64,000 bases of DNA from Gammaproteobacteria bacterium (lineage in GTDB: Bacteria; Pseudomonadota; Gammaproteobacteria; Burkholderiales; Burkholderiaceae_C): contig JAHJWB010000017.1 of NCBI GenBank assembly GCA_018828125.1, positions 186,001 through 250,000 of the forward strand, written 5' to 3'. Below the pieces are notes generated by a model, which searched no databases, was not told where the DNA came from, and worked only from the letters and a program-made list of their open reading frames with translations. This document shows positions 1 through 64,000 of this stretch, one piece after another. The position numbers and the translations under genes are program-made. The stretch's first letter is position 1. Every line of letters starts with the position of its first letter.

Positions 1-19
1 TGAAGGTGTTGCATGGTAT

Positions 20-610
20 TCAACCTGCGCATGGGATATCCGCTGGATCGGTGGTGACTTTGACGCGACCGCCAGAACTCATACAGAGGCCACGTGCGGA
101 GGGATCGCTCGTGGATTTTGCTTTGGGGACAATCGAGAAGCCGAAGGGAGCATTAGCCCTTCCCCAACGGTCGAAACGGATGTCTGCAGAAGTAGCAGAA
201 CGTGCAACTTCCACGTTAGGCGGAGTTGCAAATCTTTGAAGAATCTCTTCTCCCGCGTCTTGTACACCATTGTTGTTCGTGTCCACGAATACAAACCATC
301 CGCAGTCCCAATCGCCCGCGCCGGACGCCAGTGGGCAACCATTAGCTCCGCTGGGCTCTTTTCGTATGGTGACATTCCCCCCGCGCTTGATAGCTTCTGA
401 ACGCGTGTAGTACAACGCCGATTGCAGTCCATCCACAGATTGCCGCACTCGCCAACGCTCAATGAGGGGGGTGAAGCTAGGAGCCGCTAATGCCGCCAGC
501 ACGGCAACTATGGCAACCACTACCATCAACTCGATAATCGTGAATCCGTAAGGTGCGCGGCAGCCAAAGCTGGCGTGCCGTGGGTGTGTTGGAGCTTGCA
601 TTGTCTGCAT
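20..610 (-). CDS. GspH/FimT-family type IV pseudopilin
   Basis: A 196-residue protein with a class III prepilin leader: after a 22-residue basic leader comes Gly22-Phe23 and the segment FTIIELMVVVAIVAVLAALA, with the conserved Glu at +5. A PilD-type peptidase would cut after Gly22 and methylate Phe23. The hydrophobic helix (about 23-46) is followed by a GspH/FimT-like globular domain with paired cysteines and an Asp/Asn-rich stretch (DTNNNGVQDAGEE). The family supplies minor pilins of type IV pili or pseudopilins of type II secretion. No other pilus gene is visible and the gene lies at the window edge, so its partners cannot be judged. No strong Shine-Dalgarno sequence precedes the ATG at 610; the ATG three codons later is an alternative start. 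Confidence 0.88.
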   Translation of the reverse strand: MQTMQAPTHPRHASFGCRAPYGFTIIELMVVVAIVAVLAALAAPSFTPLIERWRVRQSVDGLQSALYYTRSEAIKRGGNVTIRKEPSGANGCPLASGAGDWDCGWFVFVDTNNNGVQDAGEEILQRFATPPNVEVARSATSADIRFDRWGRANAPFGFSIVPKAKSTSDPSARGLCMSSGGRVKVTTDPADIPCAG

Positions 611-704
611 GAGAAGATGCTAAGTGATTGTGCTTGCACCCTCTGTGCATCGCGGATGAAAGGCAAGGGTGTGGTGATAAACGGTGTGACCCACTCTCTT
701 TGAT

Positions 705-1010
705 TTACCGTGTATAGCCTCTGCAGGCACCCGCGTTGTGCATCCCCTTGCATTCCCTGTACATGCGGCGGTCGTGTTCGGCGCGCGTCTCTTCGGATGC
801 ACTACGCTGATACGTAATCTTGCGGACACCTTTCTTTTTATTCGAAGTGCTAGTCGTCGTAGCCTTGACATCGGCGGAGCTTTTGGCGTGGATGGTGACG
901 GGTAAGGCGAGCACGCTCAAAGCGAAAGCGCAAATGGATATTAAGAAACGTAATGGTTGGTGTGAATGGGCTGTTGTGCGCATGGAATTTTTACGGATCG
1001 GTGGTGTCAT
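705..1010 (-). CDS. small exported protein of unknown function
   Basis: A 101-residue ORF, or 92 residues if it starts at the ATG ending at 983. A hydrophobic segment (about 20-40: RFLISICAFALSVLALPVTI) followed by HAKS looks like a signal peptide with an Ala-X-Ala-like cut. The mature part is Lys/Thr/Ser-rich, then polar, and ends in a short two-cysteine tail (RECKGMHNAGACRGYTR). I do not recognise a named family. A product small enough to be spurious is possible, but the signal peptide and the compact Cys-containing tail argue for a real periplasmic protein. It is transcribed away from rpsO and towards the pseudopilin. Confidence 0.55.
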   Translation of the reverse strand: MTPPIRKNSMRTTAHSHQPLRFLISICAFALSVLALPVTIHAKSSADVKATTTSTSNKKKGVRKITYQRSASEETRAEHDRRMYRECKGMHNAGACRGYTR

Positions 1011-1099
1011 GGCGGGCTTTCGGTGGGAGGGGCGAGAGGTGACTGCGCATTAGTGTTCTAGATTGAATGGCACTTAGCAAGGCCAAATTCTCACCGCGT

Positions 1100-1105
1100 T
1101 ATAAT
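1100..1105 (+). promoter_or_regulatory. candidate -10 element of the rpsO promoter
   Basis: A perfect TATAAT lies about 110 bases before the rpsO start, in the gap between the divergent small gene and rpsO. No good -35 hexamer sits at the usual 17-base distance (GCAAGG is there), so only the -10 is supported. A start near 1112 would give a leader of roughly 100 bases carrying the hairpin at 1174-1197. Confidence 0.5.
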
Positions 1106-1173
1106 CTTCGTGTTTTGCATGGTGCAAGACGCACGCCCGTGGTCATTCCAGCTGCAGGCGCAAGTAAAAACTG

Positions 1174-1197
1174 AAGCTTGCACATTGGTGCAAGCTT
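1174..1197 (+). promoter_or_regulatory. perfect hairpin in the rpsO leader
   Basis: AAGCTTGCAC (1174-1183) and GTGCAAGCTT (1188-1197) are perfect inverse complements around the loop ATTG, and a flanking G-U pair is possible. The hairpin ends about 5 bases before the purine-rich AAGGA ahead of the rpsO start at 1214. It is not followed by a T-run, so it is not an intrinsic terminator. Its place directly before the ribosome-binding site suggests control of rpsO translation or mRNA stability. Confidence 0.6.
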
Positions 1198-1213
1198 TCT
1201 CTAAGGAAAATTT

Positions 1214-1480
1214 ATGATCGCATCCTCCATCAAGGCCGAAGTTGTCAAGGCCAACGCCCGTGCTGCCAATGACACTGGTAGTCCAGAAGTGCAAGTGGCC
1301 CTGCTGACCGCTCGTATCAACGAACTGACCCCCCACTTCAAAACGCATGCCAAGGACCACCATGGTCGTCGCGGCCTGCTGCGCATGGTGAGCCGTCGTC
1401 GCAAGCTGTTGGATTATCTGAAGGCCAAGGACGCTGACCGTTACACCGCGCTGATTGCCAAGCTGGGTCTGCGCAAGTAA
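1214..1480 (+). CDS. rpsO: 30S ribosomal protein S15
   Basis: An 88-residue protein, about the usual 88-89 for S15. It binds the central domain of 16S rRNA early in assembly of the 30S platform. Characteristic segments are [18 protein letters not shown], the loop [12 protein letters not shown] and the basic helix [12 protein letters not shown]. The start is set by AAGGA about 7 bases upstream. rpsO is followed by its own terminator and then pnp, an order known from many Proteobacteria. The leader hairpin suggests autoregulation, which is known for S15 in other bacteria, although the RNA folds differ between lineages. Confidence 0.98.
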
Positions 1481-1496
1481 TTTGCTATCGCATGCG

Positions 1497-1534
1497 AAAA
1501 CGCCTGGGTTAGTCCGCTAGCTCAGGCGTTTTTT
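1497..1534 (+). terminator. intrinsic terminator after rpsO
   Basis: AAAACGCCTG (1497-1506) pairs with CAGGCGTTTT (1523-1532) around a 16-base loop, and the T-run continues to 1534. It sits 17 bases past the rpsO stop and should end or attenuate transcription before pnp. Confidence 0.85.
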
Positions 1535-1567
1535 ACTTCGGAGCCGCAAAACAGAGCGAAGCTGTGT

Positions 1568-1617
1568 CATTCCAATGAGGTCGTTTCCGTTGATTGACGG
1601 AGGTTTTCATTGGAATG
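1568..1617 (+). promoter_or_regulatory. two-tier stem-loop in the pnp leader
   Basis: CATTCCAATGA (1568-1578) is perfectly complementary to TCATTGGAATG (1607-1617). Nested inside, TCCGT (1586-1590) pairs with ACGGA (1597-1601), extended by two G-U pairs, around the loop TGATTG. The result is a long stem with an internal loop about 70 bases ahead of the pnp start. In Escherichia coli the pnp leader forms a stem cut by RNase III and then used by PNPase for autoregulation; this structure is in the matching place. The functional link is inference. Confidence 0.6.
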
Positions 1618-1651
1618 GCATCGTGTTCTGAATTGCCCTCCAAGACAATCT

Positions 1652-1685
1652 GGTAGAGCGCTACCAGCTATTAAAATAGGAGCTG
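1652..1685 (+). repeat. partial copy of the dispersed palindromic repeat
   Basis: GGTAG-AGCG-CTACC, then CAGCTATTAAAATAGGAGCT, matches the right end of the repeat family (CGCTA-YCAGCTATCAAAA) seen at 21940, 29113 and 55319. The AGGAG that serves as the pnp ribosome-binding site (1678-1682) falls at the end of this copy. Confidence 0.55.
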
Positions 1686-1688
1686 AAC

Positions 1689-3956
1689 ATGAGCATTTTC
1701 AATAAAGTCACGAAGACTTTCCAATGGGGTGACAAGACTGTCATCATGGAAACGGGTGAAATCGCCCGCCAAGCCTCGGGCGCCGTGCTGGTAAATATTG
1801 ACGACACCGTTGTGTTGGCCACCGTGGTCGCGTCCAAGGGCGCAAAGCTCGGGCAGGACTTCTTTCCCCTGACGGTGGATTACATCGAGAAGACATACGC
1901 TGCGGGCAAGATTCCCGGTAGCTTCTTCAAGCGCGAAGCCAAGCCTAGCGAACACGAAACCCTCACCAGCCGCCTGATCGATCGCCCGATTCGTCCGCTG
2001 TTCCCTGAAGGCTTTTTCAACGAGGTGCATGTGGTCATCCACACTGTCTCGCTGAACCCCGAGGTGGATGCTGACATTGCTGCGCTCATCGCTACCAGCG
2101 CTGCGCTGGCGATCTCCGGCATTCCGTTCAACGGCCCCATTGGTGCTGCCCGCGTGGGTTACATCAATGGTGAATACGTGCTTAACCCTGGTCAGACGGC
2201 TCGCAAAAGCTCGCAAATGGATCTGGTCGTTGCCGGTACCGAAGCTGCCGTGTTGATGGTTGAATCCGAAGCCCAGCAACTGTCGGAAGAAATCATGCTG
2301 GGCGCCGTAGTGTTTGGCCATGAGCAAGGCAATGTGGCGATCAATGCCATCCATGAGTTGGTGCGCGATGCTGGAAAGCCCATGTGGCAGTGGGCTGCCC
2401 CCGCCAAGGACGAGGCCCTGATCGCGAAGGTTGTGGCCCTGGCTGACGACAAGCTGCGCGCTGCTTACCAGATCCGCAATAAACAAGCCCGTACTCAAGC
2501 TTGCCGCGAGTCCTACGCTGCGGTAATGGCGGCTTTGAAGGCGGATGGCGTCGAATTCGACTCCGTCAAGGTCGAAGGCATGCTGTTTGACATCGAAGCA
2601 GGCATTGTTCGCAGTCAGATCCTGGCAGGCGAGCCCCGCATTGATGGTCGTGACACCCGTACGGTTCGCCCTATCGAAATCCGCAGCAGCGTGTTGCCAC
2701 GTGCCCATGGTTCGTCGCTGTTTACACGCGGCGAAACCCAGGCGCTGGTCGTGACCACGCTGGGTACCGAGCGCGATGCGCAGCGCATTGATGCGCTGGC
2801 TGGTGAGTACGAAGACCGGTTCATGATGCACTACAACATGCCTCCCTTTGCCACCGGTGAAGTGGGGCGCATGGGTTCAACCAAGCGCCGCGAAATCGGC
2901 CATGGCCGTCTTGCAAAGCGTGCACTGGTGGCCGTGTTGCCGACGAAGGAAGAATTCCCCTACACCATGCGTGTTGTGTCCGAGATCACTGAGTCCAATG
3001 GATCGTCGTCCATGGCATCGGTGTGCGGCGGTTGCCTGTCGCTGATGGATGCTGGCGTGCCCATGAAGGCGCATGTGGCGGGCATTGCCATGGGCCTGAT
3101 CAAGGACGCCAGCCGTTTTGCCGTGCTGACCGACATCCTGGGTGACGAAGATCATCTGGGTGACATGGACTTCAAGGTGGCCGGTACCACCGGTGGTATC
3201 ACCGCCTTGCAGATGGACATCAAGATCCAGGGAATTACCAAGGAAATCATGCAGGTCGCTTTGGCGCAGGCGAAGGAAGCGCGCATGCACATCCTGGGCA
3301 AAATGCAGGAGGCAATGAGCGCGGCCAATACCGAAGTTTCCAGTTTTGCGCCCAAGCTGTTCACCATGAAGATCAATCCCGAAAAGATTCGTGACGTGAT
3401 CGGCAAGGGTGGGGCGGTGATTCGTGCGCTGACCGAAGAAACGGGTTGCCAGATCAACATCGAGGAAGACGGCACCATCACCATCGCGGCGACCGACGCC
3501 GATAAGGCTGAGATTGCCAAGAAGCGCATTGAGCAGATCACGGCCGAAGTCGAAATTGGCAAGATCTACGAAGGCCCAGTGACCAAGATCCTGGACTTCG
3601 GTGCGCTGATCAACCTGCTGCCTGGCAAGGACGGCCTGTTGCACATCAGCCAGATTGCCCACGAACGCGTGGAGCGTGTTGGCGACTACCTGACTGAAGG
3701 CCAGATCGTCAAGGTCAAGGTCATGGAAACCGATGAAAAGGGCCGCGTCAAGCTCTCGATGAAGGTGTTGTCCGAGCGTCCTGCTGGTGGTGGTAGTGAC
3801 CGACCTGCGCCTGCCGAACGCGGTGACCGCGAACCCCGCCGCGATCACAGTCGCGGTGATGGTCGTGGCGATGGTGGCCGTCAACCTGCAGAACAGCAGC
3901 AACAACAGCAACACGCCCAGCCCTCAGACGGCACTTCCGAGCAAGTCGTTGGGTAA
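1689..3956 (+). CDS. pnp: polyribonucleotide nucleotidyltransferase (PNPase)
   Basis: A 755-residue phosphorolytic 3'-5' exoribonuclease that degrades mRNA, releases nucleoside diphosphates and usually joins the degradosome. Domains in order: RNase PH core 1 (about 12-145), all-helical linker, RNase PH core 2 (about 320-460, with the catalytic-site segment [11 protein letters not shown]), KH (about 555-615, with VIGKGG) and S1 (about 620-690, with [19 protein letters not shown]). The C-terminal tail of about 60 residues is rich in Gly, Arg, Asp and Gln and holds six consecutive Gln. AGGAG sits 7 bases before the ATG. The leader stem at 1568-1617 suggests RNase III-dependent autoregulation. 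Neighbours are rpsO upstream and a quinone oxidoreductase downstream. Confidence 0.98.
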
Positions 3957-3976
3957 GTAGCATTTTGCTACTGATT

Positions 3977-4014
3977 CGATAGCTGCTAGCGCTTGATGGT
4001 AAAGCGCTAGCGGC
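3977..4014. repeat. dispersed palindromic repeat, intergenic copy
   Basis: GCTAGCGCTT (3985-3994) and AAGCGCTAGC (4002-4011) form a perfect 10-bp stem with a 7-base loop, flanked by GATA on the left and GGCC on the right. It lies between pnp and the quinone oxidoreductase gene and is the cleanest full copy of the core in the window. It has no long T-run, so it is a weak terminator at best. Confidence 0.75.
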
Positions 4015-4036
4015 CTAAATCGTTCAATTTTCTTCG

Positions 4037-5035
4037 ATGAGCCGGAATATGCGCGCTGTAGAGATCACGTCATTTGGTGGCCCCGAGGTGTTGCGCCTGG
4101 GTGAGCGTCCGGTGCCGCAGTCGGGTGTTGGTGAAGTACTTATTCGTGTCCTTGCGAGTGGCATCAACCGCCCTGATGTGCTGCAGCGATTGGGGCACTA
4201 TGCCCCGCCGGCAGGTACCTCGGACCTTCCGGGGTTGGAGGTGGCTGGTGTGGTGGAGTCGGGCGATGCTGCAGCAATGGCGAAAGCGGGTATCCGTGTG
4301 GGTGATCGCATCTGCGCACTGGTTGCGGGCGGTGGTTATGCTGAGTGGTGTGTCGCGCCAGTGGCCCAGTGCCTGCCGGCGCCCGCAGGGTTTAGCGATA
4401 TCGAAGCCGCGTCGTTGCCTGAAACATTTTTCACCGTGTGGAGCAATGTGTTTGATCGGGGGCATCTTCAGGCGGGCGAGAGTTTGATGGTGCAAGGCGG
4501 CGCGAGCGGCATCGGCGTCACCGCCATTCAGTTGGCGCGCGCCTTTGGTGCCACGGTGATTGCGACTGCAGGTAGCGATGAAAAATGCGCTGCGTGCCTG
4601 ACGCTGGGAGCCCATCACGCCATCAACTACAAGTCGCAGGACTTTGTGGCCGAGGCCAAGCGCATCACTGACGGCAAGGGTGTCGACGTGGTGCTGGATA
4701 TGGTGGCCGGCGACTACGTGGCGCGCGAGGTGGAGTGTGTGGCTGAGGACGGTCGCATCGTCATCATTGCGGTTCAAGGTGGCGTCAAGAGTGAATTCAA
4801 TGCCGGACTGGTGTTGCGGCGTCGCCTGACCATCACGGGCTCGACCCTGCGTCCGCGTTCTATTGCTTTTAAGGGCGCCATTGCACGTGCTCTGCGTGAA
4901 CGGGTGTGGCCCCTGCTGGAAGCGGGTCAGGTGCGTCCGGTCATTCATAGCACTTTTGCTGCGTCTGATGCAGCCAAAGCCCACGCGCTGATGGAATCGA
5001 ATCAGCACATTGGCAAGATCGTTTTGACTTGGTGA
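4037..5035 (+). CDS. NAD(P)H:quinone oxidoreductase, zinc-independent MDR family (PIG3-like)
   Basis: A 332-residue medium-chain dehydrogenase/reductase. The N-terminal GroES-like part carries ASGINRPDVLQRLGHYAPP, typical of the PIG3/zeta-crystallin quinone reductase branch. The Rossmann part has the nucleotide-binding segment QGGASGIGVTAIQLARAFGA. Structural-zinc cysteines are absent. It probably reduces quinones with NADPH in the cytosol; the true substrate is not deducible. The ATG at 4049 (MRAVEI) is an equally good start since neither has a strong ribosome-binding site. The stop codon is 2 bases before the tpiA start, so the two genes are likely co-transcribed. Confidence 0.9.
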   Translation: MSRNMRAVEITSFGGPEVLRLGERPVPQSGVGEVLIRVLASGINRPDVLQRLGHYAPPAGTSDLPGLEVAGVVESGDAAAMAKAGIRVGDRICALVAGGGYAEWCVAPVAQCLPAPAGFSDIEAASLPETFFTVWSNVFDRGHLQAGESLMVQGGASGIGVTAIQLARAFGATVIATAGSDEKCAACLTLGAHHAINYKSQDFVAEAKRITDGKGVDVVLDMVAGDYVAREVECVAEDGRIVIIAVQGGVKSEFNAGLVLRRRLTITGSTLRPRSIAFKGAIARALRERVWPLLEAGQVRPVIHSTFAASDAAKAHALMESNQHIGKIVLTW

Positions 5036-5037
5036 AC

Positions 5038-5787
5038 ATGAATAGCAAGAAAAAACTCATCGCTGGCAATTGGAAGATGAATGGCAGCTTGGCTGCTAAC
5101 GAGGCTTTGCTGAAAGCTGTCATTGCGGGGGTTGATGATGCTGCTTGCGACATCGCGGTGGCAGTGCCTGCTCCCTACTTTGCGCAGGTCCAGTCGCTTG
5201 TTGCCGGTTCGGCCATTGCAGTGGCTGCGCAGGATGTATCGCTGCATCAGGTGGGCGCGTTCACTGGCGAGATCTCTGCAGCCATGCTCGGCGATTTTGG
5301 TGTGCGCTATGCGCTGGTGGGGCATTCAGAGCGGCGCCAGTATCACGGGGAAACCGATGTAGTTGTGGCGGAGAAGGCGCAGCGGGCTTTGGCTGCTGGT
5401 GTGACGCCCATCATCTGCGTCGGCGAAACGTTGGCAGAGCGCGATGCCGGTCAAACCGAGGTCGTGGTCAAGCGGCAACTGGCTGCGGTGATTCATCTGA
5501 ACGGCCATTGCATTAGCGAAGTGGTGGTGGCTTATGAGCCCGTCTGGGCCATCGGTACGGGGCGTACGGCATCGCCGGAGCAGGCGCAGGCAGTGCACGC
5601 AGTGCTGCGTGCGCAGTTGGCGGCGGCAAGTGAGCATGCGGATCGGATTCGCCTGCTCTATGGTGGCAGCATGAATGCGGGTAATGCTGCGCAATTGCTG
5701 GCACAGCCAGACATTGATGGCGGGCTTGTCGGCGGTGCGTCGCTGAAGGCGCCTGACTTTCTACAAATCATTGCGGCAGCCCGTTGA
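5038..5787 (+). CDS. tpiA: triose-phosphate isomerase
   Basis: A 249-residue TIM barrel that interconverts dihydroxyacetone phosphate and glyceraldehyde 3-phosphate in glycolysis and gluconeogenesis. The catalytic residues are visible: Lys in AGNWKMNGS, His in LVGHSERR, Glu in AYEPVWAIGTG, and the phosphate loop GGSMNAGNA. The ATG at 5038 is preferred; TTG (5029) and GTG (5032) upstream overlap the end of the preceding gene and would only add MVN. The order qor-tpiA-secG is common in this family of bacteria. Confidence 0.97.
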   Translation: MNSKKKLIAGNWKMNGSLAANEALLKAVIAGVDDAACDIAVAVPAPYFAQVQSLVAGSAIAVAAQDVSLHQVGAFTGEISAAMLGDFGVRYALVGHSERRQYHGETDVVVAEKAQRALAAGVTPIICVGETLAERDAGQTEVVVKRQLAAVIHLNGHCISEVVVAYEPVWAIGTGRTASPEQAQAVHAVLRAQLAAASEHADRIRLLYGGSMNAGNAAQLLAQPDIDGGLVGGASLKAPDFLQIIAAAR

Positions 5788-5826
5788 GGCTGCGCTTAAG
5801 ACTATTCAATCAGGAGTGAACGGAAA

Positions 5827-6201
5827 ATGAATGCGATCGTGAATGTGGTATTGGCCGTGCAAATGTTGACGGCGCTGGCGATGATTGGCTTGATCCTGAT
5901 CCAGCACGGCAAGGGTGCGGACATGGGCGCTGCGTTTGGTAGCGGAAGTTCGGGTAGCTTGTTTGGCGCCAGCGGCAGCGCCAACTTTTTGTCCCGCACG
6001 ACGGCAGTGCTGGCTGGGGTGTTTTTTGTGGCAACGCTCGCTTTGGCATATTTCGGAAATGCCCGCCCCGCAAGCTCTGGCAGCGTGTTGGAGTCTCCTG
6101 CCGCTACCGTACCTGCTGGTGGACCCGCGGTGACGGCCTCTGATGCTGTCGTGGCACCTGCCGTGCCAGCGTCCGGCGCGGGTCAGATTCCGACCAAATA
6201 A
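5827..6201 (+). CDS. secG: protein translocase subunit SecG
   Basis: A 124-residue inner-membrane protein of the SecYEG channel. Two transmembrane helices (about 3-22 and 57-75) flank the conserved loop with QHGKGADMGAAFGSG, which identifies the family. The C-terminal 45 residues are Ala/Pro/Val-rich and low in complexity, common in betaproteobacterial SecG. CAGGAGTGAAC provides the ribosome-binding site. A tRNA-Leu gene follows 114 bases downstream, as it does in many bacteria. Confidence 0.96.
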   Translation: MNAIVNVVLAVQMLTALAMIGLILIQHGKGADMGAAFGSGSSGSLFGASGSANFLSRTTAVLAGVFFVATLALAYFGNARPASSGSVLESPAATVPAGGPAVTASDAVVAPAVPASGAGQIPTK

Positions 6202-6315
6202 TCTGCCCCAAATCGGGTCGCGTAGGCCGAAGCAGGGTTTTTCCGGGGTAGAATCCGGGATTGTCTGGAAAGCCAAAACCGCAAGGTTCCTCATGCCATC
6301 TAGATAAGAAAATCA

Positions 6316-6400
6316 GCCGTCGTGGTGAAATTGGTAGACACGCTATCTTGAGGGGGTAGTGGCGAAAGCTGTGCGAGTTCGAGTCTCGCCGACGGCACCA
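6316..6400 (+). tRNA. tRNA-Leu (GAG anticodon)
   Basis: An 85-base cloverleaf with encoded CCA. The acceptor arms GCCGTCG (6316-6322) and CGACGGC (6390-6396) pair fully. The anticodon arm CTATC-TTGAGGG-GGTAG puts GAG at 6350-6352, which reads CUU/CUC leucine codons. The long variable arm and the T arm with GTTCGAGTC support a class II leucine tRNA. A TAGAAT at 6249-6254 could be its -10 element. Confidence 0.97.
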
Positions 6401-6473
6401 AAACAAAGGCCTTCCCATATGATTCGTTCTGGGTCATGTCGGGCAGGGCCGCAGCGGTGAGCACATCCTCAAG

Positions 6474-6833
6474 ATGAACCTCGATCAGTACCTCCCCGTC
6501 CTTTTGTTCATCTTGGTCGGCATCGCAGTAGGCGTTGTCCCCTTGGTTCTCGGTTACATACTGGGTCCCAATCGTCCGGATGATGCGAAGAATTCCCCCT
6601 ACGAATGTGGCTTTGAGGCTTTCGAGGATGCGCGCATGAAATTTGATGTGCGCTACTACCTCGTCGCCATTCTCTTCATTCTTTTTGATCTCGAAATCGC
6701 GTTTCTTTTCCCGTGGGCGGTGTCGCTTCACGAGGTGGGAGGGACGGGTTTTGTCGCTGTGGTGATTTTCCTGACGATCCTCGTCGTAGGCTTTGCCTAT
6801 GAGTGGAAAAAAGGTGCCCTCGACTGGGAATGA
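6474..6833 (+). CDS. nuoA: NADH-quinone oxidoreductase subunit A
   Basis: A 119-residue membrane subunit of respiratory complex I with three transmembrane helices. The loop [27 protein letters not shown] is cut here only in description: its key parts are YECG with the quinone-site Cys and the FDVRYYL segment. The family is normally 115-150 residues. It is the first gene of a complete nuo operon of 14 genes in the canonical order; nuoB follows after 27 bases. Confidence 0.97.
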
Positions 6834-6860
6834 GAGCGGGCTTCAACAAGGATTGATGCA

Positions 6861-7340
6861 ATGATTGAAGGCGTGATGAAGGAAGGCTTCATCACCACGA
6901 GCTATGACTCCGTGGTGAATTGGGCCAAAACCGGCTCGCTGTGGCCCATGACGTTTGGTCTGGCCTGCTGCGCGGTTGAAATGATGCACGCGGCGGCGGC
7001 TCGATACGACATCGGCCGCTTTGGTGCCGAAGTTTTCCGTGCCAGCCCTCGCCAGTCCGATCTGATGATCGTGGCCGGCACGCTGTGCAACAAGATGGCC
7101 CCCGCGCTGCGCAAGGTGTATGACCAGATGTCGGAGCCTCGCTGGGTTCTCTCGATGGGTTCGTGCGCTAACGGTGGCGGCTACTACCACTACAGTTACT
7201 CGGTGGTGCGTGGTTGTGATCGCATCGTCCCTGTGGATGTATACGTGCCGGGCTGCCCGCCCACGGCCGAAGCGTTGATCTACGGCATCATCCAGTTGCA
7301 GCAGAAGATCCGCCGCACCAACACCATTGCGCGCGTCTGA
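6861..7340 (+). CDS. nuoB: NADH-quinone oxidoreductase subunit B
   Basis: A 159-residue peripheral-arm subunit that binds the terminal cluster N2, which passes electrons to quinone. The four cysteine ligands are visible in [10 protein letters not shown] (adjacent Cys pair), GSCANGG and GCPPTAE. The length is normal for the short bacterial form. The ATG at 6861 follows nuoA closely; nuoC begins 6 bases after the stop. Confidence 0.98.
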
Positions 7341-7346
7341 GGGTTG

Positions 7347-7958
7347 ATGATGACATCTGTTGCCATTCGCCCTGAAAAACTCATGGACACCGTTGCCGCC
7401 TTGCTGGGCGATAAGGTGCGCCAGATCCATGTAGCCCTTGAAGAAGTAACTCTCGTAGTCGGCGCCGCCGATTACTTCGCTGTCATGCAGCAATTGCGAG
7501 ATGCCCCTGGTTGTCAGTTCGAGCAATTGATTGATCTCTGTGGCGTGGATTATTCGGCATATGCCGATGTGGTCAACGAAGGCTTGCGCTACTGTGTGGT
7601 CTCGCACTTGCTTTCGGTCAGTCTGAACCAGCGCCTGCGCGTGAAGGTTTACTGTGCAGACGATGATTTCCCGATGGTGGCGTCGGTTTCCGACCTGTGG
7701 AACTCGGCTAACTGGTACGAGCGTGAGGCGTTCGATCTGTTTGGCATCGTGTTCGATGGCCATAACGACCTGCGCCGCATTCTCACCGACTACGGCTTCA
7801 TCGGCCACCCCTTCCGCAAGGACTTTCCGTTGTCCGGCCATGTCGAAATGCGCTACGACGCAGAGCAGCGCCGGGTGGTCTACGAGCCCGTGTCGATCGA
7901 GCCGCGCGAGATCACGCCGCGCATCATCCGTGAAGACAAGTACGGAGGCCTGCACTAA
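7347..7958 (+). CDS. nuoC: NADH-quinone oxidoreductase subunit C
   Basis: A 30-kDa-type subunit of about 203 residues, separate from NuoD as in most Proteobacteria outside the enterics, where the two are fused. The family signature lies in [21 protein letters not shown] followed by [19 protein letters not shown] (described, not continuous). It forms part of the hydrophilic arm and packs against NuoD. ATGATG at 7347-7352 offers two in-frame starts and a TTG at 7344 a third; 7347 is taken. Confidence 0.97.
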
Positions 7959-7984
7959 GGCCCCCGCGCCCCGTGTGACCCACC

Positions 7985-9238
7985 ATGGCTGAAATCAAAA
8001 ACTATTCCCTCAACTTCGGGCCGCAGCACCCTGCAGCGCACGGCGTGTTGCGCCTGGTGTTGGAGCTCGACGGCGAAGTCGTCCAGCGCGCTGATCCGCA
8101 CATCGGCTTGCTGCACCGCGCTACCGAAAAGCTGGCTGAGCACAAGACCTACATCCAGTCGCTGCCGTACATGGATCGCCTGGACTATGTGTCCATGATG
8201 TGCAACGAGCACGCCTACTGCCTGGCCATTGAGAAACTGATGGGGCTGGAAGTGCCGGTCCGTGCCCAGTACATACGCGTGATGTTTTCCGAGATCACCC
8301 GTTTGTTGAACCACTTGATGTGGCTCGGTTCGCACGGCAACGATTGCGGCAGCTCCACCATCCTGATTTACACTTTTCGCGAACGTGAAGATTTGTTCGA
8401 CATGTACGAGGCCGTCTCTGGCGCGCGCATGCATGCGGCTTACTTCCGTCCGGGTGGCGTGTACCGTGATCTGCCGGATTCGATGCCGCAGTACAAGGTC
8501 AGCAAGATCAAGAACGCGAAGGCCATCGAGGCGTTGAACAAGAACCGCCAGGGTTCCATGCTCGACTTTATCGATGACTTCACGCAACGATTCCCGGCCT
8601 GTGTCGATGAGTACGAGACACTGCTGACCGATAACCGCATCTGGAAGCAACGCACGGTCGGCATCGGTGTGGTGCCACCGGAGCGTGCGCTCAACTTGGG
8701 CATGACCGGCCCCATGCTGCGCGGCTCCGGCATCGCCTGGGACCTGCGCAAGGCGCAGCCGTACGATGTCTATGACCGCATGGACTTCGACGTGCCAGTG
8801 GGCAAGACTGGTGACTGCTACGACCGTTATCTGGTGCGCGTGCATGAAATGCGTGAGTCGAACCGCATCATCAAGCAATGCGTGGACTGGCTGCGGGCCA
8901 ACCCGGGCCCGGTGATCACCGACAACCACAAGGTCGCCGCCCCCGATCGTGAATCCATGAAATCAAACATGGAAGAGCTGATCCACCATTTCAAGCTGTT
9001 CACCGAAGGCTTCCATGTGCCCGAAGGCGAGGCCTATGCCGCCGTTGAACATCCCAAGGGAGAGTTCGGCATCTACTTGGTCAGCGACGGGGCCAACAAG
9101 CCCTATCGTTTGAAGATCCGTGCCCCCGGCTTTGCGCATCTGGCCGCCCTCGACGAGATGGCCCGCGGCCATATGATCGCCGACGCCGTGGCCATCATCG
9201 GCACCATGGATATCGTGTTCGGGGAGATCGACCGATGA
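7985..9238 (+). CDS. nuoD: NADH-quinone oxidoreductase subunit D
   Basis: A 417-residue 49-kDa-type subunit that forms the quinone-binding cavity with NuoB. It shows the family motifs [19 protein letters not shown] at the N terminus, [14 protein letters not shown], and [13 protein letters not shown] near the C terminus. It is descended from the large subunit of [NiFe] hydrogenases but lacks the metal-binding cysteines. Its last 4 bases (ATGA) overlap the nuoE start, which indicates translational coupling. Confidence 0.98.
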
Positions 9239-9737
9239 GCAGCAGTAGCAAAATCACCGATGCCACGCTAGCGCGCTTCGCCCGCGAAGTGGCCAAATAC
9301 CCTCCCGAGCAGGCGCAGTCCGCCGTGATGGCCTGTTTGGCTATCGTGCAGCAGGAGCAGGGTTTTGTCAGCGTCGAGAGTGAGGCTGTGATTGCGGACT
9401 ACCTGGGTATGGCGCAGATCGCGGTGCACGAAGTCACTACGTTCTACAACATGTACAACCAGCAGCCGACGGGCAAGTACAAGCTCAACGTCTGCACCAA
9501 CCTCCCGTGCCAGTTGCGTGATGGCCAGAAGGCGCTGCATCACCTTGAGAAGAAATTGGGTGTGACCATGGGCGAGACCACGCCCGACGGCCTGTTCACC
9601 CTGCAGCAGTGCGAGTGCCTGGGCGCCTGCGCCGATGCACCCGTGATGCTGGTCAACGACCGCACCATGTGCAGTTTCATGGACAACGACAAGCTCGACC
9701 AGCTCGTGGACGGCCTCAGGGCTGCAGAGGGGCAAGC

Positions 9738-9741
<4 letters not shown>
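9235..9741 (+). CDS. nuoE: NADH-quinone oxidoreductase subunit E
   Basis: A 168-residue 24-kDa-type subunit with a thioredoxin-like fold that binds the [2Fe-2S] cluster N1a. The cysteine ligands are in VCTNLPC and CECLGAC. The helical N-terminal part contains [12 protein letters not shown], a family hallmark. With NuoF and NuoG it makes the NADH dehydrogenase module. The start overlaps nuoD by 4 bases and its stop overlaps the nuoF start by 4 bases. Confidence 0.97.
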
Positions 9742-11093
<1,352 letters not shown>

Positions 11094-11108
11094 TCGCGAG
11101 AAACGCAT

Positions 11109-13244
11109 ATGGTTGAAATTGAACTTGACGGGCAGAAGGTAGAAGTCGCCGAAGGCTGCATGGTGATGCACGCCGCTGAAAAGGCGGGCACCTACATTCC
11201 CCACTTTTGTTACCACAAGAAGCTTTCCATTGCGGCCAACTGCCGCATGTGTCTGGTGGATGTGGAAAAGGCGCCGAAGCCCATGCCCGCCTGCGCCACG
11301 CCGGTGACACAGGGCATGATTGTGCGCACCAAGAGCGACAAGGCCATCAAGGCCCAGCAGTCGGTCATGGAATTTCTGTTGATCAATCACCCGCTGGACT
11401 GCCCCATCTGCGACCAAGGCGGCGAGTGCCAGCTGCAGGATTTGGCCGTCGGCTATGGCGGTTCCTCCTCACGTTACGAGGAAGAAAAGCGGGTAGTGCC
11501 TGTCAAGGATGTGGGCCCGCTGATCTCCATGCAGGAGATGAGCCGCTGCATTCATTGCACCCGCTGCGTGCGCTTCGGTCAGGAAGTGGCTGGCGTGATG
11601 GAACTGGGCATGATTCATCGCGGAGAGCACTCCGAGATCACCACCGTGGTGGGCGACACGATCGACTCTGAGCTGTCGGGAAACATGATCGACATCTGCC
11701 CTGTGGGCGCGCTCACCAGCAAGCCGTTCCGTTACAGCGCCCGTACCTGGGAACTGTCGCGTCGCCGTTCGGTCAGCCCGCACGACTCCACTGGTGCCAA
11801 CCTCATCGTGCAGGTCAAGAACCACAAGGTCATGCGCGTGGTGCCGTTCGAGAATGAAGCTGTCAACGAATGCTGGATCGCCGACCGCGACCGCTTCTCG
11901 TATGAGTCGTTGAACAGCGATGAACGTCTGACCCAGCCCATGCTCAAGCAGGGCGGTGTCTGGAAGACGGTCGACTGGCAGACGGCGCTCGAATACGTGG
12001 CCAACGGTTTGAAGAGCATCAAGGCCGACCACGGTGCCAACAGCATTGGCGCCTTGGTCAGCCCGCACAGTACGCTGGAAGAGCTTTACCTGGCCTCCGC
12101 TTTTGTGCGGGGTCTGGGCAGCGACAGTATTGATTACCGTCTGCGCAACGCAGAATTCGCGGCGCCGGAAGGCGTTCGCTGGCTTGGTACATCCATTGCA
12201 TCGTTGTCTACGTTGCAGCGTGTGCTGGTGGTTGGATCGAACCTGCGCAAAGACCATCCGCTGTTCGCACTGCGTGTACGCCATGCCGTTCGCCATGGTG
12301 GCCAAGTCAGTGTGGTCGACTCTTCCGTTGGCGATTGGGCCATGCCTGTCAAGCACCAATTGGTGCAAGACGCAAACCTGTGGGTGCAGTCTTTGGGCGC
12401 GATCGCTTCGGCCATTGCCCAGGAAAAGAACGTTGCAGCCCCTGAGGGCGCAGCCGACGCTTCAGAGGCCAGTTTGGCCATCGCTCGCTCGATGCTGGGT
12501 GGGGATCGCAAGGCCGTGCTGCTTGGCAATGCGGCTGCGCACCATGGTCGGGCCTCGGAACTGCTGGCGTTGGCCAACTGGATTGGCGAGCAGACGGGTG
12601 CCACTGTCGGCTATCTCACCGAAGCGGCCAATACCGTGGGTGCCCAGTTCGTTGGTGCCCATCCTGTGGGAAGCGGTTTTGACGCGGGTCAGATGTTGTC
12701 CGGCGCCCTGAAAGCCGTCTTGCTGCTCAACACCGAGCCCGCGTTTGATGCGGCCAACGGGGTGCAGGCCAGTGCAGCCATCGCTAAGGCCCAGATGGTC
12801 GTCACGATGAGTCCGTTCAAAGCCAACATGGACATCAGCGATGTGTTGTTGCCCATCGCGCCTTTCACTGAAACCTCGGGCAGCTTCGTCAATGCCGAAG
12901 GGCGCTTGCAAAGCTTCCATGCCGTAGTTCGCCCGCTGGGCGATACACGTCCCGCCTGGAAGGTGCTGCGGGTCCTGGCCAACGTGCTGGGTGTGCCAGG
13001 TTTTGACTTCGAGACTTCGCAGGACGTGCTGGCCCGTGCGACCAACGCCCCCGCAGGCACAGTGACAATGCTGCCGGCTGAACAACTGTCCAATGCTGTA
13101 GGCCATGTGCCGCAGGGTGGGGCTGATGTGGCTGAGCCAGCCGTCGCCTCCATCTATCAGTTGGATGGCTTGGTGCGCCGCGCTACCTCATTGCAGTTGA
13201 CCGCCGATGCCCGTATGGCTGCTGGTGAAGGAGTGGCAGCATGA
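11109..13244 (+). CDS. nuoG: NADH-quinone oxidoreductase subunit G
   Basis: A 711-residue 75-kDa-type subunit that carries the chain of Fe-S clusters in the hydrophilic arm. The N-terminal [2Fe-2S] ferredoxin domain has [15 protein letters not shown]. Next come the His/Cys region [16 protein letters not shown] and the [4Fe-4S] region [14 protein letters not shown] ... CPVGAL. The rest is a degenerate molybdopterin oxidoreductase-like domain without a cofactor role. A 4-base overlap (ATGA) links it to nuoH. Confidence 0.97.
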
Positions 13245-14323
13245 TTGACGCGCTGTACAACGGCGGACTTCATCTCCTGCCGTTCGGATGGTGGATGGGT
13301 ATCACTTGGCCCGTGTTGTGGATCTTGATCAAGATCGTTTGTATCCTCGCACCGTTGATGGGTGCGGTGGCTTACCTCACGCTGTGGGAGCGCAAGTTGC
13401 TGGGCTTTATGCAAGTGCGCCATGGTCCCAATCGCGTGGGCCCATTCGGTCTGCTGCAGCCGATTGCTGACGCGCTGAAGCTGCTCACCAAGGAAATCAT
13501 CCAGCCCACCGCTGCAAGCAAGGGGCTCTTTGTGCTCGGGCCAGTGATGGCCATCATGCCTGCGCTGGCTGCCTGGGTGGTTATTCCTTTCGGTCCCGAT
13601 GTAGCCTTGGCCAACGTCAATGCAGGGTTGCTGCTGGTGATGGCCATTACCTCGATTGAGGTCTATGGCGTGATCATCGCGGGTTGGGCATCGAACTCCA
13701 AATATGCGTTTCTGGGTGCCTTGCGTGCGTCCGCCCAGATGGTGAGCTACGAAATTGCAATGGGCTTCTGTCTGCTCATCGTGATCATGGTGTCCGGTAG
13801 CATGAACCTGACCGAAATCGTGATGGGACAGAGCCGTGGTATGGCGGCCGACAAGGGGTTGACGTTCCTGTCTTGGAACTGGCTCCCGCTGTTGCCGGTT
13901 TTCCTGGTCTACCTGATTTCGGGCGTTGCAGAGACGAACCGCCATCCGTTTGATGTGGTGGAAGGTGAGGCCGAGATCGTGGCGGGTCACATGGTGGAGT
14001 ATTCCGGCATGGGCTTCGCGATCTTCTTCCTGGCTGAGTACGCCAGCATGTGGCTCGTGTCGATCCTGGCCGCACTGATGTTCCTGGGGGGGTGGTTGTC
14101 GCCCATCGATAGTGCCTTGTTCAACTGGGTTCCCGGTTGGATCTGGTTGGGTCTCAAGACCTTTGTCGTTGTGTCCATGTTCATCTGGATTCGCGCGACC
14201 TTCCCGCGCTTCCGTTATGACCAGATCATGCGTCTGGGCTGGAAGATCTTCATTCCGGTCACGCTGGTGTGCCTGGTGGTTGTGGGCGGGTGGTTGCTCT
14301 CGCCTTGGAATATCTGGAAATAA
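13241..14323 (+). CDS. nuoH: NADH-quinone oxidoreductase subunit H
   Basis: A 360-residue inner-membrane subunit of about eight helices that joins the peripheral arm to the membrane arm and lines the quinone tunnel. The diagnostic loop is [19 protein letters not shown], and the segment [18 protein letters not shown] follows the first helices. It overlaps nuoG by 4 bases and is followed after 12 bases by nuoI. Confidence 0.98.
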
Positions 14324-14335
14324 GCGGGGACACCT

Positions 14336-14848
14336 ATGACTGCTGTTGCTGCTGCTGCACCTTTTTCGTTCAAGGACTTCTTCAAGAGCTTCATGCTTGT
14401 GGAACTTCTCAAGGGCATGGCCCTGACGGGCCGCTATGCGTTTCGCCGCAAGGTGACCGTGCAGTTTCCTGAAGAGAAGACGCCCTTGTCGCCGCGTTTC
14501 CGTGGCTTGCATGCCCTGCGCCGTTATGACAACGGCGAAGAGCGTTGTATTGCCTGCAAGCTGTGCGAAGCCGTGTGCCCCGCCATGGCCATCACGATCG
14601 AGTCCGATGTGCGTGACGATGGCTCGCGCCGCACCACGCGCTACGACATCGACCTGACCAAGTGCATCTTTTGCGGCTTCTGTGAAGAAAGCTGCCCTGT
14701 GGATTCGATTGTCGAGACGCATATCTTCGAATACCACGGTGAAAAGCGCGGTGACCTGTACTTCACGAAAGACATGTTGCTGGCTGTCGGTGACCGGTAC
14801 GAAGGCGAGATTGCTGCGGCCAAGGCGGCAGACGCCAAGTACCGCTGA
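14336..14848 (+). CDS. nuoI: NADH-quinone oxidoreductase subunit I
   Basis: A 170-residue 8Fe ferredoxin-like subunit binding clusters N6a and N6b. Two CxxCxxCxxxCP motifs are intact: [12 protein letters not shown] and [12 protein letters not shown]. An amphipathic N-terminal helix anchors it to the membrane subunits. The ATG at 14336 follows nuoH by 12 bases. The coding sequence begins with a run of GCT codons (Ala-rich start). Confidence 0.98.
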
Positions 14849-14897
14849 GCGGTAGCGAGCCCTTCCTTCCGCCAGACTTTCTATAAAGACCCGATTC

Positions 14898-15566
14898 ATG
14901 GACGCCAAGACTGGTTTCTTCTACGTTTTCTCGGTTGTGCTGCTCTTTGCGGCCTTCCGGGTGATCACTGCGCGCAACCCTGTGCATGCAGTGCTGTACC
15001 TCATCCTTGCGTTTGCGCAGGCTGCAGCGATTTGGCTGCTGCTCAAAGCAGAGTTCTTGGCCATCGCTCTGGTACTGGTGTATCTGGGCGCGGTGATGGT
15101 GCTGTTCCTGTTTGTGGTGATGATGCTGGATATCCACATCGACACCGTCCGTAAGGGGTTCTGGAAACACTTTCCACTCGCTGCGACGGTGGGCGCGCTC
15201 ATCGCGCTGGAGATGGCTGCCGTGCTGATGGGTGGTTTCCGGGGTATGGATGAGCCCAAGGCTGCCGCCGCTGTGGTGAATGCGGCGGGCCAGGTGGTCC
15301 AGTATTCCAACACCAAGGCGCTGGGCATCTTGCTCTACACCGAGTACTTGTACCCGGTCGAAATCGCTGCGGTGATCCTGCTGGTTGCCATGATTGCCGC
15401 TATTGCATTGACGCTGCGCCAGCGCAAGGACAGCAAAGCGATCAATCCCTCCGCGCAGGTTCGGGTGCGCGCCCGTGACCGCCTGGAGGTGGTGAAGGTT
15501 GCAGTGACCCAAAAGCCTGCCCCAGAAGTGCTGGTGGAGACTGCTGCTGAGGAGAAAAAAGCATGA
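14898..15566 (+). CDS. nuoJ: NADH-quinone oxidoreductase subunit J
   Basis: A 222-residue membrane subunit with five predicted helices; the third contains the conserved segment [17 protein letters not shown] (Tyr and Gly on the pi-bulge helix). The C-terminal 40 residues are hydrophilic and Val/Ala/Lys-rich. The last 4 bases overlap nuoK. The 49-base gap before it is one of the larger ones within the operon. Confidence 0.97.
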
Positions 15567-15871
15567 CGCTGACTTTGGGCCACTTTCTTTCCCTCGGCGC
15601 GATGCTGTTCGCGCTGGCGGTGATCGGGATCTTCCTGAACCGCAAGAACCTGATTGTGCTGCTGATGGCCATCGAACTGATGCTGCTGGCCGTCAACATG
15701 AACTTCGTGGCGTTCTCCTATTACCTGGGCGATATGCATGGGCAGGTATTCGTGTTCTTTATCCTGACCGTCGCTGCTGCCGAGTCGGCCATTGGCCTGG
15801 CCATCCTGGTGCTCTTGTTCCGCAACAAGTCCAGCATCAACGCGGAAGACCTCAACACCCTCAAGGGTTGA
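15563..15871 (+). CDS. nuoK: NADH-quinone oxidoreductase subunit K
   Basis: A 102-residue, three-helix membrane subunit. The second helix holds the proton-path Glu in [17 protein letters not shown], and the third contains the second conserved Glu ([15 protein letters not shown]). The length matches the usual 100-105. It overlaps nuoJ by 4 bases, so the two are translationally coupled. Confidence 0.98.
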
Positions 15872-15902
15872 TGAGCTATCCGTATTCCCAAGGTTCTCAA
15901 GA

Positions 15903-17960
15903 ATGAGTCAAACCCTCTCTGCTTCAACGCTTCTGGCCGTGCCGCTGGCGCCGCTTGTGGGCGCATTGCTGGCCGGCATCTTCGGCACGACCTTCGGTGG
16001 CAACTGGATCGGCCGTCGCCTCAGCCACACCCTGACGATCCTGGGTGTGCTGGTCGCTTTCATTCTCTCGGCGATGACGCTCAAAAGCGTTGCAGTCGAT
16101 GGCGCTCGCTTCAATGAAACGCTGTACACCTGGATGGTCGTAGGCGGCCTGAAAATGGAAGTAGGCTTTCTGGTGGACAGCCTGACCGCCATGATGATGG
16201 TGGTCGTGACCTTTGTGTCGTTGATGGTGCACATCTACACCATCGGCTACATGGAAGAAGACGAAGGCTACAACCGCTTCTTTGCCTACATCTCGTTGTT
16301 CACGTTCTCCATGCTCATGCTGGTGATGAGCAACAACCTGCTGCAACTGTTCTTCGGCTGGGAAGCTGTGGGTCTGGTGTCGTACTTGTTGATCGGGTTC
16401 TGGTTCAACAAGCCGACGGCCATTTTCGCCAACATGAAGGCGTTTCTGGTCAATCGTGTGGGTGACTTCGGCTTCATTCTGGGAATCGGCCTGATCGTTG
16501 CCTACGCTGGCACGTTGAACTATGGCGAAGTGTTTGCAAAGTCTGGCGAACTCGGTGGCATGTCGTTTCCCGGCACCGACTGGATGTTGATCACGGTGAT
16601 CTGCATCTGCCTGTTCATCGGCGCCATGGGCAAATCAGCCCAATTTCCCCTGCATGTCTGGCTGCCCGATTCGATGGAAGGCCCCACGCCCATCTCCGCG
16701 CTGATTCACGCGGCTACCATGGTCACGGCGGGTATCTTCATGGTGGCGCGCATGTCGCCCCTGTTCGAACTGTCTGACACGGCGCTCAATTTCATTCTGG
16801 TGATTGGCGCTATTACGGCGCTGTTCATGGGCTTTCTGGGCATCATCCAGAACGACATCAAGCGTGTTGTTGCCTATTCCACCCTGTCCCAACTGGGCTA
16901 CATGACCGTCGCCCTGGGTGCATCGGCCTACTCAGTGGCTGTTTTCCATCTGATGACCCATGCTTTCTTCAAAGCGCTGCTGTTCCTCGGTGCAGGCTCC
17001 GTCATCATGGGCATGCATCACAACCAGGACATCCGCTGGATGGGCGGCGTGCGCAAGTACATGCCTATCACCTGGATCACCTCGTTGCTCGGGTCCTTGG
17101 CGCTGATCGGTACGCCGTTGTTCTCGGGCTTCTATTCCAAGGACAGCATCATCGAGGCGGTGCATTTCAGTCAACTTCCAGCGGCGGGTTTCGCGCACTT
17201 TGCGGTGCTCGCGGGTGTGTTCATCACGGCGTTCTATTCGTTCCGCATGTACTTCCTGGTGTTCCATGGCAAGGAGCGCTTCGATCAGAACCCCGAAGCA
17301 CACCATGGTGGGCACCACGACGACCATCACGGCCATGATGACCACCACGGGCACGATGCCAAACCGCACGAATCCCCGTGGGTGGTGACAGTGCCGCTGG
17401 TGCTTTTGGCCATCCCCTCGGTGGTGGTGGGCTTCATGTTCATCCAGCCCATGCTGTTTGGAGACTTCTTCAAGGACGTGATCTTTGTGGACGCGGCCAA
17501 ACACCCCGCGATGGCCAGGCTGGCTGAAATCTTCCATGGCCCGGTCGGCATGGCGGTGCACGGCTTGCAGACGGCTCCGTTCTGGCTGGCATTGGCCGGT
17601 GTCGCAGCGTCGTACTACATGTACATGGTCAATCCCGCACTGCCCGCAGGCATCAAGGCGCGTGCCATGCCGCTGTTCACCTTGTTGGAAAACAAGTACT
17701 ACCTCGACTGGATCAACGAAAACATTCTGGCCCGCGGCGCGCGTGCCTTGGGTGTCGGCCTGTGGAAGGTCGGCGACCAAACCGTCATTGACGGTGGTCT
17801 GGTGAATGGTTCCTGGAAAGTGGTACGTGGCGTGTCAAGCGTGGTTCGCTGGTTCCAGTCCGGGTTCATCTTCCACTATGCACTTGTCATGATCCTGGGC
17901 GTGTTCGCACTGATGACCTGGTTTGTCTGGGGCGACGTCATCTTGCAGCTCATCAAATAA
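15903..17960 (+). CDS. nuoL: NADH-quinone oxidoreductase subunit L
   Basis: A 685-residue antiporter-like proton pump at the distal end of complex I, with the long C-terminal lateral helix of the family. Key segments are MEGPTPISALIHAATMVTAG (proton-channel Lys/His region) and LLQLFFGWEAVGLVSYLLIG. The start is the ATG at 15903 (MSQTLSAS); the frame is open further upstream, but that part overlaps nuoK. An unusual feature is a loop at about 463-485 with at least eleven histidines and several aspartates. Confidence 0.97.
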   Translation: MSQTLSASTLLAVPLAPLVGALLAGIFGTTFGGNWIGRRLSHTLTILGVLVAFILSAMTLKSVAVDGARFNETLYTWMVVGGLKMEVGFLVDSLTAMMMVVVTFVSLMVHIYTIGYMEEDEGYNRFFAYISLFTFSMLMLVMSNNLLQLFFGWEAVGLVSYLLIGFWFNKPTAIFANMKAFLVNRVGDFGFILGIGLIVAYAGTLNYGEVFAKSGELGGMSFPGTDWMLITVICICLFIGAMGKSAQFPLHVWLPDSMEGPTPISALIHAATMVTAGIFMVARMSPLFELSDTALNFILVIGAITALFMGFLGIIQNDIKRVVAYSTLSQLGYMTVALGASAYSVAVFHLMTHAFFKALLFLGAGSVIMGMHHNQDIRWMGGVRKYMPITWITSLLGSLALIGTPLFSGFYSKDSIIEAVHFSQLPAAGFAHFAVLAGVFITAFYSFRMYFLVFHGKERFDQNPEAHHGGHHDDHHGHDDHHGHDAKPHESPWVVTVPLVLLAIPSVVVGFMFIQPMLFGDFFKDVIFVDAAKHPAMARLAEIFHGPVGMAVHGLQTAPFWLALAGVAASYYMYMVNPALPAGIKARAMPLFTLLENKYYLDWINENILARGARALGVGLWKVGDQTVIDGGLVNGSWKVVRGVSSVVRWFQSGFIFHYALVMILGVFALMTWFVWGDVILQLIK

Positions 17961-17973
17961 GGAAAACAAAAAA

Positions 17974-19449
17974 ATGGGTCTGTTGAGTCTTGCAATCTGG
18001 ATACCGATTGCCTTCGGTGTGCTGCTGCTTGCCATTGGGCGGGATGAGCATGCCCGTGCGGTGCGGTGGCTGGCATTGGTGGGGGCGCTGATCGGTTTTC
18101 TGGTCACATTGCCGTTGTATGACGGTTTCCAGATCGGAACCGCAGCCATGCAGTTCGTCGAGAAGGCGGCCTGGATCGAACGTTTCAATGTCTACTACCA
18201 CTTGGGTGTGGACGGTATCTCGTTCTGGTTTGTCCCCCTCACGGCCTTCATCACGGTGATCGTCGTGATCGCCTCCTGGGAGTCGGTCACCGAACGCGTC
18301 AACCAGTACATGGGCGCTTTCCTGATTCTTTCCGGCTTGATGATCGGCGTGTTCTCGGCGCTCGACGGCATCCTGTTCTACGTGTTCTTTGAAGCCACGT
18401 TGATCCCGATGTACCTGATCATCGGCATCTGGGGTGGCCCCAACAAGATCTATGCGGCGTTCAAGTTCTTCCTGTACACGCTGCTCGGTTCGCTGCTGAT
18501 GCTGATCGCATTGATCTTCCTGTACAACCAGTCCGGCGGCAGCTTCGACATCGCCACCTGGCACCAGTTGCCCCTGAGCTCCACGGCCCAGACGATGCTG
18601 TTCTTCGCCTTCTTTGCCGCGTTTGCGGTGAAGGTTCCGATGTTCCCGTTCCACACGTGGTTGCCCGATGTGCACGTGGAGGCGCCCACCGGCGGCTCTG
18701 CGGTGCTTGCGGCCATCATGCTCAAGCTCGGTGCCTACGGCTTCTTGCGCTTTTCGATGCCTATTGCCCCGGACGCCTCGCGCGAATGGGCTTGGCTGAT
18801 GATCACCCTGTCGCTGGTCGCTGTGATTTACGTGGGCCTGGTGGCCATGGTCCAGAAGGACATGAAGAAGCTGGTGGCGTACTCGTCCGTGGCCCACATG
18901 GGCTTCGTGACCCTGGGCTTCTTCATCTTCAATGACCTGGGTGTCTCCGGTGGCTTGGTGCAGATGATTGCCCACGGCTTCGTCTCGGGCGCCATGTTCC
19001 TGTCCATCGGCGTGTTGTACGACCGCGTGCATTCCCGAGAGATCGCTGCCTACGGTGGCGTGGTCAACACCATGCCCAACTTCACGGCCTTTGCGCTGTT
19101 GTTTGCCATGGCCAACTGTGGCCTGCCGGGCACCGCTGGATTCGTTGGCGAGTGGATGGTGATTCTGGGCGCGGTCAAAGCCAACTTCTGGATTGGTCTG
19201 GCATCGGCCACAGCGCTGATTTTTGGCGCGGCTTACACCTTGTGGATGTTCAAGCGCGTGTACCTGGGCCCTGTGGCCAACGACCATGTTCGGGACCTCA
19301 AAGACATCAACAGCCGCGAGTTCCTTGTGATGTCGCTGCTGGCGATTGCCGTGCTGGGCATGGGCCTGTACCCACGCCCCTTCACGGACGTGATGGACAC
19401 CTCGGTCGCGGAACTGCTCAAGCATGTCGCACTGACGAAGCTGAACTGA
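17974..19449 (+). CDS. nuoM: NADH-quinone oxidoreductase subunit M
   Basis: A 491-residue antiporter-like membrane subunit. It contains FFEATLIPMYLIIGIWGG (key Glu of helix 5) and FPFHTWLPDVHVEAPTGGS. The start at 17974 follows AAGGAAAAC and gives MGLLSLAIW, the usual N terminus. The end of the gene carries a short 9-base direct duplication (CTGAACTGA at 19441 and 19454). Confidence 0.98.
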   Translation: MGLLSLAIWIPIAFGVLLLAIGRDEHARAVRWLALVGALIGFLVTLPLYDGFQIGTAAMQFVEKAAWIERFNVYYHLGVDGISFWFVPLTAFITVIVVIASWESVTERVNQYMGAFLILSGLMIGVFSALDGILFYVFFEATLIPMYLIIGIWGGPNKIYAAFKFFLYTLLGSLLMLIALIFLYNQSGGSFDIATWHQLPLSSTAQTMLFFAFFAAFAVKVPMFPFHTWLPDVHVEAPTGGSAVLAAIMLKLGAYGFLRFSMPIAPDASREWAWLMITLSLVAVIYVGLVAMVQKDMKKLVAYSSVAHMGFVTLGFFIFNDLGVSGGLVQMIAHGFVSGAMFLSIGVLYDRVHSREIAAYGGVVNTMPNFTAFALLFAMANCGLPGTAGFVGEWMVILGAVKANFWIGLASATALIFGAAYTLWMFKRVYLGPVANDHVRDLKDINSREFLVMSLLAIAVLGMGLYPRPFTDVMDTSVAELLKHVALTKLN

Positions 19450-19473
19450 CCAGACTGAACTGAGAGATTCGAG

Positions 19474-20967
19474 ATGATTGACAACATCAGCTGGCTAGCG
19501 ATTTACCCCGAAATTGTGCTGTTGACCATGGCCTGCGTGATTGCGCTGGTCGATTTGGGTGTGCACAGCCCCCGCCGTACGGGCACCTACGTGCTCACCA
19601 TGCTGACGCTGGCGGTGGTGGCGACCTTGCAGGCGATGTATGCCAGCAGTGGCAACACTTTCTATGGCTTTGGCAACATGGTGGTGAGCGACGCCATGGG
19701 CAACTGGCTCAAGTGTTTTGCCACCGTGGCCATGATGATCACCCTTGTCTATGGCCGACCCTATGCGGCTGACCGTGACATGCTGCGCGGTGGTGAGATG
19801 TTCACGCTGTCGATGTTTGCTCTGCTGGGCATGTTCATCATGATCTCGGGCAACAACTTCCTCGTGATCTACCTGGGCCTGGAGCTGCTGACGCTGTCGA
19901 GTTACGCGCTGGTGGCCCTGCGCCGCGACAACGCCACCGCGACCGAAGCTGCGATGAAGTATTTTGTACTCGGTGCCATGGCCTCCGGCTTCCTGCTTTA
20001 CGGCCTGTCCATGGTTTACGGTGCCACGGGTTCGCTCGATATTGGCCAAGTGTTCAAGGCCATCAACGCGGGTCAGATCAAGCACCAGGTGCTGGTGTTT
20101 GGCCTGGTGTTTGTGGTGGCCGGTCTGGCGTTCAAGCTGGGTGTGGTGCCTTTCCACATGTGGATTCCCGACGTGTACCAAGGTGCTCCTACGGCGGTGA
20201 CGCTGATGATTGGCGGAGCGCCCAAACTGGCTGCGTTTGCCATCACCATCCGCTTGCTGGTGGATGGACTGCTGCCCTTGGCGATTGACTGGCAGCAGAT
20301 GCTGGCAGTGCTGGCGATTGGCTCGCTGCTGGTGGGTAACCTGGCGGCCATTGCGCAGACCAATCTCAAGCGGATGCTGGCCTACTCGACCATTTCGCAG
20401 ATGGGCTTTGTACTGCTGGGCTTGATGTCGGGTGTGATCAACGGCAACGTGGATGCCACTGCCGTGGAGAATGCTTACAGCGCCTCCATGTTCTACGTGG
20501 TGACCTATGTGCTGACCACACTGGCCGCCTTTGGCGTGATTCTGCTGCTGGCACGTGAAGGGTTTGAGAGCGAAGAGATTTCGGACTTTGCCGGCCTCAA
20601 CCAGCGCAGCCCGCTGTACGCTGGTGTGATGGCGGTGTGCCTGTTCTCGATGGCTGGTATCCCGCCGTTGGTGGGCTTTTACGCCAAGCTGTCGGTGCTG
20701 CAGGCGCTGGTGGCCTCGGGACAAAGCCTTTATATCGCCATGGCGGTGTTCGCGGTCGTCATGTCGTTGATCGGTGCGTTCTACTACCTGCGCGTAGTCA
20801 AGGTCATGTATTTTGATGCTCCGTTGACCGCGTCTACCGTGTCAGCCCCCGTGGACGTGCGCGTGGTGTTGACCGTGAATGGTGCTCTGATTCTTGGCCT
20901 GGGCTTGCTGCCAGGGGGCTTGATGACGCTGTGCGCCGACGCGGTGGTGCGCGCCTTGGCGACTTGA
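19474..20967 (+). CDS. nuoN: NADH-quinone oxidoreductase subunit N
   Basis: A 497-residue antiporter-like membrane subunit and the last of the 14 nuo genes. It shows FLVIYLGLELLTLSSYALVA (helix 5 Glu) and FKLGVVPFHMWIPDVYQGAP, both standard for NuoN. With NuoL and NuoM it forms the proton-pumping arm. Two small conserved genes follow in the same direction after 58 bases. Confidence 0.98.
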   Translation: MIDNISWLAIYPEIVLLTMACVIALVDLGVHSPRRTGTYVLTMLTLAVVATLQAMYASSGNTFYGFGNMVVSDAMGNWLKCFATVAMMITLVYGRPYAADRDMLRGGEMFTLSMFALLGMFIMISGNNFLVIYLGLELLTLSSYALVALRRDNATATEAAMKYFVLGAMASGFLLYGLSMVYGATGSLDIGQVFKAINAGQIKHQVLVFGLVFVVAGLAFKLGVVPFHMWIPDVYQGAPTAVTLMIGGAPKLAAFAITIRLLVDGLLPLAIDWQQMLAVLAIGSLLVGNLAAIAQTNLKRMLAYSTISQMGFVLLGLMSGVINGNVDATAVENAYSASMFYVVTYVLTTLAAFGVILLLAREGFESEEISDFAGLNQRSPLYAGVMAVCLFSMAGIPPLVGFYAKLSVLQALVASGQSLYIAMAVFAVVMSLIGAFYYLRVVKVMYFDAPLTASTVSAPVDVRVVLTVNGALILGLGLLPGGLMTLCADAVVRALAT

Positions 20968-21025
20968 GCTGCGGTCATCGCAGACCTTAGCAGTCGTATC
21001 TCGCCATTCATTCGCTGAGCTCGCA

Positions 21026-21331
21026 GTGTCTTTGACCGCATCCGTCTGGCTGGTGATCGTGACAGCTTTCATTGCGGCCAACCTGCCCTTTGTCAATCAC
21101 CGTTGGCTGGTGGTGGGGCCACTGGCTGGGCCTCGCAAGGCCTTGGCCGTGCGCTTGGCAGAACTGATCGTGCTGTACTTTCTGGTGGGTGGCCTTGCGC
21201 TGTTGCTGGAGCGCCGTGCGGGCCAAATCGCGCCCCAGGGCTGGGAGTTCTACGCGATCACGGGCACGCTGTTTCTCACACTGGCCTTCCCGGGCTTTAT
21301 CTACCGGTATCTGCTGCGCCGCCACGGCTGA
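21026..21331 (+). CDS. DUF2818 family membrane protein
   Basis: A 101-residue protein with three or four hydrophobic helices and no known catalytic motif. I recognise the family by its N terminus (VWLVIVTAFIAANLPFVN) and by its place directly after nuoN, where it is found in many Burkholderiales. It starts with GTG at 21026. Its role is unknown; the position suggests a link to complex I assembly or membrane insertion, which is inference only. Confidence 0.85.
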   Translation: MSLTASVWLVIVTAFIAANLPFVNHRWLVVGPLAGPRKALAVRLAELIVLYFLVGGLALLLERRAGQIAPQGWEFYAITGTLFLTLAFPGFIYRYLLRRHG

Positions 21332-21355
21332 CAGCAGCCCTTGGCGACCATTGCG

Positions 21356-21871
21356 ATGGAGGTGCTCGACCTCCAATGTCGGCAAGCCCATGTGTTTGAG
21401 GGCTGGTTCGGGTCTGAAGACGATTTCCAGGACCAACTGCAGCGTGGCCTCGTGCAATGCCCGTTGTGTGCAGACAGTCACATCGAAAAACGCTTGAGTG
21501 CGCCCCGTTTGAACCTGGGCGCGCGCCCGCCCGCGGCGCCCGCGACCTCGCCGTCGCAGGGAGTAGAGCCTTCCGGTGCGCAGTCTCCTGGTTCCAGATC
21601 CCCTTCGCAGGCTCACCTCCCTTTGGATGCCAGCTTGCTTCCGCCCGCCATGCAGGCCGCTTGGTTGGACATCGCGCGCAAGATTGTGGCCAGCACCGGA
21701 GACGTCGGTGGCCGATTTGCCGAAGAGGCCCGGCGCATGCACCACGGGGAAGTGCAGGAGCGCGCGATTCGGGGTCAGGCAACTGCCGAAGAAGCCGTCG
21801 AACTGTTGGAGGAGGGGATTGCCGTGTTGCCCCTGGCCCTGCCCGCGGCCGCCAAGGAAACGCTGCAATAG
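21356..21871 (+). CDS. DUF1178 family protein
   Basis: A 171-residue soluble protein. The N terminus MEVLDLQCRQAHVFEGWF followed by CPLCADSHIEKRLSAP gives a Cys-x-x-x-His ... CPxC arrangement, like a zinc ribbon. The middle is a Pro/Ala/Ser linker. The C-terminal half carries the family's conserved GDVGGRFAEEARRMHHGE and TAEEAVELLEEG. The ATG at 21356 is chosen over the TTG at 21341 because the family begins at MxVLDLQC. Its function is unknown. It is the last gene in line with the nuo cluster. Confidence 0.85.
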   Translation: MEVLDLQCRQAHVFEGWFGSEDDFQDQLQRGLVQCPLCADSHIEKRLSAPRLNLGARPPAAPATSPSQGVEPSGAQSPGSRSPSQAHLPLDASLLPPAMQAAWLDIARKIVASTGDVGGRFAEEARRMHHGEVQERAIRGQATAEEAVELLEEGIAVLPLALPAAAKETLQ

Positions 21872-21939
21872 GCCTCGACTCGCGACGCTTGCCGGCAAGC
21901 ATCTGGCAAGCTGCTGGGATGAAAATTTTTACTTTTTTT

Positions 21940-21982
21940 GGCCTCTAGCGCTTAATGGATAAGCGCTGATAGCTATCAAAAT
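21940..21982. repeat. dispersed palindromic repeat, intergenic copy
   Basis: GGCCTCTAGCGCTT, a 7-base loop (AATGGAT), then AAGCGCTGATAGCTATCAAAAT. The stem AGCGCTT/AAGCGCT is perfect. It lies between the convergent DUF1178 gene and the MsbA-like exporter gene, and the following AT-rich bases (ATAGCTTTTT) could aid termination. It is nearly identical to the copy at 55319. Confidence 0.75.
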
Positions 21983-22091
21983 TATAGCTTTTTATGCTCT
22001 GCAGCTTTGCGGTCGTATGCAATCTTTGAGCGGCTGTGTGCCGATGGGCATGCCGTCCGCAGAGTGGGTCAGCACCCGTCGGCCCTCCTTC

Positions 22092-23909
22092 TCACGCAGT
22101 GAACTGCAAGGCCGCCAGTCGCGCATACACACCGTCGTGCGCCAGAAGCGCGGTGTGGGTTCCTTGTTCCACGATGCGGCCATGCTCGAGCACCACGATG
22201 CGGTCTGCGTTCTGCACGGTGGCCAGGCGGTGTGCGATCACCAGCGTGGTTCTGCGGCCGGTATGGCGCTGCATGGCGGTGTCCAGTGCGGCCTGCACCA
22301 TGCGCTCGCTCTCTGCGTCCAGCGCACTGGTGGCTTCATCCAGCAACAACAAGGGCGGATTTTTGAGCATGGCACGCGCAATGGCGATGCGCTGACGCTG
22401 CCCGCCGGACAGGCGCACGCCGCGCTCGCCAAGAAAGGTGTCGTACCCCTCGGGCAAGGCCATGATGAAGTCGTGCGCAAAGGCAGCGCGTGTGGCGGCC
22501 ATGACGGCCTCGTCCGTTGCAGAAGGGTTGCCGTAGCGGATGTTCTCCATGGCCGTCGCCGAGAAGATCACCGCATCCTGGGGCACGGTGCCGATGTGGG
22601 ACCGCAAGGTGTCTAACTGCAGGTCGCGGGTGTCGACACCGTTCAGGCGGATGTGGCCCAGTGGTGTGCCATTGGCGACCGCGTCCACATCGTAGAAGCG
22701 CTGCAGCAGTTGAAACACAGTGGTTTTGCCAGCACCACTGGCCCCCACCAGGGCGACGGTTTCGCCGGGCGCCAGGTGCAGTGAAAAGTCATGCAGGGCG
22801 GGTTGGTCCGGGCGCGACGGGTAGTGAAACTGCACGTTGACAAACTCCACTTCCAGGCCTTTGTCCGAGGTGGGCAAGGTCTTTGCCACGGCCGGGTCCG
22901 CCACAGGAGAGCGGCTGGCCAGCAGCTCCATCAGGCGCTCGGTGGCGCCAGCAGCCCGCAGCAAGTCGCCATACACCTCGCCCAGTACGGCCACGGCGCC
23001 TGCAAGCAAGATGACATACACCACAGTCTGCCCCAGGTGGCCTGCACTCATCTTGCCTGCCAGTACCGCCTCGGTGCCTCGGTACAACCCCCACAGCAGC
23101 AAGGCCGCGTTGGCGATGATGATGAACGCCACCAGCACGGCGCGCGCCTTTGATCGTTTGACGGCCACCTGGAACGCGTTCTCCGTCGCCTGCGCGAAGC
23201 GTGCGGATTCTCGTGGCTCCGCGGTGTAGCTTTGCACCACGGGCACGGCGTTCAGCACCTCGGCCGCGATGGCACTGGAGTCCGCCACCCGGTCCTGGCT
23301 GTCGCGCGAGAGCCTGCGGACGCGTCGGCCGATCCACATGGTGGGCAGCACCACCAGCACGACCGCCAGCAGCACCACCGACATCACATAAGGGTTGGTC
23401 CATATCAGCATGGCCAAGGCGCCAATGCCCATCACCGCATTGCGCAGACCCATGGAAAGGGACGACCCCACGACTGTTTGGACCAGTGTGGTGTCGGCCG
23501 TGAGGCGAGACAACACTTCGCCGGTCTGCGTCGTTTCAAAAAACTGGGGGCTCTGTTGGAGCACGTGGCTGTATACCGCGTCGCGCAAATCGGCCGTCAC
23601 CCGTTCACCCAGCCAGCTCACCATGTAAAAGCGGGCGGCCGAAAACACCCCCAAACCCACGGCGACGGCAAACAACATTTCAAAGTGCCCCCGCAACGCC
23701 ATGGCCTGCGCGCCCTTGTCGGCGGTGCTCGCCAAACCGCCATCGATGAGGGTGCGCAGGGCGAGTGGAAACGCCAGCGTCGCCAATGCCGCAAGCACCA
23801 GAAACACCCCCGACAGCGCAATGCGCATGCGGTAGGGACGCAAAAACGGGAGGAGGCCGGACAAGGAGCGGGGAGCGCCCCGGGCAGGATTCGGGAGGGT
23901 AGATGCCAT
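22092..23909 (-). CDS. MsbA-like ABC exporter (fused membrane and ATPase domains)
   Basis: A 605-residue half-transporter that works as a homodimer. Residues about 25-310 form the six-helix type I exporter domain. The ATPase domain (about 345-600) has Walker A VGASGAGKTT, signature LSGGQRQRIAIARA, Walker B LLLLDEATSALD and the H-loop VIAHRL. It belongs to the ABCB/MsbA group that moves lipids, lipid A or hydrophobic drugs; the substrate cannot be set from sequence. It is transcribed alone, convergent with DUF1178 and divergent from the liv-type operon. Confidence 0.92.
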   Translation of the reverse strand: MASTLPNPARGAPRSLSGLLPFLRPYRMRIALSGVFLVLAALATLAFPLALRTLIDGGLASTADKGAQAMALRGHFEMLFAVAVGLGVFSAARFYMVSWLGERVTADLRDAVYSHVLQQSPQFFETTQTGEVLSRLTADTTLVQTVVGSSLSMGLRNAVMGIGALAMLIWTNPYVMSVVLLAVVLVVLPTMWIGRRVRRLSRDSQDRVADSSAIAAEVLNAVPVVQSYTAEPRESARFAQATENAFQVAVKRSKARAVLVAFIIIANAALLLWGLYRGTEAVLAGKMSAGHLGQTVVYVILLAGAVAVLGEVYGDLLRAAGATERLMELLASRSPVADPAVAKTLPTSDKGLEVEFVNVQFHYPSRPDQPALHDFSLHLAPGETVALVGASGAGKTTVFQLLQRFYDVDAVANGTPLGHIRLNGVDTRDLQLDTLRSHIGTVPQDAVIFSATAMENIRYGNPSATDEAVMAATRAAFAHDFIMALPEGYDTFLGERGVRLSGGQRQRIAIARAMLKNPPLLLLDEATSALDAESERMVQAALDTAMQRHTGRRTTLVIAHRLATVQNADRIVVLEHGRIVEQGTHTALLAHDGVYARLAALQFTA

Positions 23910-24309
23910 GAGGCAGTGTAGAGCCCGAGCCGCCTGTTTGCGAGGCGCGGCTTGGCCAGGGCTGCGGAATGCAAGTGCACTTTGCTCGCCTCAAGGTGGT
24001 ACTGCAGGCAACCAGATGTAAGCAAAAAGTCAGCGAACGACCGCGCTCCGTTCCTCTGCGCTCGGTGCCGTCGTGCCCCTCTCCACGCCACCATATTGAG
24101 TGTGGACGGGCGCTACAAGGCCGTGCGTAGCCCCTTGCGTGGCGACTGGGGCAAGACCCTTAGGCATTAATACATAGGCATTAGTCCCAGTATCTACCGT
24201 CGGGTAGGGGGGCATACCATGCACTGCGATCCAACATCTACCCCAACATTTGCGGAGACCTTGCAGCAAGGCTCTTTTTCTCAGCACCCTATGGAGCGGC
24301 CAAGGCGCA
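23910..24309. promoter_or_regulatory. 400-base divergent control region upstream of the liv-type operon
   Basis: There is no convincing gene here. Two elements stand out: the direct repeat TAGGCATTA at 24161-24169 and 24175-24183 (14-base period), and the inverted repeat CTACC-GTCG-GGTAG at 24194-24207. Both could be operator sites for the ABC operon that starts at 24310. No confident -35/-10 pair was found on either strand. Confidence 0.4.
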
Positions 24310-25080
24310 ATGAGCGACGTCATTCTTGAAACCACCAGCCTGACCAAAGAGTTCAAAGGCTTCACCGCAGTCAGCGATGTGAATCTGTCCGTTCGCCGGG
24401 GTTCCATTCATGCGCTGATTGGTCCCAATGGTGCGGGCAAGACCACCTGCTTCAACCTGCTCACCAAATTCCTGGAGCCCACTTCGGGCGCGATCCGCTT
24501 CAACGGACACGACATCACCCGCGAGCAGCCCGCGCAGATCGCGCGCCGTGGCGTGATTCGCTCCTTCCAGATTTCTGCGGTGTTCCCGCACCTCACGCTG
24601 ATGGAGAACGTGCGCCTGGGCCTGCAGCGCAAGCTGGGCACGTCCTTTCACTTTTGGCGCAGCGAGCGCACGCTCAGCCAGTTGAACGACCGCGCCATGC
24701 AATTGCTGACCGAAGTGGGCCTGGAGGATATGGCCGACGAGGTAACCGTCAACCTGCCGTATGGCCGCAAACGCGCGCTGGAGATCGCGACCACGCTGTC
24801 CATGGAGCCCGAGCTGATGCTGCTCGACGAGCCCACGCAAGGCATGGGCCACGAAGACGTGGACCGCGTCACGCAGCTGATCAAGAAGGTGTCCCAAGGC
24901 CGCACCATCCTGATGGTGGAACACAACATGAAGGTGGTCTCCACCATTGCGGACTGCATCACCGTACTGCAGCGTGGCGCTGTGTTGGCTGAAGGACCGT
25001 ACGAAGTGGTTTCTAACAATCCCCAAGTGATGGAAGCCTACATGGGCACCACCGATGGTCAACTGCAGGGAGCGCATTGA
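24310..25080 (+). CDS. branched-chain amino-acid type ABC transporter ATPase (LivG-like)
   Basis: A 256-residue cytoplasmic ATPase with Walker A GPNGAGKTT, signature-region NLPYGRKRALEIA in place of strict LSGGQ (typical of LivG), Walker B LMLLDEPTQGM and H-loop MVEHNM. It powers import together with the LivF-like ATPase. The ATG at 24310 (MSDVILETT) is chosen over the earlier start at 24250, which adds 20 residues without conserved content. The stop TGA abuts the ATG of the next gene. Confidence 0.93.
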   Translation: MSDVILETTSLTKEFKGFTAVSDVNLSVRRGSIHALIGPNGAGKTTCFNLLTKFLEPTSGAIRFNGHDITREQPAQIARRGVIRSFQISAVFPHLTLMENVRLGLQRKLGTSFHFWRSERTLSQLNDRAMQLLTEVGLEDMADEVTVNLPYGRKRALEIATTLSMEPELMLLDEPTQGMGHEDVDRVTQLIKKVSQGRTILMVEHNMKVVSTIADCITVLQRGAVLAEGPYEVVSNNPQVMEAYMGTTDGQLQGAH

Positions 25081-25791
25081 ATGAGCACTCCTGCACTCGA
25101 AATCCGCAATCTCGAAGCCTGGTACGGCGAATCCCACGTCCTGCACGGCGTCGACATCGTCGTCCAGCCGGGCGAAGTAGTTACCTTGCTGGGCCGCAAC
25201 GGCGCCGGTCGCACCACCACCATGCGCGCCATCATGGGCCTCACCGGCGCACGCAAGGGCTCGGTCAAGATCAATGGCGTGGAGACCGTCAACATGGCAA
25301 CGCACCGCATTGCGCACCTTGGCGTGGGCTACTGCCCCGAAGAGCGCGGCATCTTTGCTAGCTTGTCGTGCGAAGAAAACCTGCTGCTGCCACCGGCCCT
25401 CAAAACCGGCAAGCCCGGCATGTCGGTGCCAGAGATTTACGAGATGTTCCCCAACCTGGCGGAGCGCAAGAACAGCCAGGGCACCCGCCTGTCGGGCGGC
25501 GAACAGCAGATGCTGGCCGTGGCGCGCATCTTGCGCACCGGCGCCAACCTGCTGCTGCTCGATGAAATTTCTGAAGGCTTGGCGCCGGTCATCGTCCAGG
25601 CCCTGGCCCGCATGATCAAGATGCTGCGTGAAAAGGGCTACACCGTGGTCATGGTCGAGCAGAACTTCCGTTTTGCTGCACCGCTGGCCGACCGCTTCTA
25701 CGTCATGGAGCATGGCCGCATCGTCGAAAAATTCGGAGCCTCCGAGCTTGAAGAAAAGATGCCCGTCCTGACAGAACTGCTGGGCGTCTGA
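25081..25791 (+). CDS. branched-chain amino-acid type ABC transporter ATPase (LivF-like)
   Basis: A 236-residue second ATPase of the importer. The signature LSGGEQQMLAVARIL and the Walker B LLLLDEISEGLAP are intact, as is the H-loop MVEQNF. The Walker A reads GRNGAGRTTT: the near-invariant lysine is Arg44 (codon CGC at 25210-25212). Unless Arg is tolerated, this subunit may hydrolyse ATP weakly and the LivG-like partner, with a normal lysine, may dominate. It starts directly after the preceding stop codon. Confidence 0.92.
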   Translation: MSTPALEIRNLEAWYGESHVLHGVDIVVQPGEVVTLLGRNGAGRTTTMRAIMGLTGARKGSVKINGVETVNMATHRIAHLGVGYCPEERGIFASLSCEENLLLPPALKTGKPGMSVPEIYEMFPNLAERKNSQGTRLSGGEQQMLAVARILRTGANLLLLDEISEGLAPVIVQALARMIKMLREKGYTVVMVEQNFRFAAPLADRFYVMEHGRIVEKFGASELEEKMPVLTELLGV

Positions 25792-25854
25792 GTCCAGCCT
25801 TCACACCTTCCCCCACCGTTTTCTTCCACCACCACACCAACAGGAGACAAATCC

Positions 25855-27051
25855 ATGAAGAAACAACTCAAAGTGCTGGCGCTGATGCTGGGCGCCGCAG
25901 GCCTGGCCACTTCGGCCGCGCACGCGCAGGACAAGGTCAAGATCGGGTTCATCACCGACATGTCCAGCCTGTACGCGGACGTGGAAGGCAAGAACGGGGC
26001 GCTGGCCATTCAGATGGCGATTGATGACTTCGGCGGCAAGGTGCTTGGCATGCCTATCGAGCTGATGAGCGCTGACCACCAAAACAAGGCGGATATCGCA
26101 GCCTCCAAGGCGCGCGAGTGGATCGACACCGAAGGCCTGACCATGATCTTCGGCGGTACCAATTCCGGCACCGCCCTCGCCACCGCCAAAGTGGCCGCAG
26201 AAAAAAAGCGCGTGTACATCAACAATGGTGCTGCCAGCTCGGCGCTGACCAACGACCAGTGCACGCCCTACACGGTGCACTACGCCTATGACACGGTCGC
26301 ACTGGCCAAGGGCACCGGCTCGGCAATTGTCGACACCGGTGGCAAGAGCTGGTACTTCCTGACGGCTGACTATGCCTTCGGCCATGCACTGGAGGCCGAC
26401 ACCAGCACGGTGGTCAAGGCCAAGGGCGGCAACGTGGTGGGCACGGTGCGCCACCCACTCAATGCGTCGGACTTCTCGTCCTTCCTGCTGCAAGCGCAAA
26501 ACTCCAAGGCCCAGATCCTGGGCCTGGCCAATGCGGGCGGCGACACCATCAACGCCATCAAGGCCGCCAAAGAGTTTGGCATTGGCAAGACCATGAAGCT
26601 GGCCGGCCTGCTGATCTTCTTGAGCGACGTGCACAGCCTGGGCCTGCGCAACACCGAAGGCCTGCAGTTCACCACCAGCTGGTACTGGGATCTGAACGAC
26701 GACACGCGTAAATTTGCGACCAAGTTCTTCGAAAAGACTAAGCGCATGCCCACCGAAATCCAGGCCGCTGACTACTCCGCCACCATGAACTACCTCAAGG
26801 CCGTGGAAGCTGCCAAGACGGTGGACGCCGACAAGGTGATGGCGACATGGAAGGGCATGAAGATGAATGACTTCTTCGGTTCGGGCCAGATCCGCGCCGA
26901 TGGCCGTTACGTGCACGACATGTACCTGATGGAAGTCAAGAAGCCTTCCGAGTCCACGAAGCCTTGGGACTACTACAAGCTGGTCAAGAAGCTCCCTGGC
27001 GACTCGGTGTTCACCACCAAGGCCGAGAGCAAGTGCCCGCTCTGGAAGTAA
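25855..27051 (+). CDS. branched-chain amino-acid type ABC transporter substrate-binding protein
   Basis: A 398-residue periplasmic binding protein of the LivJ/LivK superfamily. The Sec signal peptide (1-24) ends AHA before QDKVKIGFI. The mature protein has the type I periplasmic-binding fold with the usual start (VKIGFITDMSSLYAD) and the family segment YVHDMYLMEVKKPSES near the end. The ligand may be a branched-chain amino acid, an aromatic acid or an amide; the sequence does not decide. The ribosome-binding site is AGGAGACAAATCC. It lies in the middle of the operon, before the two permeases. Confidence 0.92.
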   Translation: MKKQLKVLALMLGAAGLATSAAHAQDKVKIGFITDMSSLYADVEGKNGALAIQMAIDDFGGKVLGMPIELMSADHQNKADIAASKAREWIDTEGLTMIFGGTNSGTALATAKVAAEKKRVYINNGAASSALTNDQCTPYTVHYAYDTVALAKGTGSAIVDTGGKSWYFLTADYAFGHALEADTSTVVKAKGGNVVGTVRHPLNASDFSSFLLQAQNSKAQILGLANAGGDTINAIKAAKEFGIGKTMKLAGLLIFLSDVHSLGLRNTEGLQFTTSWYWDLNDDTRKFATKFFEKTKRMPTEIQAADYSATMNYLKAVEAAKTVDADKVMATWKGMKMNDFFGSGQIRADGRYVHDMYLMEVKKPSESTKPWDYYKLVKKLPGDSVFTTKAESKCPLWK

Positions 27052-27100
27052 ACCCCTGAGGGGTTGCAGCGGGCCCAGCCACCCTCACGGGTTGGCCGGG
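27051..27100 (+). promoter_or_regulatory. two intercistronic hairpins after the binding-protein gene
   Basis: AACCCCT-G-AGGGGTT (27051-27065) begins at the stop codon. A second imperfect hairpin (27074-27100) pairs CCC-GCCA-CCC with GGG-TGGC-GGG around the loop TCAC. No T-run follows, so they more likely protect the upstream mRNA or attenuate transcription, which would let the binding protein be made in excess of the permeases. Confidence 0.5.
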
Positions 27101-27149
27101 CTTGTTGCCGCCCTCTGACCTGAACTCTCTCCACCTGCTGCTGCCTCCC

Positions 27150-28034
27150 ATGGAAATCTTTGGTGTCTCATTGCCCGGCCTATTGAGCCAGCTCCTGTTG
27201 GGGCTGGTCAACGGATCGTTTTACGCAATCCTTAGCCTGGGGCTGGCCGTGATCTTCGGCCTGCTGAACGTCATCAACTTCGCGCACGGCGCGCTGTTCA
27301 TGACCGGGGCCCTGATCACCTGGATGGCCATGAACTATCTGGGCATCAACTACTGGTTGATGCTGGTGCTGGCGCCGCTGGTGGTGGGCCTGTTTGGTGT
27401 GTTGATAGAGCGGCTGCTGCTGCGCTGGATCTACAAGCTCGACCACCTGTATGGCCTGCTGCTCACGCTGGGCCTCACCTTGCTGATCGAAGGCGTGTTC
27501 CGCTCCATCTACGGTGTGTCGGGCCTGGGTTACGACACACCCGAACTGCTCGAAGGCGCCACCAATCTCGGTTTCATGATCTTGCCCAACTACAGGGCCT
27601 GGGTGGTCGTCGCCTCGGTGGTCGTGTGCCTGGCCACCTGGTATGTGATTGAAAAGACCAAGCTCGGCGCCTATCTGCGCGCTGGCACCGAAAACCCTCG
27701 CCTGGTCGAGGCGTTCGGCATCAACGTGCCCGTCATGGTCACCCTGACCTATGCCTTTGGCGCTGGTCTGGCTGCCTTCGCCGGGGTGCTGGCTGCGCCG
27801 GTCTATCAGGTCACACCGCTCATGGGGCAGAACCTCATCATCGTGGTGTTCGCCGTGGTGGTGATCGGTGGCATGGGCTCCATCATGGGCGCCATCCTCA
27901 CCGGGCTGGGCCTGGGCGTCATCGAAGGCTTTACCAAGGTGTTCTATCCCGAAGCTTCGTCCACCGTGGTGTTCGTCATTATGGTCATCGTTCTCCTCAT
28001 CCGCCCCGCCGGCCTGTTCGGCAAAGAAAAATAA
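27150..28034 (+). CDS. branched-chain amino-acid type ABC transporter permease (LivH-like)
   Basis: A 294-residue inner-membrane protein with about eight helices. It carries the LivH-type N terminus LVNGSFYAILSLGLAVIFGL and NVINFAHGALFM, and the C-terminal VFAVVVIGGMGSIMGAI. The ATG at 27150 (MEIFGVSLPG) is chosen over the TTG at 27102. It should pair with the LivM-like permease to form the channel. Confidence 0.92.
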   Translation: MEIFGVSLPGLLSQLLLGLVNGSFYAILSLGLAVIFGLLNVINFAHGALFMTGALITWMAMNYLGINYWLMLVLAPLVVGLFGVLIERLLLRWIYKLDHLYGLLLTLGLTLLIEGVFRSIYGVSGLGYDTPELLEGATNLGFMILPNYRAWVVVASVVVCLATWYVIEKTKLGAYLRAGTENPRLVEAFGINVPVMVTLTYAFGAGLAAFAGVLAAPVYQVTPLMGQNLIIVVFAVVVIGGMGSIMGAILTGLGLGVIEGFTKVFYPEASSTVVFVIMVIVLLIRPAGLFGKEK

Positions 28035-28046
28035 GGGGCTGACAGC

Positions 28047-29039
28047 ATGAATACCAAGAACCTTGCTTTCGTCGGTTACGGCCTGCTGCTGCTGGCCCTG
28101 GTCGCTGCGCCATTTCTGGGCGCGTATCCCATCTTTGTGATGAAGCTCATGTGCTTTGCACTGTTTGCTTCAGCTTTCAACCTGTTGCTGGGCTACACAG
28201 GCCTGCTGTCGTTCGGCCATGCCGCGTTCCTGGGTGGGGCCGCTTACGTGGCGGGCCATGCCATCAAGGTCTGGGGTCTGACACCCGAATTGGGTTTGCT
28301 GCTGGGCACGGGCGGTGGCGCACTGCTGGGCCTGCTATTTGGCTGGCTCGCCATTCGCCGCCAGGGCATCTACTTTTCCATGATCACGCTGGCGCTGGCC
28401 CAGATGCTGTTCTTTGTATGTCTGCAAGCGCCCTTCACCGGTGGTGAAGACGGCCTGCAGGGCGTGCCGCGCGGCAAGCTCTTTGGCGTGATCGACCTGA
28501 AAAGCGATCTGGTCATGTACTACGTGGCCCTGGTCATCGTGGTGGCGGCGTTCCTGGTCATCGTGCGCACCATCCATTCGCCGTTTGGCCAGGTGCTCAA
28601 GGGCATCAAAGAGAACGAGCCCCGCGCCATTTCGCTGGGCTACGACACCCACCGCTTCAAGCTGCTGGCTTTTGTGCTGTCGGCTGCGCTGGCAGGCCTG
28701 GCGGGCTCGCTCAAAACGCTGGTGCTGGGTTTCGCCACACTGTCGGATGTGCACTGGACGGCCTCGGGCCAGGTCATTCTGATGACGCTGGTGGGCGGCC
28801 TGGGCACGCTGTCCGGCCCGCTGATCGGTTCGGCCGTGGTGGTGCTGCTGGAGAACAAGATCGGCGAATTCGGCAACCTGCTGGCAGCGTTGACCAGTGT
28901 CGAGTGGTTCAAGACCCTGGGCGAATCGGTCACCATGGTCACCGGTTTGATTTTTGTGATCTGCGTGCTGGCCTTCCGCCGGGGCATCATGGGCGAGATC
29001 ATTGCCTGGATGGCACGCCGCCGCTCCAGCAGGGGCTGA
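28047..29039 (+). CDS. branched-chain amino-acid type ABC transporter permease (LivM-like)
   Basis: A 330-residue inner-membrane protein of about nine helices. Family features are FNLLLGYTGLLSFGHAAFLG, the cytoplasmic coupling segment LKGIKENEPRAISLGYDTHR and the C-terminal LVGGLGTLSGPLIGSAVV. It is the last gene of the operon, 12 bases after the LivH-like gene, and is followed by the strong terminator at 29076-29112. Confidence 0.92.
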   Translation: MNTKNLAFVGYGLLLLALVAAPFLGAYPIFVMKLMCFALFASAFNLLLGYTGLLSFGHAAFLGGAAYVAGHAIKVWGLTPELGLLLGTGGGALLGLLFGWLAIRRQGIYFSMITLALAQMLFFVCLQAPFTGGEDGLQGVPRGKLFGVIDLKSDLVMYYVALVIVVAAFLVIVRTIHSPFGQVLKGIKENEPRAISLGYDTHRFKLLAFVLSAALAGLAGSLKTLVLGFATLSDVHWTASGQVILMTLVGGLGTLSGPLIGSAVVVLLENKIGEFGNLLAALTSVEWFKTLGESVTMVTGLIFVICVLAFRRGIMGEIIAWMARRRSSRG

Positions 29040-29052
29040 TGCTATCGATTAG

Positions 29053-29136
29053 TGAGCTGCTACCGCTTGCTGCATAAGGACTTCAGATGAAAATCATCTG
29101 AAGTCCTTTTTTCATGGGCGCTACCAGCTATCAAAA
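29053..29136. repeat. dispersed palindromic repeat split around a terminator
   Basis: The left part GAGCTGCTACCGCTTG (29054-29069) and the right part GGCGCTACCAGCTATCAAAAT (29117-29137) match the two ends of the repeat family. Between them sits the 15-bp stem terminator. It looks as if the middle of a repeat was replaced by, or expanded into, a terminator hairpin. Confidence 0.6.
29076..29112. terminator. strong bidirectional terminator
   Basis: AAGGACTTCAGATGA (29076-29090) and TCATCTGAAGTCCTT (29094-29108) are perfectly complementary over 15 bp around an AAA loop, followed by T to 29112. It closes the liv-type operon and probably also the converging minus-strand operon that ends at 29165. 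Confidence 0.9.
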
Positions 29137-29164
29137 TCGTAGTAATCGCTGCCTGAACAGGCTT

Positions 29165-30283
29165 TCACCCCAGCCGGATGGGCTTTGCGTACCCGGTCAT
29201 CTCCAGGTAGCCGCGCCCCACCGTGCCGCCACCCGCGTCGCGCAGGTCACTCAGGCCTTCCCAGTAGATGGCTCCCGTGGAGCCCTGGCTGTCCAGCTCT
29301 TGCGCGTCCAGAACCGCGTGCACGCTGAAACTGCCCGCGGGCGTTTCCACCCGCCACTGCACGGGGTAGCGGGCGCCACTTTGCGGGCTGGTCCAGAACC
29401 GCTCGGGGGTAAAAGCCACAGCGCTCGCGTCAAAAATCTGCGCGGCCTGACCCGGCGCACGGAACGACCCGCCGGCCCACAGCGCAGACCCGTCGGCCCT
29501 GCGCAGCCGAAACGCCGTCAGCGCGCTGCCATCGTTCAGGTTCATGCCAATCCAGTCCCAGCCCAGTGCCTCGGGGTGCAGCAGGGCCTCGCTCCACTCG
29601 TGGTCCATCCACGCACGGCCACTGCCAGGGGTGACCGCCAGGCGCTTGCCACCTACCGTCAGCGCGCCAGTCACGGCCAGTTGCGGCTGGCTGTAGTAGT
29701 AACTGGCCTGCGTTGCATCCGGCCCTTTGCGCGACAGGCCTTGATGGCCTTGCAGCAGCACCGGCTGGGTGCTGTCGAACTGCAGGTCCAGCGCAAACTC
29801 GCCGTCACTGATGTGGGCCGTGTAGCGGCTTCCACCCCGCTCGCCCGGGCTGCCTGCCGTGTCGTTGCGCACCAGCGTCCAGTCCTGCAGGCGGATGCGC
29901 GTGTCTGCCTCGCTCGCCTGCGCCACGCCAAAGCCCGCACGCGCAATGCGCTGGTCGTGCAGCAGGCGCTGGCCCTGCACATCGGTCACAGCGGCATGCG
30001 CAAACAGCAGCTGCTTGGCTGCAAAGGCCGACTGCATGCCCTGCGTGGCATCCACCCGCGAGCGAAAGAAGGTCACCTGAAACCCCCAGGGCTGGCCCCC
30101 GGCCTGCACATGACCAGTGATATACCACCACTCGGTGCGCAGATCGGGGTGGCTGCCATGGTCCCGCGGAAAGGTCATTGCGCGGGCGGGCAGGGCGTGT
30201 GCCGCACCGGGCCACAGGGAAAACAACCCGGCGGCTTGCAGGCTGGACAACATCAGCCACTGGCGGCGTGTGGTGCTGTGCAT
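29165..30283 (-). CDS. AttH/CrtC-like secreted lipocalin-fold protein
   Basis: A 372-residue protein of the carotenoid 1,2-hydratase/AttH family. The N terminus TTRRQWLMLSSLQAAGLF resembles a twin-arginine signal, followed by an AHA cut site. Family motifs are TEWWYITGHV, AWMDHEWS and GWDWIGMNLNDGS. Despite family naming, a role in carotenoid synthesis is unlikely: no other such gene is present, and members of this type usually accompany FtsX-type ABC systems, handling lipids at the outer membrane. Such a system lies 7 kb away (37139-41077) on the same strand. The start is 9 bases after the upstream gene. Confidence 0.85.
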   Translation of the reverse strand: MHSTTRRQWLMLSSLQAAGLFSLWPGAAHALPARAMTFPRDHGSHPDLRTEWWYITGHVQAGGQPWGFQVTFFRSRVDATQGMQSAFAAKQLLFAHAAVTDVQGQRLLHDQRIARAGFGVAQASEADTRIRLQDWTLVRNDTAGSPGERGGSRYTAHISDGEFALDLQFDSTQPVLLQGHQGLSRKGPDATQASYYYSQPQLAVTGALTVGGKRLAVTPGSGRAWMDHEWSEALLHPEALGWDWIGMNLNDGSALTAFRLRRADGSALWAGGSFRAPGQAAQIFDASAVAFTPERFWTSPQSGARYPVQWRVETPAGSFSVHAVLDAQELDSQGSTGAIYWEGLSDLRDAGGGTVGRGYLEMTGYAKPIRLG

Positions 30284-30292
30284 GGTGGGCGC

Positions 30293-31348
30293 TCAGCCGA
30301 TCAAGGCATCCACTTTCTGCTGCGCTGCCGAGCAATCGCCAAAACACTGGTCTACCCATTGCGTATTGAAGTACGTGGGCAGATACCGTTCACCTGCATC
30401 ACACAGCAGCGACAGAATAGAGCCGCGTTCCCCGCGTTCCCGCATTTCGCTGGCCAGCGTCAACATGGCGACAAAGTTGGTGCCGGTCGACGGCCCCACT
30501 CGCCGCCCCAGCAGCTGCGACAGCGCACGCATCGCAGCGACGGACTCCACATCGGGCACATCGATCATGCGGTCCACCAGCGTGCGGATAAAACTCGGTT
30601 CCACACGCGGGCGCCCGATGCCTTCAATGCGCGAACCCGGTGCCGTTAACGTGGCATCGCCTGTGCGGTGGTAGGCGCTGAACACCGAACCCGCCGGGTC
30701 GGCCACACACACCTCGGTGACGTGCCGCTGGTAGCGCACATAGCGGCCAATGGTGGCGCTGGTGCCGCCCGTGCCCGCACCCACCACAATCCAGCGCGGC
30801 ACGGGGTGCGGCTCGCGCGCCATCTGCGTGAACATGCTCTCGGCAATGTTGTTGTTGCCCCGCCAGTCGGTGGCGCGCTCGGCATAGGTGAACTGGTCCA
30901 TGTAATGGCCACCGGGCTCCTCGGCAATGGTGCGGGCGGCATCATAGACCGCGCCCGCGCTGTCCACAAAGTGGCACCGCCCGCCATGGAACTCGATCTG
31001 CGCGATCTTCTCGGGCGACGTGGTGCGCGGCATCACCGCCACAAAAGGCAGCCCCAGCAGCCGTGCAAAGTAAGCCTCGCTCACCGCCGTGGAGCCGCTG
31101 GACGACTCGACGATGGTCGAGCCCTCACGCACCCAGCCGTTGCACAGCGCATACAGAAACAACGACCGCGCCAGGCGGTGCTTCAGGCTGCCCGTGGGGT
31201 GGGTGGATTCGTCCTTGAGGTACAGGTCAATGCCATGCGCGGCGAACGTGGGCAGACGCAAGGGGATCAGGTGCGTGTCGGCGCTGCGCTGGTAGTCGGC
31301 TTCGATGCGGGCGATGGCTTCGTGGAGCCAGGGGGAGGAGAGGGTCAT
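30293..31348 (-). CDS. PLP-dependent cysteine synthase-like enzyme (Cds1-type desulfhydrase candidate)
   Basis: A 351-residue fold-type II PLP enzyme. The Schiff-base Lys is in [14 protein letters not shown], the substrate loop is [15 protein letters not shown], and the phosphate-binding loop is [14 protein letters not shown]. These motifs fit the cysteine synthase superfamily, in particular the branch with HPTGSLKHR that includes cysteine desulfhydrase Cds1 of actinobacteria. It may release sulfide from cysteine or make cysteine; sequence alone does not tell. It is upstream of, and probably co-transcribed with, the AttH-like gene. Confidence 0.85.
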
Positions 31349-31435
31349 GGCGCAATTGTCGGGCAGACGGAGCAGTTGCTTTTCGCTTGGTAGCTGGGCG
31401 CTCCTCGAGGTCTAGTAACAACGCTCCCGAGCCCC

Positions 31436-33427
31436 TTAAGAACTTTCTACCTTGTCGGTCTCGCCGCCCACATCCCGTCGGGTCAACTCATGCAACAACG
31501 CGTACGGTTGAAGTGGCTTTCCGAGATGCCGATCAAATCCGGCGGCCAACGCGCGATCCCGATCCTGCGGCCGAGCGAATGCCGTGAGCGCTATAGCGCG
31601 TGTTCTTGGCCGGTTTTCTTGCGACTCCATCTCTCGCACCTTTGCGATCAAGTCGTAGCCATCCTTGCCTGGCAGGCCGATGTCGCTCACCAGAAGTTCG
31701 GGCCACGCATGCTCAAACTGCGCAATTGCGGCCTGATAACTATTCGCGACCCGCACCGTCGCTCCTTCGTCGGTCAGCACAATGCTCAGCATCTCGCTGG
31801 TGTCTGCGTTGTCCTCCACGACCAGGATATCTTTGCCGTCAAGCAGCCTCTTTTCGCCAGACAACGGTAAGGGCATCGCGTCGCTGGTTGTCGCGCCGGG
31901 GTCCTCATAAGACACCAGCAGTTTGGCGGTCATGGTAGTGCCGTGGCCTAGACCTTTGCTGTACGCACAAACCGATCCTCCATGAAGTTCTACCAGGTGT
32001 TTGACAATTGAGAGACCGAGCCCCAGGCCGCCATGTCCTCGGTTCCCGGGCGCACCACTCTGCGTGAAGCGCTCAAAAATGTGCGGCACGAATTCAGGCT
32101 CAATGCCATGTCCTTGGTCAGTGACTGCAAGCGTCAACGCGTCACCCTCGCGTATGACGTCAAGGCGCACCGTCGCACCGTTTTCTGAAAACTTGATGGC
32201 GTTGGTCACCAGGTTCCATACGATTTGCTGAAACCGGGTGACATCGAGCCAGGCGGCCTCATCAACGCCGGTGGAATGGACTTCCAGGTTGATGTTCTTC
32301 GCCAGGGCTACGTCGTTCAGAGCGCCCAGTGAGATGCGGGTCAATTCGACCGGGTCAGCCCATTCGCGATGCAAACGCAGCTTGCCCGACGCAATGCGCG
32401 AGACATCCAGGATGTCCGAGATGATGCGCCCCTGCGCCTTGACTCCGCGCTCGATGGCATCGATTCCTCGCGCCAGGAAATCTGGACCGGTACTGGGGCG
32501 CTTGAGCATGTGCACCCAGCCGGTGATCAGCGTGAGTGGAGTGCGCAACTCATGGGACAGTACCGCCACAAAATCGTCTTTGGTGCGGCTGTGACGCTCT
32601 GCCAGCACGCGCGCCGATTGTTCGCGTTCCAGCAGGTCTTCACGGCGTCTTTCAAAGTCGATGCGTTCTGAAAGATCGGTGGCGATTCCGATTCGCACAC
32701 CGGGTTCGACGTGGTCCGACATGCTCCAGTCAAGCAGCATTTCCTGGCCGTCGCCCCGTATCAGCGGAAACTTCCCCTGCCAGTTCGCATCCGCGTGGCC
32801 ATTCATGCCTTCGTGCACAAAATCTCTCCACGGCTCCGGTGCGAGCGATGTGACGGCGAGGCCGATGAGTTCCTGGCGGTTGCGCTGCAGCAATATCTCT
32901 GCCGCAGGATTCACATCCGCAAAGTGGCCTTCAGCGTCGATCAGCATCATGGCAACAGGCGCCCGGTCGTAAATCGCACGAAAGCGCGCTCCGCTACGGC
33001 GCAACTCCTCCTCAGCAGTGCGCGCGCGTATCAGCGCTTGTAACGTAGCAACCATCAGTGGCGGCTCAGCAGGGTGCACCAAGTAAGCGTCAGACCCTGC
33101 ATTCAGACCCTCTACCTTGTGCTCGCTCTGGATATACGTTGCAGACAGGTGGATGATAGGTGTGAGTTGCGTGCGTGGATCGGCGCGCAGAATGCGGCAA
33201 ACTTCAAACCCATCCATGTCCGGCAGATTCACGTCAAGCACGATGGCCGACACGTCGTCCCTCGCCGCTTCGATAGCATCCGAGCCCGTGCCCACTTCCA
33301 AGGTCCGGAAGCCCGCCGCGCGCAGAACCCGCGCGGTGGAATAGCAGGTCACAGGATTGTCATCCACCACCAGGACCCTGTGCTGGTCACGGTGAATGCT
33401 GGACGAGATGATGGCTGAGGGGGCCAT
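31436..33427 (-). CDS. hybrid sensor kinase: REC-PAS-HisKA-HATPase-REC
   Basis: A 663-residue soluble protein. REC1 (about 17-135) has Asp65 in IVLDVNLPDMDG, but the usual lysine is replaced by His118 (YLVHPAEP). A PAS domain follows (about 145-255), then HisKA with His292 in LSHELRTPL and HATPase_c (N box WNLVTNAIKFS, G box GGLGLGLSIVK). REC2 (about 532-650) has Asp582 in VSDIGLPGKDG and Lys637. No transmembrane segment is seen, so signals come from the cytosol. It is the last gene of the stressosome operon, 3 bases after the preceding kinase, and is a likely output device. Confidence 0.93.
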   Translation of the reverse strand: MAPSAIISSSIHRDQHRVLVVDDNPVTCYSTARVLRAAGFRTLEVGTGSDAIEAARDDVSAIVLDVNLPDMDGFEVCRILRADPRTQLTPIIHLSATYIQSEHKVEGLNAGSDAYLVHPAEPPLMVATLQALIRARTAEEELRRSGARFRAIYDRAPVAMMLIDAEGHFADVNPAAEILLQRNRQELIGLAVTSLAPEPWRDFVHEGMNGHADANWQGKFPLIRGDGQEMLLDWSMSDHVEPGVRIGIATDLSERIDFERRREDLLEREQSARVLAERHSRTKDDFVAVLSHELRTPLTLITGWVHMLKRPSTGPDFLARGIDAIERGVKAQGRIISDILDVSRIASGKLRLHREWADPVELTRISLGALNDVALAKNINLEVHSTGVDEAAWLDVTRFQQIVWNLVTNAIKFSENGATVRLDVIREGDALTLAVTDQGHGIEPEFVPHIFERFTQSGAPGNRGHGGLGLGLSIVKHLVELHGGSVCAYSKGLGHGTTMTAKLLVSYEDPGATTSDAMPLPLSGEKRLLDGKDILVVEDNADTSEMLSIVLTDEGATVRVANSYQAAIAQFEHAWPELLVSDIGLPGKDGYDLIAKVREMESQENRPRTRAIALTAFARPQDRDRALAAGFDRHLGKPLQPYALLHELTRRDVGGETDKVESS

Positions 33428-33430
33428 GAG

Positions 33431-34288
33431 TCACTCCACTACGGGTTCTTGAGCGGCAGTCAAATGGGCCGGAACAATGACCGAAAACACCGAACCCTTG
33501 CCGACCGTACTTTGCACATCGATGGTGCCGCCGAGTAAGGTGGCCAATTGCTTGGAAAGCGCTAGACCAAGCCCTGTGCCGCGAAGCCGTTTCTGGATCG
33601 GGGCATCTACCTGGGAGAAATCGTTGAAGAGCGCGGGCAGATGCTCGGGCGCGATACCGATACCCGTGTCCGCCACAGAGAAACGCACAAGCGCACCAGC
33701 TTCAGGTCGTGCCGAAACCCGCACTTCGCCCTGCGCGGTAAATTTGAGCGCGTTGGAAATGAAGTTGCGCAAAATTTGAGAGAGCTTGTGGTCATCGGTG
33801 TACAAACGCGACAAGCCGACGGGCTCTTCAAAAACCAGGCTCAGTTCGTCGTTTTCCAGGATGGGCTTGAACATCCCTCGCAGTGCGGCGAACAGGTCCA
33901 GCATCTCGAACCATTCCGGTGAGACATCCACCCGGCCCGCCTCGATTTTTGCCAGATCCAGGAGATCATCAACCATCTTGGAAAACTCTTCAGACGTACT
34001 TTGAATGAAGCGTACCTGCCGCTCTTGTTCGGTTGTCAGTGGGCCGTCCACACGATCGAGCAACAACCGCGCGATGCTCAGGGTAGCGCCGATGGGGGAC
34101 CGAAACTCATGGCTCATGTAGGACAAAAATCGGCTCTTGAGCTGGGTTGCATGTTTGAGTGCCTCGGCTTGCTCGTCAAGCTCGGCGTAAAGAGCCACGA
34201 CGCCGCGATTCGTCTCTTCCAGCTCAGCCCGAAGTGCCTGAATCTCTGCGTCTCGCTCCTCGAGCATTGTCTTTAGATCAGCATTCAA
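33431..34288 (-). CDS. cytosolic histidine kinase of the stressosome operon
   Basis: A 285-residue protein without membrane segments or a sensory domain. Residues about 5-48 form a coiled coil. HisKA has His60 in YMSHEFRSPIG; HATPase_c has the N box NFISNALKFT, DTGIGI and GTGLGLALSK. With no sensor domain of its own it may be driven by binding a partner, and the linked RsbT-like and fusion proteins are candidates. Its start overlaps the end of the upstream kinase-phosphatase gene by 11 bases. Confidence 0.92.
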   Translation of the reverse strand: MNADLKTMLEERDAEIQALRAELEETNRGVVALYAELDEQAEALKHATQLKSRFLSYMSHEFRSPIGATLSIARLLLDRVDGPLTTEQERQVRFIQSTSEEFSKMVDDLLDLAKIEAGRVDVSPEWFEMLDLFAALRGMFKPILENDELSLVFEEPVGLSRLYTDDHKLSQILRNFISNALKFTAQGEVRVSARPEAGALVRFSVADTGIGIAPEHLPALFNDFSQVDAPIQKRLRGTGLGLALSKQLATLLGGTIDVQSTVGKGSVFSVIVPAHLTAAQEPVVE

Positions 34289-35294
34289 GGGCGTCTCCTT
34301 GTTTCACTACCAGCACCGTTGCGTCGTCACGCCCACGTCTCTGTTGCCACAGCAAGGCTGCAGCTATCAGCGTGGGGTCGCGCTGCAGAAGGAGAATCAC
34401 CTCGTCGGCTTTCCACCGCGATGCAATACCGTCGCTGTATACCAGCGCGATAGCATGATCGGGTAACTCTACCTTGGCTACCTCAGTCCTGCGCACCTGG
34501 ACTCCCACGGTGCCGTGTTGAGTGATCATGGAGCGGTCAAAAACGCCTGAAATGATGCGCCCCATGACATTGCCGGCGCCGGTGTATTGCAGCTGTGCTG
34601 AAGGGTCCAGCTGCATGGCAAATAGCGCAGCACCACGCGTGGTCTGCAATTCCCGATGTGTGTTTTGCACCTGTGCCTCAAGCGGGGAAAAAGGGGCTGA
34701 GGCAAATACGTCCAGTGCTGCATCTGCGGCAACGGCCGCCTGCGGCCCATGCCCCAGACCGTCGGCCACTACGGCTGCAAGGCGGCCGTTGTCCAGTGCC
34801 ACGGCCCACCCATCCCCACATTCCGTTTCACCCGGCGCGGCAATGCTTACGGCGCCCCACTGCCGCGGGGCAGGCGCAGACTTGCCAGCCGAGCGAACTC
34901 GGATCAAGCAGGCCGTGCCACGCGGCGATGTGTGAATATCGAAGTCGCTAGCCAAACGGCGGATTGCCCCCAGGCCTGTGCCAGGGGACCCCCCGCCCGT
35001 TGACACTCCGTCTTCAAATGAGCGCTGCACATCTACGATCCCCGGACCCCTGTCCAGTGCGATCAGCTCTACCTCCTGCACATCCGCCCGGGCAGAGATC
35101 CAAAGCTCCCCCTGTTGTGCATGGCGCACAAGGTTGGTGCCCAACTCTGTGGCGATCAGTGACAGTCGCCCTGCATCCACCTCACTCCAGGAAAAATTTT
35201 CCACGGCATTTGCGCAGAAGCGTCTTGCTTCGCCAACGCAGCTGGCGTCCGACATAGCGAACGTTCGGTGCGTCCAACCGCGGACTACTTCCAC
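34278..35294 (-). CDS. RsbT-like ATPase fused to an RsbX/SpoIIE-type PP2C phosphatase
   Basis: A 338-residue two-domain protein. Residues about 10-135 are an anti-sigma-type HATPase_c (N box ELGTNLVRHA, DRGPGI at 81, G box GTGLGAIRRL). Residues about 145-330 are a SpoIIE/RsbX-like PP2C domain with VVADGLGHGPQAA, YSDGI and GRDDATVLVV, which supply the metal-binding aspartates. In stressosome systems RsbX dephosphorylates RsbS and RsbR to reset the complex; the attached kinase-like domain may bind the same targets. It overlaps its upstream neighbour by 10 bases and its downstream one by 11. The downstream ATG giving MSDASC is an alternative start. Confidence 0.9.
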   Translation of the reverse strand: MEVVRGWTHRTFAMSDASCVGEARRFCANAVENFSWSEVDAGRLSLIATELGTNLVRHAQQGELWISARADVQEVELIALDRGPGIVDVQRSFEDGVSTGGGSPGTGLGAIRRLASDFDIHTSPRGTACLIRVRSAGKSAPAPRQWGAVSIAAPGETECGDGWAVALDNGRLAAVVADGLGHGPQAAVAADAALDVFASAPFSPLEAQVQNTHRELQTTRGAALFAMQLDPSAQLQYTGAGNVMGRIISGVFDRSMITQHGTVGVQVRRTEVAKVELPDHAIALVYSDGIASRWKADEVILLLQRDPTLIAAALLWQQRRGRDDATVLVVKQGDALEC

Positions 35295-35689
35295 TTGGTG
35301 ATTCTCACGCGTGTGCCTTGGCCCGGTGCAGAGTCGACCTCGAAATTGCTCACCAAACGCTTGCTGCCAGGAAGTCCCAAACCCATGCCTCGCCCAGACG
35401 TCCAGCCGTCTGTCATGGCCAAGCTCATGTCGGCGATGCCGGGGCCTTCGTCCTCAAAATGCAGCGTGAGGCCCTGCTTGCCGCCCAGTTCAACAATCTC
35501 CCAGCGCATTCGACCCCCACCGCCGTGGATGAGTGTGTTGCGCGAGAGCTCGCTCGCAGCAGTGATCATCTTGGTCTGCTCGACCAGCGAAAACTTCAGT
35601 AGTTGGCATAGCGAGCGCACTGTTTGCCGGCTGGCGACAATGTGCTGCTCGTTTTCCAAAGGGAGGGTGCCGGTGCGCTCAACGGACAT
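35285..35689 (-). CDS. RsbT-like serine/threonine kinase (switch protein)
   Basis: A 134-residue HATPase_c protein of the anti-sigma factor kinase class. The N box is ASELSRNTLIHG, the G1 box EDEGPGI, and the lid and G2 region is GRGMGLGLPGSKRL. In Bacillus subtilis, RsbT phosphorylates RsbS and RsbR, leaves the stressosome and activates a downstream partner. No RsbU-like partner gene was found in this window, so the target here may be one of the linked kinases. It overlaps the RsbS-like gene by 11 bases. Confidence 0.92.
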   Translation of the reverse strand: MSVERTGTLPLENEQHIVASRQTVRSLCQLLKFSLVEQTKMITAASELSRNTLIHGGGGRMRWEIVELGGKQGLTLHFEDEGPGIADMSLAMTDGWTSGRGMGLGLPGSKRLVSNFEVDSAPGQGTRVRITKWK

Positions 35690-36053
35690 GGCTGCTCGCC
35701 TCGCGAGCGCGTTGGAGTAGGTCTAACCCTCGCTCAACATTGAGTGCCGTCCGTACGCCCTCCAGCGACAGACCCAGTTCCACCAAAGTGATCGCCACCG
35801 CAGGCTGCATGCCCACCACTACCGTGGTGGCAGAAAGAATGCGAGCGATTCCGGAGATGCTGGCCAGCATTCTCCCGACAAAGGAATCGACAATCTCGAG
35901 CGCGGAAATGTCGATCATCACCCCACTCGCGCCGGTCTTGGCGATGCGGTCTGCCAAGTCGTCTTGCAGCGCCAGGGCTGTCTGGTCCTGCATGTCTACC
36001 TGAATGGTGACCAGAAGGGTCTGCCCCATCCGCAATATCGGTATGCGTTCCAT
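35679..36053 (-). CDS. RsbS-like STAS-domain scaffold protein
   Basis: A 124-residue single STAS domain. The segment DISALEIVDSFVGRML matches the RsbS phosphorylation site: Ser57 here corresponds to Ser59 of Bacillus subtilis RsbS. The length fits RsbS (about 120). RsbS-like proteins co-assemble with RsbR-like ones into the stressosome core and hold the RsbT-like kinase until both are phosphorylated. It lies 12 bases after the RsbR-like gene. Confidence 0.93.
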   Translation of the reverse strand: MERIPILRMGQTLLVTIQVDMQDQTALALQDDLADRIAKTGASGVMIDISALEIVDSFVGRMLASISGIARILSATTVVVGMQPAVAITLVELGLSLEGVRTALNVERGLDLLQRAREASSHVR

Positions 36054-36065
36054 ATGCGGTACCGA

Positions 36066-36917
36066 TCAAGCCGCTTGGCGCGTGATGCGCCAGCCAGTGC
36101 GTTGCAGCGCCAGCGACAACGCGTCGGCCAGCGAAGCTTTGGTGCTGATGCCCTGCAAATCAATGCCCAGATGCACGATGGTCTGAGCGATCTGTGGGCG
36201 TATGCCACTGATGATGCAGTCCGCCCCCATGAGTCGAATGGCTGTCACGGTCTTGAGCAAATGCTGTGCAACCAGTGTGTCCACAGTAGGGACCCCTGTG
36301 ATATCGATTATGGCAAGCTCTGATCCGGTTTCCACGATCTTTTGTAGCAGTGTCTCCATCACGATTTGCGTGCGGTTGCTGTCCAGCGTGCCGATCATGG
36401 GTACGGCCAATACACCTTCCCACAGTTTCACCACGGGCGTGGACAACTCGAGCAACTCTTCCTGCTGGCGGCTGATGATTTCTTCTCGTGCGAGCTGGAA
36501 CGTGGTGGCCGTGTACTGAGCCATTCCATCCACTAGTTTGGTCAAGCTCCAGAACGCTGCGGCGAGTTGCTCGCTGCTGTCCCCCCTCAGCCTTTTTTGC
36601 AGTGCTGACAGCAATGGTTTCTTCAGAGCCAGCACGAAAACACTTGTTTCGCCGGCGGTCAGGCCTTGAGCTGCGCGCGAACGCGACAAAGAAGATAAGA
36701 CATCCTGAAGCGGCGCCCACTTGGAGTCCGTCACAGCTTCAAGGCTAGCTCCGTCCTTTAGGCCCTGCGCCAGCGACGCAACGATTTGGGCGGCTTCCGC
36801 CGGGGCTGACTTCGACAAGCTCGCAGTGGCCTTGCCCTCATTCAGCCATTCCTGGATAAAAGCTTCGCTCTGGTCGCCTGTGAGCGCGTCAAGGATCTGA
36901 TGGTTCAAGCTGGTCAT
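36066..36917 (-). CDS. RsbR-like stressosome sensor protein
   Basis: A 283-residue protein with a helical N-terminal RsbRD-type domain (about 1-155) and a C-terminal STAS domain (about 165-280). Both phosphorylatable threonines known from RsbR are present: Thr214 in ITGVPTVDTLVAQHL (Thr171 equivalent) and Thr246 in GIRPQIAQTIVHLGID (Thr205 equivalent). The N-terminal domain is the likely signal receiver, and the sequence does not show a cofactor. The ATG ending at 36917 is preferred to the TTG at 36953, though neither has a clear ribosome-binding site. It is the first gene of a six-gene operon. Confidence 0.93.
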   Translation of the reverse strand: MTSLNHQILDALTGDQSEAFIQEWLNEGKATASLSKSAPAEAAQIVASLAQGLKDGASLEAVTDSKWAPLQDVLSSLSRSRAAQGLTAGETSVFVLALKKPLLSALQKRLRGDSSEQLAAAFWSLTKLVDGMAQYTATTFQLAREEIISRQQEELLELSTPVVKLWEGVLAVPMIGTLDSNRTQIVMETLLQKIVETGSELAIIDITGVPTVDTLVAQHLLKTVTAIRLMGADCIISGIRPQIAQTIVHLGIDLQGISTKASLADALSLALQRTGWRITRQAA

Positions 36918-37138
36918 TGTGAATTCTGCGAAAGAGTGAAGTCGAGTCTCCAAGCGAGATGCCTGAGTTCGACGCCCATTGTAGAAGCGTATGCCAAGCT
37001 CAACGGCTGCAAAAAGCGGCTGTCAGCCAGCCAGGCCCGGCAACGCATGATCTATAGAGCGCAACGCGTGTACTTCAGAGACGGGCGCACCTAGGTGACA
37101 TGGCCACTGAGAACGCGCAGTTGCATGGCGCGGCCGCA

Positions 37139-39826
37139 CTACCAATCCTCCTTCACAGCCATCACCGCATCACGCCCCGCTGCCGCCCGCCCCGCCAGCC
37201 AGGCGGTCACCGTGCCTGACATCACAACCGCCACACACAGCGCAAGCAGCCTCCCACCAGGTACGTTCAGGTCCATCGTCCAGTGAAAACTCTGCGGATT
37301 GACCACGTGCACCAGCACTACCGACACGGCCAGCCCTAGCAGGACACCCGCCGCGGCGCCCACGGCCGTCCACGCAGCGCCTTCGCCTGCCACCACGGCC
37401 AAAATCTGGCGCCGCGTGAGGCCCAGGTGGGCGAGCAGGCCGAACTCTTTGCGGCGCGCCAATACCTGCGCGCTGAAGCTGGCGGCCACGCCGAACAGGC
37501 CGATGCCGATGGCGACGGCCTGCAGCCAGTAGGTGACGGCAAAGCTGCGGTCGAAGATGCGCAGCGAGCGTTCGCGGATGGCGCCGGAGGAGGCGAATTC
37601 CACAAGCGCGTTATCGATGCTGCTGCCGCCACCGCTGACACCTTTCGATTCGCTGCCTGATCGGCCCGCCTGTGCAGCCGCCAGTGCGCGTATCGATGCC
37701 TGCAGTGCGCCGATGTCTGCGCCCTCGCTGGGCCACAGCGCCAGGTCGCTGGTGCGGGCGTCGTCGGTCAGGCGCAGCCACACGGCGCGGTCCATCACCA
37801 CGGCGCCGGACTGGCGGGCGTAGTCGCGCCAAATGCCTGCTATGTAAAAGATAGCTGGCGGCGTTTGTCCATCAAGCGCTAGAGGGCTAAAAGACTTAGA
37901 AAGTGCGGGCCACTCCATGCCGGGGCGCAGGTTGTACAGGTCTACCACCGCCTCGCTGATGTACACGCCGGTGCGGCCTGCGGGCACGGGCAGCGCGTTG
38001 CCCACAAGGGGCAGCGCCTGCGCCGGGTCGTCGCCCAGGGGGCGGCTCAGCACCATCAGGGCGGGCAGGGTGGGGGACAGTTGCAGCGGGCTGGCGCGCA
38101 GGGCCTGCACCCGGTCCAGGCCCGGCAGTTGGCCAACGGCTTCGGCAAAACCAGCAGGCAGCAATGCGGCGTCGGTGCCGCCCGCGTTGAGGGCAGATCG
38201 CACATACAGGGGGGATGGCAGCACCGCGTCCAGCCACTGGGTGACGGATCCGCGAAAGCTCGACACCATTACCGTCAACGCCACCGCCAGACTGAGGCTT
38301 GCCACCAAGCCGCCCACCGCAATGGCCGCGCTGCCGCGCATGCGGCGCGCGCGCTCCAGCGCCAGCAGTGGCAGAGCATGGCGTGCCGCCAGCGGTTGCA
38401 GCCATGCCAGCAGCCTGGCCATGGCCCACGGCAGCAAGGCGATGCCGCCCACCAGCAGCAGGCCGATGGCGACATAGGCCGCCAGGGGAATGCCCCACAC
38501 CGGTGGCACCAGGGTCAGCAGTGCACCGCACACCACCAGTGCGATGCCCACCATGCCGTTGTCGGCCTGGCTGGCAGCGGTGCCCAGGCCCTTCAAGGTC
38601 TGCGCGGGGGGCAGGGTCTGTGCGGCACGTGCGGGCCACCACCCGCCCACCAGAGCTGCGGCCACACCGAGTGCGCCGTACACCAGCGCCGCCGGTGCGC
38701 TCCACTGCAACGCGGGCTGTACCCCTGCAAAGTAGCCACCGCCCAGGTCACCCCCCAGTAACTGCAACGCGGTGGCCGCCAAGGCAGTGCCCAGCGCTAC
38801 GCCCAATGTGCTGCCCAGCAGGCCGAGCGCCGCCGATTCGGCCAGCACCAGGGCCAGCCGCTGCCGTGGCGTGGCGCCCAGCACTGCCAGCAGCGCAAAC
38901 TGCGGCCCGCGCTGCGCCACGCTGAGCGCGAGCACCGAGAACACCAAAAACGCACCCGTGAACAGCGCCACCAGCGCCAGCACCGTCAGGTTCACCCGGT
39001 AGGCGCGCGACAGGTTGCTGATGCGCTGCGCTGCGTCGCCTGGCAGCGCCAGCACCCCATTGGCGGGCCAGCCGGGTTGTGCGCGCAAGGTTTGCTCCCA
39101 CGCAGTGCGGTCGATGCCGGGCTGCAGTTGCACGTCGACCCCACTGAGCTGGCCCGCGCGGCCAAACAGGTCTTGCGCGGCGCCAATGTCCATCACCGCC
39201 AGCGGTGCGCCACCCGCCGTCACGGTGCCCGCCACCCGCACCGAAATCGGCGCCTGCAGGCCCACCTGCAGCGTCAGCTGCGGCAACTGCTGCGGTTGGA
39301 TGGGGGCCGCGGTCGACAGGCCCAGCGCCTGCAGCGCTGCGGTGTTGAGAAACACCGTGGCCGGTGCGAACAGGGCGAAGCGGTCTGCCGTGTCCCAGGG
39401 CCGGGGCATCAGGGCGGGGGCCATGGTGGGCAGCAGCAATGCATCGGCTCCCAGCACGCGCAGGCTGGTGCGCTGGGGCGGCGAGGCAACGGTGGGCGGT
39501 GCGCCAGCGGTGCTGTTGGCTGGCTGCGCCACTGCCGCCAACTCCAGCAAGGGGCTGGCGTGCTTCACCTGCGGGTCGGTTGCCAGGCGCTCGTACAGCG
39601 CCTCGGGCAGATGCCCTTGCATGGCGCGCACCTCCAGGTCGGGCTGCCCGTTGACGGCGCGCACCGCCTGCGAGAACTCGTCCAGCGCCGACGCGTTGAT
39701 CACATGCACCGCAAACGCCAGCGCCACCCCCAGCATCACGGCCGCCACCGCCGCCGCACTGCGCCAGGGGTGGTGGCGCAGGTCTTGCCAGGAGAAGGTG
39801 CGAAGCAGCGCGAGCATGGCCTGCAT
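37139..39826 (-). CDS. FtsX-like ABC transporter permease (MacB/LolC type, large)
   Basis: An 895-residue membrane protein with two FtsX domains: an N-terminal helix (about 24-46), a large periplasmic domain, three helices (about 285-385), further helices near 430-520, a second periplasmic domain and three C-terminal helices (about 760-880). This layout fits large permeases that move lipids or lipoproteins without crossing the membrane. Its ATPase is most likely 40427-41077, with which hsp20 now intervenes. A 20-residue segment (about residues 645-665, SPLALDGQTPPAIFY) is encoded by a copy of the dispersed repeat. Confidence 0.88.
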   Translation of the reverse strand: MQAMLALLRTFSWQDLRHHPWRSAAAVAAVMLGVALAFAVHVINASALDEFSQAVRAVNGQPDLEVRAMQGHLPEALYERLATDPQVKHASPLLELAAVAQPANSTAGAPPTVASPPQRTSLRVLGADALLLPTMAPALMPRPWDTADRFALFAPATVFLNTAALQALGLSTAAPIQPQQLPQLTLQVGLQAPISVRVAGTVTAGGAPLAVMDIGAAQDLFGRAGQLSGVDVQLQPGIDRTAWEQTLRAQPGWPANGVLALPGDAAQRISNLSRAYRVNLTVLALVALFTGAFLVFSVLALSVAQRGPQFALLAVLGATPRQRLALVLAESAALGLLGSTLGVALGTALAATALQLLGGDLGGGYFAGVQPALQWSAPAALVYGALGVAAALVGGWWPARAAQTLPPAQTLKGLGTAASQADNGMVGIALVVCGALLTLVPPVWGIPLAAYVAIGLLLVGGIALLPWAMARLLAWLQPLAARHALPLLALERARRMRGSAAIAVGGLVASLSLAVALTVMVSSFRGSVTQWLDAVLPSPLYVRSALNAGGTDAALLPAGFAEAVGQLPGLDRVQALRASPLQLSPTLPALMVLSRPLGDDPAQALPLVGNALPVPAGRTGVYISEAVVDLYNLRPGMEWPALSKSFSPLALDGQTPPAIFYIAGIWRDYARQSGAVVMDRAVWLRLTDDARTSDLALWPSEGADIGALQASIRALAAAQAGRSGSESKGVSGGGSSIDNALVEFASSGAIRERSLRIFDRSFAVTYWLQAVAIGIGLFGVAASFSAQVLARRKEFGLLAHLGLTRRQILAVVAGEGAAWTAVGAAAGVLLGLAVSVVLVHVVNPQSFHWTMDLNVPGGRLLALCVAVVMSGTVTAWLAGRAAAGRDAVMAVKEDW
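37846..37892. repeat. dispersed palindromic repeat inside the FtsX-like permease gene
   Basis: AAAAGATAGCTGGCGGCGTTTG, five bases, then CAAGCGCTAGAGGGC. The core stem GCGTTTG/CAAGCGC has one mismatch. The copy is read through in frame on the minus strand as SPLALDGQTPPAIFY. Its orientation and frame relative to the gene match the copies in mutL and the DUF455 gene. The listed span is over 20 bases and is described by its parts: GATAGCTG, GCGTTTG and CAAGCGCTAGAGGGC. Confidence 0.65.
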
Positions 39827-39887
39827 TGTGGCCGCAGGTGCGTGGCGCTCGGTGTTTGAGGCAGATCAACCTTGCATCGCGGCCCCC

Positions 39888-39916
39888 TTGAACGGGAGCG
39901 GGACCGTTCTTATCTT
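39888..39916 (+). promoter_or_regulatory. promoter of hsp20
   Basis: TTGAAC (39888-39893) and TATCTT (39911-39916) are 17 bases apart, a good vegetative promoter. The -35 is embedded in CCCCCTTGAA, which also resembles the sigma-32 -35 box (CCCTTGAA), but no CCCCAT-type -10 follows at the expected distance. Transcription would start near 39923, about 50 bases before the hsp20 start. Confidence 0.5.
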
Positions 39917-39974
39917 TGATTCACGAGCCTGCTTGGGCCCGGTTGTTCAACCTCTTATTTATCGGAGCATGATC

Positions 39975-40403
39975 ATGAACACTCTCGTATCGCGCGGCAG
40001 TCTGTTTGATGACTTCTTCAAGGACATTGCGCCAGGCTTTTATGTGCGCCCGCTGCATGGCGACAACCTGCCCACGCCCAGCCAGATCAAGGTGGATGTG
40101 AAGGAAACCGAGGGCGGCTACACGGTGCAGGCCGAGGTGCCGGGTGTGGCCAAGGAGGACATCCATGTTTCGCTGGAAGGCAATGTGGTCAGTCTGCGCG
40201 CCGAGGTCCGCCAGCACGACGAAAAGCATGAGGGCGAGAAGCGGCTGCGCAGCGAGCGCTACTACGGTGCCGTGGCCCGCAGCTTTCAGCTGCCTGTCGA
40301 TGTGGACGCGGCGCAGGCCAAAGCCAAATACGACAACGGGGTGCTGACGCTGAACCTGCCCAAGAAGGTGAACAAGGCGGCTCAGCGGTTGAACATCGAA
40401 TGA
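39975..40403 (+). CDS. Hsp20/alpha-crystallin small heat-shock protein
   Basis: A 142-residue ATP-independent holdase chaperone. The alpha-crystallin domain (about 38-130) has VQAEVPGVAKEDIHVSLEG and the closing A-x-x-x-NGVLTLNLPK motif; the C terminus is short and lacks a clear I-x-I tail. CGGAG 7 bases upstream selects the ATG at 39975; the ATG at 39969 is too close. The gene is opposite in direction to both flanking ABC genes and sits between an ATPase gene and its probable permease gene. Confidence 0.93.
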   Translation: MNTLVSRGSLFDDFFKDIAPGFYVRPLHGDNLPTPSQIKVDVKETEGGYTVQAEVPGVAKEDIHVSLEGNVVSLRAEVRQHDEKHEGEKRLRSERYYGAVARSFQLPVDVDAAQAKAKYDNGVLTLNLPKKVNKAAQRLNIE

Positions 40404-40426
40404 AATACCGCGAAAGCTGAGCGCCG

Positions 40427-41073
<647 letters not shown>

Positions 41074-41077
<4 letters not shown>

Positions 41078-42078
41078 GGGGTGCGCTGCTCTAGCCGCTG
41101 CAGCACGGCTTGCACCAGAATGGCGATGGCGTGGGGCTGGTCGCAGGCGATGGTGTGGCGTTGCGGCATGCTGCGCAGCCAGGTGATCTGGCGTTTGGCC
41201 AGCTGGCGCGTGGCGGCAATGGCGCGTTCGCGCAGAAAAGCCATGTTCAGCGGTGTGCCCACAGGGCGGCTGGCCTGGAAGTCCAGCTCTTCCCATGCCT
41301 GGCGGTAGCCCACGCAGCGCATGGAGGGCAGGTCGGGGTGCAGGTCGCCGCGCGCGCGCAGGGCCGTCACTTCGTCGATGAAGCCCCCGGCCAACATGGC
41401 GTCAAAGCGCTGGGCGATGCGCTCGTGCAGCCAGGCCCGGTCATTGGGTTCTAAGGAAAAAAGGGCGCTAGCGCTTTCTGGTATTGCGCTGTTAGCTCCT
41501 TTTTTTGTAGTGTGAAAGCTCGACAGGGGCTGGCCTGAGACATGCCACACCTCCAGCGCCCGCTGAATGCGTTGGCTGTCACCCGGTGCGAGGCGGGCAG
41601 CCGTTGCCGGGTCTACCAAGGCCAGTTCAGCATGCAGCGCGGGCCAGCCCTTCTCGGCGGCCTGCGCTTCCAGCTTCGCACGCACATCGGGGTCGGCGGC
41701 GGGCATGTCGTCAATGCCGTCGAACAGCGCCTTGAAGTACAGCATGGTGCCGCCTACCAGCAGTGGCAGCGCGCCGCGTGCGCGGATTTCGGCCATCAGC
41801 CGGGTGGCGTCCTGCACAAACTCGGCCGCGCTGTAGGCCTGCAGAGGGCCGCGGATGTCGATGAGGTGGTGTGGCACGGCGGCCCGTTCGTCCGTCGTGG
41901 GCTTGGCGGTGCCGATGTCCATGCCGCGGTACACCAGGGCCGAATCCACGCTGATGATCTCGACCGGCAAACCCTGCTTGGCCAGCACGGCAGCAAGGGC
42001 CAGGGCCCCAGCGGTTTTACCAGACGCCGTAGGGCCCGCCAAGGCGATGGCGGGAAGGGGGGCTTCAGGCGTGCTCAC
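41074..42078 (-). CDS. miaA: tRNA dimethylallyltransferase
   Basis: A 334-residue enzyme that adds dimethylallyl to A37 of tRNAs reading UNN codons. The P-loop is [16 protein letters not shown]; further motifs are [27 protein letters not shown] and [11 protein letters not shown]. It starts with GTG at 42078, overlapping the MFS gene end. Residues about 191-210 ([18 protein letters not shown]) replace the short linker normally found before [11 protein letters not shown] and are encoded by a copy of the dispersed repeat, so the protein is slightly longer than usual (about 310-320). The motifs suggest the enzyme still works. Confidence 0.95.
41449..41508. repeat. dispersed palindromic repeat inside miaA
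   Basis: The minus strand reads AGGAGCTAACAGCGC, nine bases, then AAAGCGCTAGCGCC, matching the family core. The arms GGAAAAAAGG and CCTTTTTTT extend the hairpin. It is translated as [16 protein letters not shown]. Relative to the gene it lies in the opposite orientation to the other intragenic copies. Confidence 0.6.
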
Positions 42079-43306
42079 GGGGCGCTCCGAACTTTTGCAC
42101 CAGCGTCCACGAGATCACGGCCAGCACCACCGACCAGAACCAGATGCCATGGACCAGCGGCCATACCGTGCCATCCAGCCGCATGCCCAGCCAGCCGCCA
42201 ATGGCAAACGCGGCCAGCATCATCATGAAACCGTTGAGGGCTGACGCCACCCCCGCCGCCTTGGGGAAGGGTCCCACGGCACCGCTTTGCCCGCACGGCT
42301 GATGAATACCGTGCGCCACCATGAACAGGTAAAACGGCAGGATCAACGCCCACGGGTTGTGCCAACCCATCCCCGCCACCAGCGCCATCAGCGTGCCACC
42401 GCTCACGCTCAACGCGCCGGCAATGGCCACCGTGCGCTGCAGCCCATACCGCACCAGCAAGCTGCGGCACAAAAAGGTGCCTGCAAAATAGGCCGCGCAG
42501 GCCGACGCCATGACCCAGCCGTACATGGTGCGTGTCAGCCCCAGCACGTCGATGAAAACAAACGACGACGCCGCCAGAAACGTGAACAGCCCGCCATAGG
42601 TGGCCGTGGTCTGCAGCGAAAACGCCCAGAAGGTGGGGCTGCGCAGCACGTGTTTCCATGTGGCGAAAAGCGCCTGTGGTTGCAGGGCCTTCGGGTTGCG
42701 CTGGGCCAGCGTCTCGGGCATGCGCAGGGCGACCAAGGCCAGCGTAATCACGGCGTACACGGTCAGCGCCATCAGCGCCGCGCGCCAGCCCAGCCATTCG
42801 CTCAGCAGCCCGCCCATCGGCGCGCAGATGCACGCCACGATGCCAAGCCCCGTGAGCGCCTTGGACATGGCACGTGCGCCTTCCAGCGGTGTGTACAGGT
42901 CGCGCACGATGGCGCGGGCGCACATCACCACGGCGCCCATGGCAGCCCCCTGGGCAATGCGCCACACGATCAGCAAACCCATGGTGGGTGCCAGTGCGCT
43001 ACCGATCGAGGCCACGGTGTAAATGCCCAGTCCCGCCAGCAAGATGGGGCGGCGGCCAAACCGGTCTGACAGGGGCCCCCACACCATCTGCGAACAGCCG
43101 AACGCCAGCAGCAGGCCGCTGAGTGTGAGCTGCGCCGCCGACATGGGCGCGCCCAGGCTGCGCGTGAGGGCTGGCAGCGCGGGCAGGTACAGGTCGGTGG
43201 TGACGGGCTGGATGCTGAGCAGCAAGGCCAGCACCAGGATGGCCAGGCCTGGGTTGATAGAGACGGGGGTGGCCGCAGACACGGCAGTGGCGGAGGGGGC
43301 AGACAT
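42065..43306 (-). CDS. MFS drug exporter of the Bcr/CflA family
   Basis: A 413-residue inner-membrane protein with twelve predicted helices. Family motifs are the loop 2-3 segment [16 protein letters not shown] and the N-terminal [20 protein letters not shown] with the TDLYLPA sequence of Bcr/CflA drug:H+ antiporters. Likely substrates are drugs such as bicyclomycin or chloramphenicol, or metabolites such as cysteine; this cannot be set here. It precedes miaA with an overlap of 14 bases. Inverted AGACA/TGTCT sites overlap its start codon, suggesting repression by a TetR-type protein. Confidence 0.9.
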
Positions 43307-43329
43307 ATCTGTCTGAGCGTACCAGACAG
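43301..43329. promoter_or_regulatory. candidate TetR-type operator at the MFS gene start
   Basis: AGACA (43301), TGTCT (43310) and AGACA (43324) make two overlapping inverted repeats: AGACA-TATC-TGTCT, and CTGTCTG-N7-CAGACAG (43309-43315 with 43323-43329). The first covers the start codon (43304-43306). No regulator gene is adjacent, so the binding protein would be encoded elsewhere. Confidence 0.5.
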
Positions 43330-43383
43330 GGATATACGCGGCTCAGCCCTGCGCCAGTGCCCTTGGCACGGTCGGGCCGAGGA

Positions 43384-44217
43384 CTACCTCAGCTTGAACA
43401 GCGACGCCATCGCTTGCCGATACGCCGGCTGCCCCACCGAATTGGTGTTGTGGTGCGACCCGCCTTCGACCAGTACAAACTGCTTGGGCTCCTGCGCGGC
43501 CTCGTACAGCTGGCGGCCGAGGGTGGGGCGGATGAGGCTGTCTTCGCTGCCATGCACCACCAGCAGGGGCGAGCCGATATCGGCCACCTTGCGGACAGAT
43601 TCAAACCGCTGGGTGATCAGGCCCGACACCGGCAGCCAGCCCCACTTGAAGGTGCTCACCACGTCGGCAATGCTGGTGAACGTGCCTTCCACAATGGTCC
43701 CTTGTTCGTCGGTCACCTGGCGGGCCAGGTCGATGGCAATGGCGCCACCCAGCGAATGGCCAAAGATATAACGCGGTTTGCCGGGTTGTTGCTGGGCCAG
43801 CCAGTCCCACGCAGCGCGGGCGTCTTCGCCAGCGCTCACCTCGGACGGCAGACCGGCGCTGCTCTGCCCAAAGCCGCGGTAGTCAATGGCCAGCACCGAA
43901 AACCCCAGTTCTTGCATGCGCCGGATGCGGCCGGATGAGCCCGCCACGTTCCACCGCGCACCATGCAGGTATAGCAGCACCGGGGCGTCGGCGCGCTCCT
44001 GGGGCATCCACAGGCCATGCAGGCGTTCGGCTTTGCTGGAGCTTTCGGACTGGAAGTCGATCCACACGTCCTGCATGTCGGCGGTGGACTGGGCACCGTC
44101 CCAACTGCGGTCACTGGGCTGAAAGATCCACTCGCGTTGTTTGGCGTCGAGGGTGGCGCAGCCAGCGGTTACGGCAACCGCCAAGACCAAGGAGATCAAG
44201 AGGGACGTGCGTTTCAT
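43384..44217 (-). CDS. alpha/beta-hydrolase lipoprotein
   Basis: A 277-residue protein with a lipoprotein signal (lipobox VTAGC, Cys20), so it is lipid-anchored in the cell envelope. The alpha/beta-hydrolase fold shows the oxyanion segment LYLHGARWNV, nucleophile Ser in FGHSLGGAIAID, acid Asp in HGSEDSLI and catalytic His in EGGSHHN. It resembles the BEM46/YfhR-like serine hydrolases; the substrate is unknown. It stands alone between gdhA and the MFS gene, on the same strand as both. Confidence 0.88.
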   Translation of the reverse strand: MKRTSLLISLVLAVAVTAGCATLDAKQREWIFQPSDRSWDGAQSTADMQDVWIDFQSESSSKAERLHGLWMPQERADAPVLLYLHGARWNVAGSSGRIRRMQELGFSVLAIDYRGFGQSSAGLPSEVSAGEDARAAWDWLAQQQPGKPRYIFGHSLGGAIAIDLARQVTDEQGTIVEGTFTSIADVVSTFKWGWLPVSGLITQRFESVRKVADIGSPLLVVHGSEDSLIRPTLGRQLYEAAQEPKQFVLVEGGSHHNTNSVGQPAYRQAMASLFKLR

Positions 44218-44318
44218 GAGTGGGACAGACTCTGGTCGGTGTCAGAAAGTTCTGACAGGCAAGCAGAGTCCGTGCCCATTGTGTGAGCGCTGTGTAAAGA
44301 CGGGTTTGCCCCGGGTGC

Positions 44319-45677
<1,359 letters not shown>

Positions 45678-45917
45678 CTAATTCAATCAAGGGCGTGGGC
45701 AGGCAATGGCGCGCTGCAGCATCGAATTATGTCTAAAAGTCATACGTCTATGCCGATGTCTCTGCACAATGGTGGGGAATGCGGCACCTTGGTTGCTGCA
45801 TTTTGGTGCGTTTGATCAGGTCGCCGACATGAAGTTTCGATAGAAAAACGAGCGTCACGGCTTTGTCACAGGCTGCGCACACAGTTCGGCAGTTCTAAAC
45901 ACAACGAGGAGAAGAGC

Positions 45918-47081
45918 ATGCACATTTCTGGTGCGAAGTTGGGTGCGCTGGCCCTGGTGGCCACACTGGCTGCCTGCGGTGGCAATGATGACAACCCCTA
46001 TCCCACTTTGAGTGGTGACAAACCCCTGGTGATCGGCCACCGTGGCGCCAGCGGCTATCTGCCCGAACACACGCTGGAGAGCTACAAACGCGCCATCGAG
46101 CTGGGGGCCGACTTTGTCGAGCCCGACCTGGTGGCCACCAAGGATGGCGTACTCGTGGCCCGCCACGAGCCCAACATCACGAGCACCACCGATGTGTCTA
46201 CCCGCGCCGAATTTGCGGGCCGCAAGACCAAGAAGACGGTGGACGGCGTGCAGGAAGAGGGCTGGTTTGCCTCGGACTTCACCCTGGCCGAAATCAAGAC
46301 CCTGCGCGCCATTCAGCCCATGGCCGACCGCGACCAGTCGCACAACGGCAAGTACCAGATCCCCACCCTGGACGAAGTACTGGACCTGGCCAAGAGCGAG
46401 GGCACCAAGGCAGGCCGCACCGTGGGCGTGTACCCCGAGACCAAGCACCCCACCTACCACGTCAACCTGGGCCTGCAGTTGGAAGACCGTCTGCTGACCA
46501 CACTGGCCAAGTACGGCTACACCACCAAGACTTCGCCCGTCATCGTTCAGTCGTTCGAAGTGTCGAACCTGAAATACCTGCGCACCAAGACGCAGATCCG
46601 CCTGGTGCAACTGGTGGACGCCAACGATGTGAACCCCAATGGCAGCATGGACCTGACGGCCCCTTACGACAAACCCTACGACTTTGCCGTGGCCGGAGAC
46701 ACACGCACTTTTGCCAGCCTGCTCACGCCCGCAGGATTGAAAGAGGTCAAGACCTATGCCGACGGCATCGGCCCCTGGAAGCCGTACCTGATCCCCTCCA
46801 AGCAGGTGGACGCCAACAACGATGGCAAGGCCGACGACCTCAATGGCGACGGTGTGATCGACGACCGCGACCGTGTGATGATGGCCCCCACCAACGTCGT
46901 GAAGGACGCCCACGCAGCGGGCCTGATGGTCCACCCCTACACGTTCCGAAGCGAGCCAAAACGCCTGGCATCGAACTTCAAGGGCGACCCCAAGGCCGAG
47001 TACAAGCTCTTTTATGAGCTGGGCGTGGACGGCGTGTTCAGCGACTTCCCCGACACCGCCAAGGCCGCGCGCGACAATTGA
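45918..47081 (+). CDS. glycerophosphodiester phosphodiesterase, lipoprotein, with an EF-hand-like insert
   Basis: A 387-residue GlpQ-type enzyme that releases sn-glycerol 3-phosphate from glycerophosphodiesters. The signal ends in the lipobox LAAC (Cys20), so it is lipid-anchored. Catalytic motifs are [13 protein letters not shown] (His41), [12 protein letters not shown] (Glu68, Asp70) and ARHEPN (His83). At about 297-318 it carries DANNDGKAD followed by NGDGVIDD, two Asp/Asn-rich loops of EF-hand or dockerin type that could bind calcium. AGGAGAAGAGC precedes the ATG. It is closed by the terminator at 47104-47127. Confidence 0.92.
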
Positions 47082-47103
47082 CGCAACCGCCCCCAGCAGA
47101 GTC

Positions 47104-47127
47104 AAAAGCCCGCAGCTGCGGGCTTTT
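47104..47127. terminator. palindromic terminator after the glycerophosphodiesterase gene
   Basis: AAAAGCCCGC and GCGGGCTTTT form a 10-bp stem around AGCT, with T on the plus strand and T (from the A-run) on the minus strand. It lies 23 bases after the stop and between two convergent genes, so it probably serves both. Confidence 0.88.
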
Positions 47128-47139
47128 TCAATGGGCGAT

Positions 47140-47169
47140 CAACTCAACTCAACTCAACTCAACTCAACT
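47140..47169. repeat. pentanucleotide tandem repeat (CAACT) x6
   Basis: Six perfect copies of CAACT followed by a partial CA. It lies between the terminator and the end of the APH-like kinase gene (stop at 47179). Tandem arrays of this kind change copy number by slippage. Confidence 0.9.
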
Positions 47170-47178
47170 CACTTAGCG

Positions 47179-48246
47179 CTACGCCATTGCCGGAGTGCTG
47201 GGGGTTGCAGCCGTGAGGCCCTCGCGCGTCGGCAGATCCATCCACGCCCGCATCAGCGGAGCCTGTTTGCGCAGCCAGTGCGTGGGCATGGCCTGCGTAC
47301 CCCATACGGGAATGCGGCCCGCGTATTCGCCTATGATCCAGAAATGCCGCAAGGCCAGGCAGGGCGCGATGGCTGCCAGGTCGATCTCTGAAACATCACG
47401 CACGCTGGTGTAGCCGGCCAGATAGCGGCGCCAGCGCTCCAGTGCAGCAGCCGATGCAGGTGTCTCCAGGCTGCGCGGCAACTGCACCCACAGGTACACG
47501 CTCAGCTCGTAGGCCAGCAGCCCCGGGCCACAGTCGTCAAAGTCAAAGAACGCGGCCACGCGGTCTTTGTGACCGTCGCTGTTGGTTGGCCCATCGGTCA
47601 CGAAGTTGTTGCTGCCATGGCAGTCACCGTGGCAATGCACTTGGGTCAGGCCCGGCAGGGCGGCAAAGCGTTCGTGCAGATCACGGGCCAGCGTTGAAAA
47701 CTCCTGCGCCAGCGCCTTGTCCACCGTGGGCGCGGTCAGCATGCGTTGCAGCGCTGCGTCCAGCAGTTCGGGCAGGTCCAGCACATAGCGGCTGGCGGGG
47801 CCTGCGTAGTCCTGCGCGGCGGTGTGCAACTGGGCCAGGCCCCGGCCGGTCGCTTCGCTGTCCACCAGCGATTCGCCCGGGGGGTCACCAGACAAGAAGT
47901 CGAACAGCATCAGGGCGCGCGGGCCTTCCGGCAAGTCCAGCGCCCTGCTGAACGCCCCATTCGTCGCCGCCAGTGGCGCTGCAACCGGGATGCCGCAGGC
48001 CTGCAGGTGCCGCAGCAAGGCCGCTTCGTAGGCAATGTTCGGCTCGCCCCGGGGCCGCTCAGCGCTCAGGCGCGCAATGGCGTGGCGGCCACCGTCAAAA
48101 CGCAACTCGTACACCTGATTGAGGCCGCGCCGCATCAGCACGCATTGCTGAACGGGGCCCAGCGCCCACAAGGACATGACCACCTGTGCAATGGCTGCGC
48201 CCGTGGGCGTGGTCTGCGCGATGGATTGGGCGTTGAGTGCGAACAT
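47179..48246 (-). CDS. APH/RdoA-type phosphotransferase family protein
   Basis: A 355-residue protein of the aminoglycoside phosphotransferase/choline kinase fold. The catalytic loop is VHCHGDCHGSN and the metal-binding segment is FFDFDDCGPG. The size and the FFDFDDCGPG form match the RdoA/YihE stress-response kinase group rather than true resistance enzymes. The target is unknown. The reading frame ends just after the CAACT tandem repeat. No promoter was recognised in the gap to mutL. Confidence 0.85.
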   Translation of the reverse strand: MFALNAQSIAQTTPTGAAIAQVVMSLWALGPVQQCVLMRRGLNQVYELRFDGGRHAIARLSAERPRGEPNIAYEAALLRHLQACGIPVAAPLAATNGAFSRALDLPEGPRALMLFDFLSGDPPGESLVDSEATGRGLAQLHTAAQDYAGPASRYVLDLPELLDAALQRMLTAPTVDKALAQEFSTLARDLHERFAALPGLTQVHCHGDCHGSNNFVTDGPTNSDGHKDRVAAFFDFDDCGPGLLAYELSVYLWVQLPRSLETPASAAALERWRRYLAGYTSVRDVSEIDLAAIAPCLALRHFWIIGEYAGRIPVWGTQAMPTHWLRKQAPLMRAWMDLPTREGLTAATPSTPAMA

Positions 48247-48353
48247 GACAGGCCAGCCGGTGGTAATGAGGGCGGCTGATTCTGCCCGTGTTGGGGTCTT
48301 GGGACCTTAACGTTTGCCAAAGGCGGCGATGGGCCCCGCCGACTGTGGTTGTG

Positions 48354-48380
48354 CGGGCTGCCCGGGCTGCCCGGGCTGCG
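48354..48380. repeat. three tandem 9-base units after mutL
   Basis: GGGCTGCCC, GGGCTGCCC, GGGCTGCGC. It lies in the gap between mutL and the APH-like gene and each unit is self-complementary at the ends. A small feature that could also be a weak hairpin region. Confidence 0.6.
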
Positions 48381-48386
48381 CGCTGA

Positions 48387-50450
48387 TCACCGCCCGCGCA
48401 AGAACAGGGCGTCCAGTTCCTTCATCGACAAATGCCGCCACGTCGGCCGCCCGTGGTTGCATTGGTCGCTGCGGTCCGTGGTCTCCATCTGCCGCAGCAG
48501 CGCGTTCATCTCGTCGATGGTGAGCTTGCGGTTGGCGCGCACGGCGCCGTGGCAGGCCATGGTGCCCAGGATTTCGTTGCGGGCGCGTTGCACTACCGTG
48601 GTCGCGTCGTGGGCCGCCAGTTCGGCCAGCACGCTGCGGGCCAGCTCCACCGGGTCGCCCTGGGCCAGCGTCGTGGGCACGGCGCGCACGGCCAGGGTTT
48701 TGGGGGAGAAGGGGACGACCTCCATGCCCAGCGTGGCCAGCACCTCGGCGGATTCTTCGGCGGTAGCGACCTCTTGTGGGGTGGCGGCGAAGGTGGCGGG
48801 GATCAGCAGGGGTTGGCTGGCAATGCGCGCGCCGCTGTCCACCTGGGCCTTCAGGCGCTCGTACACGATGCGTTCGTGGGCGGCGTGCATGTCCACGATG
48901 ACCATGCCCTGGGCGTTTTCGGCCAGGATGTACACGCCATGCAGTTGGGCCACGGCCTTGCCCAGGGGCCACGCGGCGTCGTTGCCGTCACGGCCCTCGG
49001 GCCAGGGGGCTTCATTAGCGGTGCTGGTGTGGGTCCAGGTCACAGCAGTGGGGATGAAAGACGAGGGAGCGACAGTCTGCGGCGTGGCGCCTGCGTCAGT
49101 GGTGCTTGCCGCTGCAGCGCCCCAGTTCACCAAGGGTGAAGAGAGCCCTGTCGACCCGGTGGACGCATCATCTTTCCTCGGCCCCCACAGCGCCTGCAAG
49201 TCGGCCACATGGTGGCCCCGTTCTTCAAATTTGATAGCTGCTTGCGCTTGTCTATTAAGCGCTAGAGGCTGATTTGACTTGAAATTGTCGGTATAGGCCT
49301 GTGCTCCAGCGCCTGCCTCTGCCTGGCCCGATGCCGCAGCCGCGGCCGCCAGCGCCGCGGCGCGGGGCGCGGCCAGCGCGTTTTCCACCGCGTGGCGCAC
49401 GGCCTGGTGCACTTCGCGGCTGTCTCTGAAGCGCACCTCGATCTTGGTGGGGTGCACGTTCACGTCCACGCGCGCCGGGTCGATCTCGACATACAGCGCG
49501 TAGATGGGCTGCTTGTGGCCGTGCAGCACGTCTTCGTACGCGCTGCGGGCGGCGTGGGTCAGCACCTTGTCGCGCACGAAGCGGCCGTTGACGTAGCAAT
49601 ACTGGTGGTCGGGGCGCGAGCGGGCGGCGTCGGGCAGGCCTGCGCGGCCGGTCACAGTGACGGGGCCCACGCGGTGTTGCACGGCGACCGATTGCGTGAC
49701 GAAATCTTCGCCCAGCACGTCCGACAGGCGGCGGGCGAGGGCGTCTTGCGCTGCGTCGCCAGCGCCCTGGCCGGGCATGAGGGTGGCGCGCCACTGCTCC
49801 ACCAGCTTGCCTTCGTGCCAGATGGCAAATCCCACATCGGGCCGGGCCAGCGCATGGCGGCGCACGGACTCAATGCAGTGGGCCAGCTCGGTGGCATCGG
49901 TCTTCAAGAACTTGCGGCGCGCGGGCGTGGAGAAGAACAGCTCTTTCACCTCCACCGTGGTGCCGGTGCTGCGCGCGGCGGGGCGCAGTTCGCCACTGCG
50001 GGCGTCCAGCAAAAAGGCGCTGGCCTGCTGCGCGGGGCGCGAGAGCAGCGACATCTCAGACACCGAGGCAATGGCGGCCAGCGCCTCGCCCCGAAAGCCC
50101 ATGGTGGCCACGGTTTCCAGGTCGTTCAGGTTGGTGATCTTGCTGGTGGCGTGGCGGCGCAGGGCCACGGGCAGCTCTTCTTGCGGAATGCCACCGCCAT
50201 CGTCTTCCACCGTGATCAGCCGCACCCCCCCGGCCGACAGGCGCACGCTGATTTGCGTGGCGCCTGCGTCGAGCGCGTTGTCCACCAGTTCGCGCACCAC
50301 CGAGGCAGGGCGCTCCACCACTTCACCGGCGGCGATCTGGCTGATCAGCTCGTCGGGCAGGTCGCGGATGGGGCGGCGGGCGGCCGTTGGGGATGGGGCA
50401 GAGGATGCGGCGAGATCGGCCGCGGCCAGGGAGGAGGGGGTGTCGTTCAC
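48387..50450 (-). CDS. mutL: DNA mismatch repair protein MutL (endonuclease type)
   Basis: A protein of about 687 residues from the GTG at 50450 (703 from the TTG at 50498). The N-terminal GHKL ATPase has ELVDNALDAGATQ, EDDGGGI and TMGFRGEALAAI; the C-terminal dimerisation domain has VDMHAAHERIVYE. That last segment fits the DQHA(x)2E(x)4E metal-binding endonuclease motif with Met for Gln, so this MutL is probably a nicking enzyme, as in other bacteria without MutH. The linker between the domains contains a copy of the dispersed repeat read as PLALNRQAQAAIKF. It is divergent from dedA. Confidence 0.95.
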   Translation of the reverse strand: MNDTPSSLAAADLAASSAPSPTAARRPIRDLPDELISQIAAGEVVERPASVVRELVDNALDAGATQISVRLSAGGVRLITVEDDGGGIPQEELPVALRRHATSKITNLNDLETVATMGFRGEALAAIASVSEMSLLSRPAQQASAFLLDARSGELRPAARSTGTTVEVKELFFSTPARRKFLKTDATELAHCIESVRRHALARPDVGFAIWHEGKLVEQWRATLMPGQGAGDAAQDALARRLSDVLGEDFVTQSVAVQHRVGPVTVTGRAGLPDAARSRPDHQYCYVNGRFVRDKVLTHAARSAYEDVLHGHKQPIYALYVEIDPARVDVNVHPTKIEVRFRDSREVHQAVRHAVENALAAPRAAALAAAAAASGQAEAGAGAQAYTDNFKSNQPLALNRQAQAAIKFEERGHHVADLQALWGPRKDDASTGSTGLSSPLVNWGAAAASTTDAGATPQTVAPSSFIPTAVTWTHTSTANEAPWPEGRDGNDAAWPLGKAVAQLHGVYILAENAQGMVIVDMHAAHERIVYERLKAQVDSGARIASQPLLIPATFAATPQEVATAEESAEVLATLGMEVVPFSPKTLAVRAVPTTLAQGDPVELARSVLAELAAHDATTVVQRARNEILGTMACHGAVRANRKLTIDEMNALLRQMETTDRSDQCNHGRPTWRHLSMKELDALFLRGR
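49227..49278. repeat. dispersed palindromic repeat inside mutL
   Basis: AAATTTGATAGCTGCTTGCGCTT in outline: GATAGCTGCTT, the stem GCGCTT (49244-49249), a 7-base loop, AAGCGC (49257-49262), then TAGAGGC and TGATTT. It lies in the inter-domain linker and is read in frame on the minus strand. It matches the DUF455 copy over GTAGCTGCTTGCGCTTG-like bases. Confidence 0.75.
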
Positions 50451-50560
50451 CCCCGGGATTTTAGGGCGGGGCCGCGCAGGGGTATCGGGCTGGGGCAAAC
50501 CGGCCGATGGGGATAATGCCCGCTGTTTTTTTCAATGCCCGGCTTGCCGCCGGCCTCCCT

Positions 50561-51208
50561 ATGGAACTGGTCACTTTTCTGATCGACTTCATCCTGCACA
50601 TCGACAAGTACCTAGAGATGTTTGTGCAGACCTACGGTGCGTGGGTGTATGCGCTGCTGTTCCTGATCGTGTTTGTCGAAACGGGCGTGGTGGTGATGCC
50701 GTTCTTGCCGGGCGACTCGCTGCTGTTCATCGTGGGGGCGCTGTGTGGCGCAGGAATGATGAGTTTTCCGTTGGCCTGCACCATCCTCATCGTGGCGGCC
50801 ATTCTGGGCGACCAGTGCAATTATTCGATCGGGCGCTTTTTTGGACCCAAGGTGTTCCAGTGGGAAGACTCCCGCTGGTTCAACCGCCGAGCGTTTGACC
50901 AGGCACACAACTTTTACGAAAAGTACGGCGGCATCACCATCGTGCTGGCGCGTTTCATGCCCTTCATCCGTACCTTTGCCCCGTTTGTGGCGGGCGTAGC
51001 CGAAATGAGCCGGGCCAAGTTCACGGCCTACAACGTGGGCGGAGCGATCATCTGGGTGCTGGGCATCTGTTCGGCGGGCTACTTCTTCGGTAACTTTGCC
51101 TGGGTGAAGGAGAACCTGGACAAGATCATCTGGACGATGATTTTCGTGCCCGGCCTCATCGCCATTTTCGGCGCATGGCGCGCGGGGCGGCAGGCGAAAG
51201 CGGCTTGA
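50561..51208 (+). CDS. DedA-family membrane protein
   Basis: A 215-residue inner-membrane protein with about five helices. The family motif is in VVMPFLPGDSLLFIVGAL, and the second conserved block is ARFMPFIRTFAPFVAGVAEM with the functional Arg residues. DedA proteins act in undecaprenyl-phosphate or lipid recycling and membrane homeostasis. The start at 50561 (MELVTFLIDFI) matches the family; the ATG-less extension to 50507 is less likely. A strong terminator follows. Confidence 0.92.
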   Translation: MELVTFLIDFILHIDKYLEMFVQTYGAWVYALLFLIVFVETGVVVMPFLPGDSLLFIVGALCGAGMMSFPLACTILIVAAILGDQCNYSIGRFFGPKVFQWEDSRWFNRRAFDQAHNFYEKYGGITIVLARFMPFIRTFAPFVAGVAEMSRAKFTAYNVGGAIIWVLGICSAGYFFGNFAWVKENLDKIIWTMIFVPGLIAIFGAWRAGRQAKAA

Positions 51209-51239
51209 GACAGCGAGAGCCTTCGACGTCGTAACCTAC

Positions 51240-51292
51240 TATCAAAAAAAGAGCTGCTACCGCTTGATGGACAAGCGGTAGCAGCTCTTTTT
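51240..51292. terminator. bidirectional terminator made of a dispersed-repeat copy
   Basis: GAGCTGCTACCGCTTG (51251-51266) and CAAGCGGTAGCAGCTC (51272-51287) form a perfect 16-bp stem with the loop ATGGA, flanked by A7 and T5. The stem is a compensated variant of the repeat core (GCTACCGCTTG instead of GCTAGCGCTTG). It ends dedA and the converging lipoprotein gene. Confidence 0.9.
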
Positions 51293-51338
51293 ATGCCTGA
51301 ATCGCCAAGGCTGGCAAGCTCAGGCGGAGGGAGCCGAA

Positions 51339-51578
51339 TTAACGGCGATAAGGGCGGCGTTGATCTCGGTCTTCACCGATCTCATGGCCGATGAGGGCAC
51401 CTGCTGCGGCGCCACCGATGGTGCCCACAGGGCCGCCGAACACGGCATTACCCGCAGCGCCCCCCACCACGGCGCCTACGCCGGTGCCGACTTGGGCGTT
51501 GGTGGGATTCGATGCGCAACCACCCAGGGCAAGGGCTGCAGTGCAGGTGGTCGCAAGAAGAATGTGACGGATTTTCAT
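51339..51578 (-). CDS. glycine-zipper lipoprotein
   Basis: A 79-residue lipoprotein: signal peptide with lipobox LGGC (Cys21), then a Gly/Ala-rich hydrophobic stretch (VGAVVGGAAGNAVFGGPVGT) of the glycine-zipper 2TM type, and an Arg-rich tail. AAAGGA lies 8 bases before the ATG ending at 51578, which rules out the longer upstream frame. Such proteins are common in the outer membrane of Burkholderiales; a role in osmotic or envelope stress is suggested by relatives only. Confidence 0.88.
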   Translation of the reverse strand: MKIRHILLATTCTAALALGGCASNPTNAQVGTGVGAVVGGAAGNAVFGGPVGTIGGAAAGALIGHEIGEDRDQRRPYRR

Positions 51579-51817
51579 GGCAAGAGTCCTTTGTAATGAG
51601 GGAATCAGGCCTGGGAGTTCATCAGCAGATGCATCTGAACAACGTCGACCTGTGCCTTCACTATCGTGCGGCCCGCACGCTGCACATGTAGGCACGAGAG
51701 GTCGGCACCTGTAGGACATTCGATTCCGGATCTGGCGGAGCGCACTGGCTCCAGCGGACGTCACCACGCACGTGCAGGCGCGGCAAACCCCCGTATCCAC
51801 AGGGCTTTGCGCCCAGC

Positions 51818-52159
51818 CTAGGCCGCGTCAGCAGGCTTGAGGCACAGGGTGACCAGCAAGGAAGCGGGTTCGACCGCCTTGAGCGCATGCAGCGCACGGG
51901 GCGCTAGGTGCACAAAATCGCCTGCACGCAACTGCTGAACGCCCTGGTCGCTGACAAATTCGACCATGCCCTCAATACATTGCACCGTGGCTTCACCAGG
52001 GGTCTGGTGTTCTTTCATGGATTTGCCAACCGGTAGCACCACGCGCATGACCTCCAGTTGGCCCGCTTTGAGGATCGCGGTGGTCACGGTTTGTGCAAGG
52101 CGGTCGCCCAGCGGGCGCACACTGACGATCTGGCCGGATTGGGCGTGGGGCAGGGCCAT
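51818..52159 (-). CDS. cupin-domain protein
   Basis: A 113-residue single-domain beta-barrel. The cupin motif 1 region is KEHQTPGEATVQCIEGMVEF, and motif 2 is AGDFVHLAPRALHALKAVEPA, but only part of the usual His3-Glu metal site is present (His in KEHQ, His in RALHALK). A role as a small-molecule binding or detoxification protein is possible; nothing more can be said. GGAGAACCGCC gives a good ribosome-binding site. Confidence 0.82.
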   Translation of the reverse strand: MALPHAQSGQIVSVRPLGDRLAQTVTTAILKAGQLEVMRVVLPVGKSMKEHQTPGEATVQCIEGMVEFVSDQGVQQLRAGDFVHLAPRALHALKAVEPASLLVTLCLKPADAA

Positions 52160-52290
52160 GGCGGTTCTCCTTCATTCCCACGGCGCCAGGCACCGTGGGT
52201 GCATGAACGCAGGCGGGGGTGTGGGTGATGAAGGCCACTTTGCCTGCACTTGAAGGCGGGCGCAAGGCGGAGGAACCACCCCATGGGTGA

Positions 52291-53730
52291 TTACACCGAC
52301 CGGCTGCGCGCCAGGGGCGGGTTCTTGGCAAAGTAGCGCGTGATGCCGCGCATCAGCGCGTCGGCCAGTTGCACCTGGTAGGCAGGGCTTCGCAGACGCT
52401 TTTCTTCTTCGGGGTTGCTGATGAAGGCGGTCTCCACCAGCACGCTCGGGATGTCGGGTGCCTTCAGCACTGCAAAACCGGCCTGCTCGACCCGCGGTTT
52501 GTGCAGCTTGGCCATGCCGCCAATTTCGCCCAGCAGCACGGCGCCCAGTTTCAGGCTGTCATTGATCTGCGCGGTGGTGCTCATGTCCAGCAGGGCGCTT
52601 TGCACATGCCGGTCCTTGGACTGCACGTTAAGGCCGCCCACCAGGTCGGCCTGGTTCTCTTTGTTGGCCAGCCAGCGCGCTGCCGTGCTGGAGGCCCCGC
52701 GCGGGCTCAGCGCAAACACGCTGGCGCCCCGCGCCGTGGGCACCGTGAAGGCATCTGCATGGATGCTGACGAACAGATCGGCCTGCACGCGTCGTGCTTT
52801 CTGCACCCGGGTGGCCAGGGGCACAAAGTAGTCCCCGTCGCGGGTCAGGTAGGCGCGCATGGGGTTGCCGCCCACGGTGGTGGCGTTGATGCGGTCGCGC
52901 AGCAGGTGGGCCACACGCAACACCACGTCCTTTTCACGGGTGCCTGCGGGGCCTACGGCACCCGGGTCTTCTCCGCCGTGTCCGGGGTCCAGCGCCACGA
53001 TGATGATGCGATCGGTTTGGGTGGAGGTGGCTCGGTTGGACTGGCGCGGTGGCTCGGCAGGTGGCGGAGACGTCGCGACCATGGGAGGCGGCTGGGGCGG
53101 GTCAGGGCGCGTGGTGCGTTGGGCAATCAGGTCGCCCAGCGGATCTGGCTCGGCAGGGGCCGGTGCGCGCGCTGCAGCGGCGGTTGCCGTCAGGGGAGGG
53201 TTGGGGGCAGGGGCGGGCTTGTCAGGGGCGTCGCGCATGCGTTCGGCGATCAACGCCTCCAGCGGGTCCACCGGCGCGGCGGGGTACAGATCAAACACCA
53301 GGCGGTGCCTGTAAGCCGCCACGGGCGGCAGTGTGAACACCTGGGGCAGGGCCGCCTGCTTCAGGTCGACCACCAGCCGCACCACGCCGGGCGCGTTCTG
53401 GCCCACGCGGATGCCCGCAATATTGGGGTCGTCCGGCTTGACCTTGGCGACCAACTCGCGCAGCTCGGGGCTGAGGTCGATGCCTTCAATGTCCACCGCC
53501 AGCCGGGGCGGAGTGGTCACAAAAAACTGCTTGGCCACCAGCGCACCATCGGACTCAATGGTCACGCGCGAATATTCGGGGGCAGGCCAAACGCGCACCG
53601 CCAAGATGCTAGCGCCGCGTGCAATCTGCTGCGTGCCCAGCAGCAACACCAGCGTGCCCGCCTGCAGCGCAGCGCGGCGCGAGGGCAGGGGGGCGGCGGG
53701 CGGGCGGGCGGGCAGGGTGGGTTCGTTCAC
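52291..53730 (-). CDS. amiC: N-acetylmuramoyl-L-alanine amidase (AmiC type)
   Basis: A 479-residue periplasmic cell-separation enzyme that cuts the amide bond between MurNAc and the peptide stem. It starts with GTG at 53730. The N terminus (LPSRRAALQAGTLVLLLG) looks like a twin-arginine signal, as in AmiC. The AMIN domain (about 40-150) targets septal peptidoglycan; a Pro/Ala linker follows, then Amidase_3 (about 240-470) with ALDPGHGGEDPGA, TREKDVV, SIHADAF and ETAFISN, which supply the zinc ligands and catalytic Glu. It lies 6 bases after tsaE, as in many Proteobacteria. Confidence 0.93.
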   Translation of the reverse strand: MNEPTLPARPPAAPLPSRRAALQAGTLVLLLGTQQIARGASILAVRVWPAPEYSRVTIESDGALVAKQFFVTTPPRLAVDIEGIDLSPELRELVAKVKPDDPNIAGIRVGQNAPGVVRLVVDLKQAALPQVFTLPPVAAYRHRLVFDLYPAAPVDPLEALIAERMRDAPDKPAPAPNPPLTATAAAARAPAPAEPDPLGDLIAQRTTRPDPPQPPPMVATSPPPAEPPRQSNRATSTQTDRIIIVALDPGHGGEDPGAVGPAGTREKDVVLRVAHLLRDRINATTVGGNPMRAYLTRDGDYFVPLATRVQKARRVQADLFVSIHADAFTVPTARGASVFALSPRGASSTAARWLANKENQADLVGGLNVQSKDRHVQSALLDMSTTAQINDSLKLGAVLLGEIGGMAKLHKPRVEQAGFAVLKAPDIPSVLVETAFISNPEEEKRLRSPAYQVQLADALMRGITRYFAKNPPLARSRSV

Positions 53731-53736
53731 GGCGTC

Positions 53737-54255
53737 TCAGAGTGCTTGCAGCAGGCTGCGCCCGGTGGGGGTGGGGGCGTGCAGCGTGACCTTCCTTTCG
53801 GTGTCATCCATTGCTTCAATGTGGATAGCAAGGTCCGCAAGCGGGGTAAGCGCTGCAGCCTTTTCCGGCCATTCTGCCACCTTGAGGCCGGGGTTGGCAA
53901 AAATGTCCCTGAAACCTGCGTCTTCCCACTCGCGTGGATCGTCGAAACGGTAGAAGTCGAAATGCCAGATGGCGAGGCCAGGTGCTTCGTGTGGCTCTAC
54001 CACAGCGTAGGTGGGGCTCTTGATGCGGCCCTGCACGCCCATGGCGCGCAGCAGGTGGCGCACCAGCGTGGTCTTGCCCGCGCCCAGGTCGCCGTGCAGG
54101 GTCACGAAGGCGTTGGCCAGCAGGGGTTGTGCAGCCAGGCGCTGGGCAAAGGCGGCGGTGTCGTTCTCGCTGTGCCAGGTGAAATGGCGCGTAGGTTCGG
54201 CAGCGGCATCGTTGCCGCTTTCTACAATCTGGCCGGTATGTGGTGCAACAGTCAA
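53737..54255 (-). CDS. tsaE: tRNA threonylcarbamoyladenosine biosynthesis ATPase TsaE
   Basis: A 172-residue protein (TTG start at 54255, uncertain) that acts with TsaB and TsaD to make t6A37 in tRNAs. The P-loop is LHGDLGAGKTTLVRHLL; SPTYAVVEPH and HFDFYRFDDPREWEDAG are the other family blocks, and the C-terminal WPEKA is present. The frame runs back to 54402, but that part reads antisense to queG. With the TTG start, tsaE and queG overlap by 18 bases at their 5' ends. The next gene downstream is amiC. Confidence 0.9.
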   Translation of the reverse strand: MTVAPHTGQIVESGNDAAAEPTRHFTWHSENDTAAFAQRLAAQPLLANAFVTLHGDLGAGKTTLVRHLLRAMGVQGRIKSPTYAVVEPHEAPGLAIWHFDFYRFDDPREWEDAGFRDIFANPGLKVAEWPEKAAALTPLADLAIHIEAMDDTERKVTLHAPTPTGRSLLQAL

Positions 54256-55317
54256 CTCGTTCCTCAAATGCAGGAGTGGGCCCGCGAGCTGGGATTTTCC
54301 CAAATCGGCGTGGCGGGGGTGGACTTGTCTGCGGCAGAGCCAGGGCTTGAGGCCTGGCTGGCGCAGGGCTTCCATGGTGACATGCATTACATGGCATCCC
54401 ACGGCCTGAAGCGCGCACGCCCAGCCGAGCTAGTGCCTGGCACCGTGAGCGTGATCACCGCACGCATGGATTATTTGCCGCAGGGCACCGCCATGGACGC
54501 GTCCGAGGGGTGGCAGGCCGTGGAGCTGTCGCGCCTGTCGCGCCCGCAGGAGGGCATTGTTTCGGTCTATGCCCGGGGCCGGGACTATCACAAGGTATTG
54601 CGCGCCCGCCTGCAAAAACTCAGCGACCGCATCGCCGAGGCGATTGGCCCCTTTGGCCACCGCGTATTCACTGACTCGGCCCCGGTGCTGGAGGCCGAGC
54701 TGGCAGCGCGCAGCGGCCAGGGCTGGCGCGGCAAGCACACGCTGGTGCTCAACCGCGAGGCGGGTTCGATGTTCTTTCTGGGCGAGATCTATGTGGACAT
54801 GGCCCTGCCCGAGAGTGCGCCCGTCACAGCGCATTGCGGCAGTTGCAGTGCGTGCATCGACGTGTGTCCCACGCAGGCCATCGTTGCGCCCCACCGCATC
54901 GATGCGCGCCGCTGCATCTCGTACCTGACCATCGAGCACGCCGGGCCGATTCCGCTGGAGCTGCGCCCCCTGATGGGCAACCGCATCTACGGCTGCGACG
55001 ACTGTCAGCTCATCTGCCCCTGGAACAAGTTCGCCCAGGTCAGCCGCCTGCCCGACTTTGACGAACGCAAGGGCTTGGCGGGCCAGCAGCTGGTGCATCT
55101 GTTTGCGTGGGACGAGCCGACCTTTTTGCGCATGACCGAAGGCGGCCCCATCCGCCGCATTGGCCACGAGCGCTGGCTGCGCAACGTGGCCGTGGCTTTG
55201 GGCAACGCGCTGCGTGCGACGGGCGACGAAGCAGTGCGTGCCGCGCTGCAGGCCCGTGCCGACGACCCGAGCGAACTCGTGCGCGAACATGTGGCCTGGG
55301 CGCTGAATATTGAATGA
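54238..55317 (+). CDS. queG: epoxyqueuosine reductase
   Basis: A 359-residue cobalamin-dependent Fe-S enzyme that makes queuosine in tRNA in the last step. The two cluster motifs are HCGSCSACIDVCPTQAI and CDDCQLICPWNKFAQ, and the N terminus ARELGFSQIGVAGVDL is typical. The ATG at 54238 is taken; it overlaps the divergent tsaE start region. Upstream of this ATG the frame stays open antisense to amiC, but that part is not coding for QueG. The size is close to the usual 350-380. Confidence 0.95.
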   Translation: MWCNSQLVPQMQEWARELGFSQIGVAGVDLSAAEPGLEAWLAQGFHGDMHYMASHGLKRARPAELVPGTVSVITARMDYLPQGTAMDASEGWQAVELSRLSRPQEGIVSVYARGRDYHKVLRARLQKLSDRIAEAIGPFGHRVFTDSAPVLEAELAARSGQGWRGKHTLVLNREAGSMFFLGEIYVDMALPESAPVTAHCGSCSACIDVCPTQAIVAPHRIDARRCISYLTIEHAGPIPLELRPLMGNRIYGCDDCQLICPWNKFAQVSRLPDFDERKGLAGQQLVHLFAWDEPTFLRMTEGGPIRRIGHERWLRNVAVALGNALRATGDEAVRAALQARADDPSELVREHVAWALNIE

Positions 55318-55318
55318 A

Positions 55319-55364
55319 ATAGGCCTCTAGCGCTTTGTGGATAAGCGCTATCAGCTATCAAAAT
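55319..55364. repeat. dispersed palindromic repeat, intergenic copy
   Basis: The left end AGGCCTC, then TAGCGCTT (55328-55335), a 7-base loop, AAGCGCTA (55343-55350), and the right end TCAGCTATCAAAAT. It starts 2 bases after the queG stop and lies between two convergent genes. It is very close to the copy at 21940. Confidence 0.78.
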
Positions 55365-55414
55365 GAGAGTATTGGATGCCGCTTTGCTGCGGCGCGTTGC
55401 TTTTGCTCTGGCGG

Positions 55415-56098
55415 CTACCGCGCCAGTAAACCCGTGTCTTTGAGGGTCAACACCAGCCCCTGTGTGAACTCTTCATACCCCGCAGCATTGGCATGGATCT
55501 GGTCCGCCCGCAGCCGCTCCTGCGCCAGCACACCCGACCAGCCTTTGCTGTACAGCGGCACTTTCAGGTCACTGGCGATTTCTTCAAACATCCCATGGTC
55601 GCTCAACCGGCCGACGGCCGCCATCATCGTCAGTTCGGGCACGGCCACCAGCAGCACCTGGGCGCCGCTGGCCTGTGCGTCGGTGCAGATCTGGCGGACG
55701 TTGGTGCGGGTGGTGGTGGCGCTCTGGCGGCGCAGAAAGTCGTTGCCACCAATGCTCACGATCACCAGCGCGGGGTTGTGTTTTTGCAGCAGCCCGGGCA
55801 ACCGCGCCAGCGCCTGGGCCGACGTATCGCCCGACACGCCGCCGTTGACCACCGTCCAGCCCGTGCGGCGCGCCAGCGCCGCGGGGTAGGCGGTGTCGGC
55901 CGATGCGCCCACGCCCGAGGTCAGCGAATCGCCCAGCGCCAGCACCGTGGCACCAGGGGGCACGGCCTGAGCCTGCGGTGCCTTGCGCCCGCAGCCCGCC
56001 AGCGGTGCAAGCGACAGCGTTGCCAGGCTGGCGACAAGGGCGCGGCGCCGTACCCGGGACGCGGAAGCCGAATGTGGGTCAATGCAAGAAGCAGTCAT
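55415..56098 (-). CDS. SGNH/GDSL hydrolase lipoprotein (arylesterase/TesA-like)
   Basis: A 227-residue protein. The signal ends LAPLAGC (lipobox), so it is lipid-anchored. The SGNH blocks are [12 protein letters not shown] (nucleophile Ser), [17 protein letters not shown] and [10 protein letters not shown] (catalytic Asp and His). It belongs with periplasmic esterases and lysophospholipases of the TesA/arylesterase group. Its ATG overlaps the end of the upstream AEC permease gene by 4 bases; the longer frame to 57127 is out of register with real coding. Confidence 0.92.
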
Positions 56099-57000
56099 CG
56101 GAGAAATCCCAAGGCAAAGGGCAGACTGACCATTCCCAGCAGCGTAGACAGCGTCACCAGCCCGGCCACATAGGGCCCGTTGTAGCCCATGCGAGCGGCC
56201 AGTACATAGCAGGTGGACGCAGTAGGCAGGGCCGAGAACGCCAGCAGCATGGTGGTCTGCACAGGGCTCAGCCCAAACAGCCGCGCCATCGCAAACGCCA
56301 GCAGCGGCTGCACCAGATGCCGGATGGACAGCACTGCCACGCTCAGCGCCTTGCCGCGCCTGAGCAGGCCAAACTGCAGACCCGCGCCCGCTGCCATCAG
56401 GCCGAGCGCCAGCGATGCGGCACTGATGCGGCTGACCGTGGGGCTGGCCCACTCCGGAATCTGAAACCCGAGCAGGTTGGCAATCAGCCCCGATACCGTG
56501 GCGATGATGAGCGGGTTGCGCACCAGCTCTCGCGCAAAGCTGTGCTGGCCGTGCCGCGCCATGGGCCACACAGCGGCCACGTTGAACAGCGGCACACACA
56601 CGCCGATCAGCACGGCAATCATGAGCAGCCCTTCCGTACCCGCCAGGCGCTCGGCAATCGCCAGGCCAATGAAGGAGTTGAAACGGAACGCCACCTGCGC
56701 GCTGGCGGCGTGGTCGCGGGCATCGATGCGTTTGCCCAGCCAGGGCCAGTGCGGCAAGCTGTAGGCCAGCGCAATGCCTGCCACGCCCATGGTCAACCCC
56801 GCTGCAATCAGGCCCGACGCAGCGCCGATGTCCACCGGGCTCTTGACGATGGACTGGAACAACAGCACCGGAAAGAGCAGGTAGTACACGAGGCTCTCTA
56901 CCGGCTGCCATACCGACCGGTTGAGGGCGGTGTACCGGCAGATCAGGTAACCGCAGAGGATGAGGGAGAAGTCGGGGAGCAGGAGCTGGGCATAGTTCAC
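56095..57000 (-). CDS. AEC-family transporter (auxin efflux carrier-like)
   Basis: A 301-residue inner-membrane protein with about ten helices, family of malonate/amino-acid/auxin carriers. It starts with GTG at 57000 ([19 protein letters not shown]). Typical features are the repeated inverted five-helix layout and conserved [16 protein letters not shown] and [17 protein letters not shown]. The substrate is unknown. It is co-transcribed with the esterase downstream and divergent from the TctC-like gene. Confidence 0.9.
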
Positions 57001-57252
57001 GCGGGGAGAATACTTGATCCTCGGCAAGGCCTCGGGGGCCTCGAAACGGTGGCAGCCGCTGGGCGCGCCTCTCGCAATTGGCCGGGTGCTGGCCGAAGCT
57101 GCTGCCCTCACGCAGGCGCAGGGCCAAAAGAAGAGCGAAAGCGGTTCGCTGTGGTTTCTAGGGTTACCCCTTATGTGGAATCCGCAGGTCGCCAAAGTGC
57201 CGGTTGCGCATACCATCAGCGCTGTTTGTCACCCCGCACGAAGGAGAACTCC

Positions 57253-58218
57253 ATGCATCGTCGTCAATGGCTCGCGCTGACCGTCCTGGCCGCAGCAGCA
57301 GGTACCGCAGCCGCTCAGGGCTACCCCAACAAGGTGATCAAGCTGCAGGTGCCTTTTGCACCCGGCGGCACCACCGACATCATTGCGCGCGTGATTGCTG
57401 ACCCGCTGGGCAAAGCCCTGGGCCAGAGCGTGATCGTGGAAAACAAGGCTGGTGGCGGTGGCATCGTGGGTGCCAGCGAAACCGCCCGTTCGGCACCCGA
57501 CGGCTACACGCTGGGTGTGGCCACCGTGTCCACCACGGCCGCCAACCCGGCCATCAATCCCAAGACACCATACAACCCGCTGACGGACTTCACGCCCATC
57601 ATCAACATTGCGGCCACGCCCAATCTGATTGCCGTGAACCCCAGCTTCCCTGCCAAGGACTACAAGTCGTTTGTGGCCGAAGTGCAGAAAAACCCCGGTA
57701 AATACTCGTACGCATCGTCCGGCACAGGTGGCATCGGCCACCTGCAGATGGAGCTGTACAAGAGCCTGTCGAACACCTTCGTCACGCACATTCCCTACCG
57801 TGGCGCGGGCCCCGCGCTGAACGACACCGTGGCTGGCCAGGTGCCGATCATTTTTGACAACATTCCCTCGGCGCTGCCTTTCATCAAGGACAACCGACTG
57901 GTGGCCATCGCTGTAGCCGCACCCCAGCGCGTGGCTGCACTGCCCAATGTGCCCACGTTCAAGGAACTGGGCCTGGAGCCTGTGAACCGCATGGCCTACT
58001 ACGGCATCCTGGGTCCCAAGGGACTGCCCAAGGACATCGTTGACAAGATCAACGCCGCTGTGCGCACCGCACTGGCAGACCCTGCTGTCAAAAAGCGCAT
58101 TGAAGACACCGGCTCTATCGTGGTGGGCAATACCCCCGAGCAGTTTGCTGAACAGATCAAGGCCGAGTTTGCGGTCTACAAGGATGTGGTCGTCAAGCAG
58201 AAGCTGACGCTGGAATAA
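57253..58218 (+). CDS. Bug/TctC-family tripartite tricarboxylate transporter binding protein
   Basis: A 321-residue periplasmic binding protein with a short Sec signal ([20 protein letters not shown]). The mature N terminus [19 protein letters not shown] and the motifs [11 protein letters not shown] and [10 protein letters not shown] are diagnostic for the Bug family, which is greatly expanded in Burkholderiales and usually lacks linked TctA/TctB genes, as here. The ligand is unknown. AAGGAGAACTCC precedes the ATG at 57253; a terminator follows. Confidence 0.93.
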
Positions 58219-58262
58219 GCAAGCATCCACGAGTATTCGAAAGCGCTGCTTTCTTCCCAGCC

Positions 58263-58292
58263 AAAGCCGCCCGTTCCCCGGGCGGCTTTTTT
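58263..58292 (+). terminator. intrinsic terminator after the Bug/TctC gene
   Basis: AAAGCCGCCCG (58263-58273) pairs perfectly with CGGGCGGCTTT (58279-58289) around TTCCC, followed by T to 58292. It separates the binding-protein gene from xerD. Confidence 0.92.
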
Positions 58293-58321
58293 ACGGGCCC
58301 TTTACGTGCTATTGTTTTTGC

Positions 58322-59221
58322 ATGCTCACCGCCAGCCTGAATGCCATCGACACTTTTGTGGACGCCCTGTGGCTGGAGGATGGCCTGTCGCGCAACACCC
58401 TGGCTGCCTACCGGCGTGACCTGACGCTGTACGCGCAGTGGCTGGCCGACCAGCAACCTCCATTGGCGCTGGATGACACGGCCGAGCACCACCTGCAGGG
58501 GTACTTCGCCGCGCGCCATGCGGTAACGCGGGCTACGTCCGCCAACCGGCGCCTCACGGTGCTGCGCCGCTACTTTCACTGGGCGCTGCGCGAACGGCGC
58601 ATCGCGGCCGACCCCACAGTGCGCCTGCAGGCTGCGCGCCAGCCCCTGCGCGTGCCCAAAACCTTGTCGCAGGCCCAGGTGGAAGCTCTGCTGAATGCCC
58701 CCGACCTGGGCAACCCGCTGGGCCTGCGCGACCGCACGATGCTGGAGCTGATGTACGCCAGCGGACTGCGGGTGACCGAGCTGGTCACGCTCAAGACCTT
58801 TCAGCTCGGCCTGAACGAGGGGGTGCTGCGGGTGATGGGCAAGGGCAACAAGGAACGGCTGGTGCCCTTTGGGGAAGAGGCCCGCCAGTGGATAGAGCGC
58901 TATCTGCAAGAGGCCCGTGGTGCCATCCTGGGCGGCCAGCAGACCGATGACCTGTTTGTCACCCAACGCGGCAGTGGCATGACGCGCGCCATGTTCTGGG
59001 TCATCGTGAAGAAATGGGCGCAGGTGGCGGGCGTCATGGTGCCGCTGTCACCCCATACGCTGCGGCACGCTTTTGCCACACATTTGCTCAACCACGGAGC
59101 CGATCTGCGGGTGGTGCAACTGCTGCTCGGGCACGCCGATATTTCGACCACCACCATCTACACTCATGTGGCGCGGGAGCGGCTCAAGTCGCTGCACGCG
59201 CAGCACCATCCGCGCGGCTGA
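58322..59221 (+). CDS. xerD: site-specific tyrosine recombinase XerD
   Basis: A 299-residue recombinase that with XerC resolves chromosome dimers at dif under FtsK control. The SAM-like N-terminal domain (about 5-90) contains LSRNTLAAYRRDL. The catalytic domain has the first Arg in ASGLRVTEL, Lys in VMGKGNKERLVPF, His-x-x-Arg in LSPHTLRHAFATHLL, His in LLGHADISTTTIYTHV and the nucleophile Tyr in TIYTHV. The length and LLGHADISTT form favour XerD over XerC. Confidence 0.95.
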   Translation: MLTASLNAIDTFVDALWLEDGLSRNTLAAYRRDLTLYAQWLADQQPPLALDDTAEHHLQGYFAARHAVTRATSANRRLTVLRRYFHWALRERRIAADPTVRLQAARQPLRVPKTLSQAQVEALLNAPDLGNPLGLRDRTMLELMYASGLRVTELVTLKTFQLGLNEGVLRVMGKGNKERLVPFGEEARQWIERYLQEARGAILGGQQTDDLFVTQRGSGMTRAMFWVIVKKWAQVAGVMVPLSPHTLRHAFATHLLNHGADLRVVQLLLGHADISTTTIYTHVARERLKSLHAQHHPRG

Positions 59222-59308
59222 ATTCGGACGCAAAACAAAAGAAAATGGCCTGCGAGCGCAGACCATGGGTGCTGAAATGGGCGGAGTGTTTGCCCCCCGC
59301 CGCAGAGC

Positions 59309-60589
59309 CTATTCCTCGTTCAGGCTCTCTGCCCAGGTCAGCGCCTGCAGGTGGGCCCAGTTGACCTGCCGGTTGGACAGGTGCAGGGCCTCGGCGGCAT
59401 TGGCAAACGCCACTTCGTCACCGCTTTCGCACGCGATGGTCAGGTCCAGGAAAGGCGCAAACACGCCCGTGCGGCGCAGCAGGGCGTCCATCACGGGCTC
59501 TGGCAGGGCGACGGATTCGAGCGCTTTTTCGAGCGGCACGCCCAGCATGGTGTCGAGCAGCGAGAACACACCCACCACAAAGGCGTTGTCGCATTCTTCG
59601 GGCGGCAGCAGCTCGCCAGCCAGCAATTCCATCAAGCGGCCCCGCACCACAGCAGTCTGGCCCACGGCGGGCGGCGCACCGCCTGCACGCGACGTGGTCA
59701 TGAGCAGCGCGGCCCAGCGGAACAGCTTTTTGAGGCCCAGAATCATTACCGCGTGGCGGAACGAGGTGATCTCGCACGACAGGCCGAAGCCCGACGAATT
59801 GATGAAGCGCAGCAGGTTGAAAGACAGCGTGGGGTCTTTCTTGAGCAGGTCCTCGATCTCGGCCGTGCTGGCCTGTTTGCGCACCAGGTTGATGAGCTGG
59901 ATGATCGTGGCCTGCGAAGGGCGGATGGTAGTGGCCTTGACCAGAGAAGGCTTGGCAAACCAGTAGCCCTGGAACAGCTTTACACCGAGGCCACGCATCA
60001 GTTCGTATTGCTCGGCGGTTTCGACCTTTTCTGCGACCAGCGTGGCCTGGCTGTGGGTCGTGGCAAATTTGACCAGGGGGCCTGCCAGCTCGGGTTTGAA
60101 TGCCAGCATGTCCAGCTTGATGAACGCAGCCAGGGGCAGCCAGCTGGTGTAGGCGCGGCGCAGGGCTTGCTGGTCAAACGCCAGGCGGAACCCACGTGTG
60201 CGCAGGGCATGCAGCGTGGGCACGCGGCCTTCGATCTCTTCGGGTGTTGCAGTGTCGGGAAGCGGAGGGACCTCCAGCACAACCTTTTCGGGGTGGATCA
60301 ACTCCAGGTGACCGCCAGAAAGGCTGTCGTGCGTGCAGTTGATGAACACCGTCTTTTTGCCCACCAGGGCTTCGGTGCCCGCGTAGGACAGGGCGTTGAA
60401 CAGCAAGGCTGCATCGCTGGCGGCCGTGTGCGAATCGGACGCAGTGGAGCGGTCAAACAGCTCGTAGCCAAAAACCGCTCGGCTTTCGTCCACGATGGCC
60501 TGGCGGGCGATGATGGCAATGTTCTCGTCAACGGCTTCTACCGTGAGGGACGCAGCTTCCGGGGTGTCTTGTTCAGGTGTGCTCGACAT
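59309..60589 (-). CDS. EAL-HDOD signalling protein (catalytically degenerate), copy 1
   Basis: A 426-residue YuxH-type protein with an N-terminal EAL-like domain (about 24-210) and a C-terminal HDOD domain (about 215-400). The EAL signature reads FGYELFDRS and the metal-site DDFG block reads LAFDQQAL, so cyclic-di-GMP hydrolysis is unlikely; IKLDMLAF and KVETAEQY remain. Such proteins usually work as regulatory platforms. It is followed upstream by a paralogue of nearly the same length on the same strand, 88 bases away. Confidence 0.88.
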   Translation of the reverse strand: MSSTPEQDTPEAASLTVEAVDENIAIIARQAIVDESRAVFGYELFDRSTASDSHTAASDAALLFNALSYAGTEALVGKKTVFINCTHDSLSGGHLELIHPEKVVLEVPPLPDTATPEEIEGRVPTLHALRTRGFRLAFDQQALRRAYTSWLPLAAFIKLDMLAFKPELAGPLVKFATTHSQATLVAEKVETAEQYELMRGLGVKLFQGYWFAKPSLVKATTIRPSQATIIQLINLVRKQASTAEIEDLLKKDPTLSFNLLRFINSSGFGLSCEITSFRHAVMILGLKKLFRWAALLMTTSRAGGAPPAVGQTAVVRGRLMELLAGELLPPEECDNAFVVGVFSLLDTMLGVPLEKALESVALPEPVMDALLRRTGVFAPFLDLTIACESGDEVAFANAAEALHLSNRQVNWAHLQALTWAESLNEE

Positions 60590-60677
60590 GGGTCTGCAGT
60601 AGTGGGTGGCGGGGCTCTGCGTTGATTCTAGACCGGTAGGTCACAACTGCGAATGATTGGTTTGCACCGTGCGGTTC

Positions 60678-61952
60678 CTATGCCGCTTGCTCCGTCAGTT
60701 GGTCGGCCCAGGCAAGTGCCTGCAAATGCGCCAGATTGATCTGCTGGCTGGAGAGGTGCAACAGGCCCGCCGTGCGGTCAAAGACCGCGTCATCGCTGGA
60801 TTCGCAGGCCTCGGCCAGGGTGAGCAGGTCGCCGAGGAAGCCTTCGCGCCGGAGCAGCGCCGCTGCCACCGGTTCGGGCACGTTCAGCAAGCCGATGGCA
60901 GATTCCATGGGCATGGACAGCATCACATCCAGCAGCGAGAAGATGCCCACCACAAACGCCTGGTCGGCCTCTTCGGGAGGCAGGGTCTCCAGGGCCAGCA
61001 GCTCCATGAGGCGCCCACGTTCCACCGCAGTCTGGCCCACAGATGAAGGCGTGCCGTTGTTGCGCGACGCGGTCAGCAGCAGCGCGGCCCACCGGAACAG
61101 TTTTTTGAGCCCCATCAGCATGACGGCCTGCCGGAAGGAGGTGATCTCGCGGTTCAGTCCAAAACCCGCTGAGTTGATGAGGCGCATCAGGTTGAAGGCC
61201 AGGCCCGCATCCTTTTTGAGCACTTCTTCGATGTCTTCGGTGCTGGCCTGCTTGCGCACCTGGTTGATGAGTTCGATGATGCTCGACTGTGAGGGCGTGA
61301 GCAGTTTGGCTTCGACCAGCGCCGGGCGCGCAAACCAGTAACCCTGGAACAGTTCCACGCCCTGGCTGGAAACCATGTCGTACTGCTGGGCGGTTTCCAC
61401 TTTTTCAGCAATCAGTTCCGCCTTGCAGTTGCGCCCGGCATAGCTGATCAGCACCGCCAATTGGTCTGCTGCCAGCACCGACAGGTCGAGTTTGATGTAG
61501 TCGGCCAGGGGCAACCAGGGCGCATACGCCGACTGCAGCACGGTGTGATTGAACGCCAGATGAAACCCGCGCGCGCGCAGCTCGGCCAGTATGGGCATGC
61601 GCGTGGCGACTTCGTCCGCTGCGGTGTGGCCCAGGGGGGGAATCTCAAGCACCACTTTGTCGGGCTCGACCAGTTCGAGGTGGCCGCCAGACAGGCTCTC
61701 GTGCGTGCAGTTCACAAAAATGAGTTTTTTGCCCACCAGTTCATCGGTGCCAGCATGCGAGAGGGCGGTAAAAACCAGGATGACATCGGTTGCCGCGGTG
61801 TGGGGCGCGCCGCTGCGGGAGCGATTGAACAACTCGTAGCCAACCACGACCTGCTGGGCGTTCACGATCGCCTGGCGCGCAATCATGGCCACGGACGTCT
61901 GGTTGCCCGGTGGAGGCGAAGAGGGAGTGCCTGGGGCAGAAACTTGGGTCAT
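60678..61952 (-). CDS. EAL-HDOD signalling protein (catalytically degenerate), copy 2
   Basis: A 424-residue paralogue of the downstream gene with the same domain order. The EAL signature reads VGYELFNRS and the DDFG block reads LAFNHTVLQ; the HDOD part has NLMRLINSAGFGLNREITSF and MGLKKLFRWAALLL, nearly the same as in copy 1. The two probably arose by tandem duplication and may form a heteromeric regulator of c-di-GMP-linked behaviour such as pili or motility. Confidence 0.88.
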   Translation of the reverse strand: MTQVSAPGTPSSPPPGNQTSVAMIARQAIVNAQQVVVGYELFNRSRSGAPHTAATDVILVFTALSHAGTDELVGKKLIFVNCTHESLSGGHLELVEPDKVVLEIPPLGHTAADEVATRMPILAELRARGFHLAFNHTVLQSAYAPWLPLADYIKLDLSVLAADQLAVLISYAGRNCKAELIAEKVETAQQYDMVSSQGVELFQGYWFARPALVEAKLLTPSQSSIIELINQVRKQASTEDIEEVLKKDAGLAFNLMRLINSAGFGLNREITSFRQAVMLMGLKKLFRWAALLLTASRNNGTPSSVGQTAVERGRLMELLALETLPPEEADQAFVVGIFSLLDVMLSMPMESAIGLLNVPEPVAAALLRREGFLGDLLTLAEACESSDDAVFDRTAGLLHLSSQQINLAHLQALAWADQLTEQAA

Positions 61953-62083
61953 GGGTGTCGTCTTGGAAATGAGGCAGGCAACACTGGGTGCGTCCCACCG
62001 CGGATTGTAGGAGTCATCGAATTCCTGAGCGTGTCCAACACTTATCGGTGTTTATGCCGTACGAATGGGACGGGGCCCAGGCG

Positions 62084-62182
62084 AGTGCACCCGTGGAACT
62101 GGCTTTGCCTGGCCACCGGGTGCGTCCCCCTCCCGCGCAGCGAGAGAGGGACGACGCGAAGCGGCTCAGGGGGCGCTTCATT
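62084..62182 (-). repeat. roughly 100-base dispersed repeat, copy 1
   Basis: Read on the minus strand it runs from AATGAAGCGCC through GAGCCGCTTCGCG to CACCCGGTGG and CCACGGGTGCAC. It begins at the stop codon of the DUF455 gene (62178-62180), so it would be transcribed as that gene's 3' end. CACCC-GTGG and CCAC-GGGTG form the base of an imperfect hairpin. Confidence 0.75.
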
Positions 62183-62984
62183 CCACCTGCTGCAGCCATT
62201 GCAGTTCCGCATCGGTAAAGCCCGCGCTGCGGCGCGCAGCTTCATTGAAAGGGGGTTTAAGGCGCGGGGCTTCGTATTGCCGCACCAGGGTGCCGTAGTG
62301 GGTTTCGGGGTCGTGGCCGTCGCGTTCGCACAGCCAGCGGTACCAGTGGTTGCCAATGGCCACGTGGCCGACCTCGTCGTGCAAGATGACATCGAGGATG
62401 GCCACGGCGGCCAGTGCATCGGGCGTGCCCACCTGGCGCAGTTTCGCCTGGATCTGGGGGGTGGCGTCCAGCCCGCGCGCTTCCATGGTGCGGGGCACCA
62501 GGGCCATCCGGGCCAGGATGTCGTGCTGGGTTTTCTCGCACATGGTCCACAGGCCCTGGTGCGCGGGAAAGTCGCCATAGTCGTGGCCTTGCGCGCGCAG
62601 GTGATCGCGCAGCAGCCGAAAGTGTTTCGCCTCTTCACCCGCCACCAGCATCCAGTCGGTGTAATACGCGCGCGGCATCCCGTCAAAGCGCCACACAGCG
62701 TCGAGCGCCAGGTTGATGGCGTTGAACTCGATGTGTGCGATGGCGTGAACCAGAATGGCGCGCCCGAGGGCCGTGGCGGGTGAGCGGCGGGCGACCTCGT
62801 TGTGACGCAGGAGTTCGGGGCGCGCGGGGCGACCAGGGAGGGCGCTGAGATCTGTTGGGGCCACCGGCGCGTCAGGCGCTATTGAAAGAGTAGCTGCTTG
62901 CGCTTGCAAATCAAGCGCTGCTGCCGTTTTTTGTTCAGGGTCTGCAAGGCACAAGACCTGCAATGCACGGTGGCGAAGCTCCAT
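62178..62984 (-). CDS. DUF455 ferritin-like protein
   Basis: A 268-residue, mostly helical protein of the ferritin-like superfamily. It has a di-metal-like set in AIAHIEFNAINLALDAVWRF, WMLVAGEEAKHFRLLRDHL and LHDEVGHVAIGNHWY (EExxH-type pairs). The ATG ending at 62984 gives MELRHRALQVLCL, the normal family start, over longer frames. Residues about 23-37 (TAAALDLQAQAATLS) come from a dispersed-repeat copy. The family function is unknown. It overlaps the 5' region of the next gene only in noncoding sequence and is divergent from the carbonic anhydrase. Confidence 0.87.
   Translation of the reverse strand: MELRHRALQVLCLADPEQKTAAALDLQAQAATLSIAPDAPVAPTDLSALPGRPARPELLRHNEVARRSPATALGRAILVHAIAHIEFNAINLALDAVWRFDGMPRAYYTDWMLVAGEEAKHFRLLRDHLRAQGHDYGDFPAHQGLWTMCEKTQHDILARMALVPRTMEARGLDATPQIQAKLRQVGTPDALAAVAILDVILHDEVGHVAIGNHWYRWLCERDGHDPETHYGTLVRQYEAPRLKPPFNEAARRSAGFTDAELQWLQQVE
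62881..62930. repeat. dispersed palindromic repeat inside the DUF455 gene
   Basis: TAGCTGCTTGCGCTTG with GCGCTTG at 62900-62906, a 5-base loop, CAAGCGC at 62912-62918, then TGCTGCC. It is read in frame on the minus strand as AALDLQAQAATLS, near the protein N terminus. It shares GTAGCTGCTTGCGCTTG with the mutL copy. Confidence 0.7.
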
Positions 62985-63097
62985 CCTTACAATTCTAGGC
63001 CTTGCCATCGGCGCCAAGGCACACGCTTTGTAACGATTGGCGACCTCCCGGGGCGCGCCGCTCGCGCTTGCCCCCTCAACTTTTGCGGAGTGGGTGC

Positions 63098-63622
63098 ATG
63101 GCAATTTATGAACTCGATGGCGTGTCGCCGCAGCTGGCGGCATCCGCCTGGGTGGCCGACAGCGCGCAGGTCATGGGTAACGTGGTGCTGGGCGAAGACG
63201 CCAGCGTGTGGTTTGGCACGGTGATCCGGGGTGACACTGAAAGCATCACGATTGGTGCGGGCTCCAATATTCAGGACGCCAGCGTGCTGCATGCCGACAT
63301 CGGTCAACCCCTCGTGGTCGGCGAGCGCGTGACGGTGGGTCACCAGGTCATGCTGCACGGCTGCACCATTGGAGATGAGTCGCTGATCGGCATTGGCGCC
63401 ATCGTGCTGAACGGCGCAAAAATCGGTAAGAACTGCCTGGTGGGTGCCGGCGCGCTGGTGACCGAAGGCAAAGAGTTTCCCGATGGCTCCATGATCATCG
63501 GAAGCCCTGCCAAAGCCGTGCGCGCGCTGTCGCCCGAGCAGATTGAAGGCCTGCGCCAAAGCGCTCAGCACTACATCGACAACGCTCGCCGCTTTCAAAG
63601 CGGCCTGCACAAAATCGGCTGA
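63098..63622 (+). CDS. gamma-class carbonic anhydrase family protein
   Basis: A 174-residue left-handed beta-helix (hexapeptide repeat) protein, similar to YrdA/CaiE. Metal-ligand histidines are visible in VLHADIGQPLVVG, TVGHQVMLHGC. A zinc or iron site with carbonic anhydrase-like chemistry is likely, though many members show no activity. The ATG at 63098 with GCGGAG upstream gives MAIYELDGVSPQ, the usual start. Together with the downstream hslO it forms a common pair in the order. Confidence 0.9.
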   Translation: MAIYELDGVSPQLAASAWVADSAQVMGNVVLGEDASVWFGTVIRGDTESITIGAGSNIQDASVLHADIGQPLVVGERVTVGHQVMLHGCTIGDESLIGIGAIVLNGAKIGKNCLVGAGALVTEGKEFPDGSMIIGSPAKAVRALSPEQIEGLRQSAQHYIDNARRFQSGLHKIG

Positions 63623-63625
63623 AAC

Positions 63626-63738
63626 AATGAAGCACTCCCTGAGCCGCTTCGCGCCATCCCTCCTCTCTTGCTCCGCTGCGCGGTGCGGGAGTGGGATGCA
63701 CCCAGTGGTCTGGCGAAGCCAGACCCACGGGTGTACTG
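63626..63738 (+). repeat. roughly 110-base dispersed repeat, copy 2
   Basis: It runs from AATGAAGCACTCC through GAGCCGCTTCGCG to GCACCCAGTGG and CCCACGGGTGTACT. It starts 4 bases after the stop of the gamma-carbonic anhydrase gene, in sense direction. TGCACCC-GTGG-TCTGGC and GCCAGA-CCAC-GGGTGTA form a long imperfect hairpin with a GAA loop. Confidence 0.75.
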
Positions 63739-63830
63739 ACTTGGCCGCGCCGGTTTCCCCGGATACTGGCGCTGCGTAGTGCGGTCGATTACATCTTCTG
63801 AGTGCTGGTAATTTTCTGGGAATTTTTTGC

Positions 63831-64000
63831 GTGTCTGAACTCCACAAGTTTCTTTTCGACGGCCTGCCTGTGCGCGGCATGATCGTGCGCCTGACCGACG
63901 CCTGGACTGAAATCCTGCGCGTGCGCGCTGGCAACTCTGCCACCGGCGCCTACCCTGCGCCCGTGAGCGAACTGCTGGGCGAAATGGCAGCCGCGGGCGT
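63831..64000 (+). CDS. hslO: Hsp33 redox chaperone, 5' part only
   Basis: The first 56 codons of a gene cut by the window edge. Starting at GTG 63831 it reads SELHKFLFDGLPVRGMIVRL, the known N terminus of Hsp33, a redox-activated holdase. The zinc-binding cysteines lie beyond the window. A preceding gamma-carbonic anhydrase gene is the usual neighbour in Comamonadaceae. Confidence is limited by the short fragment. Confidence 0.85.
   Translation, partial: MSELHKFLFDGLPVRGMIVRLTDAWTEILRVRAGNSATGAYPAPVSELLGEMAAAG

Follow-up and report, generated by a model that had tools for sequence, protein, structure and literature searches.

Organization of the operon

The operon (31436-36917) consists of six genes, all called on the minus strand of the window, by which we mean the whole 64-kb stretch of DNA analysed. 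Read from the RsbR gene to the hybrid kinase gene (Table 1), the coordinates give a 12-base gap, overlaps of 11, 10 and 11 bases and a 3-base gap. This is the order and spacing described in the original prediction, whose reading of the genes as a single operon is upheld. Note that consensus scans of the operon were uninformative both for promoters (one promoter-like site versus a shuffle mean of 1.5) and for terminators (two terminator-like sites versus a shuffle mean of 4.8).

Table 1. Genes and features of the operon, from the first gene to the last
Feature	Coordinates	Strand	Basis
RsbR-like sensor/scaffold: RsbRD_N helical domain, linker helix, STAS with Thr214 and Thr246	36066..36917	-	Pfam RsbRD_N+STAS
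RsbS-like scaffold: STAS with Ser57	35679..36053	-	Pfam STAS; B. subtilis RsbS 6jhk, E 4e-32
RsbT-like GHKL switch kinase; N, G1 and G2 boxes intact	35285..35689	-	Pfam HATPase_c; T clade in tree; motif columns
RsbX-like PP2C feedback phosphatase with N-terminal RsbT/RsbW-like ATPase domain; GTG start	34278..35294	-	Pfam HATPase_c_2+SpoIIE
Soluble histidine kinase: short N-terminal stretch, linker motif, HisKA, HATPase_c; TTG start	33431..34288	-	Pfam; trees
Kinase linker motif stretch IQALRAELEETNRGVVALYAELDEQAEALKHATQ	34142..34243	-	Match on contig C11, 220142-220243, minus 186000
Hybrid kinase REC-PAS-HisKA-HATPase_c-REC	31436..33427	-	Pfam

The stressosome core and its RsbX

By its sequence, the core of the operon is an RsbRST-X stressosome module, an assignment that follows from domains, PDB matches and conserved sites. 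The RsbR-like protein combines an RsbRD_N domain with a STAS domain carrying two phosphorylatable threonines, RsbS is a single STAS domain with a phosphorylatable serine, and RsbT is a GHKL kinase with N and G boxes whose gene adjoins that of RsbS. In a PDB search the window RsbR matched chain 7o0i of the V. vulnificus stressosome cryo-EM structure, and a predicted model aligns to the Listeria stressosome structure 7b0u; for RsbT the PDB gave no sequence match at E 0.001, and only weak matches to SpoIIAB. The core proposed earlier is thus confirmed, and so are its phosphorylation sites, which had been called intact: motif columns place Thr214 and Thr246 in RsbR and Ser57 in RsbS. Both RsbR threonines are conserved throughout the 46 loci that share this core order, and the RsbS serine in 45 of them, with a threonine in the other. 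RsbRST modules in bacteria were reportedly described by Pane-Farre in 2005.

The ATPase-PP2C fusion is, judging from its domains and structural matches, the RsbX of this module with an extra N-terminal ATPase domain. Its PDB matches are 3zt9 (a SpoIIE-type phosphatase) and the RsbX structure 3w40, and the five PP2C aspartate positions are kept in all 46 loci. The N-terminal domain (Pfam HATPase_c_2, E 1e-13) distinguishes it from an RsbX made of PP2C alone; the N-box E and N and the G1 D and G of this domain are conserved in all 54 rows. The kinase-phosphatase fusion of the original prediction is real; its identity as RsbX had been missed.

Relation to known stressosomes

Homologues of RsbR, RsbS, RsbT and RsbX with identical phosphorylation sites occur in B. 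subtilis and Listeria, where they belong to a sigma-B operon; in contrast, the window genome has no sigma-B over the cut-off and no RsbU_N, and kinases stand as the putative output. The absence of sigma-B claimed for the window extends to the whole genome, as does that of the RsbU_N domain: the best match to the SigBFG model TIGR02980 scored 127 bits, where 234 are required, and RsbU_N (PF08673) gave 0 matches, the B. subtilis control being positive. Within the 64-kb window, the genome-wide searches located neither another STAS gene nor another SpoIIE gene; RsbU_N was missing there as well, and no SigBFG match passed the cut-off. Neither RsbV nor RsbW was seen in the window. Contig C15 of the same genome carries a separate set of SpoIIE, HATPase_c_2 (RsbW-like) and STAS proteins, which the original prediction had not picked up.

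The kind of system is already known, since SigB-free RsbRSTX stressosomes with two-component outputs are described in the accessible part of Heinz 2022 (PMC9237108), and this makes the arrangement in the window less surprising. V. vulnificus, in the portions available of PMC9237108 and PMC4976288, has the same rsbR-rsbS-rsbT-rsbX order, no sigB, and two-component proteins (D1-D2) directly downstream. Two differences separate it from the window. Its RsbX is described as a single PP2C domain, whereas that of the window has the additional ATPase domain; and its RsbR is described as having a heme globin sensor, whereas the N-domain slice of the window RsbR contains 0 His, and in every column of the N-domain alignment His is limited to at most 14 of the 46 rows. 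His6 of RsbR lies ahead of the analysed slice.

Two forms of the first kinase

Of the 64 loci examined, 46 have the genes R-S-T-X-kinase in this order and all on one strand, a recurrence that speaks against a chance arrangement. The fraction does not describe a random sample because the loci were picked by homology to the window genes. The genes flanking the module in the window were not found next to it in the other loci. In 40 of the 46 module loci the next gene after the first kinase encodes another kinase, one that begins with REC.

In 20 of these 46 loci the first kinase has its own N-terminal RsbT-like domain, and in 26, the window among them, it has none. The fused domains (18 of the 20 could be placed in the ATPase-domain tree) form a single clade (96/92), which a 100/97 branch places with RsbT and apart from the RsbX-fused domains, and keep the N-box E and N in 18 of 18 rows. 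The operons with fused kinases also keep a separate RsbT, which makes the fused domain an additional paralogue rather than a simple replacement. The 26 unfused kinases form one clade (99/96) nested within the fused ones, a placement that relies on an outgroup over long branches and came with a warning from the tool. On this tree, the ancestor of the window lineage's unfused kinase would have had its own RsbT-like domain.

A linker motif restricted to stressosome kinases

The window kinase has about 50 residues before HisKA, in which Pfam recognised no sensor, STAS or RsbU_N domain. RsbU_N ahead of the kinase core was also absent from the genome search, which sets this protein apart from the RsbT-controlled kinases of the RsbU_N type. 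What lies there is a near-invariant motif, TN(R/Q)GV(V/L)ALYAEL, present in 42 of the 46 loci, that is, in all 26 unfused and 16 of the 20 fused kinases; the invariant positions include T, N, G, A, L, Y and E. The linker is as conserved as the H-box region (column identity 0.889 and 0.891, versus 0.51 upstream). Searches with it found 25 of 250 genomes of the family and 17 of 398 of the phylum, with one copy each, always beside a stressosome; in a relaxed control search, 13 genomes had matches of at least 47.7 bits and the next best match reached 18.6 bits. In loci L119 and L122 the RsbT-linker cassette stands in front of a different kinase core. Four of the 20 fused kinases (L039, L105, L106 and L131) lack the motif, so an RsbT domain can be coupled to a kinase without it.

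An AF2 model of the natural L037 RsbT-linker-kinase fusion, too weak for domain placement (pLDDT 65.8, 2 sequences), has a single helix at 159-246 that follows the RsbT domain, spans the motif and reaches into HisKA. By eye, the linkers of the kinase and of RsbR look alike; hhalign gave a probability of 0.4% for a shared motif, and the idea was dropped. In the literature searched we found no mention of the string VVALYAEL and no match for a stressosome in Comamonadaceae, our guess at the family.

RsbT as the probable regulator of the kinase

In Bacillus, RsbT phosphorylates RsbS and RsbR and then leaves the stressosome. We consider it reasonably probable that the operon encodes an RsbRST-X stressosome with a phosphorelay output, in which free RsbT sets the 33431-34288 kinase via its N-terminal helix and linker. 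RsbR and RsbS would form the scaffold holding RsbT; once the RsbR N-domain senses a signal, RsbT would, as in Bacillus, phosphorylate both and leave. It would then act in trans on the kinase, whose gene is the second after its own, by binding the N-terminal helix and the linker motif. As it does with the RsbU linker, it would order or reorient this dimeric helix and so turn the kinase on or off. We propose the stretch 34142-34243 as the docking and activation segment. Lacking a receiver in the window lineage, the first kinase would most likely hand its phosphate to a REC domain of the hybrid kinase encoded next to it, and the hybrid kinase may in turn drive a response regulator encoded elsewhere. 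As inferred from RsbX, the ATPase-PP2C fusion would dephosphorylate RsbR and RsbS and reset the complex.

RsbT control of the kinase is suggested by the conserved gene order with changing flanks, the RsbT-kinase fusions, the stressosome-restricted motif, the L119/L122 cassette and the precedent of B. subtilis RsbT acting on the RsbU linker, given in the accessible part of PMC12143880. The RsbT targets of the RsbU_N type discussed there include stressosome-linked histidine kinases and Moorella MtG, and for them, too, the proposed site of RsbT action is a dimeric helical linker ahead of the catalytic domain; they differ in carrying RsbU_N, whereas the window kinase has another conserved linker and its relatives have an RsbT-like domain fused ahead of it. 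In the part of Heinz 2022 available (PMC9237108), the majority of the downstream proteins considered lack RsbU_N. Some observations speak against RsbT control, among them the four fused kinases without the motif and the separate RsbT kept beside the fused domain. That part of Heinz 2022 gives no positive result for binding of VvRsbT to the downstream D1, and no signature of the fused domain was found in the window-type RsbT: three columns differ between the RsbT types and one of these is shared with the fused domain, which does not support a takeover of its features. The original prediction that RsbT probably steers one of the linked kinases has gained comparative support, which points to the first kinase as the probable target. 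The probable RsbT-kinase output link is what is new here.

An unlikely alternative is that the ATPase domain of the fusion, and not RsbT, partners the kinase, the fusion being both reset phosphatase and kinase regulator while RsbT drives only the phosphorylation cycle. The fully kept N and G1 box residues of this domain and the position of its gene, which immediately precedes the kinase gene and overlaps it by 11 bases, would fit this; however, the kinase-fused ATPase domains group with RsbT in the tree, and the loci L108-L112, L139 and L140 combine a fusion homologue with RsbR and RsbS but show no separate RsbT and no same-strand kinase in the fetched stretch, which fits a role at the STAS scaffold. 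Less likely still, the kinase may be recruited to RsbR/RsbS in the stressosome, or phosphorylated on Ser/Thr by RsbT, instead of being bound at its linker by free RsbT. The RsbT-like domain of the fused relatives, with its kept N-box, could indeed dock on the STAS scaffold, but the window kinase lacks this domain and offers only its short stretch before HisKA, and the invariant motif positions exceed what a phosphosite needs. That the kinases share the operon and its expression with the stressosome but form a two-component system of their own, outside RsbT control, is very improbable given the kept order, the 20 loci with gene fusions and a first kinase with no recognised sensor domain, even though we know of no biochemical RsbT-kinase link for the family and the Vibrio RsbT-D1 interaction went undetected.

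Returning to control by RsbT, we suggest more tentatively that linker and RsbT domain work as an input cassette that can be transferred among histidine kinases; RsbT released from the stressosome (in trans) or a fused paralogue (in cis) would set the kinase through the linker, with no RsbU_N. The window lineage may have lost the fused RsbT and kept the near-frozen linker, the ordinary RsbT becoming the diffusible regulator. If so, a Ser/Thr partner switch would here be joined directly to a His phosphorelay. With a named kinase, a short segment and natural cis and trans architectures, direct RsbT control of a histidine kinase becomes testable by point mutants.

Candidate response regulator

The output of the relay may end in a NarL/LuxR-type regulator (210 aa), which we treat as a lead only. 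In a search of the 64 loci at E 1e-20, it follows the module in just L081 and L088. The window genome encodes an 80% identical protein on contig C1, divergent and beside a CHASE3-HisKA_3 kinase, so that it may have its own partner there.

The window operon and its sites

The six-gene run lies on the minus strand at 31436-36917, with intergenic spacings of 12, -11, -10, -11 and 3 bases in order, which agrees with the overlaps of 10-11 bases and gaps of 12 and 3 bases in the original prediction. The phosphorylation sites described there as intact (Thr214, Thr246 and Ser57) are all present in the sequence, as are the N, G1 and G2 boxes of both ATPase domains (RsbT and the fusion), the PP2C Asp motifs of the fusion, and, in the kinases, the H-boxes and REC motifs. 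GTG as start codon of the fusion and TTG as that of the first kinase were assigned mechanically and are unproved.

Features of the window operon, its surroundings and related genes elsewhere in the genome
Feature	Order	Coordinates	Strand	Domains (Pfam)
RsbR	first		-	RsbRD_N-STAS
RsbS	second		-	STAS
RsbT	third		-	HATPase_c
ATPase-PP2C fusion (P0004)	fourth	34278-35294	-	HATPase_c_2-SpoIIE/PP2C
First kinase	fifth	33431-34288	-	HisKA-HATPase_c
Hybrid kinase	sixth	31436-33427	-	REC-PAS-HisKA-HATPase_c-REC
Flanking genes		29165-31348; 37139-41071		
Hsp20 small heat-shock gene		39981-40400	+	
NarL/LuxR-type regulator place		L215 8297-11016 (contig C1, about 410300-413000)		
C15 partner-switching set		L196 (C15 1-14000): 599-1516; 5690-7792; 10561-11169	-; -; +	

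In a search of the whole genome RsbU_N was not found, and none of the five SigBFG matches was above the cut-off. STAS matches occur in 8 places in the genome (2 inside the window) and SpoIIE matches in 10 (1 inside the window). A second partner-switching set, away from the window and with no visible link to its operon, is encoded on contig C15: a STAS protein, a SpoIIE phosphatase of 701 aa and an RsbW-like ATPase. An MFS transporter gene sits between these C15 genes.

The six genes look like the unit

At E 1e-20, homologues of the fusion were found in 27 of 250 family genomes and in 12 of 369 class-sample genomes, and RsbT matches were found in 35 of 398 phylum-sample genomes (E 1e-12), the window genome being included each time. 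Two same-genus genomes were listed in the family search; one carries the module and it is absent from the other. We fetched 60 loci (26 of 26 other family loci, 8 of 11 other class matches and 26 of 32 phylum matches not yet taken) and added three further loci and the window; since the resulting 64 were picked by these homology matches, they are not a random sample.

The order RsbR-RsbS-RsbT-(ATPase-PP2C)-kinase on a single strand was present in 46 of the 64 loci, 40 of which continue with a second kinase that starts with REC. The other 18 loci divide as follows. Seven (L127-L130, L134-L136) carry RsbR-RsbS-RsbT-PP2C with other outputs, mostly kinases without the linker motif described below; two (L137, L138) carry STAS-STAS-RsbT-PP2C without a kinase; and in two (L132, L133) RsbR was not found. 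In the remaining seven (L108-L112, L139, L140) only the fusion homologue, RsbR and RsbS lie on that strand. These are three-gene units, with no separate RsbT and no same-strand kinase within the fetched stretch, and their fusion could be switch kinase and phosphatase in one.

The window operon is flanked by FtsX permease and ABC ATPase genes on one side and by CrtC/lipocalin-like and PALP enzyme genes on the other. At E 1e-15, the FtsX, CrtC-lipocalin and PALP genes had no match beside the module in other loci, and the ABC ATPase gene had only 30-34% matches, in three loci. Thus, judged by these comparisons, the six genes look like the unit. Since ABC and lipocalin genes of such types are often adjacent, the operon may have been inserted here. 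The Hsp20 gene lies upstream of the operon on the opposite strand, between the ABC ATPase and FtsX permease genes.

Fused and unfused first kinases

The first kinase of the 46 loci has two architectures. In 20 (L037-L039, L100-L107, L119-L126, L131) it is fused to an N-terminal RsbT-like domain; in 26 (the window, L081-L099, L113-L118) only a short stretch precedes the linker and HisKA. A tree of 130 of the 133 collected ATPase domains (three short matches, two of them kinase-fused, were dropped), built on 122 columns, few for 130 rows, separated the RsbX-fused domains by a branch (100/97) from RsbT and the kinase-fused domains, the kinase-fused ones being a single clade (96/92). In a tree of 60 kinase cores, with 8 of the 29 hybrid cores as outgroup and the fused L131 left out as too short, the 26 unfused kinases were a single clade (99/96) within a 40-row clade (100/100) whose remaining 14 rows were fused; the fused L039, L105, L106, L119 and L122 lie outside it. 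The plain reading is that the RsbT domain would have been lost once from the kinase in the window lineage, a direction that depends on rooting across long branches, where the tool warns of long-branch joins.

A linker motif of stressosome-linked kinases

Both architectures have in common the motif TN(R/Q/K)GV(V/L)ALY(A/S)EL before HisKA; among the 46 loci it is absent from four fused kinases (L039, L105, L106, L131). In the 26 unfused kinases its mean column identity was 0.889, compared to 0.891 for the H-box region, 0.757 for the ATPase domain and 0.51 for the stretch preceding the motif, and its window ranked 24th of 267 18-residue windows, with catalytic-box windows ahead. In the fused rows the best window overlapped the motif in 15 of 16, the 15 being those alignable.

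A profile model (A1; 34 columns, 16 rows, all stressosome-linked, and hence built from such loci) matched 25 of the 250 genomes in the family sample and 17 of the 398 in the phylum sample, with one copy each; the two samples overlap. All matches were within or beside genes from the fusion (family) and RsbT (phylum) searches, and at E 0.001 there was no match elsewhere in these genomes. At E 10, across 329 genomes, 13 genomes gave 47.7-73.1 bits, all at already-known places, and the next best match 18.6 bits. Fisher tests on this distribution gave 2e-32 and 1e-20; since the genomes are related, we rely on the counts. The kinase core that follows the RsbT domain and the motif in L119 and L122 is of a different, HDFNN type, so motif and RsbT domain move together.

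Proposed output and relation to known modules

For Bacillus it is known that RsbT, once it has left the stressosome, targets the helical linker of RsbU (PMC12143880). The sequences themselves show which parts are present and in what order, that their sites are intact, where fusions occur and how the linker is distributed; in the mechanism that we infer, RsbT would act on the kinase linker as on that of RsbU, the first kinase would feed the hybrid kinase and the RsbX fusion would reset the complex.

PMC9237108 describes SigB-free RSTX modules from several phyla: some have HisKA/REC outputs, some, though not most, have RsbU_N, and RsbX is a single-domain protein. PMC12143880 proposes control through linkers for the RsbU_N kinases of stressosome operons. 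The window locus fits this kind but differs in its ATPase-RsbX fusion, in the lack of RsbU_N in its first kinase and in the relation between RsbT and the linker. No paper on this relation was found in the literature searched, a weak negative with few subscription papers covered.

Finally, a NarL-type regulator, a possible final step of the output, adjoins the module in L081 and L088. An 80% identical copy is present in the window genome, where its neighbours are a CHASE3-HisKA_3 kinase and a REC domain on its own. This CHASE3 kinase may be the regulator's own partner there.
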